From Chromatiales bacterium (lineage in GTDB: Bacteria; Pseudomonadota; Gammaproteobacteria; Steroidobacterales; GCA-2729495): a stretch of 64,000 bases of DNA. Under the pieces are notes generated by a model, which was not told the DNA's origin, searched no databases, and saw only the letters and a list, made by a program, of their open reading frames with translations. The translations under genes were made by a program, and so were the position numbers. This document shows, piece by piece, positions 1-64,000 of the stretch (its first letter is position 1; each line of letters starts with the position of its first letter). The stretch spans positions 1 through 64,000 of the forward strand of contig NZCC01000043.1 of NCBI GenBank assembly GCA_002688175.1, read 5' to 3'.

Positions 1-417
1 ATGGCCTGCAGTTCTTTCTTCTTCATAATCTGCCTATCCTTACCCGTAACCGGGCTCAATGATAGGCAGTTACACAGATTTTTTTACAGTCTCGGTACTG
101 GAGGATTATTTATTGTTTCTGGTGGGTTATCTTTCAGAAAAGCTGCAACAACATTTAACCCTATGACTCCAAATGCATCGTCCTCTCTGGTGATAGCGGG
201 CATCTATAGAAGTACTCGAAATCCTATGTACGTTGGTTTCTTGTTTATATTGATTGGTTGGGGATTGTTTTTATCTAATTTCTTTTCTTTGGCCTTATGT
301 GCTGTTTTTGCTCTGTGTATGAATAGCTGGCAGATCAAACCGGAAGAAAGAGCTCTGGAGTCCATTTTTGGTGCTGAATACTTAGCTTATAAAAACAATG
401 TGCGTAGATGGCTGTAA
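1..417 (+). CDS. Isoprenylcysteine carboxyl methyltransferase/PEMT-like membrane methyltransferase (5' end may be truncated by the window)
   Basis: ORF with GIYRSTRNPMYVGF motif typical of ICMT/phospholipid methyltransferase-like membrane proteins. Confidence 0.65.
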   Translation: MACSSFFFIICLSLPVTGLNDRQLHRFFYSLGTGGLFIVSGGLSFRKAATTFNPMTPNASSSLVIAGIYRSTRNPMYVGFLFILIGWGLFLSNFFSLALCAVFALCMNSWQIKPEERALESIFGAEYLAYKNNVRRWL

Positions 418-659
418 ATGAGTTTAAATGGTAGTGGAAAGAACACAGAAGTACCTCGCATTGATTTCAATGGGATGGTTCATGATAAGCTGGTCCAAGC
501 GGGGTCAGCAGGATCGGAGCCCTGTTAATAGCTTGAATAAGGTGCAGGAGAGTAATTGACTCTCATGGCTTGTCGGCCTCCTGGAAATGAGGTGCCATGC
601 AATAATCAATTGAAAACAGCTGTCGCCAAGCTGTTACTGATATTAGGTGACATTAGATT

Positions 660-1043
660 ATGATGCTCGTTTATATAGTGCTGGGATTTTTAATACCTGT
701 TGTTATGGTGTTCGCCTATTCCAAGTGGCTGAGCCATAAGCGTAAGGTAGTCTATAAAAAAATGGACCATACAATCTATTCACAATTAGTTGATAAATGT
801 GTGGCCCTGAAGTCTTCTGCGAAGTCAGGTAAAGATAATAATATCAGCGCGGAGATTGATTCTGTTTTAGAAGTAGTCCGCACGATTAACGATCAGGATA
901 TCAAAGCACAATCCTTGTCCCAGGTTATGAGTGTCTATGTATCAATTGGATGTGATAGTGAAGCGCAGGCATTACTGTCTGAGGTTGAAGGAGAAACCAA
1001 CCGGGCCAACATTCTTAAGGAAGTTTTTGGCGAGGAAACCTGA
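660..1043 (+). CDS. Hypothetical protein with N-terminal transmembrane segment
   Basis: 127 aa ORF; hydrophobic N-terminus; no family recognised. Confidence 0.5.
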   Translation: MMLVYIVLGFLIPVVMVFAYSKWLSHKRKVVYKKMDHTIYSQLVDKCVALKSSAKSGKDNNISAEIDSVLEVVRTINDQDIKAQSLSQVMSVYVSIGCDSEAQALLSEVEGETNRANILKEVFGEET

Positions 1044-1127
1044 TTAAATCTGATTGGACTATCAAACTCATTGAAGTAATTTTTCACTTGCCTGTTAAGG
1101 GCTGTATACAGCTGAAGTAATCAAGAA

Positions 1128-1583
1128 ATGCAAATTTGGGTAGATGCCGATGCCTGCCCTGTGGCGATCAAGGAAATTTTGTTCAGAGCAGCAGAGCGCA
1201 CCAGGATCAAGGTGACACTTGTAGCTAATCAGCCAGTGCATACGCCACCATCCCGCTTCATCAAGTCAATTCAGGTAATGCCCGGATTTGATGTCGCTGA
1301 TAATGAAATAGTCAGGCGACTCGTGGCCAATGACCTGGTTGTCACCAGTGATATTCCTTTGGCAGCAGAAGTAATTGAAAAAGGCGGGCTCGCCCTCACG
1401 CCAAGGGGCGAGCTATATACAGCCGAGAATATCAGGGCAAGGCTTAATATGAGGGATTTCATGGATACACTGCGGGCCAGCGGCATAGACACAGGTGGGC
1501 CGCCGGTGCTGAGTTTGAGCGATCGCCAGGCATTTGCCAATCACCTGGATACAATTCTGGCCCAGAATGGAAGGAACACTTAA
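1128..1583 (+). CDS. YaiI/YqxD family protein (UPF0178)
   Basis: [26 protein letters not shown]-terminus characteristic of the YaiI/YqxD family. Confidence 0.88.
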
Positions 1584-2076
1584 GGTGACAAGTACAAACA
1601 AAATAGTAATAGCGGACTATCTTAATAGCCAACAAGGCAAGGATATTAGTTATTTGCTCAGTTGCTATGCATCTGACCCCATGGGAGGGGGGGCATCCCT
1701 GTCCTCACATGTAAAAGAACATCTGGTATCTGAGCTGGCGAAAATTCCCAATGCTTTTAGCCTGATTTGTTATAGCGATGATAAGCCGGTAGGTCTTACA
1801 AATTGCTTTGTTGGGTTTTCAACTTTTAAATGCAAGCCCCTTATCAATATTCACGATATAGCAGTTCTCAGGGATTATCGCGGTAAAGGAATTGGTAAAT
1901 TGATGCTGGCCAAGGTTGAGGAAATTGCCAGGGGAAAAGGATGTTGTAAAATAACACTTGAGGTTTTAGAAGGTAATGAGCCGGCAAAGCAGGCGTATCT
2001 GAAATTTGGATTTGCAGGATATGAACTGGATCCGGACCTTGGTAAAGCACTATATTGGCAAAAAATTATTGACTGA
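1567..2076 (+). CDS. GNAT family N-acetyltransferase
   Basis: [53 protein letters not shown] acetyl-CoA binding motif; start chosen at ATG 1567. Confidence 0.88.
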
Positions 2077-2138
2077 CGCAAAGTCAGATGGAACGCTGCA
2101 TTTAAACCATAGTGAAAACTATTTGCCAGGGGCAATTA

Positions 2139-2531
2139 ATGAAATCGTTTTCAGGTTCATGTTTGTGCAAGCAAATAAAATTTCGTTGTGAGACGCCAAG
2201 TCTGTGGTGTGCGCATTGTCATTGTTCACTTTGTCGTCGGGCACATGGTGCCGCATTTGTAACCTGGGTCGGTGTTGATGAAGGTAATTTTACTTTACTC
2301 AGTGAGGATACCTTGCGCTGGTATAAATCTTCTCCTGACTCAGAGCGAGGATTTTGCGCTACTTGTGGTTCAACCCTGTTTTTTCGTTCTGCACGCTGGC
2401 CAGAGCAGATGCATATAGTTCGGGCAAATATTAATACCGAAATCGATCTGGAACCATCTGCGCATGTTTATTGGGATACACACGTAGACTGGGTTGATTT
2501 CGTAGATCCGCCGACACTCCAGATAAAATAA
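2139..2531 (+). CDS. GFA family (glutathione-dependent formaldehyde-activating enzyme-like) zinc-binding protein
   Basis: SGSCLCKQIKF...CHCSLCRRAHGAAF...FCATCGS Cys pattern. Confidence 0.85.
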   Translation: MKSFSGSCLCKQIKFRCETPSLWCAHCHCSLCRRAHGAAFVTWVGVDEGNFTLLSEDTLRWYKSSPDSERGFCATCGSTLFFRSARWPEQMHIVRANINTEIDLEPSAHVYWDTHVDWVDFVDPPTLQIK

Positions 2532-2614
2532 ATAGCTACAAAAGTCAGCCGTGGAGCGGTTTTATTGAATGTGATTATGCTGCTTTGCGCCGCATCCAGC
2601 CGAGCAAGCCCGGT

Positions 2615-3277
2615 TTAACTCTTTCTGAAAAATCTTCCTGGCCCATGTTTCCAGAATTGCTCAGCAATCTTTCTTCTGAGTTCTGTGATTCCGGCATTAG
2701 CATGGGGAAACGGAATATTGGGCACTGGCTTGTCCAAAAACTGGCATAAGGGTTCCCAGCCTTCAGAAATACGATAGACCAGCAGACGTTCGGCGGGAGT
2801 TTTCTCTTTTACATCCTCTATATGGCGCAGGTAGCACCCGATAGCTCGGTCTTTATCCGGCAGGCCATCGAAAACATACTCAACGAGGTGAACATTCATG
2901 GCAGAAAATTTCCGGAACATCGGTACAAAGCCAAAATATTGTGCTTTTGATACGAGGCTCAGAAGCTTCGAAAAGCTGTTCCACCATCGTTCCGGGTCAC
3001 GCACACTTAGTATGACAACGGCATCGGGAAACGCATCCATAAGTTCCCGGTAGAAGACACAAGCGGGAAAATCTACGGTTGCTTCGTAACCGGCGAATAA
3101 GCCTGTCCAGTCAATATCGGTATGCCCGGTCAAGGCCTGGTCCCAGACATCTACGTGGCCGCGGCCGTAAGCCTGCATGACTTCCTGCATGTGATAGCAG
3201 GGATAGCCCAGATGCTCGAGAGCCTCTTTGAGCGAGACAGTTCCCGTACGGCCATAACCGGCGCCGATGACTTTCAT
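2615..3277 (-). CDS. Sulfotransferase-like P-loop protein
   Basis: MKVIGAGYGRTGTVSLKEALEHLGYPCYHM, VILSVRDPERWWNS motifs. Confidence 0.8.
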   Translation of the reverse strand: MKVIGAGYGRTGTVSLKEALEHLGYPCYHMQEVMQAYGRGHVDVWDQALTGHTDIDWTGLFAGYEATVDFPACVFYRELMDAFPDAVVILSVRDPERWWNSFSKLLSLVSKAQYFGFVPMFRKFSAMNVHLVEYVFDGLPDKDRAIGCYLRHIEDVKEKTPAERLLVYRISEGWEPLCQFLDKPVPNIPFPHANAGITELRRKIAEQFWKHGPGRFFRKS

Positions 3278-3287
3278 GGTGCTTGCA

Positions 3288-4664
3288 TCATTGATAGACT
3301 TTGTCCGGAAGCCAGGTTACCAGCTCCGGCCAGATGGCCAGCAGGATCAATACAAATATTTGTAATGCAACAAATGGAATAACGCCACGATATATAGCTG
3401 AGGTAGCGACGTCATCCGGTGCGACGCCGCGTAAATAGAACAGTGCAAAGCCAAACGGCGGCGTCAGGAATGATGTCTGCAGGTTTATCGCAATCATTAT
3501 TCCGAGCCAGACCGGGTCAAGCCCCATGCCGAGCAGCACGGGGCCAACGATAGGTACTACAACAAATGTGATCTCGATAAAGTCGAGTACGAAACCAAGC
3601 AGGAACATGACCAGCATGACCGTTATGACGGCGCCAGCCACACCGCCGGGCATTGTGAGCAAAAAATCACGTACAACATCATCACCGCCATAGCCCCGAA
3701 ACACGAGCGAGAAAACTGAAGCACCGATCAGAATCATAAATACCATGCTACTGATACGTGCTGTGGTACGTCCGATGTCGGTTACCTTGCGGGTGGATAA
3801 TTCGCCGCGGATGGCAGCCAGAAACAGTGCCCCGACGGCGCCGACGGCTGCCGCCTCGGTCGGTGTAGCAAGACCGGCCAGGATAGAGCCCAGTACAGCC
3901 AGAATTAGCAGCATCGGTGGTAGCAGGACATAGAAGACACGAAGCAGCATTGGGCCGGCATCGTGGTCATGGACAGCGGCTTCATGGTTACCGGGCATTG
4001 TCGAAGGCCGCAGCATTCCAACGACAATCAGGTAGATGATATATAAACCAACCAGCAGCAGGCCCGGGATAATAGCCCCGATAAACAGATCTCCTACCGA
4101 TACGGTTTCTGGTGAAAAAATACCCTGTTTCAGTTGCGCCTGCTGATAAGCCGAGGACAATACATCGCCGAGTAATACCAGAATAATCGACGGTGGAATA
4201 ATCTGCCCGAGGGTACCGGATGCACAGATAATGCCGGTTGCTATGGCCGGGTCATAACCTCGCTTAAGCATGGTTGGCAGCGACAGCAGACCCATGGTCA
4301 CTACCGTTGCCCCAACGATACCGGTGCTTGCAGCCAGCAGCATGCCGACCAGGGTAACAGCGATGCCGAGCCCACCACGCAAACGTCCGAATAGCAAACC
4401 AAGAGTTTCCAGCAAATCCTCGGCGATACGTGCGCGCTCCAGTGTGACGCCCATCAAGACAAATAGCGGGACGGCGACCAGCATGCCATTGTTCATGATG
4501 CCGAAGATGCGGCTCGGCATCGTGTTCAGGAAAGTGGGGTCAAAAATATCTGCTGCGACACCAATCAGTGCGAATGAAAGCGCTGTACCGGCCAGAGTAA
4601 ATGCAACCGGAAAACCGAGCAGCAAGACTCCGACAACAGCTGCAAACATTAAGAGCGCGAGCAT
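3288..4664 (-). CDS. TRAP transporter large permease subunit (DctM-like)
   Basis: 458 aa multi-TM ORF with ASTGIVGATVVTMGLLSLPTMLKRGYDPAIATGIICASGTLGQIIPPS. Confidence 0.92.
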   Translation of the reverse strand: MLALLMFAAVVGVLLLGFPVAFTLAGTALSFALIGVAADIFDPTFLNTMPSRIFGIMNNGMLVAVPLFVLMGVTLERARIAEDLLETLGLLFGRLRGGLGIAVTLVGMLLAASTGIVGATVVTMGLLSLPTMLKRGYDPAIATGIICASGTLGQIIPPSIILVLLGDVLSSAYQQAQLKQGIFSPETVSVGDLFIGAIIPGLLLVGLYIIYLIVVGMLRPSTMPGNHEAAVHDHDAGPMLLRVFYVLLPPMLLILAVLGSILAGLATPTEAAAVGAVGALFLAAIRGELSTRKVTDIGRTTARISSMVFMILIGASVFSLVFRGYGGDDVVRDFLLTMPGGVAGAVITVMLVMFLLGFVLDFIEITFVVVPIVGPVLLGMGLDPVWLGIMIAINLQTSFLTPPFGFALFYLRGVAPDDVATSAIYRGVIPFVALQIFVLILLAIWPELVTWLPDKVYQ

Positions 4665-4665
4665 T

Positions 4666-5169
4666 TCAGGTGTTGGCCCGGATTATTTGCATGGATTTAA
4701 CCAGCAGAACAGCACCCTGAAGTAGCAACATGAGTGCCATCAGTGGAATCAGGCTTTTAAGTATTGGTATAAACGGATAGATCAAACCGCCTGCTTCTCT
4801 TGACGATTCGCGAATTTGCCAGGAAATCAGTACATAGTCCCAGCTTGTAAAAATGATAAATACAGCTACCGGAATCAGTAAGAGCAATGCACCGGCTGCG
4901 TCGACAAACGCGCGACCGCGTGGAGTGAAGCGACGATAAAAGATATCGACACGCACGTGTTCCTCGCGTGCCAGCGTATAGGCTGCAGCGAGCATGAACA
5001 CAGCTGCGTGCATCCAGGTGACAGACTCTTGAAGCCAGATCCAGCCACTATCGAACAGATAACGCATGACGACAATGACAAACGTTACAAGCACCATGAC
5101 CAGGGTAAGCCATGCGACAGCACGTCCGACATGAACGTTGATACGCTCCAGAAGGTCCATGAATCGCAT
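4666..5169 (-). CDS. TRAP transporter small permease subunit (DctQ-like)
   Basis: 4-TM ORF adjacent to DctM; RYLFDSGWIWLQE; start set inside the longer ORF to avoid overlap with trkH. Confidence 0.85.
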   Translation of the reverse strand: MRFMDLLERINVHVGRAVAWLTLVMVLVTFVIVVMRYLFDSGWIWLQESVTWMHAAVFMLAAAYTLAREEHVRVDIFYRRFTPRGRAFVDAAGALLLLIPVAVFIIFTSWDYVLISWQIRESSREAGGLIYPFIPILKSLIPLMALMLLLQGAVLLVKSMQIIRANT

Positions 5170-5177
5170 GATGCGGT

Positions 5178-6635
5178 TTAATGTCGCCAGAATGTCGGTG
5201 AAACGAGAACCAGCAGTGTGAAAATTTCCAGCCGGCCAAGCAGCATCGCACAAATGCAGACCCACTTGGAGATATTATTGATGTCGCTGAAGCCGGTTGC
5301 TACATCACCCAGTCCGGGACCCAGGTTATTCAGGCTGGCGGCAATAGCAGAAAAAGCAGTGACCTGATCTATACCGGTTGCCAGCACCACGACCATCATT
5401 AAAACAAACAGCACGACGTAGACCGCAAAAAACCCCCAGACCGCGTCAATAACGGGTTGAGGAACCGGCATGGAGCCGAGCTTGACCGGTACTTCTGCAT
5501 TTGGATGCACGAGTCTATGCACTTCGCGAAGGCCCTGTTTGTACAGCAGCAGGCAGCGCATCACTTTCATGCCTCCTCCGGTAGAACCGGCACAACCACC
5601 GATAAAGCTTGCAAAAAGCAACAGAACCGGCAGTGTCCCGGGCCAGGCTGAAAAATTTGTTGTTGTGAAGCCGGTCGTTGTTGCGATTGAAACTACCTGA
5701 AATAAACCTTTCGTGATTGTTTCTCTGAGGGTTGAATACTCACCACTCATATAAAGCCCGGTCAGGACAACAAATAAAGTACCGATCATGATCCATGTAT
5801 AGGCCTTAAACTCCGGATCTTCCAGGTAATGTTGAATCGAGTAAGAACGCCAGGCAAAAAAGTGCAGGGAAAAATTTACACCAGACAGGGACATGAAAAC
5901 TATTGCAATCAACTCGACAAACGGATGGTTTTCACTGAAAAACCCAATGCTTGCGTCATGGGTAGAAAAACCGCCAATTGCAACTGTGCTGAAGCTGTGA
6001 CAGATTGCATCGAACAGGTTCATGCCAGCAACGAAGTAGGAAACCGCACAGGCAATTGTCAGTCCGAGGTAGATATACCACAAGGCTTTGGCGGTCTCGG
6101 TAATACGTGGTGTCAGCTTGGTATCTTTGACGGGTCCGGGTGTTTCGGCTCGATATAATTGCATGCCACCAACGCCGAGCATCGGCAGTACGGCAACAGC
6201 CAGGACAATGATGCCCATGCCGCCCAACCACTGTAATTGTTGGCGATAGTACAGGATTGATTCCGGCAAAATATCGAGGCCGGACAGAACGGTAGCACCG
6301 GTGGTCGTCAGGCCTGAGATAGCCTCGAAGACTGCATCTGTGATCGTCATGTTGGGTGTAGTCGAGAACATTAATGGCGCTGCACCAAAGGTACCGAGTA
6401 CAACCCAGAATGCAGCCACAATAATAAAACCGTCGCGCAAACGTAATTCACGTTGTTCCTTGCGAACCGGGAACCAGATCATTGCACCAGCAATCAGCGT
6501 AACAGCGAAACCCTGGATGAAAGCCGCGCTTGACCCGTCTTTATAAATCAGCGAAATCGCAATCGGCGGTAGCATGCTGCTGCTGAATAACATCAGCAAC
6601 AAGCCAAGAATTCTCTGAACGACGGGCAGGTGCAT
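5178..6635 (-). CDS. trkH: Trk system potassium uptake protein TrkH
   Basis: 485 aa; EAISGLTTTGATVL and GGCAGSTGGGMKVMR repeats typical of TrkH. Confidence 0.93.
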   Translation of the reverse strand: MHLPVVQRILGLLLMLFSSSMLPPIAISLIYKDGSSAAFIQGFAVTLIAGAMIWFPVRKEQRELRLRDGFIIVAAFWVVLGTFGAAPLMFSTTPNMTITDAVFEAISGLTTTGATVLSGLDILPESILYYRQQLQWLGGMGIIVLAVAVLPMLGVGGMQLYRAETPGPVKDTKLTPRITETAKALWYIYLGLTIACAVSYFVAGMNLFDAICHSFSTVAIGGFSTHDASIGFFSENHPFVELIAIVFMSLSGVNFSLHFFAWRSYSIQHYLEDPEFKAYTWIMIGTLFVVLTGLYMSGEYSTLRETITKGLFQVVSIATTTGFTTTNFSAWPGTLPVLLLFASFIGGCAGSTGGGMKVMRCLLLYKQGLREVHRLVHPNAEVPVKLGSMPVPQPVIDAVWGFFAVYVVLFVLMMVVVLATGIDQVTAFSAIAASLNNLGPGLGDVATGFSDINNISKWVCICAMLLGRLEIFTLLVLVSPTFWRH

Positions 6636-6645
6636 GGTTGTGGTA

Positions 6646-8019
6646 TCAGAACTTGACGTTGACCTGGAACAGACGCTCGACTTCTTCCGTCTGCCTTCGG
6701 TCGGTGATGAACATGATGACGTGATCGTCTGATTTAACTACGGTGTCGTGGTGTGCCTGCATGACTTCATTACCACGGACAATGGCGTTGATAGAAGTGC
6801 CGGGGGGCAGTTTTATGTCTTCGATTGCCCGACCGACAACCTTCGATTCATTTTCTGTGCCATGTGCGATTGCTTCCATTGCTTCTGCACGCCCACGACG
6901 CAAAGAGTGCACTTTAACAACATCACCTCGGCGCACATGGGCCAGCAAGGAACCGATGGTAATTTGACGGGGCGAAATTGCAACATCAATGGCGCCGCTC
7001 TCTACAAGTTCAGCATAGGCCGGCCGGTTAATCAGTGACATGACCTTTTTACAACCAAGTTGCTTGGCAACCATCGCCGACAGAATGTTAGCCTCTTCCG
7101 CATTCGTCAGGGCTACAAAAATATCGGCATTGTCGACATTTTCTTCAATAAGCAACTCTTCATCAGCGGCATCTCCATGCAAGACAATCGTTTTGTCGAG
7201 TAGCTCAGAGATGTATTTGGCCCGCCCCTTGTTATGGTCGATAACTTTGACCTGATTGGTCTGTTCGAGTAATGCAGCGAGCCGAAAACCAATGTTGCCA
7301 CCACCGGCAATCACGACCCGGCGGACCGGATCTTCCAGCTTGCGCATTTCACTCATGACGACACGAATATCTTTATATGCCGCGATAAAAAACACCTCAT
7401 CATTTTCCTGAATCAGTGTGTTGCCATCCGGTTCTATACTCCTGCCGTTTCGGTAGATCGCTGCGATTCGGGTTTCAATGCCGGGAATATGTTCGTGAAG
7501 TGCTTTGATTTGTTGGCCAACGAGCAAGCCACCGCGATGTGCACGGGCTCCGACAAGGCGTACGGCACCATCGGCAAATTCAAGTACCTGGAATGCACCC
7601 GGGTAATGTATCAGTTGCTCGATATGCTGCGTGACGAGTTCTTCCGGACTGATACGAAAATCTACCGGGATGGCCGCCTGTTGCCAAAGTTCTTCGGCAC
7701 CAATGTATTCAGCAGCCCTGATGCGGGCAATTTTCGTCGGTGTTTGAAAAATCGTGTAGGCAATCTGACATGCGATCATATTGATTTCATCGCTGTTGGT
7801 CAGTGCAATGATCATGTCCGCATCACGCGCACCGGCACGTTCGAGTACGTCCGGGAAGGAAGCATGGCCAATCACGGTGCGTACGTCGAGTCGGTCCTGC
7901 AGGTCCCTGAGGACCGCTGCATTCGAGTCGACAATCGTGACTTCGTTGGCTTCCTCTTTGGCTAAATGCTGTGCAGCCGTGGTGCCGACTTGCCCGGCGC
8001 CGAGGATCAGGATGTTCAT
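6646..8019 (-). CDS. trkA: Trk system potassium transporter regulatory subunit TrkA
   Basis: Two RCK/TrkA-N domains (MNILILGAGQVGTTAAQHLAKE; VVIAGGGNIGFRLA). Confidence 0.96.
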   Translation of the reverse strand: MNILILGAGQVGTTAAQHLAKEEANEVTIVDSNAAVLRDLQDRLDVRTVIGHASFPDVLERAGARDADMIIALTNSDEINMIACQIAYTIFQTPTKIARIRAAEYIGAEELWQQAAIPVDFRISPEELVTQHIEQLIHYPGAFQVLEFADGAVRLVGARAHRGGLLVGQQIKALHEHIPGIETRIAAIYRNGRSIEPDGNTLIQENDEVFFIAAYKDIRVVMSEMRKLEDPVRRVVIAGGGNIGFRLAALLEQTNQVKVIDHNKGRAKYISELLDKTIVLHGDAADEELLIEENVDNADIFVALTNAEEANILSAMVAKQLGCKKVMSLINRPAYAELVESGAIDVAISPRQITIGSLLAHVRRGDVVKVHSLRRGRAEAMEAIAHGTENESKVVGRAIEDIKLPPGTSINAIVRGNEVMQAHHDTVVKSDDHVIMFITDRRQTEEVERLFQVNVKF

Positions 8020-8055
8020 CTGTTTAAGTGTATACGTGGCCTAGGCATGCGTAGT

Positions 8056-10254
8056 CTACATCAGTTCGAGCTTGGCGTAGGACATGACGAGCCATTTTGT
8101 GCCGGCAGTCGCAAAATTGACCTGTACCCGTGCATGGGCGCCGGTACCCTCGTAATTCAGCACGACACCTTCGCCAAATTTGCCGTGGCAAACGTGTTGG
8201 CCCAGTTGGATACCGTTCTCAGCAGCTTTGCCGAGACCACCCGGTTTGCGCGTGCTGCCGGTGAGGGTCTGGCCCGGGCGCGATCTGGCATGGCTGACTG
8301 GCCGTGAGACCCGGATACTGGGGCGTACTTCCTCGATCAGGTCCTCGGGAATCTCCCTGATAAACCTGGATGGGTGGGCAAACTTGTCGACACCATACAT
8401 ACGGCGCTGTTCGGCACAAGTGAGGTATAACTCACTCATTGCTCGGGTAGTACCGACATAACAGAGCCGCCGCTCTTCTTCGAGGCCATCCGCATCATTC
8501 ATCGAGCGTTGATGGGGGAACAACCCGTCTTCCATTCCAGTCATAAACACGAGAGGAAACTCGAGGCCTTTGACTGAATGCAGGGTCATGAGCTGTACAC
8601 AATCGTCCCACTCGTCGCCCTGTGCGTCACCTGATTCGAGCACAGCATGGGCGAGAAATGCTGCCATGGGCGACATGCCCTCCTCCGCTTCGTCATCCTC
8701 GAAACCTCGTGCAGCACTGACGAGTTCCTCAAGATTCTCGATTCGGGCTTCAGCCTTTTCACGTGGTTCTTTACGATAGTGATCGGTGAGCCGACTACGT
8801 TGAATAATATGATCAACCTGCTCGTGCAGCTCAATATCACGAGTGTCGCCAGCGAGTGTTTCGATCAGCATCAGGAAGGCCTGTACAGCGTTTGCAGCAC
8901 GGCCCGGCAGCTGTCCACCCGCCAGTGATCGTGCTGCTTCCCACATGGGCAATGCATTTGCACGTGCATATTCACGGATCGTGTTGACCGTTGTTGCCCC
9001 GATACCGCGTGTCGGGACGTTGACGACACGCTCAAAAGAAGGGGCATCGTTGCGATTCTCGATCAGGCGCAGGTAAGCCAGTGCATCCTTGATTTCGGCA
9101 CGCTCGAAGAAGCGCTGACCACCGTAGACACGGTATGGCAAATTTGCCCGCAATAATGATTCTTCAAACACCCGAGATTGTGCATTCGAGCGGTATAACA
9201 CCGCGGTTTCGTCACGCCGGTTGCCACCGCGTATCCATTCCTGGATCCGGGCTATAACGAAGTCAGCTTCATCGCGTTCGTTGTACGCGTTATATAGCTT
9301 GATCAGGTCACCGTCATTGCCCCCGGTCCATAATTTCTTGTCCATCCGGGTGCTGTTGTTCTCGATGATCGCATTGGCGGCCTTCAGGATGGTGCCGGTG
9401 GAACGGTAATTCTGTTCGAGTTTGACAACGCGGGCATTGGGAAAATCTTTCTGAAACTTGTATATATGCTCGACCCTGGCTCCGCGCCAGCGGTAGATTG
9501 ACTGGTCGTCGTCGCCGACAACGAAGGGGATGCCGGTTTCACCGGCCAGCACCCTGAGCCATGCATACTGTATTGCGTTGGTATCCTGAAACTCGTCGAC
9601 CAGCAGATGTCGAAAGCGCCGCCGGTAACGTTCGAGCAGGTTCGGGTGATGTAGCCACAGTTCATGGGCCCTGAGCAGCAGTTCTGCGAAATCCACCAGA
9701 CCCGATTGTTCACATATATCCTGGTAGAGCTTGTAGAAATGAATAAGCTGTCGTCGGTTCTGATCACCGTGGTCTGCGATATGTTCCGGGCGCAAACCAT
9801 CATCTTTTTGCTTGTTGATGAAATACTGGATCTCGCGTGGTATCCAGGTCGTTTCATCCAGTTCGAGATTTTTACACATGCGCTTGAGCAGCCGATGCTG
9901 GTCTTCCGAATCCAGAATCTGGAATGACTGCGGCAGGCCGGCCTCCTGCCAATGGCGGCGTAACAACCGGTGCGCAAGACCATGGAAGGTGCCAACCCAG
10001 AGGTTATTGATGGGCTCGCCGAGTAATTTCTCGATCCGGATGCGCATCTCAGCCGCGGCCTTGTTGGTGAAGGCGACGGCCAGGATTCCGTGCGGCGAGA
10101 CCCCATCGACCTCGACCAGCCAGGCGATCCGGTGTACCAGGACACGGGTCTTGCCACTGCCGGCTCCGGCAATGACCAGCATTGGGTTATCGGCTGCCGT
10201 GACGGCCTCACGCTGTGCGTCATTCAGCGGATCAATAATCGGTGTTACGTCCAT
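8056..10254 (-). CDS. uvrD: DNA helicase II (UvrD)
   Basis: LNDAQREAVTAADNPMLVIAGAGSGKTRVL; LLVDEFQDTNAIQY; QNYRST; C-terminal KFGEGVVLNYEG. Confidence 0.96.
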   Translation of the reverse strand: MDVTPIIDPLNDAQREAVTAADNPMLVIAGAGSGKTRVLVHRIAWLVEVDGVSPHGILAVAFTNKAAAEMRIRIEKLLGEPINNLWVGTFHGLAHRLLRRHWQEAGLPQSFQILDSEDQHRLLKRMCKNLELDETTWIPREIQYFINKQKDDGLRPEHIADHGDQNRRQLIHFYKLYQDICEQSGLVDFAELLLRAHELWLHHPNLLERYRRRFRHLLVDEFQDTNAIQYAWLRVLAGETGIPFVVGDDDQSIYRWRGARVEHIYKFQKDFPNARVVKLEQNYRSTGTILKAANAIIENNSTRMDKKLWTGGNDGDLIKLYNAYNERDEADFVIARIQEWIRGGNRRDETAVLYRSNAQSRVFEESLLRANLPYRVYGGQRFFERAEIKDALAYLRLIENRNDAPSFERVVNVPTRGIGATTVNTIREYARANALPMWEAARSLAGGQLPGRAANAVQAFLMLIETLAGDTRDIELHEQVDHIIQRSRLTDHYRKEPREKAEARIENLEELVSAARGFEDDEAEEGMSPMAAFLAHAVLESGDAQGDEWDDCVQLMTLHSVKGLEFPLVFMTGMEDGLFPHQRSMNDADGLEEERRLCYVGTTRAMSELYLTCAEQRRMYGVDKFAHPSRFIREIPEDLIEEVRPSIRVSRPVSHARSRPGQTLTGSTRKPGGLGKAAENGIQLGQHVCHGKFGEGVVLNYEGTGAHARVQVNFATAGTKWLVMSYAKLELM

Positions 10255-10322
10255 GTCGAGAAATTCCGGTCCGTCAGTGTCAGGGGTGTAAGTCTAGCTG
10301 GAAAAAAGGTGCCCGGGTCTGA

Positions 10323-11276
10323 CTATTTCTTACATATATACAGATCCAGATCCTGGTCTGCTGCATTGCTGACTTTGGTTACTGTGCAGTGGGCTAGATC
10401 CATCAGGTTATCAATAGGATAAGCGGTTCGTCTACAGGGTAGCCGGTCGGCCAGAGCGGGGATAGCGAAGAAAATCGGTGGTGCAACTGTCGTGACCGCC
10501 GGTTTTCCCCAACGCACCCTGTGCTTGGCAATCTCGATTAGCGTGCGTTCTGACCACTTGCAGACGGCAACCCGCTCATCGTCTGTTACGGTATCGTTCA
10601 ACTGATCCAGCCACTCAAGCAGGTCATAATCGATGATGGGTATCCCGCCATCGCGCAGCGCCGTAACCACGTAGCCGAATGCAGTCAGCCGGAGGCTATG
10701 GTTGACACCTTTTTCGGTGAGATTGGCAATGCGTTTCAGTTGTGCGGGGTTGGCTGTTTCGTTGCGGGTACCTGTAGTATCGATTGCCGCATACAAGGAG
10801 CCAATGCGTAATAACGCAAATGTTGAGCCTTGTTCAGCGGCTAGCCGGAAAAGCGCGATGGCGTTGAACGGATCGGCGAATAGAATTTGTGCTGCAAGTG
10901 CCTGGGTCGCGCCGGCATCGCCCGCTTCGCTGCGGGCCTGAAGACCGGCTTCATTGCTGGCCGCCGGCGCATTGGAGGGTATGCTGTCAGGTGCACCGAA
11001 CAGACGATTATTACCGGTAAATCCCCGTGCGTCGCTCCAGATTGCATAGTCATTCAGGACAGCATTGAGCGTACCGTCGGCCAACACTTTATGCAGATCT
11101 GTTGCGCTTGTAATACGTGGTTCAGTTGCCGCAGGTTTGTCACGGGTTGTGGCGGGCTGCTCAAGGGGACTGCCGTCCCAGGCAACATTGAGGTCATGTG
11201 CGAATTGGAGAATCGTATACAGCAGTATGCTGAGTAGAACTGTTGCGATCAGGGTAAATCGATTGGTCTTGGTCAC
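10323..11276 (-). CDS. Hypothetical protein with N-terminal signal/TM segment
   Basis: 317 aa ORF following ctaA; no family recognised. Confidence 0.6.
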   Translation of the reverse strand: MTKTNRFTLIATVLLSILLYTILQFAHDLNVAWDGSPLEQPATTRDKPAATEPRITSATDLHKVLADGTLNAVLNDYAIWSDARGFTGNNRLFGAPDSIPSNAPAASNEAGLQARSEAGDAGATQALAAQILFADPFNAIALFRLAAEQGSTFALLRIGSLYAAIDTTGTRNETANPAQLKRIANLTEKGVNHSLRLTAFGYVVTALRDGGIPIIDYDLLEWLDQLNDTVTDDERVAVCKWSERTLIEIAKHRVRWGKPAVTTVAPPIFFAIPALADRLPCRRTAYPIDNLMDLAHCTVTKVSNAADQDLDLYICKK

Positions 11277-11285
11277 TGGCGCAAT

Positions 11286-12290
11286 TCAGGATCGGGCATA
11301 AGTGGCCGCGGCATGGTTCAGATTGATCATCGCGAGTAACAGCAGTGCGGCAATACCATTATGTGCCGCGGCAAGAAATAGCGGCAGGCCAAACCAGACA
11401 ACGCTGATACCAAGCAATAATTGCGTGATCAGCGCCACAATGACAAAGTGACCCGAGCGCACGATTGCGGTCGATGCCGAATTTCTGATGGCACTAAGGC
11501 TGAGAAAACCAAGCAGCAGGAATGCAACGAGCGCACCGAGGCGATGCGTATAATGGATACCTACCCGCGCCGGCGCTTCAAGAACGCCGAACTCATAGTT
11601 AACTCCCAGTCCACGCCACATGACAAAGCCTTCGGCAAAATCAATGTCTTCCGGCCACCAGCTACCCTGACAAGTGGGCAAATCAGGACATGCCAGGGCT
11701 GCGTAATTGGGGCTGGTCCAGCCACCAAGTGCGATCTGCAAAACGAGGACGATGAGACCGACCAGGGCTGGGGTGACAATCTGTCGTGGCCTGATCCGGG
11801 CAACCGTGGCGCGACGCAGGTACTCCAGTGTCAACCAGAAGGCCATGCCAAGCGTTGTCAGACCGCCGAGCAAGTGGCCCATAACGATGAGCGGTTTGAG
11901 TAGCAGGGTGACAGTCCACATGCCGAGCAGGCCCTGGAAAATTACGACCCCAAGCAACGCGATTGGCATTTTTACCGGTTGGTCAGGATCGTCCCGGTTG
12001 CGCCAGGCGAGAAATGCAGCGATCAGTATTGATAGTCCAAGTGTCGTGGCCGCAAAGCGGTGAATCATCTCATGCCATGCTTTTTCCGCTTCGACCGGGC
12101 GTTCAGGAAAAGCGGCATTCGCATCGGCAACCTCAGTAGCATCGTTAGGTACGATCAGTGAGCCGTAGCAGCCGGGCCAGTCCGGGCAACCGAGGCCGGC
12201 GTCGGTCAGACGAACCCATGCACCGAGAATGACGACTACGAGCGCAAGGACTGCAGCCAGACCGATCAGCCGGATATACCAGTTATACAT
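11286..12290 (-). CDS. ctaA: Heme A synthase (COX15/CtaA)
   Basis: GAWVRLTDAGLGCPDWPGCYG; MIHRFAATTLG; HYTHRLGA. Confidence 0.93.
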   Translation of the reverse strand: MYNWYIRLIGLAAVLALVVVILGAWVRLTDAGLGCPDWPGCYGSLIVPNDATEVADANAAFPERPVEAEKAWHEMIHRFAATTLGLSILIAAFLAWRNRDDPDQPVKMPIALLGVVIFQGLLGMWTVTLLLKPLIVMGHLLGGLTTLGMAFWLTLEYLRRATVARIRPRQIVTPALVGLIVLVLQIALGGWTSPNYAALACPDLPTCQGSWWPEDIDFAEGFVMWRGLGVNYEFGVLEAPARVGIHYTHRLGALVAFLLLGFLSLSAIRNSASTAIVRSGHFVIVALITQLLLGISVVWFGLPLFLAAAHNGIAALLLLAMINLNHAAATYARS

Positions 12291-12333
12291 ACCTTGGTTC
12301 CTTTATTAGTGGGCACCGAAGCCCATTTGTAAT

Positions 12334-12930
12334 TTAGCCGATATGTGAAATCTTCAAAAGTTTTTTCAAATCCTTATGCATGCCTTTCATGCCGATATCA
12401 GTAGTGAAACGCATGATGAGGTTGCCAAGCGGGTCAATCAGGAACACATCCTGGATACTGTATGGCTCAATTGCTGCAATAAACGCACTGGCCAGCAAGT
12501 GATCAGATGGAAAGACTATCAATCCGGGGTGTTGTTCGACAATAGCCGCGTTGAGTGGTGTGTCATCAAGCAAAAACAAGATGCGCTGCACTCTCTGGTC
12601 ATCCTTGCCGAGTGCCTGGCGTACCTGGCGTGTTTCGTACAATGAGATCGCGCATGGTTCGTTGCAGGCTCCGTCGCCGACATGTACAAGTGTCCAGCGG
12701 CCCGGGTAGGGTGAATTTTGCTGTTCACGCGGCACCTGGAGATTGGCATCAGGGACAAGTTTCACGGTTGTGATAAGTTCACCGTTTGCCGTTGAACCGA
12801 CCGGGGGTGTTCCGCCGCCAGGATTGTAGAGCAGCCAGGCCAGGAGTGCCGGGCCGAAAAAAACGGCCGCGAGCATCAGGAGCTGCAAGCGCCCGGTTTT
12901 TTTTCTTTGCTCAGACATCAGGTATCTCAC
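12334..12930 (-). CDS. Cytochrome oxidase cluster-associated membrane-anchored protein (SCO/thioredoxin-like fold possible)
   Basis: Position between surf1 and ctaA; GRWTLVHVGDGACNEPCAISLYETRQVRQALGKDDQRVQRI. Confidence 0.7.
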   Translation of the reverse strand: MRYLMSEQRKKTGRLQLLMLAAVFFGPALLAWLLYNPGGGTPPVGSTANGELITTVKLVPDANLQVPREQQNSPYPGRWTLVHVGDGACNEPCAISLYETRQVRQALGKDDQRVQRILFLLDDTPLNAAIVEQHPGLIVFPSDHLLASAFIAAIEPYSIQDVFLIDPLGNLIMRFTTDIGMKGMHKDLKKLLKISHIG

Positions 12931-13651
12931 TGCGTGTCGCCCGGATATTCAGTGCAATATAAATTATAAGTATCGTAGCGGCCATCATGAACCATTGGAT
13001 CGCATAAGCGAGGTGTTTTTCCGGGCTCATTAACGCTGGCCGCCAGTCTCGTGTGTAACCTTCGTCATCGGTTGGATCCAGCAGCAGTTGGTAATCGTGA
13101 ACGGGAAAACCAATGTGCAGAACTATCTCCTTGACTGATGGAAATAACAATCGCCTGGGCCAGACCGAATTGGGCTGCAGGGCAACAGGTTCCAGGGTAT
13201 AGCCGGATCGAGGTAGTCGATATAGTCGTCCGCTCACGGCCCGGGTCTTACTGGTAACAGCGGTATCGGGGATGACAGCCCGGTCCGGGTTGGCGGGCAG
13301 CCAGCCACGATTGACCAGTACCGCAGTTGTGTCGAGTATGAGCGGAGTCAGAACCTGGTAACCCGGTTGACCATCGTGAATCATGTTGTCGAGGAGAATC
13401 TGACGCTCCGGTTCATATCTACCGGTGAGCGTGAAGTGCTGGTAGAGATATTGTTCTGCTTCGGTATTTGTGACCGGATAAAGTCGTGTTTTAGCCTCGG
13501 CGCCATGATCGAATGCTGCAAACAAGGCCCGTTTTTCATCAGCCCGTCCTAATTGCCAGAAACCGGCCACGCAGCAAATCGTACAGCCGATAACCAGGCC
13601 AAGCGTACCCCAGAGTGGCGGGCGAAAACTTTTTTTTATTGCGCTTCTCAC
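12911..13651 (-). CDS. SURF1 family cytochrome oxidase biogenesis protein
   Basis: GFWQLGRADEKRAL; HFTLTGRYEPERQILLDN; VLVNRGWLP. Confidence 0.92.
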   Translation of the reverse strand: MRSAIKKSFRPPLWGTLGLVIGCTICCVAGFWQLGRADEKRALFAAFDHGAEAKTRLYPVTNTEAEQYLYQHFTLTGRYEPERQILLDNMIHDGQPGYQVLTPLILDTTAVLVNRGWLPANPDRAVIPDTAVTSKTRAVSGRLYRLPRSGYTLEPVALQPNSVWPRRLLFPSVKEIVLHIGFPVHDYQLLLDPTDDEGYTRDWRPALMSPEKHLAYAIQWFMMAATILIIYIALNIRATRSEIPDV

Positions 13652-13673
13652 GTCTTCCGTCTAGTCTGCGCGA

Positions 13674-13895
13674 ATGTTTATAAAAATACTGATCGTTGTT
13701 GTTTTTCTGGCCATTATTATCAGCCTGGGTTCGGGAGCATTTGCGCTCGTCGGTGATAAGGGCAATTCGAAGAAACTGGTAAATTCCCTGACCGTCAGAA
13801 TCACGTTGTCGGTATTGTTGTTCGGCTTATTGGTTATCGCCTATCTGACCGGGCTGATTCAGCCGCACGGTATTCTTCCGAACTCACAGTTCTAA
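13674..13895 (+). CDS. Twin transmembrane helix small protein (DUF2909-like)
   Basis: 73 aa, two TM segments, divergent from surf1 in the cox cluster. Confidence 0.75.
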   Translation: MFIKILIVVVFLAIIISLGSGAFALVGDKGNSKKLVNSLTVRITLSVLLFGLLVIAYLTGLIQPHGILPNSQF

Positions 13896-13991
13896 GCTAA
13901 TAAAACAGCCGGCCCCAGGGTTGCACCGAAAACGGGGGTATTTTTGTGTGTTATTTCAGTCATCCCTGTCTGACCCCGATTTATCCCGGTA

Positions 13992-14858
13992 TTAAAGCCA
14001 GTAAACAAATATAAACAGGCCGAGCCAGACGACGTCGACGAAATGCCAATACCACGCGACACCTTCAAAGGCGAAATGTTTGGTCGGTGTGAAATGACCT
14101 TTCAGGCAACGTAGCCAGATCACCAGGAGCATCGTCGCACCGATCGTTACATGTAACCCATGAAAGCCGGTTAGCATGAAAAAAGTGGCGCCGTAGATGC
14201 CAGACTCAAGTGTCAGATTCAGCTGATGATATGCCTCAATGTATTCTTCAACCTGCAAAGCAAGGAAGATGAAGCCGAGGATGAATGTCAAGGCAAGGAA
14301 AATATTCAGAATGCCACGTTTACCAGCCTTCAGTGCATGGTGGGCGATGGTCAACGTGACACCGCTGGATAACAGAATGGCCGTATTGATGGCTGGGATA
14401 CCCATAGCCGCCATTGGTTCGAATGTACCGCCCATACCGCCAGGCCCATTCGAAGGCCAGGCATTTTCAAAACCTTCCCAGAGCAGCTGATTGGTGAAAA
14501 GGTTGTTACCTTCACCGGCCAGCCATGGCAGGGAAAGATTGCGTGCGTACCATAAGGCGCTGAAAAATACCGCAAAGAACATGACCTCGGAAAAAATGAA
14601 CCAAAACATGCCCATCCGAAATGAGGTATCGACACGGTCATTGAAGATGCCCCCTTCACTTTCACCAATAACTTCGTTAAACCATGAAAACACCATGGCG
14701 ATGATGATCGCAAAACCGACGTAGGTCGCATATTGACCAATTTCACCACCGTTCAGAAGGATCGCAACGCCGGCAAACATGATGAACAGGCCGGCTGAAA
14801 TTATTACCGGCCAACGCGTCGACTCGGGAATGTAATACTTGTTAGATGGTTGTGCCAT
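13992..14858 (-). CDS. ctaE: Cytochrome c oxidase subunit III
   Basis: FHGLHVTIGATMLLVIWLRCL; WHFVDVVWLGLFIFVYWL. Confidence 0.96.
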   Translation of the reverse strand: MAQPSNKYYIPESTRWPVIISAGLFIMFAGVAILLNGGEIGQYATYVGFAIIIAMVFSWFNEVIGESEGGIFNDRVDTSFRMGMFWFIFSEVMFFAVFFSALWYARNLSLPWLAGEGNNLFTNQLLWEGFENAWPSNGPGGMGGTFEPMAAMGIPAINTAILLSSGVTLTIAHHALKAGKRGILNIFLALTFILGFIFLALQVEEYIEAYHQLNLTLESGIYGATFFMLTGFHGLHVTIGATMLLVIWLRCLKGHFTPTKHFAFEGVAWYWHFVDVVWLGLFIFVYWL

Positions 14859-14891
14859 GGTGGCGATTCCTCTGTCTCTCGGGTTCTGCTG

Positions 14892-15440
14892 CTAGTTATT
14901 TGCGACCTGTTTGGCAACAAAAAAAGTATATGAAAGGGTCAGTCGGTCAATATGCCGGGGCAGATCCGGGTCAACGACAAACTGTAACGGCATGTCCCTG
15001 GATTCCCTGGCAGTGAATTGTTGTGACGTAAAACAAAAGCATTCGGTTTTCTTAAAATATTTGACAGCCTGGCCAGGGGCAATACTCGGCACCGCCTGTC
15101 CGGTAATTTCCCGATCGGTCAGATTACGGGCATAGAAAGTTGTGTCATACATTTCGCCAGGTCTTACTTGTATGCTCGTCGTTGAGGGACGGAACTCCCA
15201 TGGAGCGTATTCATTTAACGAGGCAACAAATTCGACGGTAATCGTCCGGTCATCAGTAGGTGTTTGTACTGTAACGACGGCAGCCTGAGTATCGAACTTG
15301 CCGCCGATGCCGGTGATGTCACAAAAGATGTCATAGAGTGGCACTAACAGGAAACCGAAAACGAACATGCCGAGTGCCATGCCGATCAGCTTGGTGACCA
15401 GAGTTTTGTGTATTTGAGGTTGTCTGAATTTTTGGCCCAT
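14892..15440 (-). CDS. ctaG: Cytochrome c oxidase assembly protein CtaG/Cox11
   Basis: [54 protein letters not shown]. Confidence 0.95.
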
Positions 15441-15447
15441 GATGGAC

Positions 15448-15579
15448 TTAAACCTTCAGCGCAGTCGCAACCACAAATGCAATGAAAAACCCGAAAGCCA
15501 CAAATCCTAACAGGAGCGCATTCATACGGATCTTGCGTTGCAGTTTATTATCATCAATTACTTTTGACTGAGTGCCCAT
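15448..15579 (-). CDS. Small single-TM cytochrome oxidase-associated protein (43 aa), absent from the supplied ORF track
   Basis: Hand translation [43 protein letters not shown] between ctaD and ctaG. Confidence 0.75.
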
Positions 15580-15587
15580 ATTCGGTG

Positions 15588-17192
15588 CTACCCGCCCCAG
15601 TTACGCGGCGTATATGTCGGCGCTTTATCAAAGGCGTGGTACGGAACTGGTGAGGGCACTGTCCATTCGAGACCTTCAGGGCTGTCCCATACCTCAGCCG
15701 TTGCTTTGCGGGCACCCTTGACGCACTTGTAGATGACGTAGACAAGCAGCAGTTGCGATAAGCCAAAGCCAAACGAACCGATGCTCGACATGGCATTGAA
15801 ATTTGTAAATTGCACAGCGTAATCCGGAATACGCCTTGGCATACCGGCAAGACCAACGAAATGTTGCGGGAAGAAGGTCAGGTTGACGAAGATGGTAGAG
15901 AGCCAGAAGTGAATCTGGCCGAGACGTTCGTCGTACATGTGACCGGTCCATTTTGGCAACCAGAAATAGCAGCCGGCAATTGCCGCGAACATTGCCCCGG
16001 GGACGAGTACGTAATGGAAATGTGCGACGATGAAGTAGGTGTCATGGTATTGAAAGTCGGGGGGCGCCATAGCCATCATCAGCCCCGAGAAACCGCCGAT
16101 CGTGAACAGGAACAGGAATGCAATCGCGAACAACATGGGTGTTTCAAACGACAGAGAACCTTGCCACATCGTGGCGGTCCAGTTAAATACTTTTACGCCG
16201 GTTGGAATTGCGATCAGCATTGTCGACAGCATGAAAAACATTTGTCCGGCCAGCGGCATACCTACCGTGAACATGTGGTGTGCCCAGACGATAAAAGACA
16301 GGAAGGCAATACTGGCCATCGCATAGATCATCGCGCTGTGCCCGAAAAGTGGTTTGCGAGAGAAAGCTGGAATGATCTGCGAAATAATACCGAATGCCGG
16401 CAGTATGATGATGTAGACCTCGGGGTGGCCGAAGAACCAGAAGATGTGCTGGAACAGGACCGGGTCGCCACCGCCCGCTGCCTGGAAGAAGCTGGTAGCG
16501 AAGAACTGATCCATCAGCAACATCGTGACACCTCCGGCCAGGACCGGCATAACCGCGATCAGCAGGTACGCTGTGATCAGCCAGCCCCAGACAAACAGCG
16601 GCATCTGCATCAGCGACATCGATGGCGTGCGGAGGTTCATGATAGTCACGATGATGTTGATCGCAGCCATGATCGATGAAATACCGAGCAGGTGGACAGC
16701 AAAGATTGCGAACGGAAACGCATCGCCGGTTTGCAGTACCAGCGGGGGATACAGCGTCCATCCGGAAGCGGGCGCACCGCCCGGCATGAACAATGTAGAT
16801 GCCAGCAGGACAACAGCAAAAGGCAGCAGCCAGAACGACCAGTTGTTAAGGCGCGGCAATGCCATGTCAGGTGCGCCAATCATCAACGGGATCATCCAGT
16901 TGGCGAACCCGGCGAAGGCCGGCATGATCATGCCGAACACCATAACCAGCGCATGTAGCGTAACCATCTGGTTGAAGAAATTGGGATTGACGAATTGCAG
17001 CCCCGGCTGAAATAGTTCTGCCCGGATTATCATGGCCATCAGGCCGCCGACGAACAGCATGATCAGTGAAAAGACCAGGTACAACGTACCGATGTCTTTA
17101 TGGTTGGTCGTGAACAACCAGCGTTTGATGCCGGTGTGAACCGGGCCATGATCATCGTGATTGTCGTGGATATCTGCTGCAGTTGCGCTCAT
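15588..17192 (-). CDS. ctaD: Cytochrome c oxidase subunit I
   Basis: WFFGHPEVYIIILPAFGIISQIIP; HDTYFIVAHFHYVL; start chosen at MSATAADIHDNHDD. Confidence 0.97.
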   Translation of the reverse strand: MSATAADIHDNHDDHGPVHTGIKRWLFTTNHKDIGTLYLVFSLIMLFVGGLMAMIIRAELFQPGLQFVNPNFFNQMVTLHALVMVFGMIMPAFAGFANWMIPLMIGAPDMALPRLNNWSFWLLPFAVVLLASTLFMPGGAPASGWTLYPPLVLQTGDAFPFAIFAVHLLGISSIMAAINIIVTIMNLRTPSMSLMQMPLFVWGWLITAYLLIAVMPVLAGGVTMLLMDQFFATSFFQAAGGGDPVLFQHIFWFFGHPEVYIIILPAFGIISQIIPAFSRKPLFGHSAMIYAMASIAFLSFIVWAHHMFTVGMPLAGQMFFMLSTMLIAIPTGVKVFNWTATMWQGSLSFETPMLFAIAFLFLFTIGGFSGLMMAMAPPDFQYHDTYFIVAHFHYVLVPGAMFAAIAGCYFWLPKWTGHMYDERLGQIHFWLSTIFVNLTFFPQHFVGLAGMPRRIPDYAVQFTNFNAMSSIGSFGFGLSQLLLVYVIYKCVKGARKATAEVWDSPEGLEWTVPSPVPYHAFDKAPTYTPRNWGG

Positions 17193-17245
17193 GCGGTCTG
17201 TTCCGTGTTTGGTGTAGTGTCTGGTTATTGGGTATCTAAAAAGAT

Positions 17246-18028
17246 TCAGCTGGTGCGTTGCGCGGCCAGCCATGCTGCATAATCTGTCTTTGACAGCACT
17301 TTAACGACGACCGGCATGAAGCCATGATCTTTGCCGCAAAGTTCGGCGCACTGGCCACGATAGGTACCTGTTTCGTTAACCTTGAACCAGCCTTCATTGA
17401 TATAGCCGGGAATAGCATCTTTCTTGACGGCAAACGCGGGTACCCACCACGCATGCAGTACATCATTGGCTGTGATCAGGTAACGGATCTTGGTATCGAC
17501 CGGCAGGACGAGCTGACGGTCGACCTCCAGCAGGTAATTTTCAACACTGTTCGGATCAATGTCTGAGCCCAGACGTCGCGCTTCATTACTTGTTTGAGCC
17601 AGGCTGCTGAAGAATTGAACATCCTCACCAATATAGTCGTAATGCCACTTCCACTGATAACCGGTTATTTTGATGGTCATTTCGGTACCGCGGGTGTCCT
17701 CGATCTCTACGAGTGCGCGGGCTGCCGGTATTGCCATACTGATCAGGATCATGATCGGGATCACAGTCCAGATAATTTCGGCGGTCAGGCTGTGCGACCA
17801 CGTCGCAGGCACTGCGCCCTTGGATTTGCGGAATTTGATCATCGCCACGGTCATCGCGGTAAAAACTACGAAACCGATGGCAACACAGATCCAGAATACG
17901 AACATATGCAGATCAAATATAAGCGCACTGATATCTGTTACGCCGACGGGCAGGTTAACTTCCCATTCTGCATTAGCCGTCGATACGGCAAATAATGAGC
18001 CCCAAATGGGCATCAAGCATTTTTTCAT
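17246..18028 (-). CDS. ctaC: Cytochrome c oxidase subunit II
   Basis: WTVIPIMILISMAIPAAR; AQCAELCGKDHGFMPVVVKV CuA motif. Confidence 0.96.
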   Translation of the reverse strand: MKKCLMPIWGSLFAVSTANAEWEVNLPVGVTDISALIFDLHMFVFWICVAIGFVVFTAMTVAMIKFRKSKGAVPATWSHSLTAEIIWTVIPIMILISMAIPAARALVEIEDTRGTEMTIKITGYQWKWHYDYIGEDVQFFSSLAQTSNEARRLGSDIDPNSVENYLLEVDRQLVLPVDTKIRYLITANDVLHAWWVPAFAVKKDAIPGYINEGWFKVNETGTYRGQCAELCGKDHGFMPVVVKVLSKTDYAAWLAAQRTS

Positions 18029-18378
18029 CAATTTACTCCGAGCCCAACAGGCTTGCTCCAACATCAACCCGTTCATCCTGACGAGTCAGTTGAATAAATG
18101 CGGGAACCATAAATAGTACCGGCCTCACTGAGTGCAATTATCAACAAGAGATTTGAATCCCGCTGACCGGAGTGCCAGCGAGTGAGCGATTGGGATCAAT
18201 CCAGATAATGAATTGAAGGCCCCTGCCCGAACTAATCTCGTTGTGCCCTCACATATTAAAGCCGCATAACACGCGGCGGAAGAATCTTACCTGATGCCCT
18301 TTAGCCATGCAATTCGGAGTTACCCGTAAAGGCAACCAGGCAGACCTGGAAACCAGATGTGGAACAAGAGCCTGGCCA

Positions 18379-19224
18379 TTAATTCGATGGACCGTGGTTT
18401 AGTTTGCCGATGGCTTCTACCGGGATCTCGATCTCGTTACTGTCCTCCCGGTACTTGCCTGCCCAGGCCAGCGTGAAAATAATTTCGAGGGTAACGGGCA
18501 ATTTTCCGTCGGATTCGCGTAATTGGTCGTAAGCTGCAGCGAATCGGCTCCATGTATTGCGTCCGGTCAGGCCACGATTCCTGCCGTCAGTTGCGTTTGT
18601 TGAGCCGGCGCTGCGTAAATCAACCATTATCTTCTCCAGGGTGTCATAGGTCACCGTAAGTGTCTGGATGTCGAGTACCGGCTCGGTGAAGCCAGTGGCG
18701 GTAAGCAGGTTGCCGAGTTCCTGAAGGTCGAAGAATGGCGATATATGCGTAAATTGATCTGCACTCGCCCAGCCGCGGCCGAGTTGTAAGAGGCTCTTGC
18801 GGCCGAAGGTTGTCAGCACTAAAAAGCCCTGAGTCGATAGCACACGACGGGCTTCTGTCAGTACCGCGACTGGATCAGGGCAGTGATGCAGCATCAGATT
18901 GGAGACCACCATGTCGGCACAGTCATCAACCAGCGGCAGGTGTGCTGCATCGGCACATAGGCCATGTTGAACTGCGCTACCGGCCGTAAGCATTGCGGCC
19001 GAACTGTCGATCGACAAGATGTGTGCAGCGGGGAACCTGGATTGCAAACCCGGTGTTGCAGCACCGGTGCCAGCGCCAAGATCAATGATCCGGGCAGGTT
19101 CAGCTGTCACCGCCTGCAAGCGATCAAGCAGACGCTCACGAACTTCACGGTGCAGGAAGTCACCGGCGTCGAAACCGGCAGCGGCGCGAGTGAATGCGTG
19201 GCGGATGCGGAGTTGATCGATCAT
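18379..19224 (-). CDS. bioC: Malonyl-ACP O-methyltransferase BioC
   Basis: SAM-dependent methyltransferase (RIIDLGAGTGAATPGL) next to bioB; start set at MIDQLRIRHAFTRAAAGFDAGDFLHREV because the longer ORF runs into the repeat. Confidence 0.88.
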   Translation of the reverse strand: MIDQLRIRHAFTRAAAGFDAGDFLHREVRERLLDRLQAVTAEPARIIDLGAGTGAATPGLQSRFPAAHILSIDSSAAMLTAGSAVQHGLCADAAHLPLVDDCADMVVSNLMLHHCPDPVAVLTEARRVLSTQGFLVLTTFGRKSLLQLGRGWASADQFTHISPFFDLQELGNLLTATGFTEPVLDIQTLTVTYDTLEKIMVDLRSAGSTNATDGRNRGLTGRNTWSRFAAAYDQLRESDGKLPVTLEIIFTLAWAGKYREDSNEIEIPVEAIGKLNHGPSN

Positions 19225-19294
19225 GAGGGGGATGGTGTCGGAAAATGGTGTCTGACACCACTGGGGGTGCCGTAAATTAATTCTTTCCCTGGTT

Positions 19295-19376
19295 GGCATT
19301 TTGTGTCCGGTTACCCTTCCGAAACGCCGCAGGAGCGGCTTTAAGGTTTCGGAAGGGTAACCGGACACAAAATGCC
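19295..19376 (+). repeat. Hairpin copy 1: perfect 31-bp arms, 20-nt loop GCCGCAGGAGCGGCTTTAAG
   Basis: GGCATTTTGTGTCCGGTTACCCTTCCGAAAC (19295-19325) is the exact reverse complement of 19346-19376. Confidence 0.97.
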
Positions 19377-19433
19377 TTGGACAAATTAGTGGAATGAATG
19401 ACTATTTCTGGTATGCGGTCCACGAGAGTGTCC

Positions 19434-19515
19434 CGGATTTTTCTGCCGTTGACCCCTCGGAAACCTTAAAGCCGCTCCTGCGGCGTTTCCGAGGGGTCAA
19501 CGGCAGAAAAATCCG
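19434..19515 (-). repeat. Hairpin copy 2: perfect 31-bp arms, loop is the exact reverse complement of the copy 1 loop
   Basis: CGGATTTTTCTGCCGTTGACCCCTCGGAAAC (19434-19464) exactly complementary to 19485-19515; loop CTTAAAGCCGCTCCTGCGGC. Confidence 0.97.
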
Positions 19516-19550
19516 CTCAGGGAAAGACTTTGGGCAGGTGGACAGTAGCC

Positions 19551-20525
19551 CTATATTTCAGCCTGCATACCAAGTCGGTCCATCAGCTGCAGGTCTTTGT
19601 CGGTTTCAGGGTTGCCGGTCGTCAGCAGTTTCTCACCGTAGAAAATTGAATTTGCACCGGCAAAATAGCACAGGGCCTGCAGCTCATCGCTCATCTCGCT
19701 GCGGCCGGCAGACAGGCGTACATGTGATGCGGGCATCAGGATGCGGGCGATGGCGATAATACGGACAAAGTCCAGTGGGTCGATATTGATCGGCTGGTCG
19801 TCGAGCGGAGTACCGGCGACCTGTACGAGTTGATTAATCGGTACGCTGCCGGGATGTTCCGGCAGGGTTGCAAGGGTATGCAGCATGTCGATCCAGTCAC
19901 TCTGACTCTCACCCATGCCGATGATGCCACCGCAGCAGACATTCAGACCGGCGTTACGCACTGCCTCGAGCGTGTCGAGTCGATCCTGATAGGTACGTGT
20001 TGAAATCACTTCCGGGTAAAAGGCTTCGGAGGTATCCAGATTGTGGTTGTAGTAGTCGAGACCGGCTGCTTTGAGCTGCTCGGCCTGTTCAGGCTTCAGC
20101 ATGCCCAGCGTTGCGCAGGTTTCCATGCCGAGTTCGTGTACGGCGGCCACCATCTCGGTGATGGCTGCCAGCTGTTTTGGTTTCGGGTTGCGGTAGGCGG
20201 CGCCCATACAGAAACGCGTCGCGCCATTTTCCTTCGCTTGTCTGGCTGCGTTGAGCACTGCATCGAGTGGCATGAGTTTTTCGTGTGCGACGGCGGTGTC
20301 AAAGTGAACGCTCTGTGAGCAATAGGCGCAGTCTTCCGGGCAGCCACCGGTTTTGATACTGATTAGCGTACTGATTTGCAGTCGGTTCGGATCAAAATAA
20401 CTGCGGTGCGATGAGTGCGCCAAATACAGTAATTCGTTGAACGGCATGGCAAACAGGTCGGTGACTTCAGCATGTGACCAGTCGGTACGGATAGGCGGGG
20501 TGCCCGGGGATTGGGAAGATAGCAT
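19551..20525 (-). CDS. bioB: Biotin synthase BioB
   Basis: [13 protein letters not shown] radical-SAM motif. Confidence 0.97.
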
Positions 20526-20633
20526 CGTAATTTCCAGTGTTCTGTTTATGGCCTGTTTCAGGTGATTGTCAGGTTTAATTACCGCGACTACAGCGCGACA
20601 GTATGTAGATCATGCGATTACTGTCAACCTGAA

Positions 20634-21344
20634 ATGCTACGCCAAGTTGACAGGCTGCTGGCCAGCCTGTTGCCTAGAAGCTGCGTGTTTTGTGGCCTGA
20701 CAGGTGGTGAGCAGGCCTGTTGTGAGGGGTGCCGCACTGATTTGCCGTGGCTAACCAACCCGTGCCTTAGCTGTGGTATCCCGCTGCCGTCAGGTCACCC
20801 ACTTGAGTATTGCGATACCTGCCGGATGCCGGCCGGCAGGCATTTTCGGATGCTGTCGGCGCTGGCTTATGACTATCCGGTCGATCGGATTATCGCCGGA
20901 GCTAAATTCCATCAGCGGCTCGATTTTGCCTCGGTGCTGGGAGAACTGCTCGCCATGTACCTGTTCAGCCTGGGTCGCTGGATGTCGGTCGAATTACCGG
21001 ATGTCATCGTACCGGTACCGCTACATCGACGCCGATGGGCTGCTCGTGGTTTCAACCAGGCGGCGGAAATCGCCGCACCGGTAGCACGGCAACTCGGATT
21101 GTCGCTGCGCCTCGATGCCTGTCATCGAATTCGACACACCCTTGAACAGACGTCGCTCACCGGTTCTGCCCGCAGGCATAATCTCGTTGGCGCCTTTGCT
21201 GCGCCCGATGACCTGACCGGATTGCGGCTAGCGATCGTCGATGATGTGTTGACGACCGGTTCGACAGCACTCGCAGTGGCGGCGGCAGTAAAAGCAGCCG
21301 GTGCCCGGGATATACAGATCTGGACCGTGGCCCGGACCGTTTGA
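20634..21344 (+). CDS. ComF family protein (phosphoribosyltransferase-like)
   Basis: CVFCG...CEGC zinc motif; VPVPLHRRRWAARGFNQA; VIVDDVLTTGSTA-like PRTase motif. Confidence 0.93.
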   Translation: MLRQVDRLLASLLPRSCVFCGLTGGEQACCEGCRTDLPWLTNPCLSCGIPLPSGHPLEYCDTCRMPAGRHFRMLSALAYDYPVDRIIAGAKFHQRLDFASVLGELLAMYLFSLGRWMSVELPDVIVPVPLHRRRWAARGFNQAAEIAAPVARQLGLSLRLDACHRIRHTLEQTSLTGSARRHNLVGAFAAPDDLTGLRLAIVDDVLTTGSTALAVAAAVKAAGARDIQIWTVARTV

Positions 21345-21346
21345 GG

Positions 21347-22258
21347 TCAAACAGCTGCGCTGAACGTGTAGTCGAGCAGGATGCCGATAAAGATTGCCGC
21401 ACCGACATAGTTATTGTTCAGGAATGCGCGAAAGCATGCATCAGGTTGCCGGTGTCGAATTAATAAGAACTGGTAAATAAAGAACAGGCCGGTAAACAGT
21501 GTGGCTGAAAAATACCATGCCCCGAGGTGTGCAGCTGCACCGATCAGCCAGAATGCAAACATCAGGATGATCTGCAACAGCGTGATGATGAATACATCGG
21601 TGCCGCCGAACAGGATGGCGGTAGATTTGATGCCAAGTTTCAGGTCATCTTCACGATCCACCATCGCATATATCGTGTCGTAAATTACGGCCCAGACAAT
21701 AACTGCCAGCCAGATTAACCAGGCCAGGCGCGGAATTTCACCGGTCTGGGCGGCAAATGCCATCGGAATACTCCAACCAAAAGCTGCACCGAGAACCAGT
21801 TGGGGCGCGGCGATCAGGCGTTTCATGAAGGGATATGAGATGGTAAGGATAGCGCCAATGACGGCCAGCGACTGGGTCAGCGGGTCAAGCGTCAGGACCA
21901 GTGCGATTGCAATGAGTCCGAGTGCGCAAAACAGCACAAGGGCTTCTGCAGGGGAGACGGCACCTGTAGCCAGTGGCCGGTCCTGGGTGCGCAGTACCTT
22001 GCCGTCCAGGTTTCGGTCTGCAAAATCGTTGATGACGCAACCAGCTGAGCGCATTACGATTACGCCGATAACAAAGACGAGAAAAATACGTGGCTCGGGG
22101 TGTCCTTTCCCGGCGATCCACAGCCCCCAGAGCGTCGGCCACAGCAGTAACCAGATACCAATCGGTTTATCAAAGCGCATCAGCCTGGCGTACTGTCGAG
22201 CCTGATTGGCCAGCTCGGTCAATAACAAGCGAGCCTGGTTTTGCGGGTCAGTTGTCAT
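21347..22258 (-). CDS. ubiA: 4-hydroxybenzoate octaprenyltransferase UbiA
   Basis: MRFDKPIGIWLLLWPTLWGLW; GCVINDFADRNLDGKVLRTQDRPLATG. Confidence 0.95.
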   Translation of the reverse strand: MTTDPQNQARLLLTELANQARQYARLMRFDKPIGIWLLLWPTLWGLWIAGKGHPEPRIFLVFVIGVIVMRSAGCVINDFADRNLDGKVLRTQDRPLATGAVSPAEALVLFCALGLIAIALVLTLDPLTQSLAVIGAILTISYPFMKRLIAAPQLVLGAAFGWSIPMAFAAQTGEIPRLAWLIWLAVIVWAVIYDTIYAMVDREDDLKLGIKSTAILFGGTDVFIITLLQIILMFAFWLIGAAAHLGAWYFSATLFTGLFFIYQFLLIRHRQPDACFRAFLNNNYVGAAIFIGILLDYTFSAAV

Positions 22259-22369
22259 GCAGGAAGAATACCAGCCTGAACCGGAAAAGGCCTCGACACC
22301 TTTATGCCAGGACAAATTACAGGAATCGTGGCTGGAACCTTGCCGACTGTCGTTTGAGGTCGTGAGTGA

Positions 22370-24463
22370 TCAGACTCTGCCAAAGCGGCTGCCGGCACCG
22401 ATCCAGCGCCTGATGAGAGCACTTACCGCAGTGGGTTCGGAATCCATGAGTTGCGTAGCAATTTTTTGTACTGCCGGCGCGAGGTCTGCGTCGCGAATCA
22501 GGTCGGCAATACGCAACTGCATCAGGCCAGTCTGGCGGGTGCCGAGCACTTCGCCGGGGCCGCGTAACTCGAGATCGTGTTGTGCAACTTTAAAGCCGTC
22601 ATTCGTGTTGCGTAAAACACCAATACGTCGTTTAGCCATCGCTGAAAGCGGTGGACGGTACAGCAACACACAGTTACTCGCAGTGGCGCCGCGCCCTACC
22701 CGTCCGCGTAACTGGTGTAATTGTGACAAGCCTAACCGTTCAGCATTTTCGATGATCATCAGTGTCGCTTCCGGTACATCTACACCGACCTCTATTACCG
22801 AAGTGGCAACGAGGATCTGCATTTTACCGGTTGTGAATGCGTGCATGGCACGCTCTTTATCGGCTGATTTCATGCGCCCGTGTACCAGGCCGACCGACAG
22901 GTCCGGTAATGCTTCAGCGATCATCGCGTGGGTTGATTCAGCGGCCTGTGATTCGATGTTGTCGGAATCCTCGATCAGCGGACAGACCCAGTAAGCGCGT
23001 TGGCCGGCATGGCATGCATCTCGTGCGCGCATGACGATTTCTGCGCGGCGCTTTTCAGGCAGTGCGACGGTCTTGATGGGTTGTCGTCCAGGCGGCAGTT
23101 CGCGAATGACCGAGGTATCAAGATCAGCATAGGCGGTCATCGCCAGCGTTCGTGGAATAGGGGTTGCAGTCATGACGAGTTGATGCGGTAACGCCGCAGC
23201 GTGCCGGCCCTTCTCCATCAGGCTGAGCCGCTGGTGAACGCCGAAGCGATGTTGCTCATCAACAACAACCAGCGCCAGGCTATGAAAATCGAGACCTTCC
23301 TGAAACAGTGCGTGGGTACCGATGATGACGGCTGCATCACCGTTACCGATGGCGATGTAAACCTGTTCACGAGCTTTCCTGGTCAGGCCACCTGACAACC
23401 AGGCAACTGTGATGCCAAGTGGCGTCAGCCATTTTGCAAAGCTGTCACGATGCTGTTCACCAAGCAGTTCGGTCGGTGCCATGATGGCGACCTGGTGGCC
23501 TTCGGCAACCGCATTGAGTGCGGCAGCGGCCGCAACGACCGTTTTGCCGCAGCCGACATCTCCCTGTACCAGTCGCATCATGGGATGTGTTCCGGCCAGA
23601 TCAGCGTCAATGTCATCGAGCGTGGCGCGCTGGTCGCCAGTTAGCTCGAAAGGCAGTGCAGCCAGAAACTGATCTCGAAGCGCATGTTTGCCGGTTAGTG
23701 AAATGGCCGGCCTGGTTCGATTTTGTTCACGAATCTTGCGCAGACTCAGGTGGTGAGCCAGCATTTCTTCGAGCGCGAGACGTCGCTGACAGGCATGTAT
23801 ACCTGCTCCCAGTGCAGCCAGATCCGCATCAGGTGGTGGCCGATGCATATAAAGAATCGACGACTTGAGATCGGGCAGTCCGTGTGCAGATATGCAGTGT
23901 TGCGGAATCCAGTCGGTTACCTGTGGCAGAAAACGATCAATGGCCTGGTTGACGAGGTTGCGTAGTCGAGGTTGTTGTAATCCTTCGGTAGTCGGATAGA
24001 TCGGTGTCAGGGTTTCTTCGAGGCTGTGTTTATCATTCTTGTCGACCACCCGGTACTCCGGGTGAATCATTTCGAGACCTCCCGGACCTTTGCGGACCTC
24101 ACCGTAACAGCGTACATGTGCACCCTGTTTGAGGCCGGTTTGTTGTGCACGGGAGAAATAGAAAAATCGCAGCGTCAGTTGCCCCGTGCCGTCGATAATT
24201 CTGACCAGTAATGTGCGCCGCCGTCGAAAGACTACTTCTGTTAACGCGATATCGCCTTCAACAACGGTACGCATTCCAGGTATTGTTGCACCGAGTGGTG
24301 TCAGGCAGGTTCGATCTTCATAGCGTTGCGGCAGCAGGAACAACAAGTCGATGGGTCGTTCGATATTAAGCTTCGCCAGGCGCTCTGCTACAGCAGGTCC
24401 AACGCCGCGCAGACACTTGAGGTCAGCCGCATCATCCTTGCGGTTGGATGCCGACGTATTCAC
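22370..24463 (-). CDS. recG: ATP-dependent DNA helicase RecG
   Basis: RLVQGDVGCGKTVVAAAAAL; MTATPIPRTLAMT; LHQLRGRVGRG. Confidence 0.97.
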   Translation of the reverse strand: MNTSASNRKDDAADLKCLRGVGPAVAERLAKLNIERPIDLLFLLPQRYEDRTCLTPLGATIPGMRTVVEGDIALTEVVFRRRRTLLVRIIDGTGQLTLRFFYFSRAQQTGLKQGAHVRCYGEVRKGPGGLEMIHPEYRVVDKNDKHSLEETLTPIYPTTEGLQQPRLRNLVNQAIDRFLPQVTDWIPQHCISAHGLPDLKSSILYMHRPPPDADLAALGAGIHACQRRLALEEMLAHHLSLRKIREQNRTRPAISLTGKHALRDQFLAALPFELTGDQRATLDDIDADLAGTHPMMRLVQGDVGCGKTVVAAAAALNAVAEGHQVAIMAPTELLGEQHRDSFAKWLTPLGITVAWLSGGLTRKAREQVYIAIGNGDAAVIIGTHALFQEGLDFHSLALVVVDEQHRFGVHQRLSLMEKGRHAAALPHQLVMTATPIPRTLAMTAYADLDTSVIRELPPGRQPIKTVALPEKRRAEIVMRARDACHAGQRAYWVCPLIEDSDNIESQAAESTHAMIAEALPDLSVGLVHGRMKSADKERAMHAFTTGKMQILVATSVIEVGVDVPEATLMIIENAERLGLSQLHQLRGRVGRGATASNCVLLYRPPLSAMAKRRIGVLRNTNDGFKVAQHDLELRGPGEVLGTRQTGLMQLRIADLIRDADLAPAVQKIATQLMDSEPTAVSALIRRWIGAGSRFGRV

Positions 24464-24627
24464 AATGAAATTCCAGCATGACTAGTGCAAGAGATCCAGT
24501 GGCAATTTGGGATACCAGTGTAAAGTACCCATGGTTGCCAGGGCGATACACCAAACCGTATTGAAATCATCAAATTAACAATTGTATCGGCTGATTTCGG
24601 GCCATGCTCGGGTGATTTATCTGCGTC

Positions 24628-25011
24628 TCAGACAATCAGGATTGCATCAGCTTCGATGGCCGCCCCACGTGGCAACGATGCGACGCCAAGTGCCGCACGT
24701 GCCGGGTAAGGCTGTTCAAAGTACTCGGTCATGATTTCATTGACGCTCGCGAAATGCGTGAGGTCGGTCAGGTAAACAGTTATTTTTGCCGCCTCAGCTA
24801 GTGTCGTACCGGCACCAGTGGCGACAGCCTTGAGGTTCTCGAACACCTGACGAATTTGCTGTTCGATATTATCAGTGCCTACAAGCTCGCCGGTCTGAGG
24901 GTCGAGTGGTATCTGGCCGGATACAAAAATCAGTTCACCGGTTCTGATCGCTTGCGAATAGGTACCGATGGCTGCGGGAGCAGCATCAGTGTGGATTGCA
25001 ATTCTGTTCAA
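24628..25011 (-). CDS. RidA family protein (enamine/imine deaminase)
   Basis: [53 protein letters not shown]. Confidence 0.95.
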
Positions 25012-25027
25012 AATGAGCCCCTTGGTT

Positions 25028-27187
25028 CTATGCGCAGTTGCGGGAAATTTTCTTGACGACAGGCATGGATCGAATTCTACGAATTACTTTAGCGAGATGA
25101 ATACGATCACGAACAAGTATCAGGAAAGTGAGATCCGCATATTCCTCTTCCTGCCGGTCTTTAATAGATACCTGTTCAATATTTGATTCCGAGTCTCCGA
25201 TACGAGCCGCAATCTCAGCCAGGGCCCCGGGTTTATTCAAAATCTCGGCTGTTATCTCGACCGAGAATTCGCGTTCGATGGCCTCTTCCCAGTTTACGGC
25301 AATCCATTTGTCAGGCTGTTTGCGAAATTCACTGAGGTTCCCGCACACAGTGCGATGTACAACAATACCGCGTCCGGCACTCAGGTAACCCATGATGGCG
25401 TCACCGGGGATCGGGTGGCAACAACGAGCATAACTGATGATAAGGTTTTCGGTGCCGGCAATGGCGATGGGTGAACTGATGGTTGTGCCGGAGCTATCGG
25501 TAGAAGGGGTTTCGAGCAGGATCTTGGTTACGAGCGGTGCGAGACGCTCTCCAAGGCCGACTTTTTCAAATAATTCATTGGTGTCATGCATGCCAAGTTC
25601 ATCGAGTATCGACTTCATCCGGTCGCGGCTGATCTTGCGCAATGAGCTGCCTGCATCGCGTAATGCCTGATTCAGTAGACGTCGACCGAGATCACGTGCT
25701 TCGCCATGCTGCAGGTTCTTGAGATACTGGCGCACGCTGTAGCGAGCCTTTGCTGTAACGACGAAGCTGACCCAGCGAGGATCCGGGTTTGCACTCTTGG
25801 CCGTAACAATCTCAACTGTCGTGCCATTTTTGATCTGGGTTCGCAGGGGCACGAGCCGCCGGTCAATTTTGGCCGCAACACAACGGTTGCCCACGTCAGT
25901 ATGTACGGCATAGGCAAAATCGACGCACGTCGAGCCGCGCGGCAATCGCATGATGGTTCCTTTCGGCGTGAAGACATAGACATTGTCAGGGAACAGGTCG
26001 ACTTTGACATGTTCCATAAACTCTTCAGAATTTGCCGCGGACTGCATTTCAGTAATGCTTTTGAGCCATTCGCGTGCACGTATCTGTGGCGGAATAATTT
26101 GTTTGTCCGTCGCCTTGTATTGCCAGTGTGCAGCGATACCACTCTCGGCAACCCGGTTCATTTCCTCGGTACGAATCTGTACCTCGATCGGTATACCGTT
26201 CGGACCAAGCAACGTCGTATGCAGCGATTCATAACCGTTAAGGCGCGGTATCGCAATAAAATCCTTAAAGCGCCCGGGCACCGGTTTGTATAGTGTGTGT
26301 GAAACACCCAGTGCCCGGTAGCAGTCATCAGATGACTGGACGATGATACGGAAACCGAAAACATCAGTTATTTCATTCAGTGAGCGCTGCTTTTCCAGCA
26401 TCTTGCGGTAGATGCTGTACAAATGTTTTTGTCGGCCATGGACTTGATTCGTAATGCCAATTTCATCGAGCGTGTTGCTGAGTCGGTCAGAAATTTTACG
26501 GACGAGTTGGCGCTGGTTCCCGCGGGTTTTATTGACAGCCTTCTCGAGCACACGATAGCGATATGGAAAGGTGTATTGAAAGCCCAGAGTTTCCAGATTT
26601 GTCTTGATGTTATAGACACCAAGTCGGTTTGCTATAGGTGCGTAGATGTCCAGTGTTTCTCGTGCAATACGGTGTTGTTTATCGGCCGGTAATGCACCGA
26701 GTGTCTGCATGTTGTGTAAGCGATCGGCAAGCTTCAGCAGGATGACACGAATGTCCTCGACCATCGCCAGCATCATTTTGCGGAAGCTTTCTACCTGGGC
26801 TTCGGCGCGCGAATCAAATGACAGCTGATCAAGTTTGCTGACCCCATCAACTATGCCGGCAATTTCCTGTCCAAAACGATCGGCGATCTGTGCCTTGGCC
26901 ATCGGCGTATCTTCGATGACATCGTGCATGAGCGCTGCGGTGATACTTTGGTAGTCCAGATGCAGGTCTGCCAGAATGCCGGCAACGGCCACGGGATGGG
27001 TTATATAAAGTTCACCTGAGTAGCGGCGTTGACCCTCATGTGCCTGCGCGCCAAATTCATATGCATCGACAATGATGTCGAGTTGGCTGGGGGCCAGGTA
27101 GCCGATTTTGCCCAGCAGGTTCTTGAATCCTGTGCCGCGGCGGGATATCGGCAGATGATTCAGCAATGAGGCAGCGTAGTCCATCAA
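25028..27187 (-). CDS. spoT: Bifunctional (p)ppGpp synthetase/hydrolase (SpoT/RelA family)
   Basis: HD domain (LMHDVIEDT), synthetase domain, TGS, ACT; adjacent to rpoZ. Confidence 0.96.
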
Positions 27188-27208
27188 CCGATTCTACCGC
27201 ACCTATGT

Positions 27209-27235
27209 AAAAAGCCGGCTGGTCGCCGGCTTTTT
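27209..27235. terminator. Bidirectional-type intrinsic terminator between rpoZ and spoT
   Basis: AAAAAGCCGGC-TGGTC-GCCGGCTTTTT, 11-bp perfect stem with T/A tracts. Confidence 0.88.
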
Positions 27236-27264
27236 GTCATAATTTGTGTGCGTTGACGGTGAAA

Positions 27265-27564
27265 TCAGAGCAGCGGGTTGCTCCCTGGGTTAAAGGGCGG
27301 CAGCGGCGCTTCGGCGAGCAGTCGCTCAGCTTCTTCACTGCTCAGCTGGTCTTCTTCAGGCTGATCAATTTCTTCGAGAATTTGTTCGTTGATCAATCCC
27401 CCGGCAATTTCCCGCAGTGCAACAACAGTCGGCTTGTCATTTTCCCATTCGACCAGTGCATCTGCCCCGTTAGCGAGCTTGCGGGCGCGTTTGGCGGCGA
27501 CAATAACCAGTTCAAACAGGTTGTCGATCTGATTTGTGCAATCTTCTACGGTGATTCGGGCCAT
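27265..27564 (-). CDS. rpoZ: DNA-directed RNA polymerase omega subunit
   Basis: [33 protein letters not shown]. Confidence 0.96.
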
Positions 27565-27720
27565 GCCTTAAGTCCATTGGTTTTCAGGGACCGCATAGCC
27601 TAGCGGGCCATGGCGGTAAAGGCAACCTGATTCCGAATGAGGCCGGACCCGCAACTCAACATAATCACCCTGCCCTTGCGGAAGCGGTTGCAGGCGTGAT
27701 TCCTGCGCCAGGCCCAGTCT

Positions 27721-28347
27721 CTAACTGCGCGACTGCAATTGTCTGACCCGGTCTCTGACCTCAGGCAGTACGGTTTGGGTCATCTCTCCAGCGCCGGACA
27801 GGATCGTCAGCAGTTCCGTTTCAGCCTGATCGAGCTCTGCGTTAATGACCACGTGGTTAAACTCGGCCCAGTGTGAAATATCATCGACGGCTTCGCCCAG
27901 CCGCTGTCGAATGACCTCCTCGCTGTCAGTTGCGCGACCGCGTAACCGGCGCTCGAGTTCATCGATCGAAGGCGGCAGGATGAAAATACTCGTACAGTCC
28001 GGGTCGTTGGCCATAACCTGCTGAGCGCCCTGCCAGTCGATTTCGAGCAACACGTCTTTACCGGCTGCGCATAGTTCTGTGACCTGTTGCTTGCTGGTAC
28101 CGTAAAAATGTCCGAATACCTCGGCATGCTCGAGGAAGGCACCGGCGTCGCGCATTTGTTTGAATTTATCACGGTCGAGAAAAAAATAATCAATACGGTC
28201 CTGTTCACCGGGCCGGGCCGATCGGGTCGTATACGAAATTGAAAATTCCAGGTCTGGTCGGGCGACGATTAGACGTTTGACGAGAGTCGTCTTGCCTGCG
28301 CCAGAGGGTGCGGAGATAACAAATAGTTTACCTTGCTGCATGGTCAA
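27721..28347 (-). CDS. gmk: Guanylate kinase
   Basis: LFVISAPSGAGKTTLVKRL; YTTRSARPGEQD. Confidence 0.97.
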   Translation of the reverse strand: MTMQQGKLFVISAPSGAGKTTLVKRLIVARPDLEFSISYTTRSARPGEQDRIDYFFLDRDKFKQMRDAGAFLEHAEVFGHFYGTSKQQVTELCAAGKDVLLEIDWQGAQQVMANDPDCTSIFILPPSIDELERRLRGRATDSEEVIRQRLGEAVDDISHWAEFNHVVINAELDQAETELLTILSGAGEMTQTVLPEVRDRVRQLQSRS

Positions 28348-28366
28348 GCGGTTGACACCGATAGTT

Positions 28367-29233
28367 TTACTCTACGTTTTGCACCTGTTCGCGCATTTGC
28401 TCGATAATAACCTTAAGATCGACGGCGGCCTGTGTTGTTTCTGTGTCTGCAGACTTGGAGCCGAGCGTATTAGCTTCCCGATTCAGTTCCTGCATTAAGA
28501 AATCCAGTCGCCTGCCGACCGGTTCCTCGGTAGTGAGCGTATTACGCACTTCTTGAACGTGCGCCTCCAGTCTATCGAGTTCTTCACTAACGTCGAGTTT
28601 TTGCGCGATGATGGCCAGTTCCTGCTCAAGGCGATCATTGTCAATCTGCACCTTCAATGCCTCAATTTTCTTTTCGAGCCGTTGGCGAATTCCTGTCAGG
28701 ACCTCAGGCAGACGCTCGCTAACACTGGTGGCTAGTGTGATGACTTCGGCGCAGCGACTCTCGAGCATGGCGTGAATTTTTTCTCCTTCCCTGGCGCGAT
28801 TATCTGCCAGCTGGGCAATCGCCGAGGTCAGGGCCTCCCTGGCAGCGGGATACAGGGTGTCAGGAATTATTTCCTCTTCTTCAATAACCCCGGGCATGCG
28901 AATGACTGTTGCCGGATCGATCGGCGCCGGGTTTGTTACCAGAGCTGCGATAGTTTCAAGTTGCTCGATAATCTGTCGCGTTCGTTCGACGTTCACATGT
29001 CCTGCCAGCGGTTTGTCCGCAAGGCGCTTGAATGACAGGGATACATCGATCTTGCCCCGTTTCAGGCGAGTTGCAACGATGGCACGTAATTCCTGCTCAA
29101 TGGCTCGAAAACCCTCGGGCAGTTTGAACTGGATATCGAGGTAGCGGTGATTGACCGAGCGAACTTCGAGTTGTAACTGGCCATCGGGAGTCTGTAGCTC
29201 CGTTCGACCGAATCCTGTCATGCTATTGATCAT
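28367..29233 (-). CDS. yicC: YicC family protein
   Basis: MINSMTGFGR N-terminus and GRRLDFLMQELNREANTLGSKS C-terminus. Confidence 0.95.
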   Translation of the reverse strand: MINSMTGFGRTELQTPDGQLQLEVRSVNHRYLDIQFKLPEGFRAIEQELRAIVATRLKRGKIDVSLSFKRLADKPLAGHVNVERTRQIIEQLETIAALVTNPAPIDPATVIRMPGVIEEEEIIPDTLYPAAREALTSAIAQLADNRAREGEKIHAMLESRCAEVITLATSVSERLPEVLTGIRQRLEKKIEALKVQIDNDRLEQELAIIAQKLDVSEELDRLEAHVQEVRNTLTTEEPVGRRLDFLMQELNREANTLGSKSADTETTQAAVDLKVIIEQMREQVQNVE

Positions 29234-29440
29234 TGGCAGCGACTGTCTTGCAGATTGAATATTGCTGTATCAGTCTCTTATGATGCCACGCCTTGCGAAT
29301 GAGTACAGAAGATTTGCTATCCGGATATGGCGCACATTTATGACAAAAATTGGATGCAAGCCCACTGTCGGGGGCTTACACTGAGCGGATATCGTGCTGG
29401 TGCTGAATCAGCGTAGCGTAACAATGAATTTTTTCGGGGA

Positions 29441-30190
29441 ATGAGTTTGCAGATAGAGTATGCGGAGCTGAGTCTGATCGGCGGCCGTGAGGAAAATCAG
29501 GACCGAGTGCAGGTGGTGGCCGGAGAAAGTGCGGCGCTGGTCATCGTTATTGATGGCATGGGCGGTCATGCAGATGGCGCCAAAGCTGCGGAAGTGGCCA
29601 GCCAGAGCATCGGCCAGGCATTCAGACAGATATCTCATCCCGTATTTGATCCACAGGGATTTTTGCACCTGGCTATCGGCAAGGCACACCAGGACCTCGT
29701 AGTTCTGGGCAATGGCGTCAGTGTCGAGGTGCGGCCGCGAGCAACCTGTGTGACCTGCCTCGTGCAGGATGGGGGGGCTTACTGGGGCCATGTCGGCGAT
29801 AGCCGGATTTATCTGATTCGCAATCAGCAGGTTTTTGAGCGCACGCGGGATCACAGCCATGTCGAGTTATTGCTTCAGGAAGGGTTGATCACTGAAGAAG
29901 AAATTATCGATCATCCCATGCGAAATTTTGTCGAGAGTTGTCTTGGTGGTGACATGACGCTGCCGGGCATGAATATCACCAGCCATAAAAAGCTGTTACC
30001 CGGCGATACTCTGCTGGCGTGTACCGATGGTTTCTGGTCAGGACTAAGCGATGAGGATATTGCCTGTCTTGGTAGCAGTAGCAACAGCGCTTTGAACGAA
30101 GGCCTGCGCCGGCTGGGTGAACAGGCAGTTAAAACTTCCGGACAGTATGCCGACAACACCTCCGCCGTCGCATTACGCTGGGTTGGTTGA
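29441..30190 (+). CDS. PP2C-family serine/threonine phosphatase
   Basis: GGREENQDRV; VIDGMGGHADG; WGHVGDSRIYLIRN; DNTSAVALR. Confidence 0.93.
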   Translation: MSLQIEYAELSLIGGREENQDRVQVVAGESAALVIVIDGMGGHADGAKAAEVASQSIGQAFRQISHPVFDPQGFLHLAIGKAHQDLVVLGNGVSVEVRPRATCVTCLVQDGGAYWGHVGDSRIYLIRNQQVFERTRDHSHVELLLQEGLITEEEIIDHPMRNFVESCLGGDMTLPGMNITSHKKLLPGDTLLACTDGFWSGLSDEDIACLGSSSNSALNEGLRRLGEQAVKTSGQYADNTSAVALRWVG

Positions 30191-30225
30191 GGTGGCTTTG
30201 GAATGAAGATTAAGTAGATGAGGTT

Positions 30226-30972
30226 ATGACAGAAGTGACGATTGAACGACCCAGCCGGAGATCAGGCGACGAGCTGCGCGCCGTATCCTTCGAACCTGGC
30301 TATACGATCAATGCGGCCGGATCGGTACTGGCCGTGTTTGGCGGGACGCGGGTGTTGTGTACTGCGTGTGTTGAGCAAAAGGTGCCGCGATTTTTACGTA
30401 GCAAAGGCCAAGGATGGATCACGGCAGAATACAGCATGCTGCCTGGATCGACGCATACGCGTTCGAGCCGGGAAGCAAGCCGTGGCAAGCAATCAGGCCG
30501 AACACTTGAGATTCAGCGGTTGATCGGCAGATCACTCAGGGCGGTATGCGATCTCGAAGCTTTGGGCGAACAAACGATAACGCTGGATTGCGATGTACTG
30601 CAGGCTGATGGTGGTACACGCACCGCGTCAATCTCCGGTGCCTTTGTTGCTTTGACGATAGCCATAGAAGGGCTGTTGCAGGCTGATGCCATGAAAAAGA
30701 ATCCTTTGCATGGTCAGGTTGCTGCGATTTCAGTCGGCATCTACAACGGTATGCCGGTGGTGGATCTGGACTATGCTGAGGACTCGGCTGCAGAAACCGA
30801 TATGAACGTCGTGATGAAAGATGCCACCTCATTTATTGAAATTCAGGGCACAGCCGAAGGCCACGCATTCCATCGTGATGAATTGAACGCGCTGCTTGAT
30901 CTGGCGGTCGGCGGTATTCAGGCTGTACAACGCGAACAGAATGCGGCACTCGACACATGGCGAGTGGGGTAA
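30226..30972 (+). CDS. rph: Ribonuclease PH
   Basis: [63 protein letters not shown]. Confidence 0.97.
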
Positions 30973-31583
30973 CCTTCCGCATCATTCTGGCGACCGGTAA
31001 CCTCGGTAAGCTGCGTGAGCTACAGAACCTGCTTGGCGAGCAGTTTGAGCTTGTACCGCAGGCCGAACTCAAGATCTCTTCGATTGAAGAAACCGGTCGC
31101 ACGTTTACCCAAAACGCATTACTGAAGGCCCGGCACGCGTCGGCCGAGTCAGGATTGCCGGCAATTGCTGACGATTCGGGTCTCGAGGTTGATGCCCTGG
31201 GGGGCGCACCGGGCATCAGATCGGCTCGCTATGCCGGCAGCGAGGCGACCGATGAGGAAAATAACCGGAAATTGCTTGCAGAGCTGGGAGCTTGTCCGGA
31301 GGTTGAACGCACGGCCCGGTTTCGCAGCAGCATCGTCTATGTGCGTGCGCCGGATGATCCTGAGCCGTTCATTGCAGAGGGTGTCTGGGAGGGGCGGATA
31401 CTGGATGCGCCACGGGGTACGGGTGGTTTTGGTTACGATCCGCTGTTTCTCGATGAATCGGCGGGGCTGACGGGCGGCGAACTCGATCCGGATGACAAAA
31501 ATCGCCGCAGCCATCGAGGTCAGGCGGCGCGCAGGCTCAGTGAATTGCTCGTCATGGGCCAAATTGATGCAAATTTAGACTGA
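30957..31583 (+). CDS. rdgB: Non-canonical purine NTP pyrophosphatase (RdgB/HAM1 family)
   Basis: [44 protein letters not shown]; start codon within the overlap with rph is uncertain. Confidence 0.95.
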
Positions 31584-31764
31584 GTTTATTCACAATGACC
31601 CCGGTTTGCTGTGAATTTATTGAGATTTACATCAGAAGATTAGATTGCCTGTTCTAAATGCTTTGTAAGTATTTGTTATATATAAATTAACTGTAATTGC
31701 TTAAATCTTGTGCAAAATTGTATTTTTCCTTATTTGTTCGGTTCTTAGCTGCCGATGGCATTGG

Positions 31765-31799
31765 TTATTCACAGAGTTATCCACAGATGTTGTGGATAA
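31765..31799. promoter_or_regulatory. DnaA-box cluster (three boxes in 35 bp, two consensus and inverted)
   Basis: TTATTCACA (31765-31773,+), TTATCCACA (31777-31785,+), TGTGGATAA (31791-31799,-); another TTATTCACA at 31586-31594; AT-rich tract about 31610-31745. Confidence 0.75.
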
Positions 31800-31892
31800 T
31801 GAACGACAACTTGCGAGTCATGCTGACAACCGTTATCCTTCCGCGCCCTTGCAAGTGGTTCGCTGCAACATCAGCAGGTTGAGAAGAGAACA

Positions 31893-32093
31893 ATGAAGCC
31901 CGATATTCACCCCCCATACCAGGAAATCAAAGTTGTTTGCAGTTGCGGCAATGAATTTCAGACCAAGTCAACGCTGACGGATGAATTGCATATCGATGTC
32001 TGTTCTGCCTGTCATCCCTTTTATACCGGTACCCAGAAGATCGTTGATACGGCTGGGCGGGTCGACAAGTTCCGCCGCAAATACGGTATGTAG
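31893..32093 (+). CDS. rpmE: 50S ribosomal protein L31
   Basis: [28 protein letters not shown]...[32 protein letters not shown]. Confidence 0.97.
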
Positions 32094-32163
32094 CCCAAGC
32101 GGCGAACAGACTCCGGCAGGTGGTACGTGAATTCCCCATCTGTGCAGATATTTCAGCGTCACC

Positions 32164-32169
32164 TATAAT
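32164..32169 (+). promoter_or_regulatory. Candidate -10 element (TATAAT) for gltA
   Basis: Exact TATAAT about 175 nt upstream of gltA; the corresponding -35 (TGTGCA at 17 bp) is weak. Confidence 0.4.
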
Positions 32170-32343
32170 AGACTGCCCCTCTGTTGGGATGATTGAGTCT
32201 CAGGCAGTGGCTGGCACCCGTCGTGTTACGTTGCTCTTTGAAATCCACTACGGGTGACTCAGACTCTGGAGACTCGGCAATAGCGGGTTGTCAGGGCGCA
32301 GGTGGGGGTGTCTTGTGTCTAAAGCGGGAGCCAAACAAATCAT

Positions 32344-33639
32344 ATGAGTGCCAAAACCTTTCTTTTGCAAAATTCTGAAACGGGCGACCAGATCGAGCTT
32401 GATGTTCGCTCAGGTACCGTTGGACCTGACGTATTGGATATTCGCTCGCTGAACGCATCGACCGGCACATTTACCTATGATTCAGGATTTGCGGCGACCG
32501 CCAGCTGCGAGAGCAAGATTACCTATATTGACGGTGGCAAAGGCCTGTTGATGTACCGGGGCTATCCGGTCGAGCAGCTCGCTGAAAAGAGCTCCTTCAT
32601 TGAAGTCTGCTATCTGTTATTGCACGGTGAATTGCCGTCCACGGATGAACTGGCCAAGTTCGATCAGACCGTTCGCACGCATACGATGCTCAATGAAACG
32701 ATGTTACGGCTGTTTGACGGCTTTCATCACGATGCGCACCCCATGGCGATGGTTGCCGGCGTGGTGGGCTCGATGTCTGCGTTTTATCACGACACAACGG
32801 ATATTTATGATCCACGCCACCGGGATATTTTTGCCCACCGGATTCTCGCGAAGATGCCGACGATTGCGGCCGCAGCTTACAAGCATACGGTGAGTCAACC
32901 ATTTGCATACCCGCGCAACGATCTGAGTTACGCCAAAAATCTGTTACATATGTTCTTTGGCGTGCCGACTGAAGAATACGAAGTTGATAAGGTTGCGGCC
33001 GAGGCACTGGATCTGCTGTTTATTTTGCATGCCGATCATGAGCAAAATTGCAGTACTTCGACGGTGCGTATGGCCGGCAGTTCAGGTGCAAATCCTTACT
33101 CGGCAATTGCCGCCGGTATTGCCGCGCTCTGGGGCCCGGCCCACGGTGGCGCCAATGAGGCCGTACTGAACATGCTCGAGCAGATTGGTTCTGTCGATCA
33201 AATTGACAAGTTTGTCGACAAGGCCAAAGACAAGAATGATCCGTTCCGACTCATGGGTTTTGGTCACCGGGTTTATAAGAATCATGATCCACGTGCGACG
33301 ATCATTCGTGGCGCATGTCACAAAGTCCTGAAGCAGCTTGGCCGTACAGACTCACCGTTGTTCGAGCTGGCGCTGAGACTTGAGGAAATCGCACTCAAGG
33401 ATGATTATTTCATCGAGAAAAAGTTGTATCCCAATGTGGATTTTTATTCCGGCATCATATATCGCGCCCTCGGGATACCGACGTCAATGTTCACCGTCAT
33501 GTTCGCGATTGCGCGCACAGTTGGCTGGGTCTCCCATTGGCGGGAAATGATTGTTGATCCGGACGGGCGTATCAGCAGACCGCGTCAGCTGTATACCGGG
33601 CCGGTCGCACGTGACTATGTAGGGATAGACAAGCGTTAA
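32344..33639 (+). CDS. gltA: Citrate synthase
   Basis: [65 protein letters not shown]. Confidence 0.97.
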
Positions 33640-33694
33640 CCATACGGGGCTCTGTTCCCGCCTGTTGCCGTAATGGCGGTAGCTGCAATTATTG

Positions 33695-34321
33695 CTATTC
33701 CCCTGAGCAGCCTCGGCCTAGTAGCGCCTCGACTTCCTGAATTCCGGCTCGTGACATGGGCTTGCCGTCAATTGGGCTCAAGGGTGAGCGGCGGCGCTGT
33801 TTGATCGAAAACACGGTGGCAGTGCAATCGAAATCAAGAGTTCTGAACCGGTACCCAGGGAATGGTTCGGCTTCACCGCGGCGAAACTGGTGGCGAAGCT
33901 GGGTTGAGTGATGTTCACAGCCAAGCGCGTCCAGTGTAACGCCGATAGTTTCAGGTAAGTCGCTGAACAGGTGTAAGTCGATTGCCGAAAAATCTGTCGC
34001 CGTTCCGTTCAGGACTGGTCCGACGAGTCGAGCATGATGGAGTTCCAGTACGTGCATAATCGTGACGGCAGCTCGGCGCAATTCGGCAAGTAATGCCGGA
34101 TGATCGGCACCACGAAAGATGCGATTGCGTTCGGCCAGCGCCTGATCGATTTCTTCGTTGCTGGGAAGACGTGTACCGCCAGTCGCAAGGCCGAGACGCT
34201 CGGCGGCTTTTTCCTTGGCGCTGCGAAAGTTGGCGAGGCCTTCTTCCTGAATAATTCGAGCCGCTTCGTCGGCGACAGCCGCGCGCCGGTTATCCACCCG
34301 GAATTGAGAGTGCCGGGTCAA
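33695..34321 (-). CDS. Conserved hypothetical protein
   Basis: 208 aa ORF, RRAAVADEAARIIQEEGLANFRSAKEKAAERLG; function not recognised. Confidence 0.7.
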   Translation of the reverse strand: MTRHSQFRVDNRRAAVADEAARIIQEEGLANFRSAKEKAAERLGLATGGTRLPSNEEIDQALAERNRIFRGADHPALLAELRRAAVTIMHVLELHHARLVGPVLNGTATDFSAIDLHLFSDLPETIGVTLDALGCEHHSTQLRHQFRRGEAEPFPGYRFRTLDFDCTATVFSIKQRRRSPLSPIDGKPMSRAGIQEVEALLGRGCSGE

Positions 34322-36990
34322 AAGATATCCTCGTCATCTGCGTTATTACTTCCGCCGCTAAAGTCGATTGACGAACTGGTGTCACTCTGCTGCCGGTCCG
34401 GAACGTGACCTTCGCGGAAGAGTTCGAAGATTGCACCCGAATAACCGGCGGGTGCCACCAGCCCGGTTTCAGGAACTATACGAGCCGTGATGATGCCTGA
34501 CGGACGCGGAATCGTAGCGTCTCGTGCCCCGGCGAGGGCATCTTGCATGAAGTCCTTCCAGATCGGCAATGCGGTGCGACTGCCTTCTTCACCGGCACCG
34601 AGCGGTCGGTCCTGATCGAATCCGACCCAGGCGGTAGCAACAATGTCGCCGTTGAAGCCGCTGAACCAGGCATCTCGCCGGTCATTTGAGGTACCGGTTT
34701 TACCGGCCAGGTCCGGGCGACCAAGCGCGCGTGCGCGTCGACCGGTGCCGCGCTGAATGACATCCTGCATCATGTTATAGATCAGGTAGGCATTCTCTGC
34801 TGTGATGATGCGCTCGGGCGGGTTATTGGTCATGGCGAAAAACAAGGGTGCATTTTCAGGTGTGGGTCGCCATGTCAGGCCATGATCTGTCATTACTGCA
34901 AGGTTTGGGTAAGACGGAATTTCGGTGACAACTGCCGGTTCGATAATCAATGGGCTGTTTATGATCGATCCAGTGTCGGCAGTAGCCAATAGTTCTTCCG
35001 TAACCTCGGTTGGAGCAGGGTTGCGGACCTTGGGGAGCTCGACTGTCGCTTCACAGTTATGGCACACGAAGGCCGGCTCCGCCTGGAAAACAACATTATC
35101 GTCAGAGTCCAGAACCCGTTCGATCAGGAAGGGTTTGGTGTGGAATCCGCCGCTGGCAAATGCCGCATAACCGGCAGCAACTTCCCACGGTGATGCACCG
35201 CCGCTACCCAGTGCGAGCGACAGGTCTCGCGGCAGCGCGCTCGCCGGTAAACCAAACTTTTTAATGTGCCGGATGGCCGGACCCAGACCGGTGCTGCGCA
35301 GTATGCGTACTGAGACCAGGTTCAGAGATTTGATCAACGCTTCGCGGAGTCGTATCGGGCCATGAAACTTGCGCGAATAATTTTCCGGGCGCCAGGTGTC
35401 TTCCAGCCCGCTATCATCGAATACTACCGGGGCATCATTTACCAGGGTTGCAGTCGTAAAACCATTTTCAAGGGCCGCTGAATAAATGAATGGTTTGAAC
35501 GATGAGCCGGGTTGGCGCTTGCTTTGCACAGCCCGGTTAAATTTACTGACGGAAAAGTCAAAACCACCCACCAGTGCGATGGTTGCACCGTCGTTGGGAT
35601 CAAGGGCGACAAATGCACCTTGAACCTGGGGCATTTGTGCCAGTTGCCAGCCTTTGTCAGCTGTATACAGCAAGTGAATCAGGTCACCGATCGCGACGAC
35701 ATCGTTAATTGACTGTGGAGCACCGCCTATGGTGTCGTCGTCAATGTGTGGGCGCCATTTCATGCTGTCCCATGCGACTGTTACGCGGCCCGTATTCTGG
35801 ATATACAGCAATGCTGAATTGTCGTCACCGGTGGCGAGCACGATGGCATTGTGCAGGTCCTTCGGCTGCGAAAAGTCGCTCAACAATTCCGTCAGTTGCG
35901 TGTCGTCCAGTCTGACGGCGGCATTCTGTCCGCTATTGATGAGTGGTTTTTCGAGCTCAGGCTCTTCATCCTGATCGGTAGCAGTGAGCAGCGGGTCGAG
36001 TACGTTGCTGGCGATCGGGCCGCGATAACCATGGCGACGGTCATACTCGAGCAAGGCAGTGCGCAGTGAACGGTTTGCCGACTTTTGCAGTTCTGCATTG
36101 ATGGTCGTGACAACCTTGTAACCGCGGGTATAAACCTCAAGTCCGTATTTTCTGACCATCCTGGCACGCACCATCTCGGTTACATATTGCGCATGCAGCT
36201 CAACTTTCGGACCGTGCAGGTGAGACTCCATCGGCAGAGCCAGCGCCTCGTCGTGTTGGTCCTGCGAAATAAATTCAAGTTCGAGCATACGTCGCAAAAC
36301 ATAAGCCCGGCGCGTTAAAGCGGCTTGAATATTCTTTACCGGGTTCAGCGAGGAGGGTGCCTTGGGCATGCCGGCAATCGTTGCGGCTTCGGCAATATTA
36401 AGTTCCTGTAGCGATTTACCGAAGTAGACTTCAGCGGCGGCGCCAACGCCGTAGGCACGTTGGCCGAGAAAAATTTTGTTCAGGTATAACGTGAGAATTT
36501 CCTGTTTGGAAAATTCATTCTCGATTTGTACGGCCAGGATCAGTTCCTTGGCCTTGCGCACGAACGAGCGCTCGCGAGTAAGAAAATAGTTGCGTGCAAG
36601 CTGTTGGGTGATGGTACTGCCACCCTGGCTGCGAGTTCCGCTGCGAACCAGGCTGATTACTGCGCGGGCAATGCCCTGATAATCATATCCGGGATGTTCG
36701 AAAAACCGGTCATCTTCCGCAGCCAGAAACGCATTGATAATAATGCCCGGAATCTCTTCATAAGAAGCCGGGGTACGACGTCTTTCACCAATTTGCGCCA
36801 TCAGGCGCCCATCCCGGGAGAAAATTCGCAAGGGCGTTTGCAGATCGATATCCCGCAGCGTCTCGGCCGATGGCAAACTGGGTGCCAGATAATAATAGGC
36901 GCCGGAGATGACCGTCAGCACCAGAATAACCCCGGTGGCCGCCAGAGCGCCTAGTAGCGGCCAGATTTGTTTGAGTCTGCCCATAGTCAC
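34318..36990 (-). CDS. mrcA: Class A penicillin-binding protein (PBP1a)
   Basis: Transglycosylase EDDRFFEHPGYDYQGI, RSQGGSTITQQLARN; transpeptidase RQPGSSFKPF, AGKTGTSND. Confidence 0.96.
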   Translation of the reverse strand: MTMGRLKQIWPLLGALAATGVILVLTVISGAYYYLAPSLPSAETLRDIDLQTPLRIFSRDGRLMAQIGERRRTPASYEEIPGIIINAFLAAEDDRFFEHPGYDYQGIARAVISLVRSGTRSQGGSTITQQLARNYFLTRERSFVRKAKELILAVQIENEFSKQEILTLYLNKIFLGQRAYGVGAAAEVYFGKSLQELNIAEAATIAGMPKAPSSLNPVKNIQAALTRRAYVLRRMLELEFISQDQHDEALALPMESHLHGPKVELHAQYVTEMVRARMVRKYGLEVYTRGYKVVTTINAELQKSANRSLRTALLEYDRRHGYRGPIASNVLDPLLTATDQDEEPELEKPLINSGQNAAVRLDDTQLTELLSDFSQPKDLHNAIVLATGDDNSALLYIQNTGRVTVAWDSMKWRPHIDDDTIGGAPQSINDVVAIGDLIHLLYTADKGWQLAQMPQVQGAFVALDPNDGATIALVGGFDFSVSKFNRAVQSKRQPGSSFKPFIYSAALENGFTTATLVNDAPVVFDDSGLEDTWRPENYSRKFHGPIRLREALIKSLNLVSVRILRSTGLGPAIRHIKKFGLPASALPRDLSLALGSGGASPWEVAAGYAAFASGGFHTKPFLIERVLDSDDNVVFQAEPAFVCHNCEATVELPKVRNPAPTEVTEELLATADTGSIINSPLIIEPAVVTEIPSYPNLAVMTDHGLTWRPTPENAPLFFAMTNNPPERIITAENAYLIYNMMQDVIQRGTGRRARALGRPDLAGKTGTSNDRRDAWFSGFNGDIVATAWVGFDQDRPLGAGEEGSRTALPIWKDFMQDALAGARDATIPRPSGIITARIVPETGLVAPAGYSGAIFELFREGHVPDRQQSDTSSSIDFSGGSNNADDEDIF

Positions 36991-37089
36991 TGATGTTTGA
37001 TTTGCCGGATCATATTGTAGATTTTCCTTAATCAGAAAGCTCCGTGTCGAAAAGCAGAGCTAATCCCTTGCTATAGCAGGGTCGATTAT

Positions 37090-37229
37090 GCATATTAGCC
37101 GCGGTTTGTGGGCAAACTCACTGAAAGGTGGGGACGCAAAGCTACCGGTCTAAGGGACTGTAAGGGCTGTGACGAGTTGGGATGTTGCGGCTGGGTCTGA
37201 ATCCTAGGACAGCGGGGTTGCCGATATGC
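37090..37229 (+). ncRNA. Cyclic di-GMP-I (GEMM) riboswitch aptamer, candidate, upstream of pilM
   Basis: GGCAAACTCACTGAAAGGTGGGGACGCAAAGCTACCGGTCTAAGG ... CCTAGGACAGCGGGGTTGCCG contains the conserved GGCAAAC, GAAA tetraloop, GGGACGCAAAGC, CUAA and AGCGGGGUUxCCG blocks; closing GCATAT/ATATGC helix. Confidence 0.9.
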
Positions 37230-37469
37230 GGGGTCTTAAGGGTCCGCGGCAGTCGCTTCTCTCCGGTCAGATTTTCCCGTACCGATCGTATTTTTGCGCT
37301 AGCAAAGTGTTGGCGAAGCGTTAGATATGCCCACTCGTTAGATATTTGGGTGGAAAAGTGTGAAGTAGTCGCAGTTCCTTTATATCCAGTTCGATATATA
37401 GTTAAATTGCCTATCTAAGGGACTTAACCATATTTTTTACGCAAGCTACGGACTTAGAAGGGAAAAAAA

Positions 37470-38531
37470 GTGCTTTTCGGGTCACGCTCAAAGCCTCTGA
37501 TCGGACTTGACATAACAACGTCATCGATCAAGTTGCTGGAATTAACAACGAGCGGTAAAACGCATCGAGCGGAGTGCTATGCCGCCGAAGCGACGCCGCC
37601 TAACTCTATTAATGAGAAGAGCATCGTCGATGCGGATGCGGTCGGCGAAGCGATTCGTCGTGCTGTTAAGCGTTCCGGATCAAAGGCACAGGATGTTGCA
37701 ATTGCTATCAGTGGTGATGCTGCAATTACCAAAGTTATTCAGATGCCGGCGAATCTTAGTGAGAATGACCTTGAGGGTCAGGTTGAGATTCAGGCGGATC
37801 AATATATTCCTTTCCCGATGGAAGAAGTCAGTTTTGATTTTGAGGTGATGGGACCGTCGGCAAATGATCCGGAGATGAACGATGTGTTGCTCGTTGCGAC
37901 ACGCACCGAGAATGTCGACCAAAGGTGTGCCGCTGTAGAGGCTGCTGGATTGACGGCCAGAGTTGTCGATGTTGAAGCATTCGCACTTGAAAATGCCTGT
38001 ACATTACTTTCACATCAGATGCCTGATGGCGGGCATGATCATTTGATTTCGATCGTCGATTTTGGTGCGAGTAATACCACGTTTAGCGTATTGCAGGATC
38101 TTCGTGTCATATATACCCGTGATTTCTCATTCGGCGGCCAGCAACTGACCGAAGAAATTATGCGCACCTACGGACTCAGTCTCGAAGATGCCGGTCGGGC
38201 CAAGAAAGAAGGCGGCTTGCCAAGTAACTATCAGCCTGAGGTGCTTGATCCGTTTATTGACGACATGACACAACAGGTCAGTCGCTCTATGCAGTTCTTC
38301 CTCGCTTCGGCGGGGGGTCGCGATCAGCCGGACCAGATTCTGGTACTCGGCGGTTGTGCGAATATTCCCGGTGTGGCAGATGTGATTTCCAGCAAAGTCG
38401 GGGTGTCGACGGAGGTTGGTGATCCCCTGGGCCACATGAAGGTCTCGTCAAAGGCGAAAGCACAGGGCGTGCGTGGAGATGCAACCGCACTGCTAACAGC
38501 CTTTGGTCTCGCGTTACGGAGTTTCGACTGA
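37470..38531 (+). CDS. pilM: Type IV pilus assembly protein PilM (GTG start)
   Basis: SKPLIGLDITTSSIKLLEL; IQADQYIPFPMEEVSFDFEV. Confidence 0.95.
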   Translation: MLFGSRSKPLIGLDITTSSIKLLELTTSGKTHRAECYAAEATPPNSINEKSIVDADAVGEAIRRAVKRSGSKAQDVAIAISGDAAITKVIQMPANLSENDLEGQVEIQADQYIPFPMEEVSFDFEVMGPSANDPEMNDVLLVATRTENVDQRCAAVEAAGLTARVVDVEAFALENACTLLSHQMPDGGHDHLISIVDFGASNTTFSVLQDLRVIYTRDFSFGGQQLTEEIMRTYGLSLEDAGRAKKEGGLPSNYQPEVLDPFIDDMTQQVSRSMQFFLASAGGRDQPDQILVLGGCANIPGVADVISSKVGVSTEVGDPLGHMKVSSKAKAQGVRGDATALLTAFGLALRSFD

Positions 38532-38532
38532 T

Positions 38533-39123
38533 ATGCCACGCATTAATCTATTGCCATGGCGTGATGAGCAAAGGACTGAACGCCGTAACCAGTTCTTTAT
38601 CGCGCTGGGTGCTGCTGCTCTCGCTGCCGCGTCGATTATTCTGATCGGCAACCTGACATTCGGCAGTATCATCGGTCACCAGCAAGATCGAAATCGAATG
38701 TTGCAGTCTGAAATCGATTTACTGAATATCAAAATCAAGGAAATTATTGATCTTGAAGATCAGAAGGATCGACTGCTGGCCAGAATGGAAATCATCGAAC
38801 AGTTGCAGCGCAGTCGTCCCGGCATCGTGCATGTTTTTGAGGAACTCGTCACGACGTTACCTAACGGTGTATTTCTGAATGAGGTCAAACAAAATGGCTC
38901 ACGAATAGAAATCGTCGGTTCAGCCGAGTCGAATACCCGGGTTTCGGCACTGATGCGTAATATTGACGGTTCCGACTGGTTGAGTTCGCCCGATCTGGAA
39001 GTCGTCGAGGTCAAACCCGGGGCTGAAGGCAGTGGCCGGCGCGCCAGTGAATTTACAGTTTTTGCCGAGTCACTGACGGCCAAAAAAGGTGAAGAGCAAG
39101 AAGTAGAGGAGGGATCAGAATGA
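38533..39123 (+). CDS. pilN: Type IV pilus assembly protein PilN
   Basis: MPRINLLPWRDEQRTERRNQFF. Confidence 0.95.
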   Translation: MPRINLLPWRDEQRTERRNQFFIALGAAALAAASIILIGNLTFGSIIGHQQDRNRMLQSEIDLLNIKIKEIIDLEDQKDRLLARMEIIEQLQRSRPGIVHVFEELVTTLPNGVFLNEVKQNGSRIEIVGSAESNTRVSALMRNIDGSDWLSSPDLEVVEVKPGAEGSGRRASEFTVFAESLTAKKGEEQEVEEGSE

Positions 39124-39743
39124 ACTTCCTCGAAGAACTGCAGAATCTGGATTTCAATGATATAGGCCGTTGGCCGCTGCTGTTTCGCGCATTGTTTGTC
39201 GGCCTGTTTTTTGTCATTGCTGCCAGCGGTGGGTTTTATTACTTTGTCTTCACCGCTCAGATGCCGCGACTCGAACGTGCCGAGCAGGAAGAACAGGAAT
39301 TGCGCACTTCATTTGAGCAGAAGCAGAAAAAGGCCGCTAACTTTTCTGCCTACAGGGAGCAACTCGCAGAGATCGAACGTTCCTTCGGTACGATGTTGCG
39401 CCAGTTGCCGGGTAAGACGGAGATTCCGAATTTACTGGTCGATATATCGCAAACAGGTCTGGCAGCCGGGTTGCTGGAAGAATTGTTCCAGCCGGTGGCT
39501 GAGTTGCAGAAAGATTTTTACGCTGAGAAGCCGATTAAGATTCGCCTGAAAGGCACCTATCATGAGTTTGGCCAGTTTGTCAGTGATATCGCCGCATTAC
39601 CGCGTATTGTGACGCTGCATGATATTGCCATTAAGCAGGCGCTTAGCGGTGCCGACTCAGGGAATGGCAAACTGATACTCAATGTTACGGCCAAGACCTA
39701 TCGCTATCTCGATGAAGACGCTGATGTGGAGAACGCAGGGTGA
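39120..39743 (+). CDS. pilO: Type IV pilus assembly protein PilO
   Basis: Order after pilN; LRQLPGKTEIPNLLVDISQTGLAAGL. Confidence 0.95.
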   Translation: MNFLEELQNLDFNDIGRWPLLFRALFVGLFFVIAASGGFYYFVFTAQMPRLERAEQEEQELRTSFEQKQKKAANFSAYREQLAEIERSFGTMLRQLPGKTEIPNLLVDISQTGLAAGLLEELFQPVAELQKDFYAEKPIKIRLKGTYHEFGQFVSDIAALPRIVTLHDIAIKQALSGADSGNGKLILNVTAKTYRYLDEDADVENAG

Positions 39744-40267
39744 CGGGCATGGAGCAAAGCATGCGGTTATTGGTCAGGTTGCCGGCGGTTTTGCTAGTGC
39801 TGGTACTGACGGCCTGTGGTGGCGGCATGGGTGACCTTGAGCAATATATCGCTGATGTCAAGCAGCGACCAGGCGGTCGTATCGAACCACTGCCGCAGAT
39901 CAAGCCATATGAGACATTTGATTATCAGGCCAGTAACAAGCGTTCGCCATTTGTGCGGGACCGGTCGGCCGATGAAAACGGAGTGATGAAGGGACCCACG
40001 CCGATCAAGAATCGTAATAAAGAATATCTTGAACAGTTTCCGCTGGACACCCTGAACATGGTTGGCACGCTGGAACGTGAAGGCAAGATTTATGGACTGG
40101 TGCAAACCAATGATGGATTGGTGCACCGTATTCTGCCGGGGAATTATGTCGGTCAGAATGATGGCCGCGTTATTTCTATAATGGATGGCAAGATTGAAAT
40201 TGAAGAACTGGTGTCGAATGGCATTGGAAATTTTTTCAAACGTAGTGCTGGGATTGGAATTGACTGA
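39740..40267 (+). CDS. pilP: Type IV pilus lipoprotein PilP
   Basis: LVLTACGGGMGDLEQYIADVK; LDTLNMVGTLEREGKIYGLVQTNDGLVHRILPGNYVGQNDGRV. Confidence 0.95.
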   Translation: MTGMEQSMRLLVRLPAVLLVLVLTACGGGMGDLEQYIADVKQRPGGRIEPLPQIKPYETFDYQASNKRSPFVRDRSADENGVMKGPTPIKNRNKEYLEQFPLDTLNMVGTLEREGKIYGLVQTNDGLVHRILPGNYVGQNDGRVISIMDGKIEIEELVSNGIGNFFKRSAGIGID

Positions 40268-40350
40268 TTATTTAACCGGAAATCGTTAGATCTCCGGGCC
40301 GATTGATTGAACGACAGGCGCCCTGGGCGGGGGTTTGGGAGTACTTGAGA

Positions 40351-42561
40351 ATGAGCACAGTTAGGCCGAATCGGAACTTTATCAGCAGGCACGCGCGTGC
40401 AGTCGGCGTCGGCCGCCTGTTGATGAGTTTGTATTGTGTCATCGCCTTCGGACTGGCCGCAGTCTCTGCTGCGACAGCTGAGGATGCGCCAAATAGTCTC
40501 GATGACATCGAGGTACGCGCACTCCCAGGTAATCGCATTGAACTCAGGTTGGTGACCTCTGGTAATGCGCCTGAGCCATTGGCTTTTACGATCGATGAGC
40601 CGGCACGTATTGCGATTGATCTGCGCGATACGGTACTGGGTCTGAAGTCACGACGTAAAGATGTGGGTATTGGTGCTCTCGACACAATTTTGGCTGCTGA
40701 AGCCAACGGGCGTACACGAGTTGTTCTGAATTTAGATGTTTCAGTCGGCTACCAGACCCGCGTTGAAGGCAACAGCATCCTGGTTACACTCGATAGTGTG
40801 GCGGGCAGTGGAGCATCCGCCATAGCTGTGGCGCCGACCCTGATACCGAAAAAAGCCTCAGAGAGCAGCGCGATTGCCGCGCGGTCGATCGAAAGTATTG
40901 ATTTTCGGCGCACTGAAGCCGGGGCCGGCCGACTTATAGTCAAATTGTCTGATGTCGGTACAGCGATTGATGTCCAGCGTACGGCCAACCAGGTGGTATT
41001 GAATTTTATCGGCACCGATTTGCCCAGTTCATTGATGAAGCGACTCGATGTTCTGGATTTCGCGACACCAGTGACGACCATCGACACCATGCGCGTGGGT
41101 AACAATACCCGCATCGTGTTATCGGCTACAGGCAGTTTCGCCGAACTGGCCTACCAGTCTGACTTTATCTTCAGTGTCGAGGTGCAACCGGTTTTAGAGG
41201 ATAAGAAAAAGGAAGTTGCGCCAACATTATTCAGTCCTGATCATGTCTATGAAGGCGAACGACTGACACTCAATTTTCAGGATATCGAGACTCGTGCGGT
41301 ATTGCAGTTACTGGCTGATGTCAGCGGCCGCAACATCGTGGTTTCGGATACAGTTCAGGGCAATGTTACCTTGCGTCTGCAGGGCGTGCCGTGGGATCAG
41401 GCACTGGACATTGTGCTGGCCACCAAGGGTCTGGATATGCGCCAGAACGGCAACGTTATTATCGTTGCCCCGGCTGAAGAAATATCGGCACGCGAACTTG
41501 CCGATCTCGAATCGCGCAAAGAGATCAGTGAGCTTGAACCACTGGTGGCCGAGTATGTGCAGGTCAACTATGCGAAGGCCAGTGACCTGGCCGAGCTGAT
41601 TTCCGGCGGTAGCGGCGGCACCGCATTGCTATCGGATCGCGGTTCAGTGGGTATCGATGATCGTACCAATACACTGTTGTTGCAGGATACGATCGAAAGT
41701 ATTGCCTCGATCCGCAGACTGGTAGCGACACTCGATATTCCCGTACGCCAGGTGTTGATCGAATCACGGATCGTTATCGTGAATGATGACTTCAGCCGTG
41801 ACCTGGGTATTCGTTGGGGCGCGACCGTTGTCAAGGAGAGTGGCGGCGGTGTGTATACGACGACCGGTCGGTCCACCGGTACGGACAGTATGATCAATGA
41901 TGCCGCGGATAACATTAATGCGGGCGGCTCGCCGTTCCCGGTTGCTATCCCCAGCCTTGATGACCGGTTTAACATCAACTTGCCGGTGGCCAATCCTGCC
42001 GGCCAGTTCGCGCTTGCGATTCTCGATGATGATTACCTGATTGATCTCGAATTGTCCGCGCTGCAGGCTGAGGGCCGCGGCGAGGTCATCTCGTCACCGC
42101 GTGTCATTACAGCCAATCAGAAGGAAGCGACCATTAAAGAGGGTGTAGAGATTCCGTACCAGGAATCTTCATCCAGCGGCGCGACCACCACCCAGTTCAA
42201 GGAAGCGGTGCTGAGCCTGACGGTGACGCCGCAAATTACCCCGGATGACCGGATCATCATGGACCTGCTGGTGACCAAAGACAGCGTCGGTGAGACCGTG
42301 ACGACCGAGCGTGGTGGCTCCGTACCGAGTATCGATACGCGTTCGATAGAGACGCAGGTACTGGTTAACAACGGACAGACTGTCGTGCTTGGTGGGATCT
42401 ATGAAACTGAACAGAGGGAAACTGTGACCAAGGTACCGTTCTTCGGCGATATTCCGTTCCTGGGCGTGATGTTCAGGTCTACGCGGGTGAACTCTGAAAA
42501 ATCGGAACTATTGATTTTCGTGACGCCAAAAATACTAAAAGAAGGCTCGAGCATTTATTAA
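40351..42561 (+). CDS. pilQ: Type IV pilus secretin PilQ
   Basis: AMIN-like N-domain, secretin/STN domains; VLIESRIVIVNDDFSRDLGIRWG; VLGGIYETEQRETVTKVPFFGDIPFLG. Confidence 0.96.
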   Translation: MSTVRPNRNFISRHARAVGVGRLLMSLYCVIAFGLAAVSAATAEDAPNSLDDIEVRALPGNRIELRLVTSGNAPEPLAFTIDEPARIAIDLRDTVLGLKSRRKDVGIGALDTILAAEANGRTRVVLNLDVSVGYQTRVEGNSILVTLDSVAGSGASAIAVAPTLIPKKASESSAIAARSIESIDFRRTEAGAGRLIVKLSDVGTAIDVQRTANQVVLNFIGTDLPSSLMKRLDVLDFATPVTTIDTMRVGNNTRIVLSATGSFAELAYQSDFIFSVEVQPVLEDKKKEVAPTLFSPDHVYEGERLTLNFQDIETRAVLQLLADVSGRNIVVSDTVQGNVTLRLQGVPWDQALDIVLATKGLDMRQNGNVIIVAPAEEISARELADLESRKEISELEPLVAEYVQVNYAKASDLAELISGGSGGTALLSDRGSVGIDDRTNTLLLQDTIESIASIRRLVATLDIPVRQVLIESRIVIVNDDFSRDLGIRWGATVVKESGGGVYTTTGRSTGTDSMINDAADNINAGGSPFPVAIPSLDDRFNINLPVANPAGQFALAILDDDYLIDLELSALQAEGRGEVISSPRVITANQKEATIKEGVEIPYQESSSSGATTTQFKEAVLSLTVTPQITPDDRIIMDLLVTKDSVGETVTTERGGSVPSIDTRSIETQVLVNNGQTVVLGGIYETEQRETVTKVPFFGDIPFLGVMFRSTRVNSEKSELLIFVTPKILKEGSSIY

Positions 42562-42601
42562 GGATTGGCCACAGAATGATTGTGGTAGAGGGTTTTATGG
42601 T

Positions 42602-44587
42602 ATGAATAAGCTGCTTGCTTTCGGATTGGTATTAGTGGCCGCATTGACCGCATCTTGCGGTGGTAGTAGTGATAATTCGTTGCTTGATCCCAGTGGGGGA
42701 ACGACGGAAACTAGCGTCGATTCGATCCGCCTGTATACGAGTTCTCCACAGTTGCCATCCGATAGTACTGGTGTGGATAGGCTGACGCTGACCGCATTAG
42801 TTCTGGATATTAATGGTACGACGCTAGAAAATATTCCGGTTACTTTCAGTAAGCCGCTTACCGATCCGGGTTTTATCAACGTGCTAGTTCCACTGTCAGG
42901 TCCGAGCGGCGCTCAGGCCGAGTTTTCAAATGGAATAGGAACGCCGCAGAATCGTACTGTCTTGTTGACTGCAACGGCGCTGACTACTGGGGGCAGTAGC
43001 GTATCGGCTCAGGTATCAGTTGACATTATCGGGACAGATATTGTTATAACTGGTCCGGAAGCACTTGCACTAAATGATACGGGTGATTACATAGCAGTAT
43101 TGACTGACTCAAAAGGTATTGGAGTGGGCGGTCAGTTATTGACGGTAGATTCGGCACTGAGCAATACAGTTGCTGCAACGAACCTGACAACAGATCCAAC
43201 AGGAAAAATTGATTATCAGGTGACTGCTACCCAAGTGGGTTTGGATACGTTGACGGTCGGTGGGCTTGGAGTCAGCAAGGACAAGCCTCTCAATGTTTCG
43301 AATGATACTTTTGCTTTCGTGACACCAGCAGCTGATGCGGAAATATTGCTTGGTACGACTGCAGATGAGGCTGTCACAATAAACTGGACAATTGCCGGTG
43401 TCCCTCAAGTAGGCAAACAGATTAACTTCACATCGACACGTGGAGCTTTGTCTAGTGTTCAGGGTCCGGCGGCAATAGTCCCCGTAACGACTGTGATCAC
43501 TGATGCCAGTGGTAATGCCACATTATATATAGGCTCAACAAATTCTGGTACAGCATTATTAAGCGCAACCATTGATGAAAACGGTACGACAACAACTCGG
43601 AATATTGAATTTATTTCGGTCAGCCCGGATACGCTGAATTTGCAGGCTGGTAAGTTTACTGTTCCTGTCAATGAGCAAACTGAAATTGTTGCCACGGTAC
43701 GTGATGTAGATTTTAATTTTGTAAAAAATCAAATTATTAATTTTGTGCTCGTCAATGATATTACTGGAGGGTTTCTGAGTCCTGCCTCAGCAACTACCGG
43801 TAGTGATGGTAAGGCGGCAATTTTCTATACGGCCGGATCGGACTCGGGTCCGACGAATGGAGTAGAAATCCGGGCAGAGGTTGTATCCAATACGACTGTA
43901 AATGATACCGTGCAGTTGACGGTAGCGAGTAAGGAGCTTGACCTGGTTATTGGTACTGGAAATGATATTTTTGAACCAACAACGGCCTCTTTTGCGCAAG
44001 AGTGGAATATTTTCGTAACAGATGCTGTTGGAAATGCCGTTCAAAATAAGGATGTTCAAGTTGCGATTCGGTCCATGGAATATATAAAAGGGCAATTAGT
44101 AGTATTAACTGGGGCTACTTCATGGGCCAAAGTAGCGCCTATTTCCATATGTGCTGATGAGGATGCAAACAGAAATGGCATTCTTGATATCGCACTAGGT
44201 GAAGATCTTGTTAACAGTTCAGGTCAAATTGAGGCTGGTAATGTCGCTTTGGTGGCTCCGGTACCGGATACAGCACCTGCAACTGATCCATGTGCAACTG
44301 CTGGTGCCAGTGGGGTTTCAGCGCAGGCAACCACCAATGCCCAGGGTATTGCACGTGTTTGTGTGTTTTGGCCACAGGATCACAGTTGGTGGGTGAATGT
44401 GCAGATTGAAGCACAGGCGGGTGTGTCAGGCAGTGAGTTCAGCGCGCAACAAGTTTTTGAATTACCTGCTTTGGCAGTGGACATTAATACTACAACTGTT
44501 GCTCCACCAAACAGGGTAAGCCCTTATGGAATTCCGACTATAGCCGGTGATTGCTCTGAGCCACCGCCGGGGTTGCCACTGCCCTAG
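42602..44587 (+). CDS. Lipoprotein with repeated bacterial Ig-like (Big_1/invasin-like) domains
   Basis: LTASCGG lipobox; repeated segments such as LTALVLDINGTTLENIPVTFS, VTTVITDASGNATLYIGSTNSGTALLSATI, TTGSDGKAAIFYTAG. Confidence 0.8.
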   Translation: MNKLLAFGLVLVAALTASCGGSSDNSLLDPSGGTTETSVDSIRLYTSSPQLPSDSTGVDRLTLTALVLDINGTTLENIPVTFSKPLTDPGFINVLVPLSGPSGAQAEFSNGIGTPQNRTVLLTATALTTGGSSVSAQVSVDIIGTDIVITGPEALALNDTGDYIAVLTDSKGIGVGGQLLTVDSALSNTVAATNLTTDPTGKIDYQVTATQVGLDTLTVGGLGVSKDKPLNVSNDTFAFVTPAADAEILLGTTADEAVTINWTIAGVPQVGKQINFTSTRGALSSVQGPAAIVPVTTVITDASGNATLYIGSTNSGTALLSATIDENGTTTTRNIEFISVSPDTLNLQAGKFTVPVNEQTEIVATVRDVDFNFVKNQIINFVLVNDITGGFLSPASATTGSDGKAAIFYTAGSDSGPTNGVEIRAEVVSNTTVNDTVQLTVASKELDLVIGTGNDIFEPTTASFAQEWNIFVTDAVGNAVQNKDVQVAIRSMEYIKGQLVVLTGATSWAKVAPISICADEDANRNGILDIALGEDLVNSSGQIEAGNVALVAPVPDTAPATDPCATAGASGVSAQATTNAQGIARVCVFWPQDHSWWVNVQIEAQAGVSGSEFSAQQVFELPALAVDINTTTVAPPNRVSPYGIPTIAGDCSEPPPGLPLP

Positions 44588-44619
44588 TACAGGCAAGATT
44601 TAGTTTCAGGAAGTCAACC

Positions 44620-44645
44620 AAAGGTCGGCATTACTGCCGGCCTTT
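44620..44645 (+). terminator. Intrinsic terminator downstream of the Ig-like gene
   Basis: AAAGGTCGGCA-TTAC-TGCCGGCCTTT stem followed by GTCGTTTT. Confidence 0.75.
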
Positions 44646-44716
44646 GTCGTTTTGCGTATCATGCAGTCACGCGGCGGGACGATTCATGGTGAACAGCAGC
44701 CCCCGGCCCGGATTGC

Positions 44717-45268
44717 ATGGTGATAAACAACAATATTTTCCTGATCGGCCCGATGGGTTCGGGCAAAACAGCCGTGGGTCGGCGCCTCGCGCATGATCTG
44801 AAGAAACCCTTTGTCGACAGCGATGCCCTGATCGAGGCACGGACCGGTGTCGATATACCGTTCATCTTCGAGAAGGAGGGTGAGGCGGGTTTCCGGCGCC
44901 GGGAGGCCGTGGTTATCGAGGAACTGACGCAGCAGGACGGTATCGTACTGGCGACCGGCGGTGGCGCGATCCTGAGTGATGCAAACTGCCGGCATCTGGC
45001 GCCCCGTGGTTTCGTGATCTACCTGATGGCCACCGTGCAGCAGCAACTGGAGCGAACGGGTCGCAGCAAGGAGCGGCCCCTGTTGAATACGGGCGACCGG
45101 GAGCAGGTTCTGACCGATTTATTTGCGTTTCGTGATCCCTTGTACCGGGAAATTGCAGACTTGTGCGTCAGCACCGACAATCGGACGGTCGCCCAGGTTG
45201 CTGCGCAGATCCTGCGGCACCTAGAGCGCCTGGGTGCGGACCCGGAGGCAGAGAGCCGAGATGAGTGA
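44717..45268 (+). CDS. aroK: Shikimate kinase
   Basis: NIFLIGPMGSGKTAVGRRLA; FRRREAVVIEEL. Confidence 0.95.
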   Translation: MVINNNIFLIGPMGSGKTAVGRRLAHDLKKPFVDSDALIEARTGVDIPFIFEKEGEAGFRRREAVVIEELTQQDGIVLATGGGAILSDANCRHLAPRGFVIYLMATVQQQLERTGRSKERPLLNTGDREQVLTDLFAFRDPLYREIADLCVSTDNRTVAQVAAQILRHLERLGADPEAESRDE

Positions 45269-46352
45269 ACAGAGCGAACAAATAGTCAACCTGGGTGAGC
45301 GGAGTTATCCGTTACTGATCGGCGGCGGCCTGCTGCAGAAGAACGGTATTCTCGATCCGTTCATTGCCGATGCTGATGTGTTCATCGTGACCAACGAGGT
45401 GGTCGGGCCGCTCTATTTACAGTCGCTGACCAGCCTGCTGGGCGCACGGCGCATCGACAGTATCGAGTTGCCCGATGGCGAAGTATTTAAAACGATAGCG
45501 ACCTTCGAGTCGATCATCGACCGGCTGGTTGCCGGCCGCTACGCACGCGATGCGGTACTCATGACGCTCGGCGGGGGCGTGGTCGGCGATATCGGCGGTT
45601 TTGCGGCGGCAGCGTATCAGCGCGGGATTCGCTTCATCCAGATGCCGACTACACTGCTGGCCCAGGTCGACTCGGCGGTCGGCGGCAAGACGGCCGTCAA
45701 TCATGCGGGCGGCAAGAACCTGATCGGGGCCTTTCACCAGCCGTCAGCCGTACTCATCGATACCGATACGCTCGTGACGCTGCCGGATCGGGAATTACGC
45801 GCCGGTCTGGCCGAGATCGTCAAATACGGCCTGATCGTTGACGCGGAGTTCTTCGCCTGGCTGGAAGCGCATGCCGCCGATCTGCTGGCCCGTGAGCCCG
45901 CAGCGTTGCATCATGCTATCCGGCGTTCCTGCCAGCTCAAGGCTGCCATAGTGGCTGAGGATGAGCGTGAGACCGGTCGCCGTGCGTTACTGAACCTCGG
46001 CCACACCTATGGTCATGCGATCGAACGTTGTGCCGGTTACGGTGAATGGCTGCACGGTGAGGCTATTGCGGCCGGCATCTGCATGGCTGCCGAGTTTTCA
46101 GTCCGGCTGGGCTACCTCGAGTCTGCCGACGTAGCCCGTATCAGCGCCTTGCTGGCAGCCCTTGAATTGCCGACGGCGCCGCCCTCGGACATCAGCGTTG
46201 CTGACTTCATGGCGGCTATGTCGATCGACAAGAAGGTTATCGGCGGCGAAATCAGGCTCGTGTTAATGCACGCTATCGGTACCGCCGAGGTTACTGCCGA
46301 TTATCCGTCCGCCGACCTTGGCGCATTGCTGGCCGAACAACTGGGGCGGTGA
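45261..46352 (+). CDS. aroB: 3-dehydroquinate synthase
   Basis: LGGGVVGDIGGFAAAAYQRGIRFIQMPTTLLAQVDSAVGGKTAVNH. Confidence 0.97.
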   Translation: MSEQSEQIVNLGERSYPLLIGGGLLQKNGILDPFIADADVFIVTNEVVGPLYLQSLTSLLGARRIDSIELPDGEVFKTIATFESIIDRLVAGRYARDAVLMTLGGGVVGDIGGFAAAAYQRGIRFIQMPTTLLAQVDSAVGGKTAVNHAGGKNLIGAFHQPSAVLIDTDTLVTLPDRELRAGLAEIVKYGLIVDAEFFAWLEAHAADLLAREPAALHHAIRRSCQLKAAIVAEDERETGRRALLNLGHTYGHAIERCAGYGEWLHGEAIAAGICMAAEFSVRLGYLESADVARISALLAALELPTAPPSDISVADFMAAMSIDKKVIGGEIRLVLMHAIGTAEVTADYPSADLGALLAEQLGR

Positions 46353-47530
46353 CTACGAGCCGGCAACCGGTTGCACTGGAGCCTTACGCGGCGACACCGG
46401 GGGCCAGTCGTGGCCGCTGTTACCCGGAGTCAGAACATCCGTATCGCAGCGCGTTTCAACGCGACCGTGACCGGATCATTCACTCGACGGCGTTCCGCCG
46501 CCTCGTCTACAAGACCCAGGTATTCGTCAATCATGAGGGCGATCATTACCGGACCCGGCTGACGCATTCTCTGGAGGTTGCACAAATCGGGCGTACGGTT
46601 GCAGCAGAGCTCGGACTCAATGAATTACTGGTTGAAGCGATCTGCCTGGCCCACGATCTCGGTCATACGCCCTTCGGTCATGCGGGTCAGGACACGCTAA
46701 ACCAGTGCATGGAAAAGTACGGCGGGTTCGAGCACAATCTGCAATCCTTGCGGGTCGTCGATGAACTCGAAGAGCGCTATATCGATTTTCCCGGACTGAA
46801 CCTGACCTTCGAGAGTCGGGAGGGAATTCTTAAACATTGCTCCAGGCGCAATGCCCGGGAGCTCGGCGAACTTGGCGAACGTTTTCTGCACCGTCACCAG
46901 CCCGGACTCGAAGCACAGCTGGCGAATATTGCCGATGAGATCGCTTACAACAATCACGATGTTGATGATGGCCTGCGCGCCGGGTTGTTAACCGAAGACG
47001 AACTCATCGCCACGGACCTGTTCAGTGATCATTACGCGCACAGTCGCGAGCAGGGCGATAAAATGGATCGTCGCGCACTGATCCACGCAACGGTCCGGGC
47101 GATGATCAATGAGATCGTAACCGACCTGATTGATCATTCACGCGCAACGCTGACCAGGCAGGCGCCCGCTGATATCGAAGCCGTGCGTGGGCAGGCGGCG
47201 GCCATGATTGGATTGAGCCCGGATGCCGAGGCGCGACACCGGTCACTGAAGCATTTTTTGCACGGCAGCCTGTATCAGCATGAACGCGTGTTGGCCATGA
47301 CCGAGCGAGCGCATGTAATCGTGCGGGGCCTGTTCGAGTGTTATATGAACGATATGCATGCGATGCCGAAAGATTATGTGCGCCGCGCCGAGATCTGGGT
47401 CGAACAATCCGGTGAGGCGGGACGGGCACGGGCGGTGGCCGATTATGTGGCGGGTATGACGGACCGATATGCCTACTCGGCCTATGGCCGGTTGGTGAAT
47501 TCAGGAATTAACGAACCATTGATGGGATAG
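46349..47530 (+). CDS. Deoxyguanosinetriphosphate triphosphohydrolase-like protein (HD superfamily)
   Basis: RLVYKTQVFVNHEGDHYRTRLTHSLEVAQIGRT; AHDLGHTPFGHAG. Confidence 0.95.
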   Translation: MTTSRQPVALEPYAATPGASRGRCYPESEHPYRSAFQRDRDRIIHSTAFRRLVYKTQVFVNHEGDHYRTRLTHSLEVAQIGRTVAAELGLNELLVEAICLAHDLGHTPFGHAGQDTLNQCMEKYGGFEHNLQSLRVVDELEERYIDFPGLNLTFESREGILKHCSRRNARELGELGERFLHRHQPGLEAQLANIADEIAYNNHDVDDGLRAGLLTEDELIATDLFSDHYAHSREQGDKMDRRALIHATVRAMINEIVTDLIDHSRATLTRQAPADIEAVRGQAAAMIGLSPDAEARHRSLKHFLHGSLYQHERVLAMTERAHVIVRGLFECYMNDMHAMPKDYVRRAEIWVEQSGEAGRARAVADYVAGMTDRYAYSAYGRLVNSGINEPLMG

Positions 47531-47537
47531 GACAGCG

Positions 47538-48242
47538 ATGAGCATGACAGATAATAAAGATCGATTGATTTTTGCGATGGATGTACCAGAGGCTGCGCAG
47601 GCGCGTGAGCTGGCCGGGCAGCTTGGCGACGCGGTTACATTTTACAAGCTTGGCCTCGAATTAATGATGGCCGGGGGCTTTTTTGAGCTGGTTGACTGGA
47701 TGGTCGAACGCGACAAGAAAGTATTCGTTGACCTGAAATTTTTTGATGTACCGGCGACTGTTGGACGCGCCGTGGCGCGATTGGCCAGTCGCGGCGTGAC
47801 ATTTACGACCGTGCATGGCAATCAGGGCATCATGGAAGCCGCCGCTGCGGCGAAGGGCGACCTGAAAATTCTGGCTGTCACGGCACTGACAAGCCTGGAT
47901 CGCGGCGATCTGGATGACCTGGGATTTCAGTGTGATATTGCCGAACTCGTCCTGTCGCGTGCCAGGCGGGCACTTGAGGCGGGTTGTGACGGCGTGGTGG
48001 CCTCGGGCCTCGAACTACCGGCCATGCGCACGGCAGTCGACCGGCGGCTGCTGGTCGTGACGCCGGGTATCCGGCCGGTCGAGAATCGGCCCAGCGACGA
48101 TCAGAAGCGCGTCGTAACAGTTGAACAGGCATTCACAGACGGCGCCGACCATATCGTCGTCGGGCGACCGATCCGCGATGCTGCAGACCCGCGTGCAGCG
48201 GCTGAGGGGATGCAGGAGACAATCGCGACTGTATTCGGGTAA
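47538..48242 (+). CDS. pyrF: Orotidine 5'-phosphate decarboxylase
   Basis: FVDLKFFDVPATVG; VTPGIRP; DHIVVGRPI. Confidence 0.96.
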   Translation: MSMTDNKDRLIFAMDVPEAAQARELAGQLGDAVTFYKLGLELMMAGGFFELVDWMVERDKKVFVDLKFFDVPATVGRAVARLASRGVTFTTVHGNQGIMEAAAAAKGDLKILAVTALTSLDRGDLDDLGFQCDIAELVLSRARRALEAGCDGVVASGLELPAMRTAVDRRLLVVTPGIRPVENRPSDDQKRVVTVEQAFTDGADHIVVGRPIRDAADPRAAAEGMQETIATVFG

Positions 48243-48278
48243 TAGTCCTTCCCCCATCAGGGAAAAACCAAAACCAAC

Positions 48279-48905
48279 CTACAGCAACTCTTCCAGTGTT
48301 GCCCAGGCATTGTCCAGCAGGTACGGCTGACCCTCGGCATTGGGATGAATCTGATCTGCCTGCATCAGAGCTGGGGTGAGCGCGACATTTTTCATAAAGA
48401 ATTTGATCAGTGCCACCTCATATTTATTGGCCAGCTCTGCATAAATACCGGCGAATCCGTCGGTATAAGCCTGACCATAATTGGGTGGCATGGCCATGCC
48501 GGCCAGGATCACCTGTGCATCAACGGCCTGGCTCAACTCGATCATGGTGGCAAGATTCTTGCGGATGACGCCGATCGGTGTACCGCGCAAACCATCGTTG
48601 CCACCAAGTTCGATCAGTACAATGGCAGGTGTATTGACTTGTAATGCCCGGGGCAGGCGGCGTAATCCACCGCCGGTGGTGTCGCCGCTGATGCTGGCAT
48701 TGACCACTTGATAGACGTAACCCTTGGCGGATAGACGATTCTGCAATAGAGTGGTCCACGATTCGCCTTTCGCAAGACCGTAACCTGCGCTGAGACTGTC
48801 ACCGATAATTAATATTGTCCGGTTGCCTGAATCTGCCTGGCAGGCAACACAGACCAACATAAAAGTCAGCAAAATCGCTATGAATGAACGCCTGGAAAAA
48901 ATCAT
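48279..48905 (-). CDS. tesA: GDSL/SGNH hydrolase, arylesterase/thioesterase I (TesA-like)
   Basis: ILIIGDSLSAGYGLAKGESW; ELGGNDGLRGTP; DQIHPNAEGQ. Confidence 0.93.
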   Translation of the reverse strand: MIFSRRSFIAILLTFMLVCVACQADSGNRTILIIGDSLSAGYGLAKGESWTTLLQNRLSAKGYVYQVVNASISGDTTGGGLRRLPRALQVNTPAIVLIELGGNDGLRGTPIGVIRKNLATMIELSQAVDAQVILAGMAMPPNYGQAYTDGFAGIYAELANKYEVALIKFFMKNVALTPALMQADQIHPNAEGQPYLLDNAWATLEELL

Positions 48906-49578
48906 CAGTGACGGTACCGTCCTTCGTACTCAAAATCTCAGTAAACAGGTTAGCAGCCCGGAAGGCCAGCTGACTATTCTGGATGATGTGACGCTGCAGG
49001 TCACGGCCGGAGATAGTGTTGCCCTGGTTGGCCCATCGGGCGCCGGCAAGACCACGTTATTGGCCTTATTGGCCGGCCTCGACCGGCCGACAACGGGTCG
49101 GGTGTGGTTGTGTGGTGAGGACCTGACGGCGATGGATGAGGACGGTCGTGCAGAGGTGCGTGGCCGCTACGTCGGCTTTGTATTTCAGTCATTTCACCTC
49201 GTACCGTCGCTGACGGCGCTTGAGAACGTCATGTTGCCACTGGAGCTTACCGGTGCCTCCGGTGCCACTGAACAGGCCAGGGAGGCGCTGGTCAGCGTAG
49301 GCCTCGAGCGGCGTACGACGCACTACCCAAAACAGTTATCGGGCGGCGAAAAGCAGCGTGTGGCCATCGCCCGTGCGTTCGTGACCGAGCCGGCGATCCT
49401 GTTCGCCGACGAGCCGACCGGAAATCTCGATACGGCCAGCGGTGAGCGGGTTGCCGATTTATTATTCCGCCTGAACAAGCAGTCGAACACGACGCTGGTT
49501 CTGGTGACGCATGACCGTGATTTGGCCAGGCGCTGTGACCGGGTCATTGAACTGGATACGGGGCGAATGTTGCCATGA
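48880..49578 (+). CDS. ABC transporter ATP-binding protein (YbbA/LolD-like)
   Basis: VGPSGAGKTTLLALLAGLDRPTTG; LSGGEKQRVAIARAF; start chosen at ATG 48880. Confidence 0.93.
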   Translation: MNERLEKIISDGTVLRTQNLSKQVSSPEGQLTILDDVTLQVTAGDSVALVGPSGAGKTTLLALLAGLDRPTTGRVWLCGEDLTAMDEDGRAEVRGRYVGFVFQSFHLVPSLTALENVMLPLELTGASGATEQAREALVSVGLERRTTHYPKQLSGGEKQRVAIARAFVTEPAILFADEPTGNLDTASGERVADLLFRLNKQSNTTLVLVTHDRDLARRCDRVIELDTGRMLP

Positions 49579-52079
49579 GCAGCTGGCGATTCGCCGTAAA
49601 GTCACTGCTGCGGGATTTGCGCGCCGGTGAATTATCGGTTCTGTTGGTTGCGATCATCATTGCAGTCACGGCGATGACGGCGGTTGGTTTCTTTACCGAC
49701 CGGGTGGGTCGTGCGATCAAGCTGCAGGCCGGCGCCGTCCTGGCCGGTGATGTCGTCGTGCGCGCGCCGGCACCGCTCAAGCCGTCATTCATCGACGCAG
49801 CGCGTGCTTTGGGCATCGATACTGCGGAGTCACTGTCGTTCCTGACCATGGTACTGCCGGCCAATACCGACAATGAAGGTAATACGCTCAGTCAGATCAC
49901 CGCGGTCAGTGAGGGTTACCCGTTGCGCGGTGAATTTCTGGTTGCCAAGGTCATGTTTGGCGAGGTTGAATCTGCTGCCGGTATTCCGGCGTCGGGTACC
50001 GGCTGGGCGGCACCCGGACTCCTGGGACGCATGAATCTTAAGATCGGTGACCGGGTTCGCATCGGAGAGGCGGAACTGACGATTTCCCATGTGCTCGAAT
50101 ATCAGCCAAACCAGATGTCCGGCGGTATGGCGGGCATGGCACCGGGCCTGCTGGTTAACCTCGGTGATGTGCCCTCATTCAATGTCATTCGCCCCGGCAG
50201 CCGGGCCACCTACCGGGAGTTCTTCGCCGGTCCGGAGGCCAGGATCGCTGCCTTTCGTAACACCCTGGAAGCTGAGGCCGGTGAAGGCGCCCGGGTGGTT
50301 GGCCTTGAAGAGGCAGGTGCGCAGATTAATACCGCGATCGATCGTGCCCAGCGATTTCTGACCCTGGCTTCGCTGGTGACGGTCATACTTGCTGCCGTCG
50401 CCACCGCGATGGCGTCGCGCCGCTACGCACTCCGCCACCTTGATACGATTGCCTTGCTTAAAAGTGTCGGCGCAACCCAGTCATTCGTATTGAACAGTAC
50501 GCTCAGCCAGTTGTTGCTGGTGATTATCGGTACGGCGACGAGCGGCTCGCTGCTCGGGTATTTTGCTCAGGAGGTCCTGGTTGCGCTGGCCCCGGGTGTC
50601 CTGAATATTGCCCTGCCGCAAACCTCCTGGCAGGCAGGGTCACTCGGTCTGCTGACGGCGGCAACCATAACGGTCGGCTTTGCGCTGCCGCACCTGTTGA
50701 TGCTCAAAAACACAGCACCGATTCGGGTTCTGCGTCGGGATATGCCGCCACCGCAACTTTCCTCCGGGATCACCTATGGCATCGCGATCGGCATGTTGCT
50801 GGCCATGGTTTTTATGATTGTGCGCGATCTGAAACTCGTCGTTTATATTTTTGGCGGGGTCGCCACGGTCGCCGTACTGTCCTTCATAGCCGGCTGGATA
50901 CTGGTTCGCAGCCTGACGGGTTTTCGGGGTGCTGCCGGCGTAGCCTGGCGCTATGGGCTGGCAAACATCTCAAGACGCGGGACTGAAAGCATCGTGCAGA
51001 TCGTCGCCTTCGCTCTGAGTATCAATGTTTTGCTGCTGCTGACGATTGTGCGCAGCGATATTCTTGAAGAATGGAAAGCCAGCCTGCCGGAGGATGCCCC
51101 GAACTATTTTCTGGTCAATATCGATCCGGAGCAATGGCCGCAGATGCGGACATTCTTTAACGATGAACTCGGTGCTGTCCCGGAATATCTGCCGTTTATC
51201 CGTGGCAAGATTGTGCGCATCAGCGGCACCCCGATCGATGATTACAAATTCCCCAATGAGGGGGGACGCTTTTTCACTGGCCAGGAAACCAATTTCACCT
51301 GGCAGGCTACGCTTCCGGATACCAACCGTATTACGGCCGGTCAATGGTGGGGTGAGGACTATGTCGGCGAACCGCAGGCCTCACTCGACGAACGAATTGC
51401 TGAACGTCTCGGTGTCGGTGTGGGTGATTCACTCGGACTGAATGTAGGTGGCGAGGAACTGGAGGTACCGATCACCAGCCTGCGTGCCATTGAGTGGGAT
51501 TCAATGCGGCCTAATTTTTACCTGATGCTGTCGCCGGGTGAAGTCCAGCAACTGCCGCAGACTATTATTGCCGCAGTTTTTGTACCGCCCGATCGGCGAC
51601 TGGTGCTGAACCAGTTCGTGCGTGCTTTCCCGGGTGTCACCGTGTTTGACCTGGAGGTCATCATGGGCCAGGTGCGTATGGTGATCGAACGTGCGTCGTT
51701 GTCAGTGCAGTATGTGTTCCTGTTTACACTGTTGTCCGGTGTCATTGTGCTGCTTGCGGCCGTGCAGGCGACCCGCGATGAGCGTCGTTTTGAGAGCGCG
51801 TTACTGCACACGCTCGGTGCCCGGCGCAGCAAAATTCTGCAAGGCATTGCCGTTGAATTTACAGCCCTCGGTTGTCTGGCCGGCGGGCTTGCGGCATTCG
51901 GTGCAATGGCAATTGGCTGGGTTCTGGCCGAGCAGGTCTTTCAACTTGATTACACACTGAATCCATACCTGTGGCTGATCGGTCTCATACTCGGTAGCGT
52001 AGTGGTCGGCGTGACCGGCACCTGGGCGACACGCAAGGCGGTTACTGAGCCACCGGTAGCGGTGCTGCGGGAGGCGTGA
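49575..52079 (+). CDS. ABC transporter permease, FtsX-like (YbbP family)
   Basis: 834 aa, TM bundle layout of YbbP; directly coupled to the ATPase gene (ATGA overlap). Confidence 0.92.
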   Translation: MSSWRFAVKSLLRDLRAGELSVLLVAIIIAVTAMTAVGFFTDRVGRAIKLQAGAVLAGDVVVRAPAPLKPSFIDAARALGIDTAESLSFLTMVLPANTDNEGNTLSQITAVSEGYPLRGEFLVAKVMFGEVESAAGIPASGTGWAAPGLLGRMNLKIGDRVRIGEAELTISHVLEYQPNQMSGGMAGMAPGLLVNLGDVPSFNVIRPGSRATYREFFAGPEARIAAFRNTLEAEAGEGARVVGLEEAGAQINTAIDRAQRFLTLASLVTVILAAVATAMASRRYALRHLDTIALLKSVGATQSFVLNSTLSQLLLVIIGTATSGSLLGYFAQEVLVALAPGVLNIALPQTSWQAGSLGLLTAATITVGFALPHLLMLKNTAPIRVLRRDMPPPQLSSGITYGIAIGMLLAMVFMIVRDLKLVVYIFGGVATVAVLSFIAGWILVRSLTGFRGAAGVAWRYGLANISRRGTESIVQIVAFALSINVLLLLTIVRSDILEEWKASLPEDAPNYFLVNIDPEQWPQMRTFFNDELGAVPEYLPFIRGKIVRISGTPIDDYKFPNEGGRFFTGQETNFTWQATLPDTNRITAGQWWGEDYVGEPQASLDERIAERLGVGVGDSLGLNVGGEELEVPITSLRAIEWDSMRPNFYLMLSPGEVQQLPQTIIAAVFVPPDRRLVLNQFVRAFPGVTVFDLEVIMGQVRMVIERASLSVQYVFLFTLLSGVIVLLAAVQATRDERRFESALLHTLGARRSKILQGIAVEFTALGCLAGGLAAFGAMAIGWVLAEQVFQLDYTLNPYLWLIGLILGSVVVGVTGTWATRKAVTEPPVAVLREA

Positions 52080-52114
52080 CGGGTAAGGTTTTTTGTGGGG
52101 CAATATATTTTAGG

Positions 52115-52254
52115 GTTTCCCTGGGCGGTATTTTGTGTCCGTATACCCTTCCAAAACGCCGCTAAAGCGGCTTTAAGGTTTTGGCAGGGTATACGGACAC
52201 AAAATACCTTGGACATATCGGGGTACGACGCCGGAAAAATACCCCCAGGGAAAC
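52115..52254. repeat. Shorter member of the same palindromic element family (one full hairpin plus right end), 11-bp TIRs
   Basis: TIRs GTTTCCCTGGG (52115-52125) and CCCAGGGAAAC (52244-52254); contains hairpin 52127-52208. Confidence 0.9.
52127..52208 (+). repeat. Hairpin copy 3: 31-bp arms (30/31 paired), 20-nt loop GCCGCTAAAGCGGCTTTAAG
   Basis: GGTATTTTGTGTCCGTATACCCTTCCAAAAC (52127-52157) pairs with 52178-52208; single mismatch at 52150/52185. Confidence 0.96.
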
Positions 52255-52340
52255 ACCTGACCATCCCGGGTAACCCATTTAGAAATTACTTACCGATACC
52301 AAACCAGGTTACAGAGATGGCGTTAGCCACATTCCCGGTA

Positions 52341-53321
52341 TCAGGCAACGTTATTGCGCGGATTACCTTGCAGAAAGCAGGCGATGTTTTCGGCCATTTG
52401 CGCCACTGCCCGTTGGCGTGATTCGCGCCCGGCCCACGCGATGTGCGGAGTCACGATCAGGTTCGGTAACGGTGTATCAACCAGGGGCTCCGGGTCGACC
52501 GGCGGTTCCTGGCGCAGTACATCGATACCCGCGCCGGCAATCTGCCCGGTTTGCAACGCTGTGATCAGTGCCTCTGAATCAATGAGACCGCCACGTGCCG
52601 TATTAATCAGAATTGCATCGTTACGCATAACGGTTAAGGCATTTGTGTCGATCAGGTTCTCAGTTTCCGGATTCAGTGGGCAATGCAGGCTGATGATATC
52701 TGCCTGTGCGAGTAGCCGGCCGAGTCCGGCACGCTGCACGCCTTCTGCAGGATCAAGTAGTTCGTTATCAGTTGCCTCGTAGGGTTGACGTGCCGCCAGG
52801 ACATGCATGCCGAACGTCTCGGCGATGCGTCCGACCTCAGCCCCTAGAGAGCCGAAACCAATAATGCCGATGGTCTTTCCATCGAGTTCGCGAATCGGGT
52901 AATCCAGCAGGCAGAATTGCTGGCCGGCCTTCCATGAACCGCCCCGGATAGCCTTTTGGTAGTCGTTCAGTCGCCGGGTCAGTGCAAGAATCAGTGTGAA
53001 GACGTGTTGGGCGACAGATGGCGCGCAGTAATTACGAATATTGCTGACGACGATACCTGATTCGGCGGCCATGTTGAGATCGATATTGTCTGTACCGGTG
53101 GCGGCCAGGCAAATCAATTTAAGGTTAGTGGCTGACTTGATGATGTCGCCTGACATTCGCACCTTGTTGGCGAGCACGATATCGGCTGCTGCAATACGCT
53201 CGGTAACCAGGTTGGCCGGAGTTGCGGGAAAAAATTCCAGCGCCGGCAGCAGATCCGTCAACGGTACAAGGTCGATATCGTCAGGGCCCAGTGTGTCGGT
53301 GTCGAGGAAGACGGACCTCAT
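52341..53321 (-). CDS. D-2-hydroxyacid dehydrogenase (glycerate dehydrogenase-like)
   Basis: GKTIGIIGFGSLGAEVGRIAETFGM; NTARGGLIDSEALITAL; NLIVTPHIAWAGRESRQR. Confidence 0.92.
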   Translation of the reverse strand: MRSVFLDTDTLGPDDIDLVPLTDLLPALEFFPATPANLVTERIAAADIVLANKVRMSGDIIKSATNLKLICLAATGTDNIDLNMAAESGIVVSNIRNYCAPSVAQHVFTLILALTRRLNDYQKAIRGGSWKAGQQFCLLDYPIRELDGKTIGIIGFGSLGAEVGRIAETFGMHVLAARQPYEATDNELLDPAEGVQRAGLGRLLAQADIISLHCPLNPETENLIDTNALTVMRNDAILINTARGGLIDSEALITALQTGQIAGAGIDVLRQEPPVDPEPLVDTPLPNLIVTPHIAWAGRESRQRAVAQMAENIACFLQGNPRNNVA

Positions 53322-56098
53322 CAGCCGGAGTCCTGCAGACCCCGGGCGATGCCGTTGATGCTGGCGATCAAGGCATCAAACAGGGCCGCATCTTCTCGAT
53401 TGACCGCACGCCAACGACGCAGGAGATCGACTTGCAGCAGGCTCATCGGATCCACATACGGATTGCGCAGGCGAATCGACCGGCGCAGAGTTGCTTGCTT
53501 CTCAAGCAGGACTTGCTGGTTTCTGAGTATCAGTATCTGTTCAACGCTGAGATCGAATTCGGTGCGCATGTGCGGAAAGAACTGGTCGTGAAGGTCGCCA
53601 GCCAGTGCTGAATAACGGCTGGCGATATTCAAATCGGTTTTCGCCAGTACGGTTTCAACGTCATACAGTACAGCACGGAAGAAATACCAGGACTCTGCCA
53701 TTTCCTGTACCGCAGCGAGGCCGAATTCCTTTATGGCTGCCGTCAGTCCCGTGCCGAAACCATACCATCCCGGCAAGATGTGGCGGCTCTGAATCCACGC
53801 GTGGTCCCACGGTACACCATGCAAGTTATTGATGCTGCTGCTGGTATTAGGCAAGGCCGCACGTTCGACTTCACGCATGCGCATGATGACATCAACTGGT
53901 GTAGCTTTTTGAAAATAGTCAAAGAAATTATCTGAATCATAAATAAGGTGCTGGTAGCGAGTCGCACTGGCCGTGGTAATCGTTTCCATTATGCGGTGCC
54001 ATTCACCCTGTTCCTTATCGGTTTTTTGGCGCGGCAAGGCAGTGGCCATGGCAACCGAACTCATGGTTTGTTCTAGCGTTCGTAAAGCAATTCCACGCAC
54101 ACCGTACTTGGCATTGACGAGTTCGCCCTGTTCAGTTGCTCGTAACCGACCGCGTATGGTGCCGGGTGGCGAATCCAGTACTGCCGCATGGGTGCGGCCG
54201 CCGCCGCGACTGATCGTGCCGCCGCGTCCGTGGAACAGGGTAAACTTTACGTCGGCCTTATCCATCGTTGTGACCAGGTCGGACTGTGCCTGATGTAGCG
54301 ACCAGCGTGCTGACGCAATACCGACATCTCGATTAGTGTCCGAATAACTGACCATGATGATCTGGTGGTTGTCACATCGTTCGAGATGCCTGCGGTAGAT
54401 ATCGTTCTGTAGCAGCAGATGCATTGTCGACGAACAGTTGACCAGGTCTGCATTGGTTTCAAAATAGGGCGTGATATCCAGTGGTACGCCACCGTTTTTC
54501 TTTCTCAGGTCTGCCCAACGGGCCAGCAACAGTACTGACAACACGTCGTCGACTCCATGAGCCATGCTGATTATATAGGGTCCGATTGAGCGTTTGCCGT
54601 AGCGTCGGCGACAGAAAGCGATGGCCTGGAAAATAGCCAGGGTGCGGCGTGCCTGATTGTTCGGATCTACGGACGGTGACTCATTGTTCTCGAGCGCTTC
54701 CTGCAGACGCTGGGTTCGCTCTTGCGGTGTTTGGTCGAGCCAGTTTCTTTCACCGAGACAATGGCCCAATACCCGGCGATTAATGATTGCACTCTGGCGA
54801 ATATCGAGGGTAAGAAAGTAAAAACCAAAAGTTTTTATCCGCGTTATCAGGCGCCGCGTCGAAAACAGACCTGCATGCATGCCACGATTGGCTGCAAGAC
54901 TGTCATGTACAAGTTGCATATCCTTGCGGAATTCGTCTGCAGACTCGTAAGGAAAAACATCATCATCGAAGGTTGCCTGCAGACGCTGTTCCACGAGTTT
55001 AAGGAAGGCGCGGTATGGCATGTCCCGGTATCGCAACGAAACCTGTCCGGCGGCACCGGGGAACTGTTTCGCATATTGCTGGGTGCGCTTGAGCATTTCT
55101 TCAGAGACGGAGATACGACCCGTGCTCTGGCTGAGTTTCTGCGCCAGTGCCCGCACTTCATTGAAATACAGATCAAGATTCAGTGAACGTTGCCTGGCCA
55201 GTGTTTCACGAATTGTGCGTCCGGTAATATCAGGTCGCGCTTCAAAATCGCTGCCGATCCATGAGGAAAAGCGGAGTATCGTCGGTAGTTGGACGCCAGC
55301 AGCTTCATCACCGTAGGCAAGCTGCAGTGAATTGGCTATTCGCTCATAAAATGAAGGTATGGCACGATAAATAACATCTGTCAGAAAGAATAATATGTGT
55401 TCGACTTCATCGAAAACTGTGCGTTCTTCATGCGGATGTTCTTCCGTTTGCCAGATCGTAGTTATATCGCTACGAATGCTTTGGAGATAAGCGTTAACTT
55501 CAGGTGGGGTTAGTACCGGATTCTGGATTTCAACGAGCCGTTTGACGATATTTTGCTGTTTACGCAAGATGGTACGTCGTGTCGGTTCGATGCTGTCGGC
55601 GGCAAATACCGGTTCAATATGCAGTGAGTGAAAAAGTTTGAGAACATCGTCAAGGCTCAGCCCCGCGTCGCGCAGGCGGAATATGGTTTCTTCAATGCCA
55701 CCCGGTTGTCGGGTCGACGAGTCCTGGATGTAATCACGCCAGCGGCGAATACGATGAACCTGCTCGGCAGTATTGACGACCTGAAAATAGGTTGAAAAAG
55801 CACGGACAAAATTACGTGCACTGAGTGGCGACAGTGACTGGACCAGGGCATCGAGATTTGCTCCGGCCTGACCATCGCCTTCGCGGCGATCAATCGCAGT
55901 TCGGCGTGCTGCCTCGACAACATCAAACAGAGAATCGCCACCTTGTTCCTTGAGCAAATCGCCGATCATGGCCGCCAGTTTGTGCACATCATGGCGAAGT
56001 GCGGCATCCTTCTCTTGAAATTCTATGTCCTGGCGTTTTTCAGCAGGGCGAACTGTGGGATGCAGTCCCGTCGCTTCGGTCGGATTTCTGGCAGACAT
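53321..56098 (-). CDS. ppc: Phosphoenolpyruvate carboxylase
   Basis: FTLFHGRGGTISRGGGRTHAAVLDSPPGTIRGRLRATEQGE; LTLDIRQSA. Confidence 0.96.
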   Translation of the reverse strand: MSARNPTEATGLHPTVRPAEKRQDIEFQEKDAALRHDVHKLAAMIGDLLKEQGGDSLFDVVEAARRTAIDRREGDGQAGANLDALVQSLSPLSARNFVRAFSTYFQVVNTAEQVHRIRRWRDYIQDSSTRQPGGIEETIFRLRDAGLSLDDVLKLFHSLHIEPVFAADSIEPTRRTILRKQQNIVKRLVEIQNPVLTPPEVNAYLQSIRSDITTIWQTEEHPHEERTVFDEVEHILFFLTDVIYRAIPSFYERIANSLQLAYGDEAAGVQLPTILRFSSWIGSDFEARPDITGRTIRETLARQRSLNLDLYFNEVRALAQKLSQSTGRISVSEEMLKRTQQYAKQFPGAAGQVSLRYRDMPYRAFLKLVEQRLQATFDDDVFPYESADEFRKDMQLVHDSLAANRGMHAGLFSTRRLITRIKTFGFYFLTLDIRQSAIINRRVLGHCLGERNWLDQTPQERTQRLQEALENNESPSVDPNNQARRTLAIFQAIAFCRRRYGKRSIGPYIISMAHGVDDVLSVLLLARWADLRKKNGGVPLDITPYFETNADLVNCSSTMHLLLQNDIYRRHLERCDNHQIIMVSYSDTNRDVGIASARWSLHQAQSDLVTTMDKADVKFTLFHGRGGTISRGGGRTHAAVLDSPPGTIRGRLRATEQGELVNAKYGVRGIALRTLEQTMSSVAMATALPRQKTDKEQGEWHRIMETITTASATRYQHLIYDSDNFFDYFQKATPVDVIMRMREVERAALPNTSSSINNLHGVPWDHAWIQSRHILPGWYGFGTGLTAAIKEFGLAAVQEMAESWYFFRAVLYDVETVLAKTDLNIASRYSALAGDLHDQFFPHMRTEFDLSVEQILILRNQQVLLEKQATLRRSIRLRNPYVDPMSLLQVDLLRRWRAVNREDAALFDALIASINGIARGLQDSG

Positions 56099-56184
56099 AA
56101 TTGAGAGTTTGGCTGGATAAGGCGCTGGTGGCGTTGGGATGAATCGCTGTAATTGATTGATCGGTAGAATTATTTGTGGATCTT

Positions 56185-56322
56185 ATGACTGAATCAAGTC
56201 AGATGGAAGCCCTTTTGCACATCTTTATCCGGTTCCTGTCTACAATGGGGAATCTCAGCCGGATTACAGGTATTCTTACGCTGCTGATCAGCATCGGGTT
56301 GATTTTGCCACATATTTGTTAA
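56185..56322 (+). CDS. Candidate small membrane protein (45 aa), absent from the supplied ORF track
   Basis: Hand translation MTESSQMEALLHIFIRFLSTMGNLSRITGILTLLISIGLILPHIC; ends 10 nt before the SLC13-type transporter ORF. Confidence 0.4.
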   Translation: MTESSQMEALLHIFIRFLSTMGNLSRITGILTLLISIGLILPHIC

Positions 56323-56331
56323 GGGTCAATT

Positions 56332-58149
56332 TTGCCGCAACTTCCTGAACTGCATGCAATCATTGTCATATGCCTGACCTGCCTGGCAATGTTTTTGTTT
56401 ACGAAAGACCGGATTCCCCTGGAAACGACGGGGCTCGGCGTTCTGATATTGCTCATACTGCTGTTTATAATTTTCCCATATAAGAATATTCAGCCGACGG
56501 CCTTCTTTAACAATTTCGGTCATGAAGCGCTGGTAACGATTTGTGCGTTACTGATTCTCGGTCGCGGGCTTGAAACCACCGGTGCATTACAGCCACTTGC
56601 TGCAATTATGTCGAGTTTCTGGCTCGAACGGCCGACATTGGCCTTGCTGGCGACATTGCTCGTCGGTGCAATATGCAGCGCCTTTTTGAATAACACGCCG
56701 ATTGTCGTCATGTTGTTGCCGGTGCTGGTCGCTGTTTGCATTCGTGCCGGTCGACCTCCCTCGAAGATACTCATGCCGATGGGCTTGGCTACATTGATCG
56801 GCGGTATGGCGACAACGATCGGTACCTCCACTAATCTGCTGGTTGTGGGTATTGCCGCCGATCTCGGTGAGCGTCGTTTCGGCATGTTTGATTTTACCCT
56901 GCCCGTTGTGATCGCCGGTGGTGCAGGTTTGCTGTTTCTGTGGCTGGTTGCGCCCCGTCTGTTGCCGGTACGTAAGGCATTCATGGTGGATACATCACCG
57001 CGCTTGTTCAGTGCAGTTCTCTACATTAATGCAGACGGGTTTGCTCCCGGCAAGATGTTGTCAGAGGTTCGCGCCAAGACCGAGGGTCGTATGCGAGTTG
57101 ACCGGATCCAGCGTACCGAGACATTGTTTGTGGCGAAATTGCCGTCGGTAAAACTGCAGCCGGGCGACCGTTTGTATGTCAAAGATTCGGCTGAGCGACT
57201 CAAGGAGTTTGAACAAACGCTCGGTGCGACATTGTTCAACGTGTCAGACGGCGAACACCCGGTCAGCGATGATGTACCCCTCGCAACTGAAGGTCAGCAA
57301 CTGGCTGAAGTGGTTATTACCCGCGGGTCTGCATTGCATCATAGGACCTTGAATGCAGCACAGTTCAGTAATCGGTTTGGTTTGTTTCCTCTGGCAATTC
57401 ACCGGGCCCGATCGTCACAGGATGTCAGCGGCGATCTGGGCACAATTCGCCTGCGCGCCGGTGATGTATTACTCGTGCAGGGTTCACGTGAGTCGATTCA
57501 AACCCTGCGCGAGAACGGTTCTATGCTCGTGCTTGATGCGACCACCGACCTGCCGCACACAAAACGTGCGCCTGTGGCACTGGGAATTATTCTCGGGGTC
57601 GTCGCCTTTGCCGCCGCTGGTATCCTGCCAATTTCGGTGGCCGCATTATGCGGTGTTTCACTGATGCTGTTGACCGGCAGCATGCAATGGCGTGATGCGG
57701 GTGATGCACTGAATATTCCGGTCATCATGATCATTGTTGCGAGTCTGTCACTCGGTTTTGCGTTGATGGAAACCGGCGGCGCCCAGTTTATTGCCGAATG
57801 GTTTGTGTTTGTTACCCAACCGCTGCCGGTGCCGCTGATCCTGAGTGGTTTGATCCTGCTGATGACGTTATTGACGAACGTAGTTTCAAATAATGCTGCA
57901 GCTGTTATCGGGACACCCGTTGCGATCAGTATTGCACAACAAATTAATGCGCCGACTGAACCATTTATCCTGGCCATTATCTTTGGTGCCAATATGAGTT
58001 TTGCGACACCCATTGGCTACCATACAAACTTGCTGATCATGAGTGCCGGTAACTATAAATTTACGGATTTCATGCGTATTGGTATTCCGCTGACACTGGT
58101 GATGTGGGCCGCTTTTACGATTATTTTGCCGTTGCTATACGACCTGTAG
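56332..58149 (+). CDS. SLC13/DASS-type transporter with cytoplasmic TrkA-C (RCK_C) domains (TTG start)
   Basis: 605 aa; NNTPIVVMLLPV, GTSTNLLVVGIAADLGERRFGMFDF, central LQPGDRLYVKDSAERLKEFEQTLG and IRLRAGDVLLVQGSRESIQTLRE. Confidence 0.92.
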   Translation: MPQLPELHAIIVICLTCLAMFLFTKDRIPLETTGLGVLILLILLFIIFPYKNIQPTAFFNNFGHEALVTICALLILGRGLETTGALQPLAAIMSSFWLERPTLALLATLLVGAICSAFLNNTPIVVMLLPVLVAVCIRAGRPPSKILMPMGLATLIGGMATTIGTSTNLLVVGIAADLGERRFGMFDFTLPVVIAGGAGLLFLWLVAPRLLPVRKAFMVDTSPRLFSAVLYINADGFAPGKMLSEVRAKTEGRMRVDRIQRTETLFVAKLPSVKLQPGDRLYVKDSAERLKEFEQTLGATLFNVSDGEHPVSDDVPLATEGQQLAEVVITRGSALHHRTLNAAQFSNRFGLFPLAIHRARSSQDVSGDLGTIRLRAGDVLLVQGSRESIQTLRENGSMLVLDATTDLPHTKRAPVALGIILGVVAFAAAGILPISVAALCGVSLMLLTGSMQWRDAGDALNIPVIMIIVASLSLGFALMETGGAQFIAEWFVFVTQPLPVPLILSGLILLMTLLTNVVSNNAAAVIGTPVAISIAQQINAPTEPFILAIIFGANMSFATPIGYHTNLLIMSAGNYKFTDFMRIGIPLTLVMWAAFTIILPLLYDL

Positions 58150-58170
58150 GCTGGTGTCTTCCCATCACAC

Positions 58171-58199
58171 TTGACGGCAGGGGTGACTGCAGGGATACT
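58171..58199 (+). promoter_or_regulatory. Sigma70-type promoter for the trp operon
   Basis: TTGACG (58171-58176) - 17 bp - GATACT (58194-58199). Confidence 0.7.
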
Positions 58200-58205
58200 G
58201 CAAGC

Positions 58206-58271
58206 ATGAATAGTGCGGTTTGCAACGGAAACTGGTGGTGGCCTTCCTCAACGGAGAGGGTTGCAGGCTAG
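58206..58271 (+). CDS. trpL: trp leader peptide with three consecutive Trp codons
   Basis: MNSAVCNGNWWWPSSTERVAG*; TGGTGGTGG at 58233-58241, between promoter and terminator upstream of trpE. Confidence 0.88.
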   Translation: MNSAVCNGNWWWPSSTERVAG

Positions 58272-58327
58272 CGCGTCACAAAGAATAGCCAAAAAACCCA
58301 TCTCCGCAGAGCGGCGATGGGTTTTTT
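58252..58327 (+). terminator. trp attenuator: antiterminator (2:3) and terminator (3:4)
   Basis: Terminator AAAAAACCCATC(58291-58302)/GATGGGTTTTTT(58316-58327); antiterminator CGGAGAGGGTT (58252-58262) pairs with AACCC(A)TCTCCG (58295-58306). Confidence 0.88.
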
Positions 58328-58380
58328 ATTGGGCGATAATTTTTATATATTTTTGTTAAGTAGTTTGAGTAAGCAAGGTA

Positions 58381-59772
58381 ATGGAACCACCCTTTGATAT
58401 AAGTGCTGACCTTGATACGCCGGTTTCGACGTATCTGAAGTTGCATACTTTACAGCCGCGTTATTTACTGGAGAGCGTCGAGGGCGGGGCGCACCTGGCG
58501 CGTTATTCATTTCTTGGTTTTGGAAAGGTACGAGACTTTCGGCTTGATGAATCTGGGATGAGCATCAATGGGCAGCAACATCCGCGCCCGGAGTCAACAG
58601 AAAAACTACTGGCTGCATTACGTTCGACACTGGCAGATACGCCCAGGTTACAGCCGGAGGTCCCCGAGTTACCGTTTTCCGGGGGGCTTGTCGGGATCGC
58701 GGGTTACGATCTCGTGCGTTATTTTGAACAAATTGAAAATATTCCGTCCGGTGCAGCGATACCCAATTCACCGGAGGCTGCGTACTTTGCGACCGAATCA
58801 CTCTTGATCTTCGATCACCTGACCCGTCGTATCGCATTGCTGCATTCAGGTTCGGAAGCACAGCGTTTGGCATTACGCGATATTGTTATTGGTTTACTGC
58901 GCGGTCCTTTGCCGCTGCGACCACAGAGCGGCGGTTATTCTGATCCTGTACCAAGCCTGTCCGAGGATGCTTTCAAAGCGGCAGTGGCACGTAGCAAGGA
59001 TTACATTACTCAGGGTGAAATTTACCAGATCGTACTCTCGGTACGTTTTTCAGGCACGCATGAACTGTCGCCCTTTGAGACTTACCGGGCGATGCGCCTG
59101 CTCAATCCGTCCCCGTACATGTTCTTTTTCGATCTTGGCGATCTGCAAGTAGTTGGCTCATCGCCCGAAGCACTCGTCAAGTGCCACAATGGTAATGCGG
59201 CGCTCCGGCCGATTGCCGGTACGCGGCCGCGTGGCTACGACCGGGCCGAGGATCTGGTGCATGAGCAGTCATTACTCGCAGACTGCAAGGAGAATGCTGA
59301 ACATGTCATGCTGGTTGACCTGGCTCGCAACGATCTTGGCCGCGTCGCTGCGGCCGGGTCTGTTTATGTGGATCCGTTTCGGTCGATCGAGCGCTACAGT
59401 CACGTTATGCATATCGTCAGTGGCGTACAGGGCAAGTTAGCCGCAGGCAAAGATGCATTTGACCTTTTTGCCGCAGCATTTCCTGCCGGCACACTGGTCG
59501 GCGCACCAAAAATTCGTGCCATGCAGTTGATTGATGAGATGGAGCCGGTATGCCGCGGCGTTTATGCGGGTACCGTAGGTTATTTCGGTACTGGTGGCGA
59601 TATGGATCATGCCATCGCTATTCGCACACTTGTGCTCAGTGATAACGAATATAGTTACCAGGCCGGGGCCGGTATCGTGGCCGACAGCGTGCCGCAAATG
59701 GAATATGAAGAAGTTCTGGCCAAGAGTGCGATCCTGCGTCAGGCACTCGCCATGGCGGAGGAAGGATTGTGA
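58381..59772 (+). CDS. trpE: Anthranilate synthase component I
   Basis: PSPYMFFFDLGDLQVVGSSPEALVK; PIAGTRPRG; AGTLVGAPKIRAMQLIDEME. Confidence 0.97.
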   Translation: MEPPFDISADLDTPVSTYLKLHTLQPRYLLESVEGGAHLARYSFLGFGKVRDFRLDESGMSINGQQHPRPESTEKLLAALRSTLADTPRLQPEVPELPFSGGLVGIAGYDLVRYFEQIENIPSGAAIPNSPEAAYFATESLLIFDHLTRRIALLHSGSEAQRLALRDIVIGLLRGPLPLRPQSGGYSDPVPSLSEDAFKAAVARSKDYITQGEIYQIVLSVRFSGTHELSPFETYRAMRLLNPSPYMFFFDLGDLQVVGSSPEALVKCHNGNAALRPIAGTRPRGYDRAEDLVHEQSLLADCKENAEHVMLVDLARNDLGRVAAAGSVYVDPFRSIERYSHVMHIVSGVQGKLAAGKDAFDLFAAAFPAGTLVGAPKIRAMQLIDEMEPVCRGVYAGTVGYFGTGGDMDHAIAIRTLVLSDNEYSYQAGAGIVADSVPQMEYEEVLAKSAILRQALAMAEEGL

Positions 59773-60365
59773 AGCCGCATTTGTTATTGATCGATAACTA
59801 CGATTCTTTTACCTACAATCTTGTGCAGGCTTTTCTCGTGCTCGGTGCGCATGTAGATGTATTCCGCAACGATCAGATTACGATCGAGCAGGCTCTGGAC
59901 ATCAATCCGACCCATTTGTGTATCTCGCCGGGACCGGGCCGTCCGGAGGATGCGGGCATCTCACTCGAGATGATTGGCGCATTTGAGAAACGGGTTGCGA
60001 TCTTCGGCGTGTGTCTCGGGCACCAGAGTCTGGTACATCATTTCGGTGGCAGGATTGTCGCGGCAGAACGCCTGATGCACGGTAAAACCTCTATGGTTGA
60101 GCACGACGGCAAGACCATCTACGCAGGCATCAGTCAACCATTTGAGGCCGGTCGCTATCATTCACTGGCCGCCGAAGTCGATAGTATCCCCGCTAGCCTG
60201 GAAGTCACTGCACGGACCAGCCGCGGTGAAATCATGGGTATTCGTCACCGCGAGTTACCGATCGAGGGCGTGCAGTTTCATCCGGAAAGTGTATTGACAC
60301 CCGAGGGTGACGAGCTGATGAAAAACTTTCTTGAGCTGGCGCCGGTCCGGCGCCAGGATGCCTGA
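59769..60365 (+). CDS. trpG: Anthranilate synthase component II (glutamine amidotransferase; GTG start)
   Basis: LLIDNYDSFTYNLVQ; ISPGPGRPEDAG; GVCLGHQS. Confidence 0.97.
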   Translation: MKPHLLLIDNYDSFTYNLVQAFLVLGAHVDVFRNDQITIEQALDINPTHLCISPGPGRPEDAGISLEMIGAFEKRVAIFGVCLGHQSLVHHFGGRIVAAERLMHGKTSMVEHDGKTIYAGISQPFEAGRYHSLAAEVDSIPASLEVTARTSRGEIMGIRHRELPIEGVQFHPESVLTPEGDELMKNFLELAPVRRQDA

Positions 60366-60368
60366 GTC

Positions 60369-61391
60369 ATGAGTATCGATGCACAGCAAACACTGAACCG
60401 CCTGTTGGCAAATGAAAACCTGGCCGAGGCCGAGGCTGCGGATTTGATGCGTCTGCTGACGGATGAGGCAGTGCCACAGGCGATGAGCGCAGCATTGCTG
60501 ATTGCATTACGGGTCAAAGGTGAGACCGCAGATGAGGTACGTGGTTTTGCACTCGCCATGCGTGAACTGTCGCGAAGTATAGATTTGCCCGACAATATGC
60601 AGGCCGTTGACATTGTCGGTACGGGTGGCGACGGATCGGGCAGCGTTAATATTTCGACCGGGACGGCGCTACTGGCAGCTGCCTCGGGACTGCCGGTCGT
60701 CAAACACGGCAACCGCTCTGTGTCGTCGAAGTCGGGCAGCGCCGACGTGCTCGAGGTACTCGGTATCCCGTTGCCAGCCGACCCGGAGGCTGCGCTGGCC
60801 TGTGTTGCAGATTGTGGTTTCGCATTTTTGTTTGCACCGTTTTTTCATCCGGCGATGAAGGCCATTGCACCGGTTCGCGGTGCGCTGGGGGTACGTACCG
60901 TGTTCAATATCCTCGGGCCACTGACAAATCCGGCCAGGCCGCCGTATCATCTGGTAGGCGCTTTTGATTTGCCGACCGCCCAACTGATGGCCGATACACT
61001 GGTAGGTATGCCGATCAAGCGTGCTTTCGTTATTCATGGTGAACCAGGCTGGGATGAGGCGACGCCGGTTGGTAGTTTTACGCTGTTCGATGTACAGCCG
61101 GGTGAGGTGATCGTGGAGAGCAGGGATCCGCTGGACTATGGCATGGCCAGATGTTTGCCACAGGACCTGGCGGGTGGCGATGCCGAGTTTAATGCCACGG
61201 CGCTCGAAGCGGTGCTGAACGGTGAAGACCGGGGGCCGCATCGTGATGCCCTGGTACTCGGTGCCGGGCTCGCACTCGAGCTGGTCGGTCGGGCAAATGA
61301 TTTGCACGATGCTATCGCACAGGGTCATGCGGCACTTGATTCCGGTGCAGCGAAACAGGTTCTCGCTAAATTACGGGCATTCGCGGCATAG
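60369..61391 (+). CDS. trpD: Anthranilate phosphoribosyltransferase
   Basis: DIVGTGGDGSGSVNISTGTALLAAASGLPVVKHGNRSVSSKSGSADVLE. Confidence 0.97.
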   Translation: MSIDAQQTLNRLLANENLAEAEAADLMRLLTDEAVPQAMSAALLIALRVKGETADEVRGFALAMRELSRSIDLPDNMQAVDIVGTGGDGSGSVNISTGTALLAAASGLPVVKHGNRSVSSKSGSADVLEVLGIPLPADPEAALACVADCGFAFLFAPFFHPAMKAIAPVRGALGVRTVFNILGPLTNPARPPYHLVGAFDLPTAQLMADTLVGMPIKRAFVIHGEPGWDEATPVGSFTLFDVQPGEVIVESRDPLDYGMARCLPQDLAGGDAEFNATALEAVLNGEDRGPHRDALVLGAGLALELVGRANDLHDAIAQGHAALDSGAAKQVLAKLRAFAA

Positions 61392-61393
61392 TT

Positions 61394-62236
61394 ATGTCGG
61401 CTGACTTCCTGCAAGGCATGGCGCTGGCAAGTGTGGAGCGCCTGAATACGGCGCGTGCGATGGTCGATCTGGTTACGCTTGAGCAGCGTGTGGCAGAACA
61501 AAAGGAGCCACCACCCTTGCACTTGTCGGCAACAGGATTCGATCTGATCGCCGAGGTCAAGAAGCGTTCGCCTTCAGCCGGACAGCTTGCTACAACTACA
61601 GTGTCCCCGGCCGCACAGGCAGGAAAATATGCTGCTGCCGGCGCCGCGGCCATCTCGGTACTGACTGAACCACAGCGGTTTTCCGGTTCACTGGAGGACC
61701 TGCAGCAGGTTGTCACCGGGATCGAATCGATACCGATCATGCGTAAGGATTTTCTTGTCGATCCTTACCAGGTTGTCGAGGCCCGGGCTGCCGGTGCCGG
61801 TGGTGTGTTGCTGATTGCTGCGATCCTTGAGCCGCCCCTGTTGCGTGACATGCTACAGGTGGCATTCGAACTCGGCATGTTCGTGCTCGTCGAGGCCTTT
61901 GACGAGACTGATCTGCTGCGCTGTATTCCGGTCATGGCCGACCTGCTGCCGGCAATCAATAATGATGGGTCGTGCCGGATGCTGCTCGGGGTCAACTGCC
62001 GAAACCTGCGCACACTCGAAGTCGAGTTTGCTCGTTTCATGGGGTTGACTGAGCAACTGCCCGCCACGATTCCATGGGTTGCCGAGAGTGGCGTCGATAC
62101 GCCGGACAAGGCCGGACGGGTTGCAAGCGCCGGGTATCGCCTGGCCCTGGTCGGCACGGCATTGATGCGTAGTGATGAGCCGGAGCATGCCGCACAGGCA
62201 TTATTGTACGCGGGGCGTGACGCCCGACAACGCTGA
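61394..62236 (+). CDS. trpC: Indole-3-glycerol phosphate synthase
   Basis: FDLIAEVKKRSPSAG; IPIMRKDFLVDPYQV; LGVNCRNLRTLEV. Confidence 0.97.
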   Translation: MSADFLQGMALASVERLNTARAMVDLVTLEQRVAEQKEPPPLHLSATGFDLIAEVKKRSPSAGQLATTTVSPAAQAGKYAAAGAAAISVLTEPQRFSGSLEDLQQVVTGIESIPIMRKDFLVDPYQVVEARAAGAGGVLLIAAILEPPLLRDMLQVAFELGMFVLVEAFDETDLLRCIPVMADLLPAINNDGSCRMLLGVNCRNLRTLEVEFARFMGLTEQLPATIPWVAESGVDTPDKAGRVASAGYRLALVGTALMRSDEPEHAAQALLYAGRDARQR

Positions 62237-62243
62237 CAAGCTG

Positions 62244-62855
62244 ATGGCGGTTTTCGTAAAAATCTGTGGCCTGACGTCGCCTGAACTTGTGGCTGCGGCG
62301 CTTGAAGCGGGTGCGGATGCGATCGGTTTTGTTTTTGCGGATTCACCGCGCCGGGTTTCGGTCGATCTCGCACGAAACATCGCACGCGATCTGCCTGCCC
62401 ACATAGTGAAGGTTGCCGTCATGCATCACCCGACACAAACGGAATGGGATGAGGTCGCAACGGGATTTCGTCCTGATTGGCTGCAGACGGAGGTTGCTGA
62501 TTTTGCCCGACTCACCGTTGATGCACGAGTTGTGCAAATGCCGGTATTTCGTGATGCAGAGTCACTCGATGCGGACGCGGTTGCAGCGGTGCCACAGGCC
62601 CTGTTCGAGGCGTCGGTAAGTGGCGCCGGGCAGCGGGCGAACTGGGACCGTGCTGCTGAACTGGCGCTCACGACCCGACTGATGCTTGCCGGCGGACTGG
62701 ATCCGGGCAACCTCGCGGCGGCGATCCGGCAGGTTTCGCCCTGGGGCGTAGATGTCAGCAGTGGTGTCGAGGTGCGCCGCGGGGTTAAGGATCGGGATAA
62801 GATAGCGGCTTTTATCGAAGCCACAAGGTCAACGGAGCGCCCTGATGCAGGTTGA
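62244..62855 (+). CDS. trpF: Phosphoribosylanthranilate isomerase
   Basis: VKICGLTSPELVAAALEAGADAIGFVFADSPRRV; LAGGLDPGNL; GVDVSSGVE. Confidence 0.96.
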   Translation: MAVFVKICGLTSPELVAAALEAGADAIGFVFADSPRRVSVDLARNIARDLPAHIVKVAVMHHPTQTEWDEVATGFRPDWLQTEVADFARLTVDARVVQMPVFRDAESLDADAVAAVPQALFEASVSGAGQRANWDRAAELALTTRLMLAGGLDPGNLAAAIRQVSPWGVDVSSGVEVRRGVKDRDKIAAFIEATRSTERPDAG

Positions 62856-64000
62856 ATTGAGCGATATCGAGTGCAAGGCGCTGTTGACGCGGTTGCTCGG
62901 TGGCAAGTTGCCGGATGAACACGGCAGGTTCGGACCCTTTGGCGGTCGTTATGCCCCGGAGACGCTGATGCCGGCACTCGAACGACTAGAGGCCGGGGTG
63001 ATGAAATACCTGACCGACCCGGAATTTATCGCCGAACTGGGCCGTGAACTGGAAACCTGGGTCGGCAGACCAACGCCGCTGGCGCATGCACGCAGCTTGT
63101 CGGCGCTGTGGGGTGCCGAGGTGTACCTGAAACGTGAGGACATGGCGCACACCGGGGCGCACAAGATCAATAATGCGCTTGGCCAGGCATTACTGGCAAA
63201 GAAGTTTGGTGCACAACAGGTTATTGCCGAGACCGGTGCCGGCCAGCATGGCGTCGCAACGGCTGCCGCATGCGCCCGCGTGGGCATTCCGTGTGTCGTT
63301 TACATGGGGGCTGTCGATATTGAACGCCAGGCGCCGAACGTTGACCGGATGATTCAGCTCGGCGCCAAAGTGGTTGCTGTTGAGTCGGGCGATCGAACGC
63401 TGCGTGCCGCGATCGATGAGGCATTCCGCAACTGGGTTGCTGATCCGGAGGGTAGTTATTACTTGCTTGGTTCAGCGGTTGGGCCGCACCCATACCCGTA
63501 CCTGGTGCGTGAACTGCAGACGGTCATCGGTCGTGAAGCAAAGAAGCAGTTGGCGATTATGACCGGCGGCTTGCCTGATGTTGCGATTGCCTGCATCGGT
63601 GGTGGCTCGAATGCAATCGGCCTGTTTCATCCGTTTCTTGGCGATGACAAGGTACAGCTGGTTGGTGTCGAAGCCGGCGGCCGCGGGCCCGGGTTGGGTG
63701 AGAATTCTGCGACACTGGCGACCGGTACGCCGGGCGTGTTGCACGGCTGTTACTCGATGCTGTTACATGATGAGAATGGGCAGGTGCAGGAGACGCACTC
63801 CGTGTCTGCCGGGCTCGACTATCCGGGTGTCGGGCCGGAACATTCATTGCTAAAAATTATTGGTCGGGTGACCTATATATCAGCCACCGACCAGGAGGCA
63901 CTCGCCGCACTACAGGAATGTTGTGCGGCTGAAGGCGTGTTGCCGGCACTTGAGTCTGCACACGCGCTGGCCGGCGCAAAAGTCTGGGCACAAGAAAATC
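62845..64000 (+). CDS. trpB: Tryptophan synthase beta subunit (truncated by the window end)
   Basis: Frame from ATG 62845: MQVELSDIECKALLTRLLGG...GRFGPFGGRYAPETLMPALERLE...KREDMAHTGAHKINNALGQALLAKK; open to the end, hence not in the ORF track. Confidence 0.95.
   Translation, partial: MQVELSDIECKALLTRLLGGKLPDEHGRFGPFGGRYAPETLMPALERLEAGVMKYLTDPEFIAELGRELETWVGRPTPLAHARSLSALWGAEVYLKREDMAHTGAHKINNALGQALLAKKFGAQQVIAETGAGQHGVATAAACARVGIPCVVYMGAVDIERQAPNVDRMIQLGAKVVAVESGDRTLRAAIDEAFRNWVADPEGSYYLLGSAVGPHPYPYLVRELQTVIGREAKKQLAIMTGGLPDVAIACIGGGSNAIGLFHPFLGDDKVQLVGVEAGGRGPGLGENSATLATGTPGVLHGCYSMLLHDENGQVQETHSVSAGLDYPGVGPEHSLLKIIGRVTYISATDQEALAALQECCAAEGVLPALESAHALAGAKVWAQEN

Follow-up and report, generated by a model that had tools for sequence, protein, structure and literature searches.

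Control of type IV pili by c-di-GMP is usually traced to c-di-GMP-binding proteins, MshE-type ATPases reportedly being one such case. The locus studied here raises the question whether the expression of the pilus machine itself may be placed under c-di-GMP by an RNA, and if so in which direction. It lies in a 64-kb stretch of DNA, the whole of which we call the window, from the MAG of an uncultured gammaproteobacterium, which measures 2.6 Mb and is ~81% complete.

Identity of the aptamer and its long P3 arm

The preliminary description had assigned the RNA to the c-di-GMP-I (GEMM-I) family and proposed an Infernal search with Rfam models as the check. Our cmscan search against all of Rfam 15 returned a single match at gathering level in the window, which belongs to this family (RF01051), covers model positions 1-87 of 87 and scores well above the gathering score of 35. 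The features of the aptamer are as follows.

37101-37225, + strand: c-di-GMP-I (GEMM-I) riboswitch aptamer (RF01051, 67.3 bits, E 5.1e-11)
37111, + strand: equivalent of G20 of Vc2, the ligand selectivity base (model position 11)
37117-37132, + strand: P2 hairpin with a GAAA tetraloop at 37123-37126 (cmscan structure line; compensatory changes at 4 pairs)
37156-37202, + strand: family-specific extension of the P3 arm, with an inner hairpin at 37165-37192 (fold; chimera permutation test)

Two details of the preliminary description are found again within the match, namely the GAAA tetraloop closed by CACU/GGUG (37119-37130) and the conserved 3' block CUAGGACAGCGGGGUUGCCG. P2 with its GNRA tetraloop and the P3 receptor arm are both present. 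By model position, the ligand pocket would be formed by the equivalents of G20 (G at 37111), A47 (A at 37138) and C92 (C at 37222); for A47 and C92 we assume the numbering of Vc2. The full-length match, the GAAA P2, the conserved junction, the 3' block and these three bases are shared with the Vc2 type of RF01051, from which the window differs in its P3 arm, where 42 nt are inserted and form a hairpin of their own. Plain free-energy folding of the aptamer is uninformative as evidence (z -0.95). The RNA ahead of pilMNOPQ starts with a genuine c-di-GMP-family aptamer.

The arm had been described as unusually long, at about 45 nt. Between CUAAGG (37150-37155) and CCUAGG (37203-37208) it measures 47 nt, of which 42 are scored by Rfam as insertion, and its length is conserved in relatives. 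Among 13 mutually distinct sequences from the family, native halves of the arm fold ~5 kcal/mol better than cross-species chimeras (0/20000 permutations were as good), which argues that the extension is structured. The long inner hairpin also appears in most individual folds of the family's leaders. All pilM aptamers of the family but one (108 nt) have a long P3 arm, and the extension is absent or far shorter in the pilM leaders of other families of the order. Among the pilM leaders seen, only this family has such an arm, a structured hairpin that shows compensatory change.

The A at position 20 expected of GEMM-Ib is absent: the window has G there, as do all 24 aligned leaders. Because the selectivity base is G, c-di-GMP is the expected ligand, and the aptamer should bind it rather than cGAMP. 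It would be very surprising if the aptamer, like the GEMM-Ib switches found before pilM in Geobacter, sensed 3',3'-cGAMP. The Geobacter target is the same operon, and position 20 is a selectivity factor rather than an absolute filter, GEMM-I aptamers being able to bind both ligands (PMC9262584). However, the selectivity position is G in 24/24 aligned leaders, and the exchange A20G turns a cGAMP-selective Geobacter GEMM-Ib switch toward c-di-GMP (PMC6456294). The genome encodes 14 GGDEF domains.

The genome has six RF01051 matches. The five other than the one ahead of pilM (L001, L002, L004, L005, L006) are found with a FAD-binding oxidoreductase, with a membrane protein, with an M23 peptidase beside a secA-like gene, at a contig end and with a putative exported protein, which looks PEP-CTERM-like by eye and is followed by a TPR protein.

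The pilM operon and the distribution of its riboswitch

The downstream operon had been named as pilMNOPQ, and the family assignments agree with this. The same operon follows in relatives.

37458-37472, + strand: Shine-Dalgarno AAGGG and GTG start of pilM (AGAAGGGAAAA...GTG, conserved in relatives)
37470-38531, + strand: pilM (TIGR01175, 366 bits)
38533-39123, + strand: pilN, start codon uncertain, with an alternative ORF start TTG at 38503 (PF05137)
39120-39743, + strand: pilO (PF04350)
39740-40267, + strand: pilP (PF04351)
40303-42561, + strand: pilQ secretin, start codon uncertain (TIGR02515, 537 bits)

The aptamer is on the same strand as pilM, with ~245 nt between its end and the GTG, and the synteny is conserved. 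A divergent PBP1a gene lies upstream of the aptamer. Matches to the Rfam family asponA in relatives were rejected, as they are below threshold and overlap the divergent ponA region. Between pilQ and aroK the window has a gene for an Ig-like (Big_1) protein of 661 aa with a lipoprotein-like start (42602-44587); aroK is followed by aroB, the latter named by position and translation.

The aptamer is found upstream of pilM in 25/30 pilM loci of the family including the window (24/29 others), and all of these Rfam matches are to RF01051 except for one to RF03167. The five loci without a match comprise four of one genus (L135, L136, L137, L142) and one of another (L145), and two relatives of the former still carry the aptamer. 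All five leaders keep the distal GATTATGCAT block, with the aptamer region degenerate and below Rfam detection. These members of the family have apparently lost the riboswitch and kept the operon. In other families of the order, 6/25 pilM loci scanned have an aptamer, which is compact (84-100 nt), has the orientation of the gene and lies 268-332 nt ahead of it, and one further contig (L108) also has one before pilM. Relatives within the order keep the aptamer before the same operon, so the switch is probably tied to pilus building.

More widely, c-di-GMP-I riboswitches occur in 82/100 related genomes, and RF01051 was matched in 31/184 genomes sampled from the class. By comparison of contigs and coordinates, RF01051 adjoins pilM only in the source genome among the listed matches of these 184 genomes, a comparison that is a sample and not proof of absence since some pilM matches are unlisted or split over contigs. 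One genome of the same order (G046) has 21 RF01051 matches in 4.7 Mb, many of ~110-114 nt, suggesting amplified riboswitch copies.

The Woeseiaceae pilM loci tested gave no Rfam riboswitch match, and for five of them this held with permissive thresholds too. Leaders of this type (L070:4640-4890, L085, L094, L100, L111, L116 and others) have a different conserved block, AAUGUGGC..GGCA....CCGAUGAUAG....GCAAU, which lies downstream of the distal GATTATGCAT, in leaders that retain it, and upstream of the CRP-like site described below. RNAalifold predicts no pairs in this block, which may therefore act at the DNA level.

Promoter-like blocks and a competing hairpin

The DNA between the PBP1a gene and pilM contains further conserved elements.

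37067-37096, + strand: distal promoter-like block, with a -35 TTGCTA (37068-37073), a 17-nt spacer and a -10 CATATT (37091-37096) (conserved block)
37207-37260, + strand: anti-aptamer hairpin, pairing the aptamer 3' strand 37207-37222 with 37248-37260 (folds; covariation test)
37359-37373, + strand: CRP/Vfr-like operator TGTGA-N5-TCGCA, degenerate in the window (leader alignment; scan of 80 pilM loci)
37393-37407, + strand: putative proximal -10 region GATATATAGTTAAAT (TATAGT, 37397-37402) with a start at ~37409 (conserved)

The block CTTGC-N12-GATTATGCAT precedes the aptamer by a constant distance in 25 leaders, with 1 nt more in one of them, and it recurs in other families, degenerate in some. 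Its sequence has the form of a sigma-70-like promoter, TTGCTA-N17-CATATT, from which transcription is predicted to start at ~37101-37105, about where the Rfam match begins. We considered the block as a regulon promoter used elsewhere in the genome and rejected this, as there is just one exact match. If the promoter reading is correct, GCATAT would not be transcribed. The preliminary description had placed this hexamer in an outer helix with ATATGC, and this part does not hold: all six pairs are possible in just 2/25 homologous leaders, and GCATAT belongs to the promoter-like block at conserved spacing to the aptamer.

Closer to the gene, most relatives have GTGA-N6-TCAC ~111 nt before the pilM start codon, and TATATAGTTAAAT is kept ~74 nt (-74/-75) from the same codon at almost every pilM locus of the family and of the Woeseiaceae. 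This layout is similar to that of class II CRP promoters, and a CRP equivalog is encoded in the genome (NF008732, 313 bits, cut-off 266). These observations point to a second, CRP-like promoter downstream of the aptamer and ahead of pilM, in which case c-di-GMP and cAMP may act on this gene as separate inputs. With such a promoter in between, part of pilMNOPQ expression could escape the switch. The earlier statement that the aptamer controls the operon stands as far as its conserved position in cis is concerned, but the control may be partial.

This raises the question whether the riboswitch matters at all. It could be vestigial or minor, with the CRP promoter driving pilMNOPQ and the distal leader adding little. 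The proximal block is indeed conserved far more widely than the aptamer, being found in the Woeseiaceae and in most family members without aptamer, and recognisable aptamers have been lost at the five loci named above. Yet clear purifying selection acts on the aptamer core, the spacing of the distal block and the P3 arm in the other 25 leaders, and we regard a vestigial riboswitch as distinctly improbable.

How the riboswitch might act is suggested by a hairpin that competes with the aptamer. Its pairing encloses a small hairpin and captures the C92 equivalent at 37222 (paired with p 0.96 in the window), and similar folds are found in most relatives. Among 23 distinct leaders, from which similar sequences were removed, shared ancestry being otherwise uncorrected, the hairpin becomes less stable when the variable 7 nt of its aptamer strand are exchanged for those of other species (p 0.024, 0.0033 and 0.0003 for three lengths of the folded segment). 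A displaced control using DNA 110 nt further downstream gives no swap effect (p 0.87, 0.98). The whole-strand swap test gives p 0.001, and a short-duplex covariation test is weaker than these fold-based tests (p 0.086). Taken whole, the aptamer strand pairs with the sequence downstream only modestly more than shuffled controls do (mean 0.74 vs 0.64). The covariation support applies to the family level, because the window's own variable segment fits the anti-strand poorly (rank 9 of 10).

The expression platform may be unusual. There is no intrinsic terminator in the window leader, scattered weak candidates being found in 4/25 leaders; C shows no clear excess over G in the leaders as a Rho signature (C/G ~0.85-1.7); and no conserved helix masking the RBS or acting as an anti-Shine-Dalgarno was seen. 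In the three species of the genus we noticed UUUUCCC (~37276-37285) as a candidate anti-Shine-Dalgarno for GGGAAAA. The sign of the switch is read indirectly because neither an intrinsic terminator nor an RBS-masking helix was found; it is most likely ON, by analogy with the Geobacter pilM terminator, which likewise captures the ligand-pairing C.

The best explanation overall, to which we give a probability of roughly 0.6, is a c-di-GMP-I ON switch on a distal pilMNOPQ transcript, together with a proximal CRP-like promoter. The distal promoter would produce a ~370-nt leader with the riboswitch at its 5' end. Bound c-di-GMP would hold the 3' strand of the aptamer in the P3/ligand-pocket fold; when ligand is absent, the same strand, including the ligand-pairing C, would enter the downstream anti-aptamer hairpin, as folding and covariation suggest. 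The anti-aptamer state would most likely lower read-through into pilM, and this could happen without a canonical intrinsic terminator, perhaps via Rho or pausing. The proximal promoter and its operator, judged by the conserved sequence and the CRP gene, would add c-di-GMP-independent, cAMP-responsive expression.

The opposite sign is conceivable and in our view unlikely. c-di-GMP would then lower pilMNOPQ expression, with the anti-aptamer hairpin as an antiterminator or pause-preventing fold and the bound state exposing a downstream termination signal. OFF-type c-di-GMP-I switches do exist, as Cd1 of C. difficile (PMC9262584), and according to the folds the leader runs on for ~240 nt past the aptamer with further hairpins, where such a signal could lie. 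Against this, comparison of relatives showed no conserved strand further downstream that competes for the anti-aptamer strand, and in most leaders no intrinsic terminator was found. In taking up the ligand-pairing C, the hairpin is also similar to the ON-type switch ahead of Geobacter pilM.

A highly speculative reading is that, in this order of Gammaproteobacteria, c-di-GMP and cAMP signals are combined at a single pilus operon by means of two stacked promoters. Here the riboswitch would work without canonical terminator or RBS masking, and c-di-GMP-gated transcription of the leader would feed or interfere with the CRP-dependent promoter that it overruns.

Comparison with known systems

The RNA class and riboswitch-controlled pili are already known. 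What is new here is the order-specific target, the family-specific arm and possibly an unusual output. Searches of the open-access literature, outside which most subscription papers lie, turned up no account of a c-di-GMP-I riboswitch ahead of a gammaproteobacterial pilMNOPQ, and Rfam alignments or comparative surveys may already list such loci. Across the order, RNA appears to link the expression of the pilus machine itself to c-di-GMP, and the aptamer probably couples pilus building to the attach-or-swim signal of the cell. The arrangement adjoins a conserved cAMP-type promoter and gives a concrete example, open to experiment, of a pilus operon on which two second messengers converge.

It also parallels the pilM cGAMP riboswitch of Geobacter, in another phylum. 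In G. metallireducens this switch is ON and its terminator captures the ligand-pairing C75 (PMC9262584), and in a G. sulfurreducens gacA mutant the pilMNOP genes fall 2-3 fold (PMC6456294). Both systems have a GEMM-I aptamer directly upstream of pilM and a downstream strand that takes the ligand-pairing C (PMC9262584; PMC6456294). In the Geobacter GEMM-Ib switch the ligand is cGAMP and the alternative hairpin is an intrinsic terminator, whereas the window has G as the selectivity base and no U-tract, a P3 arm ~40 nt longer and a CRP-like promoter that follows. The two cases may have arisen separately.

The pilus riboswitch of C. difficile offers a second comparison. In the account of Bordeleau 2015 given in PMC6200980, it is likewise a c-di-GMP riboswitch with positive control of type IV pili. 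Its aptamer is of class II, with a different structure, and the host is Gram-positive. In P. aeruginosa, expression of pilMNOPQ is Vfr/cAMP-dependent (PMC12533971). The operon is the same, and so would be the control by the CRP family if GTGA-N6-TCAC is a CRP site; unlike P. aeruginosa, the window has a c-di-GMP riboswitch added upstream.
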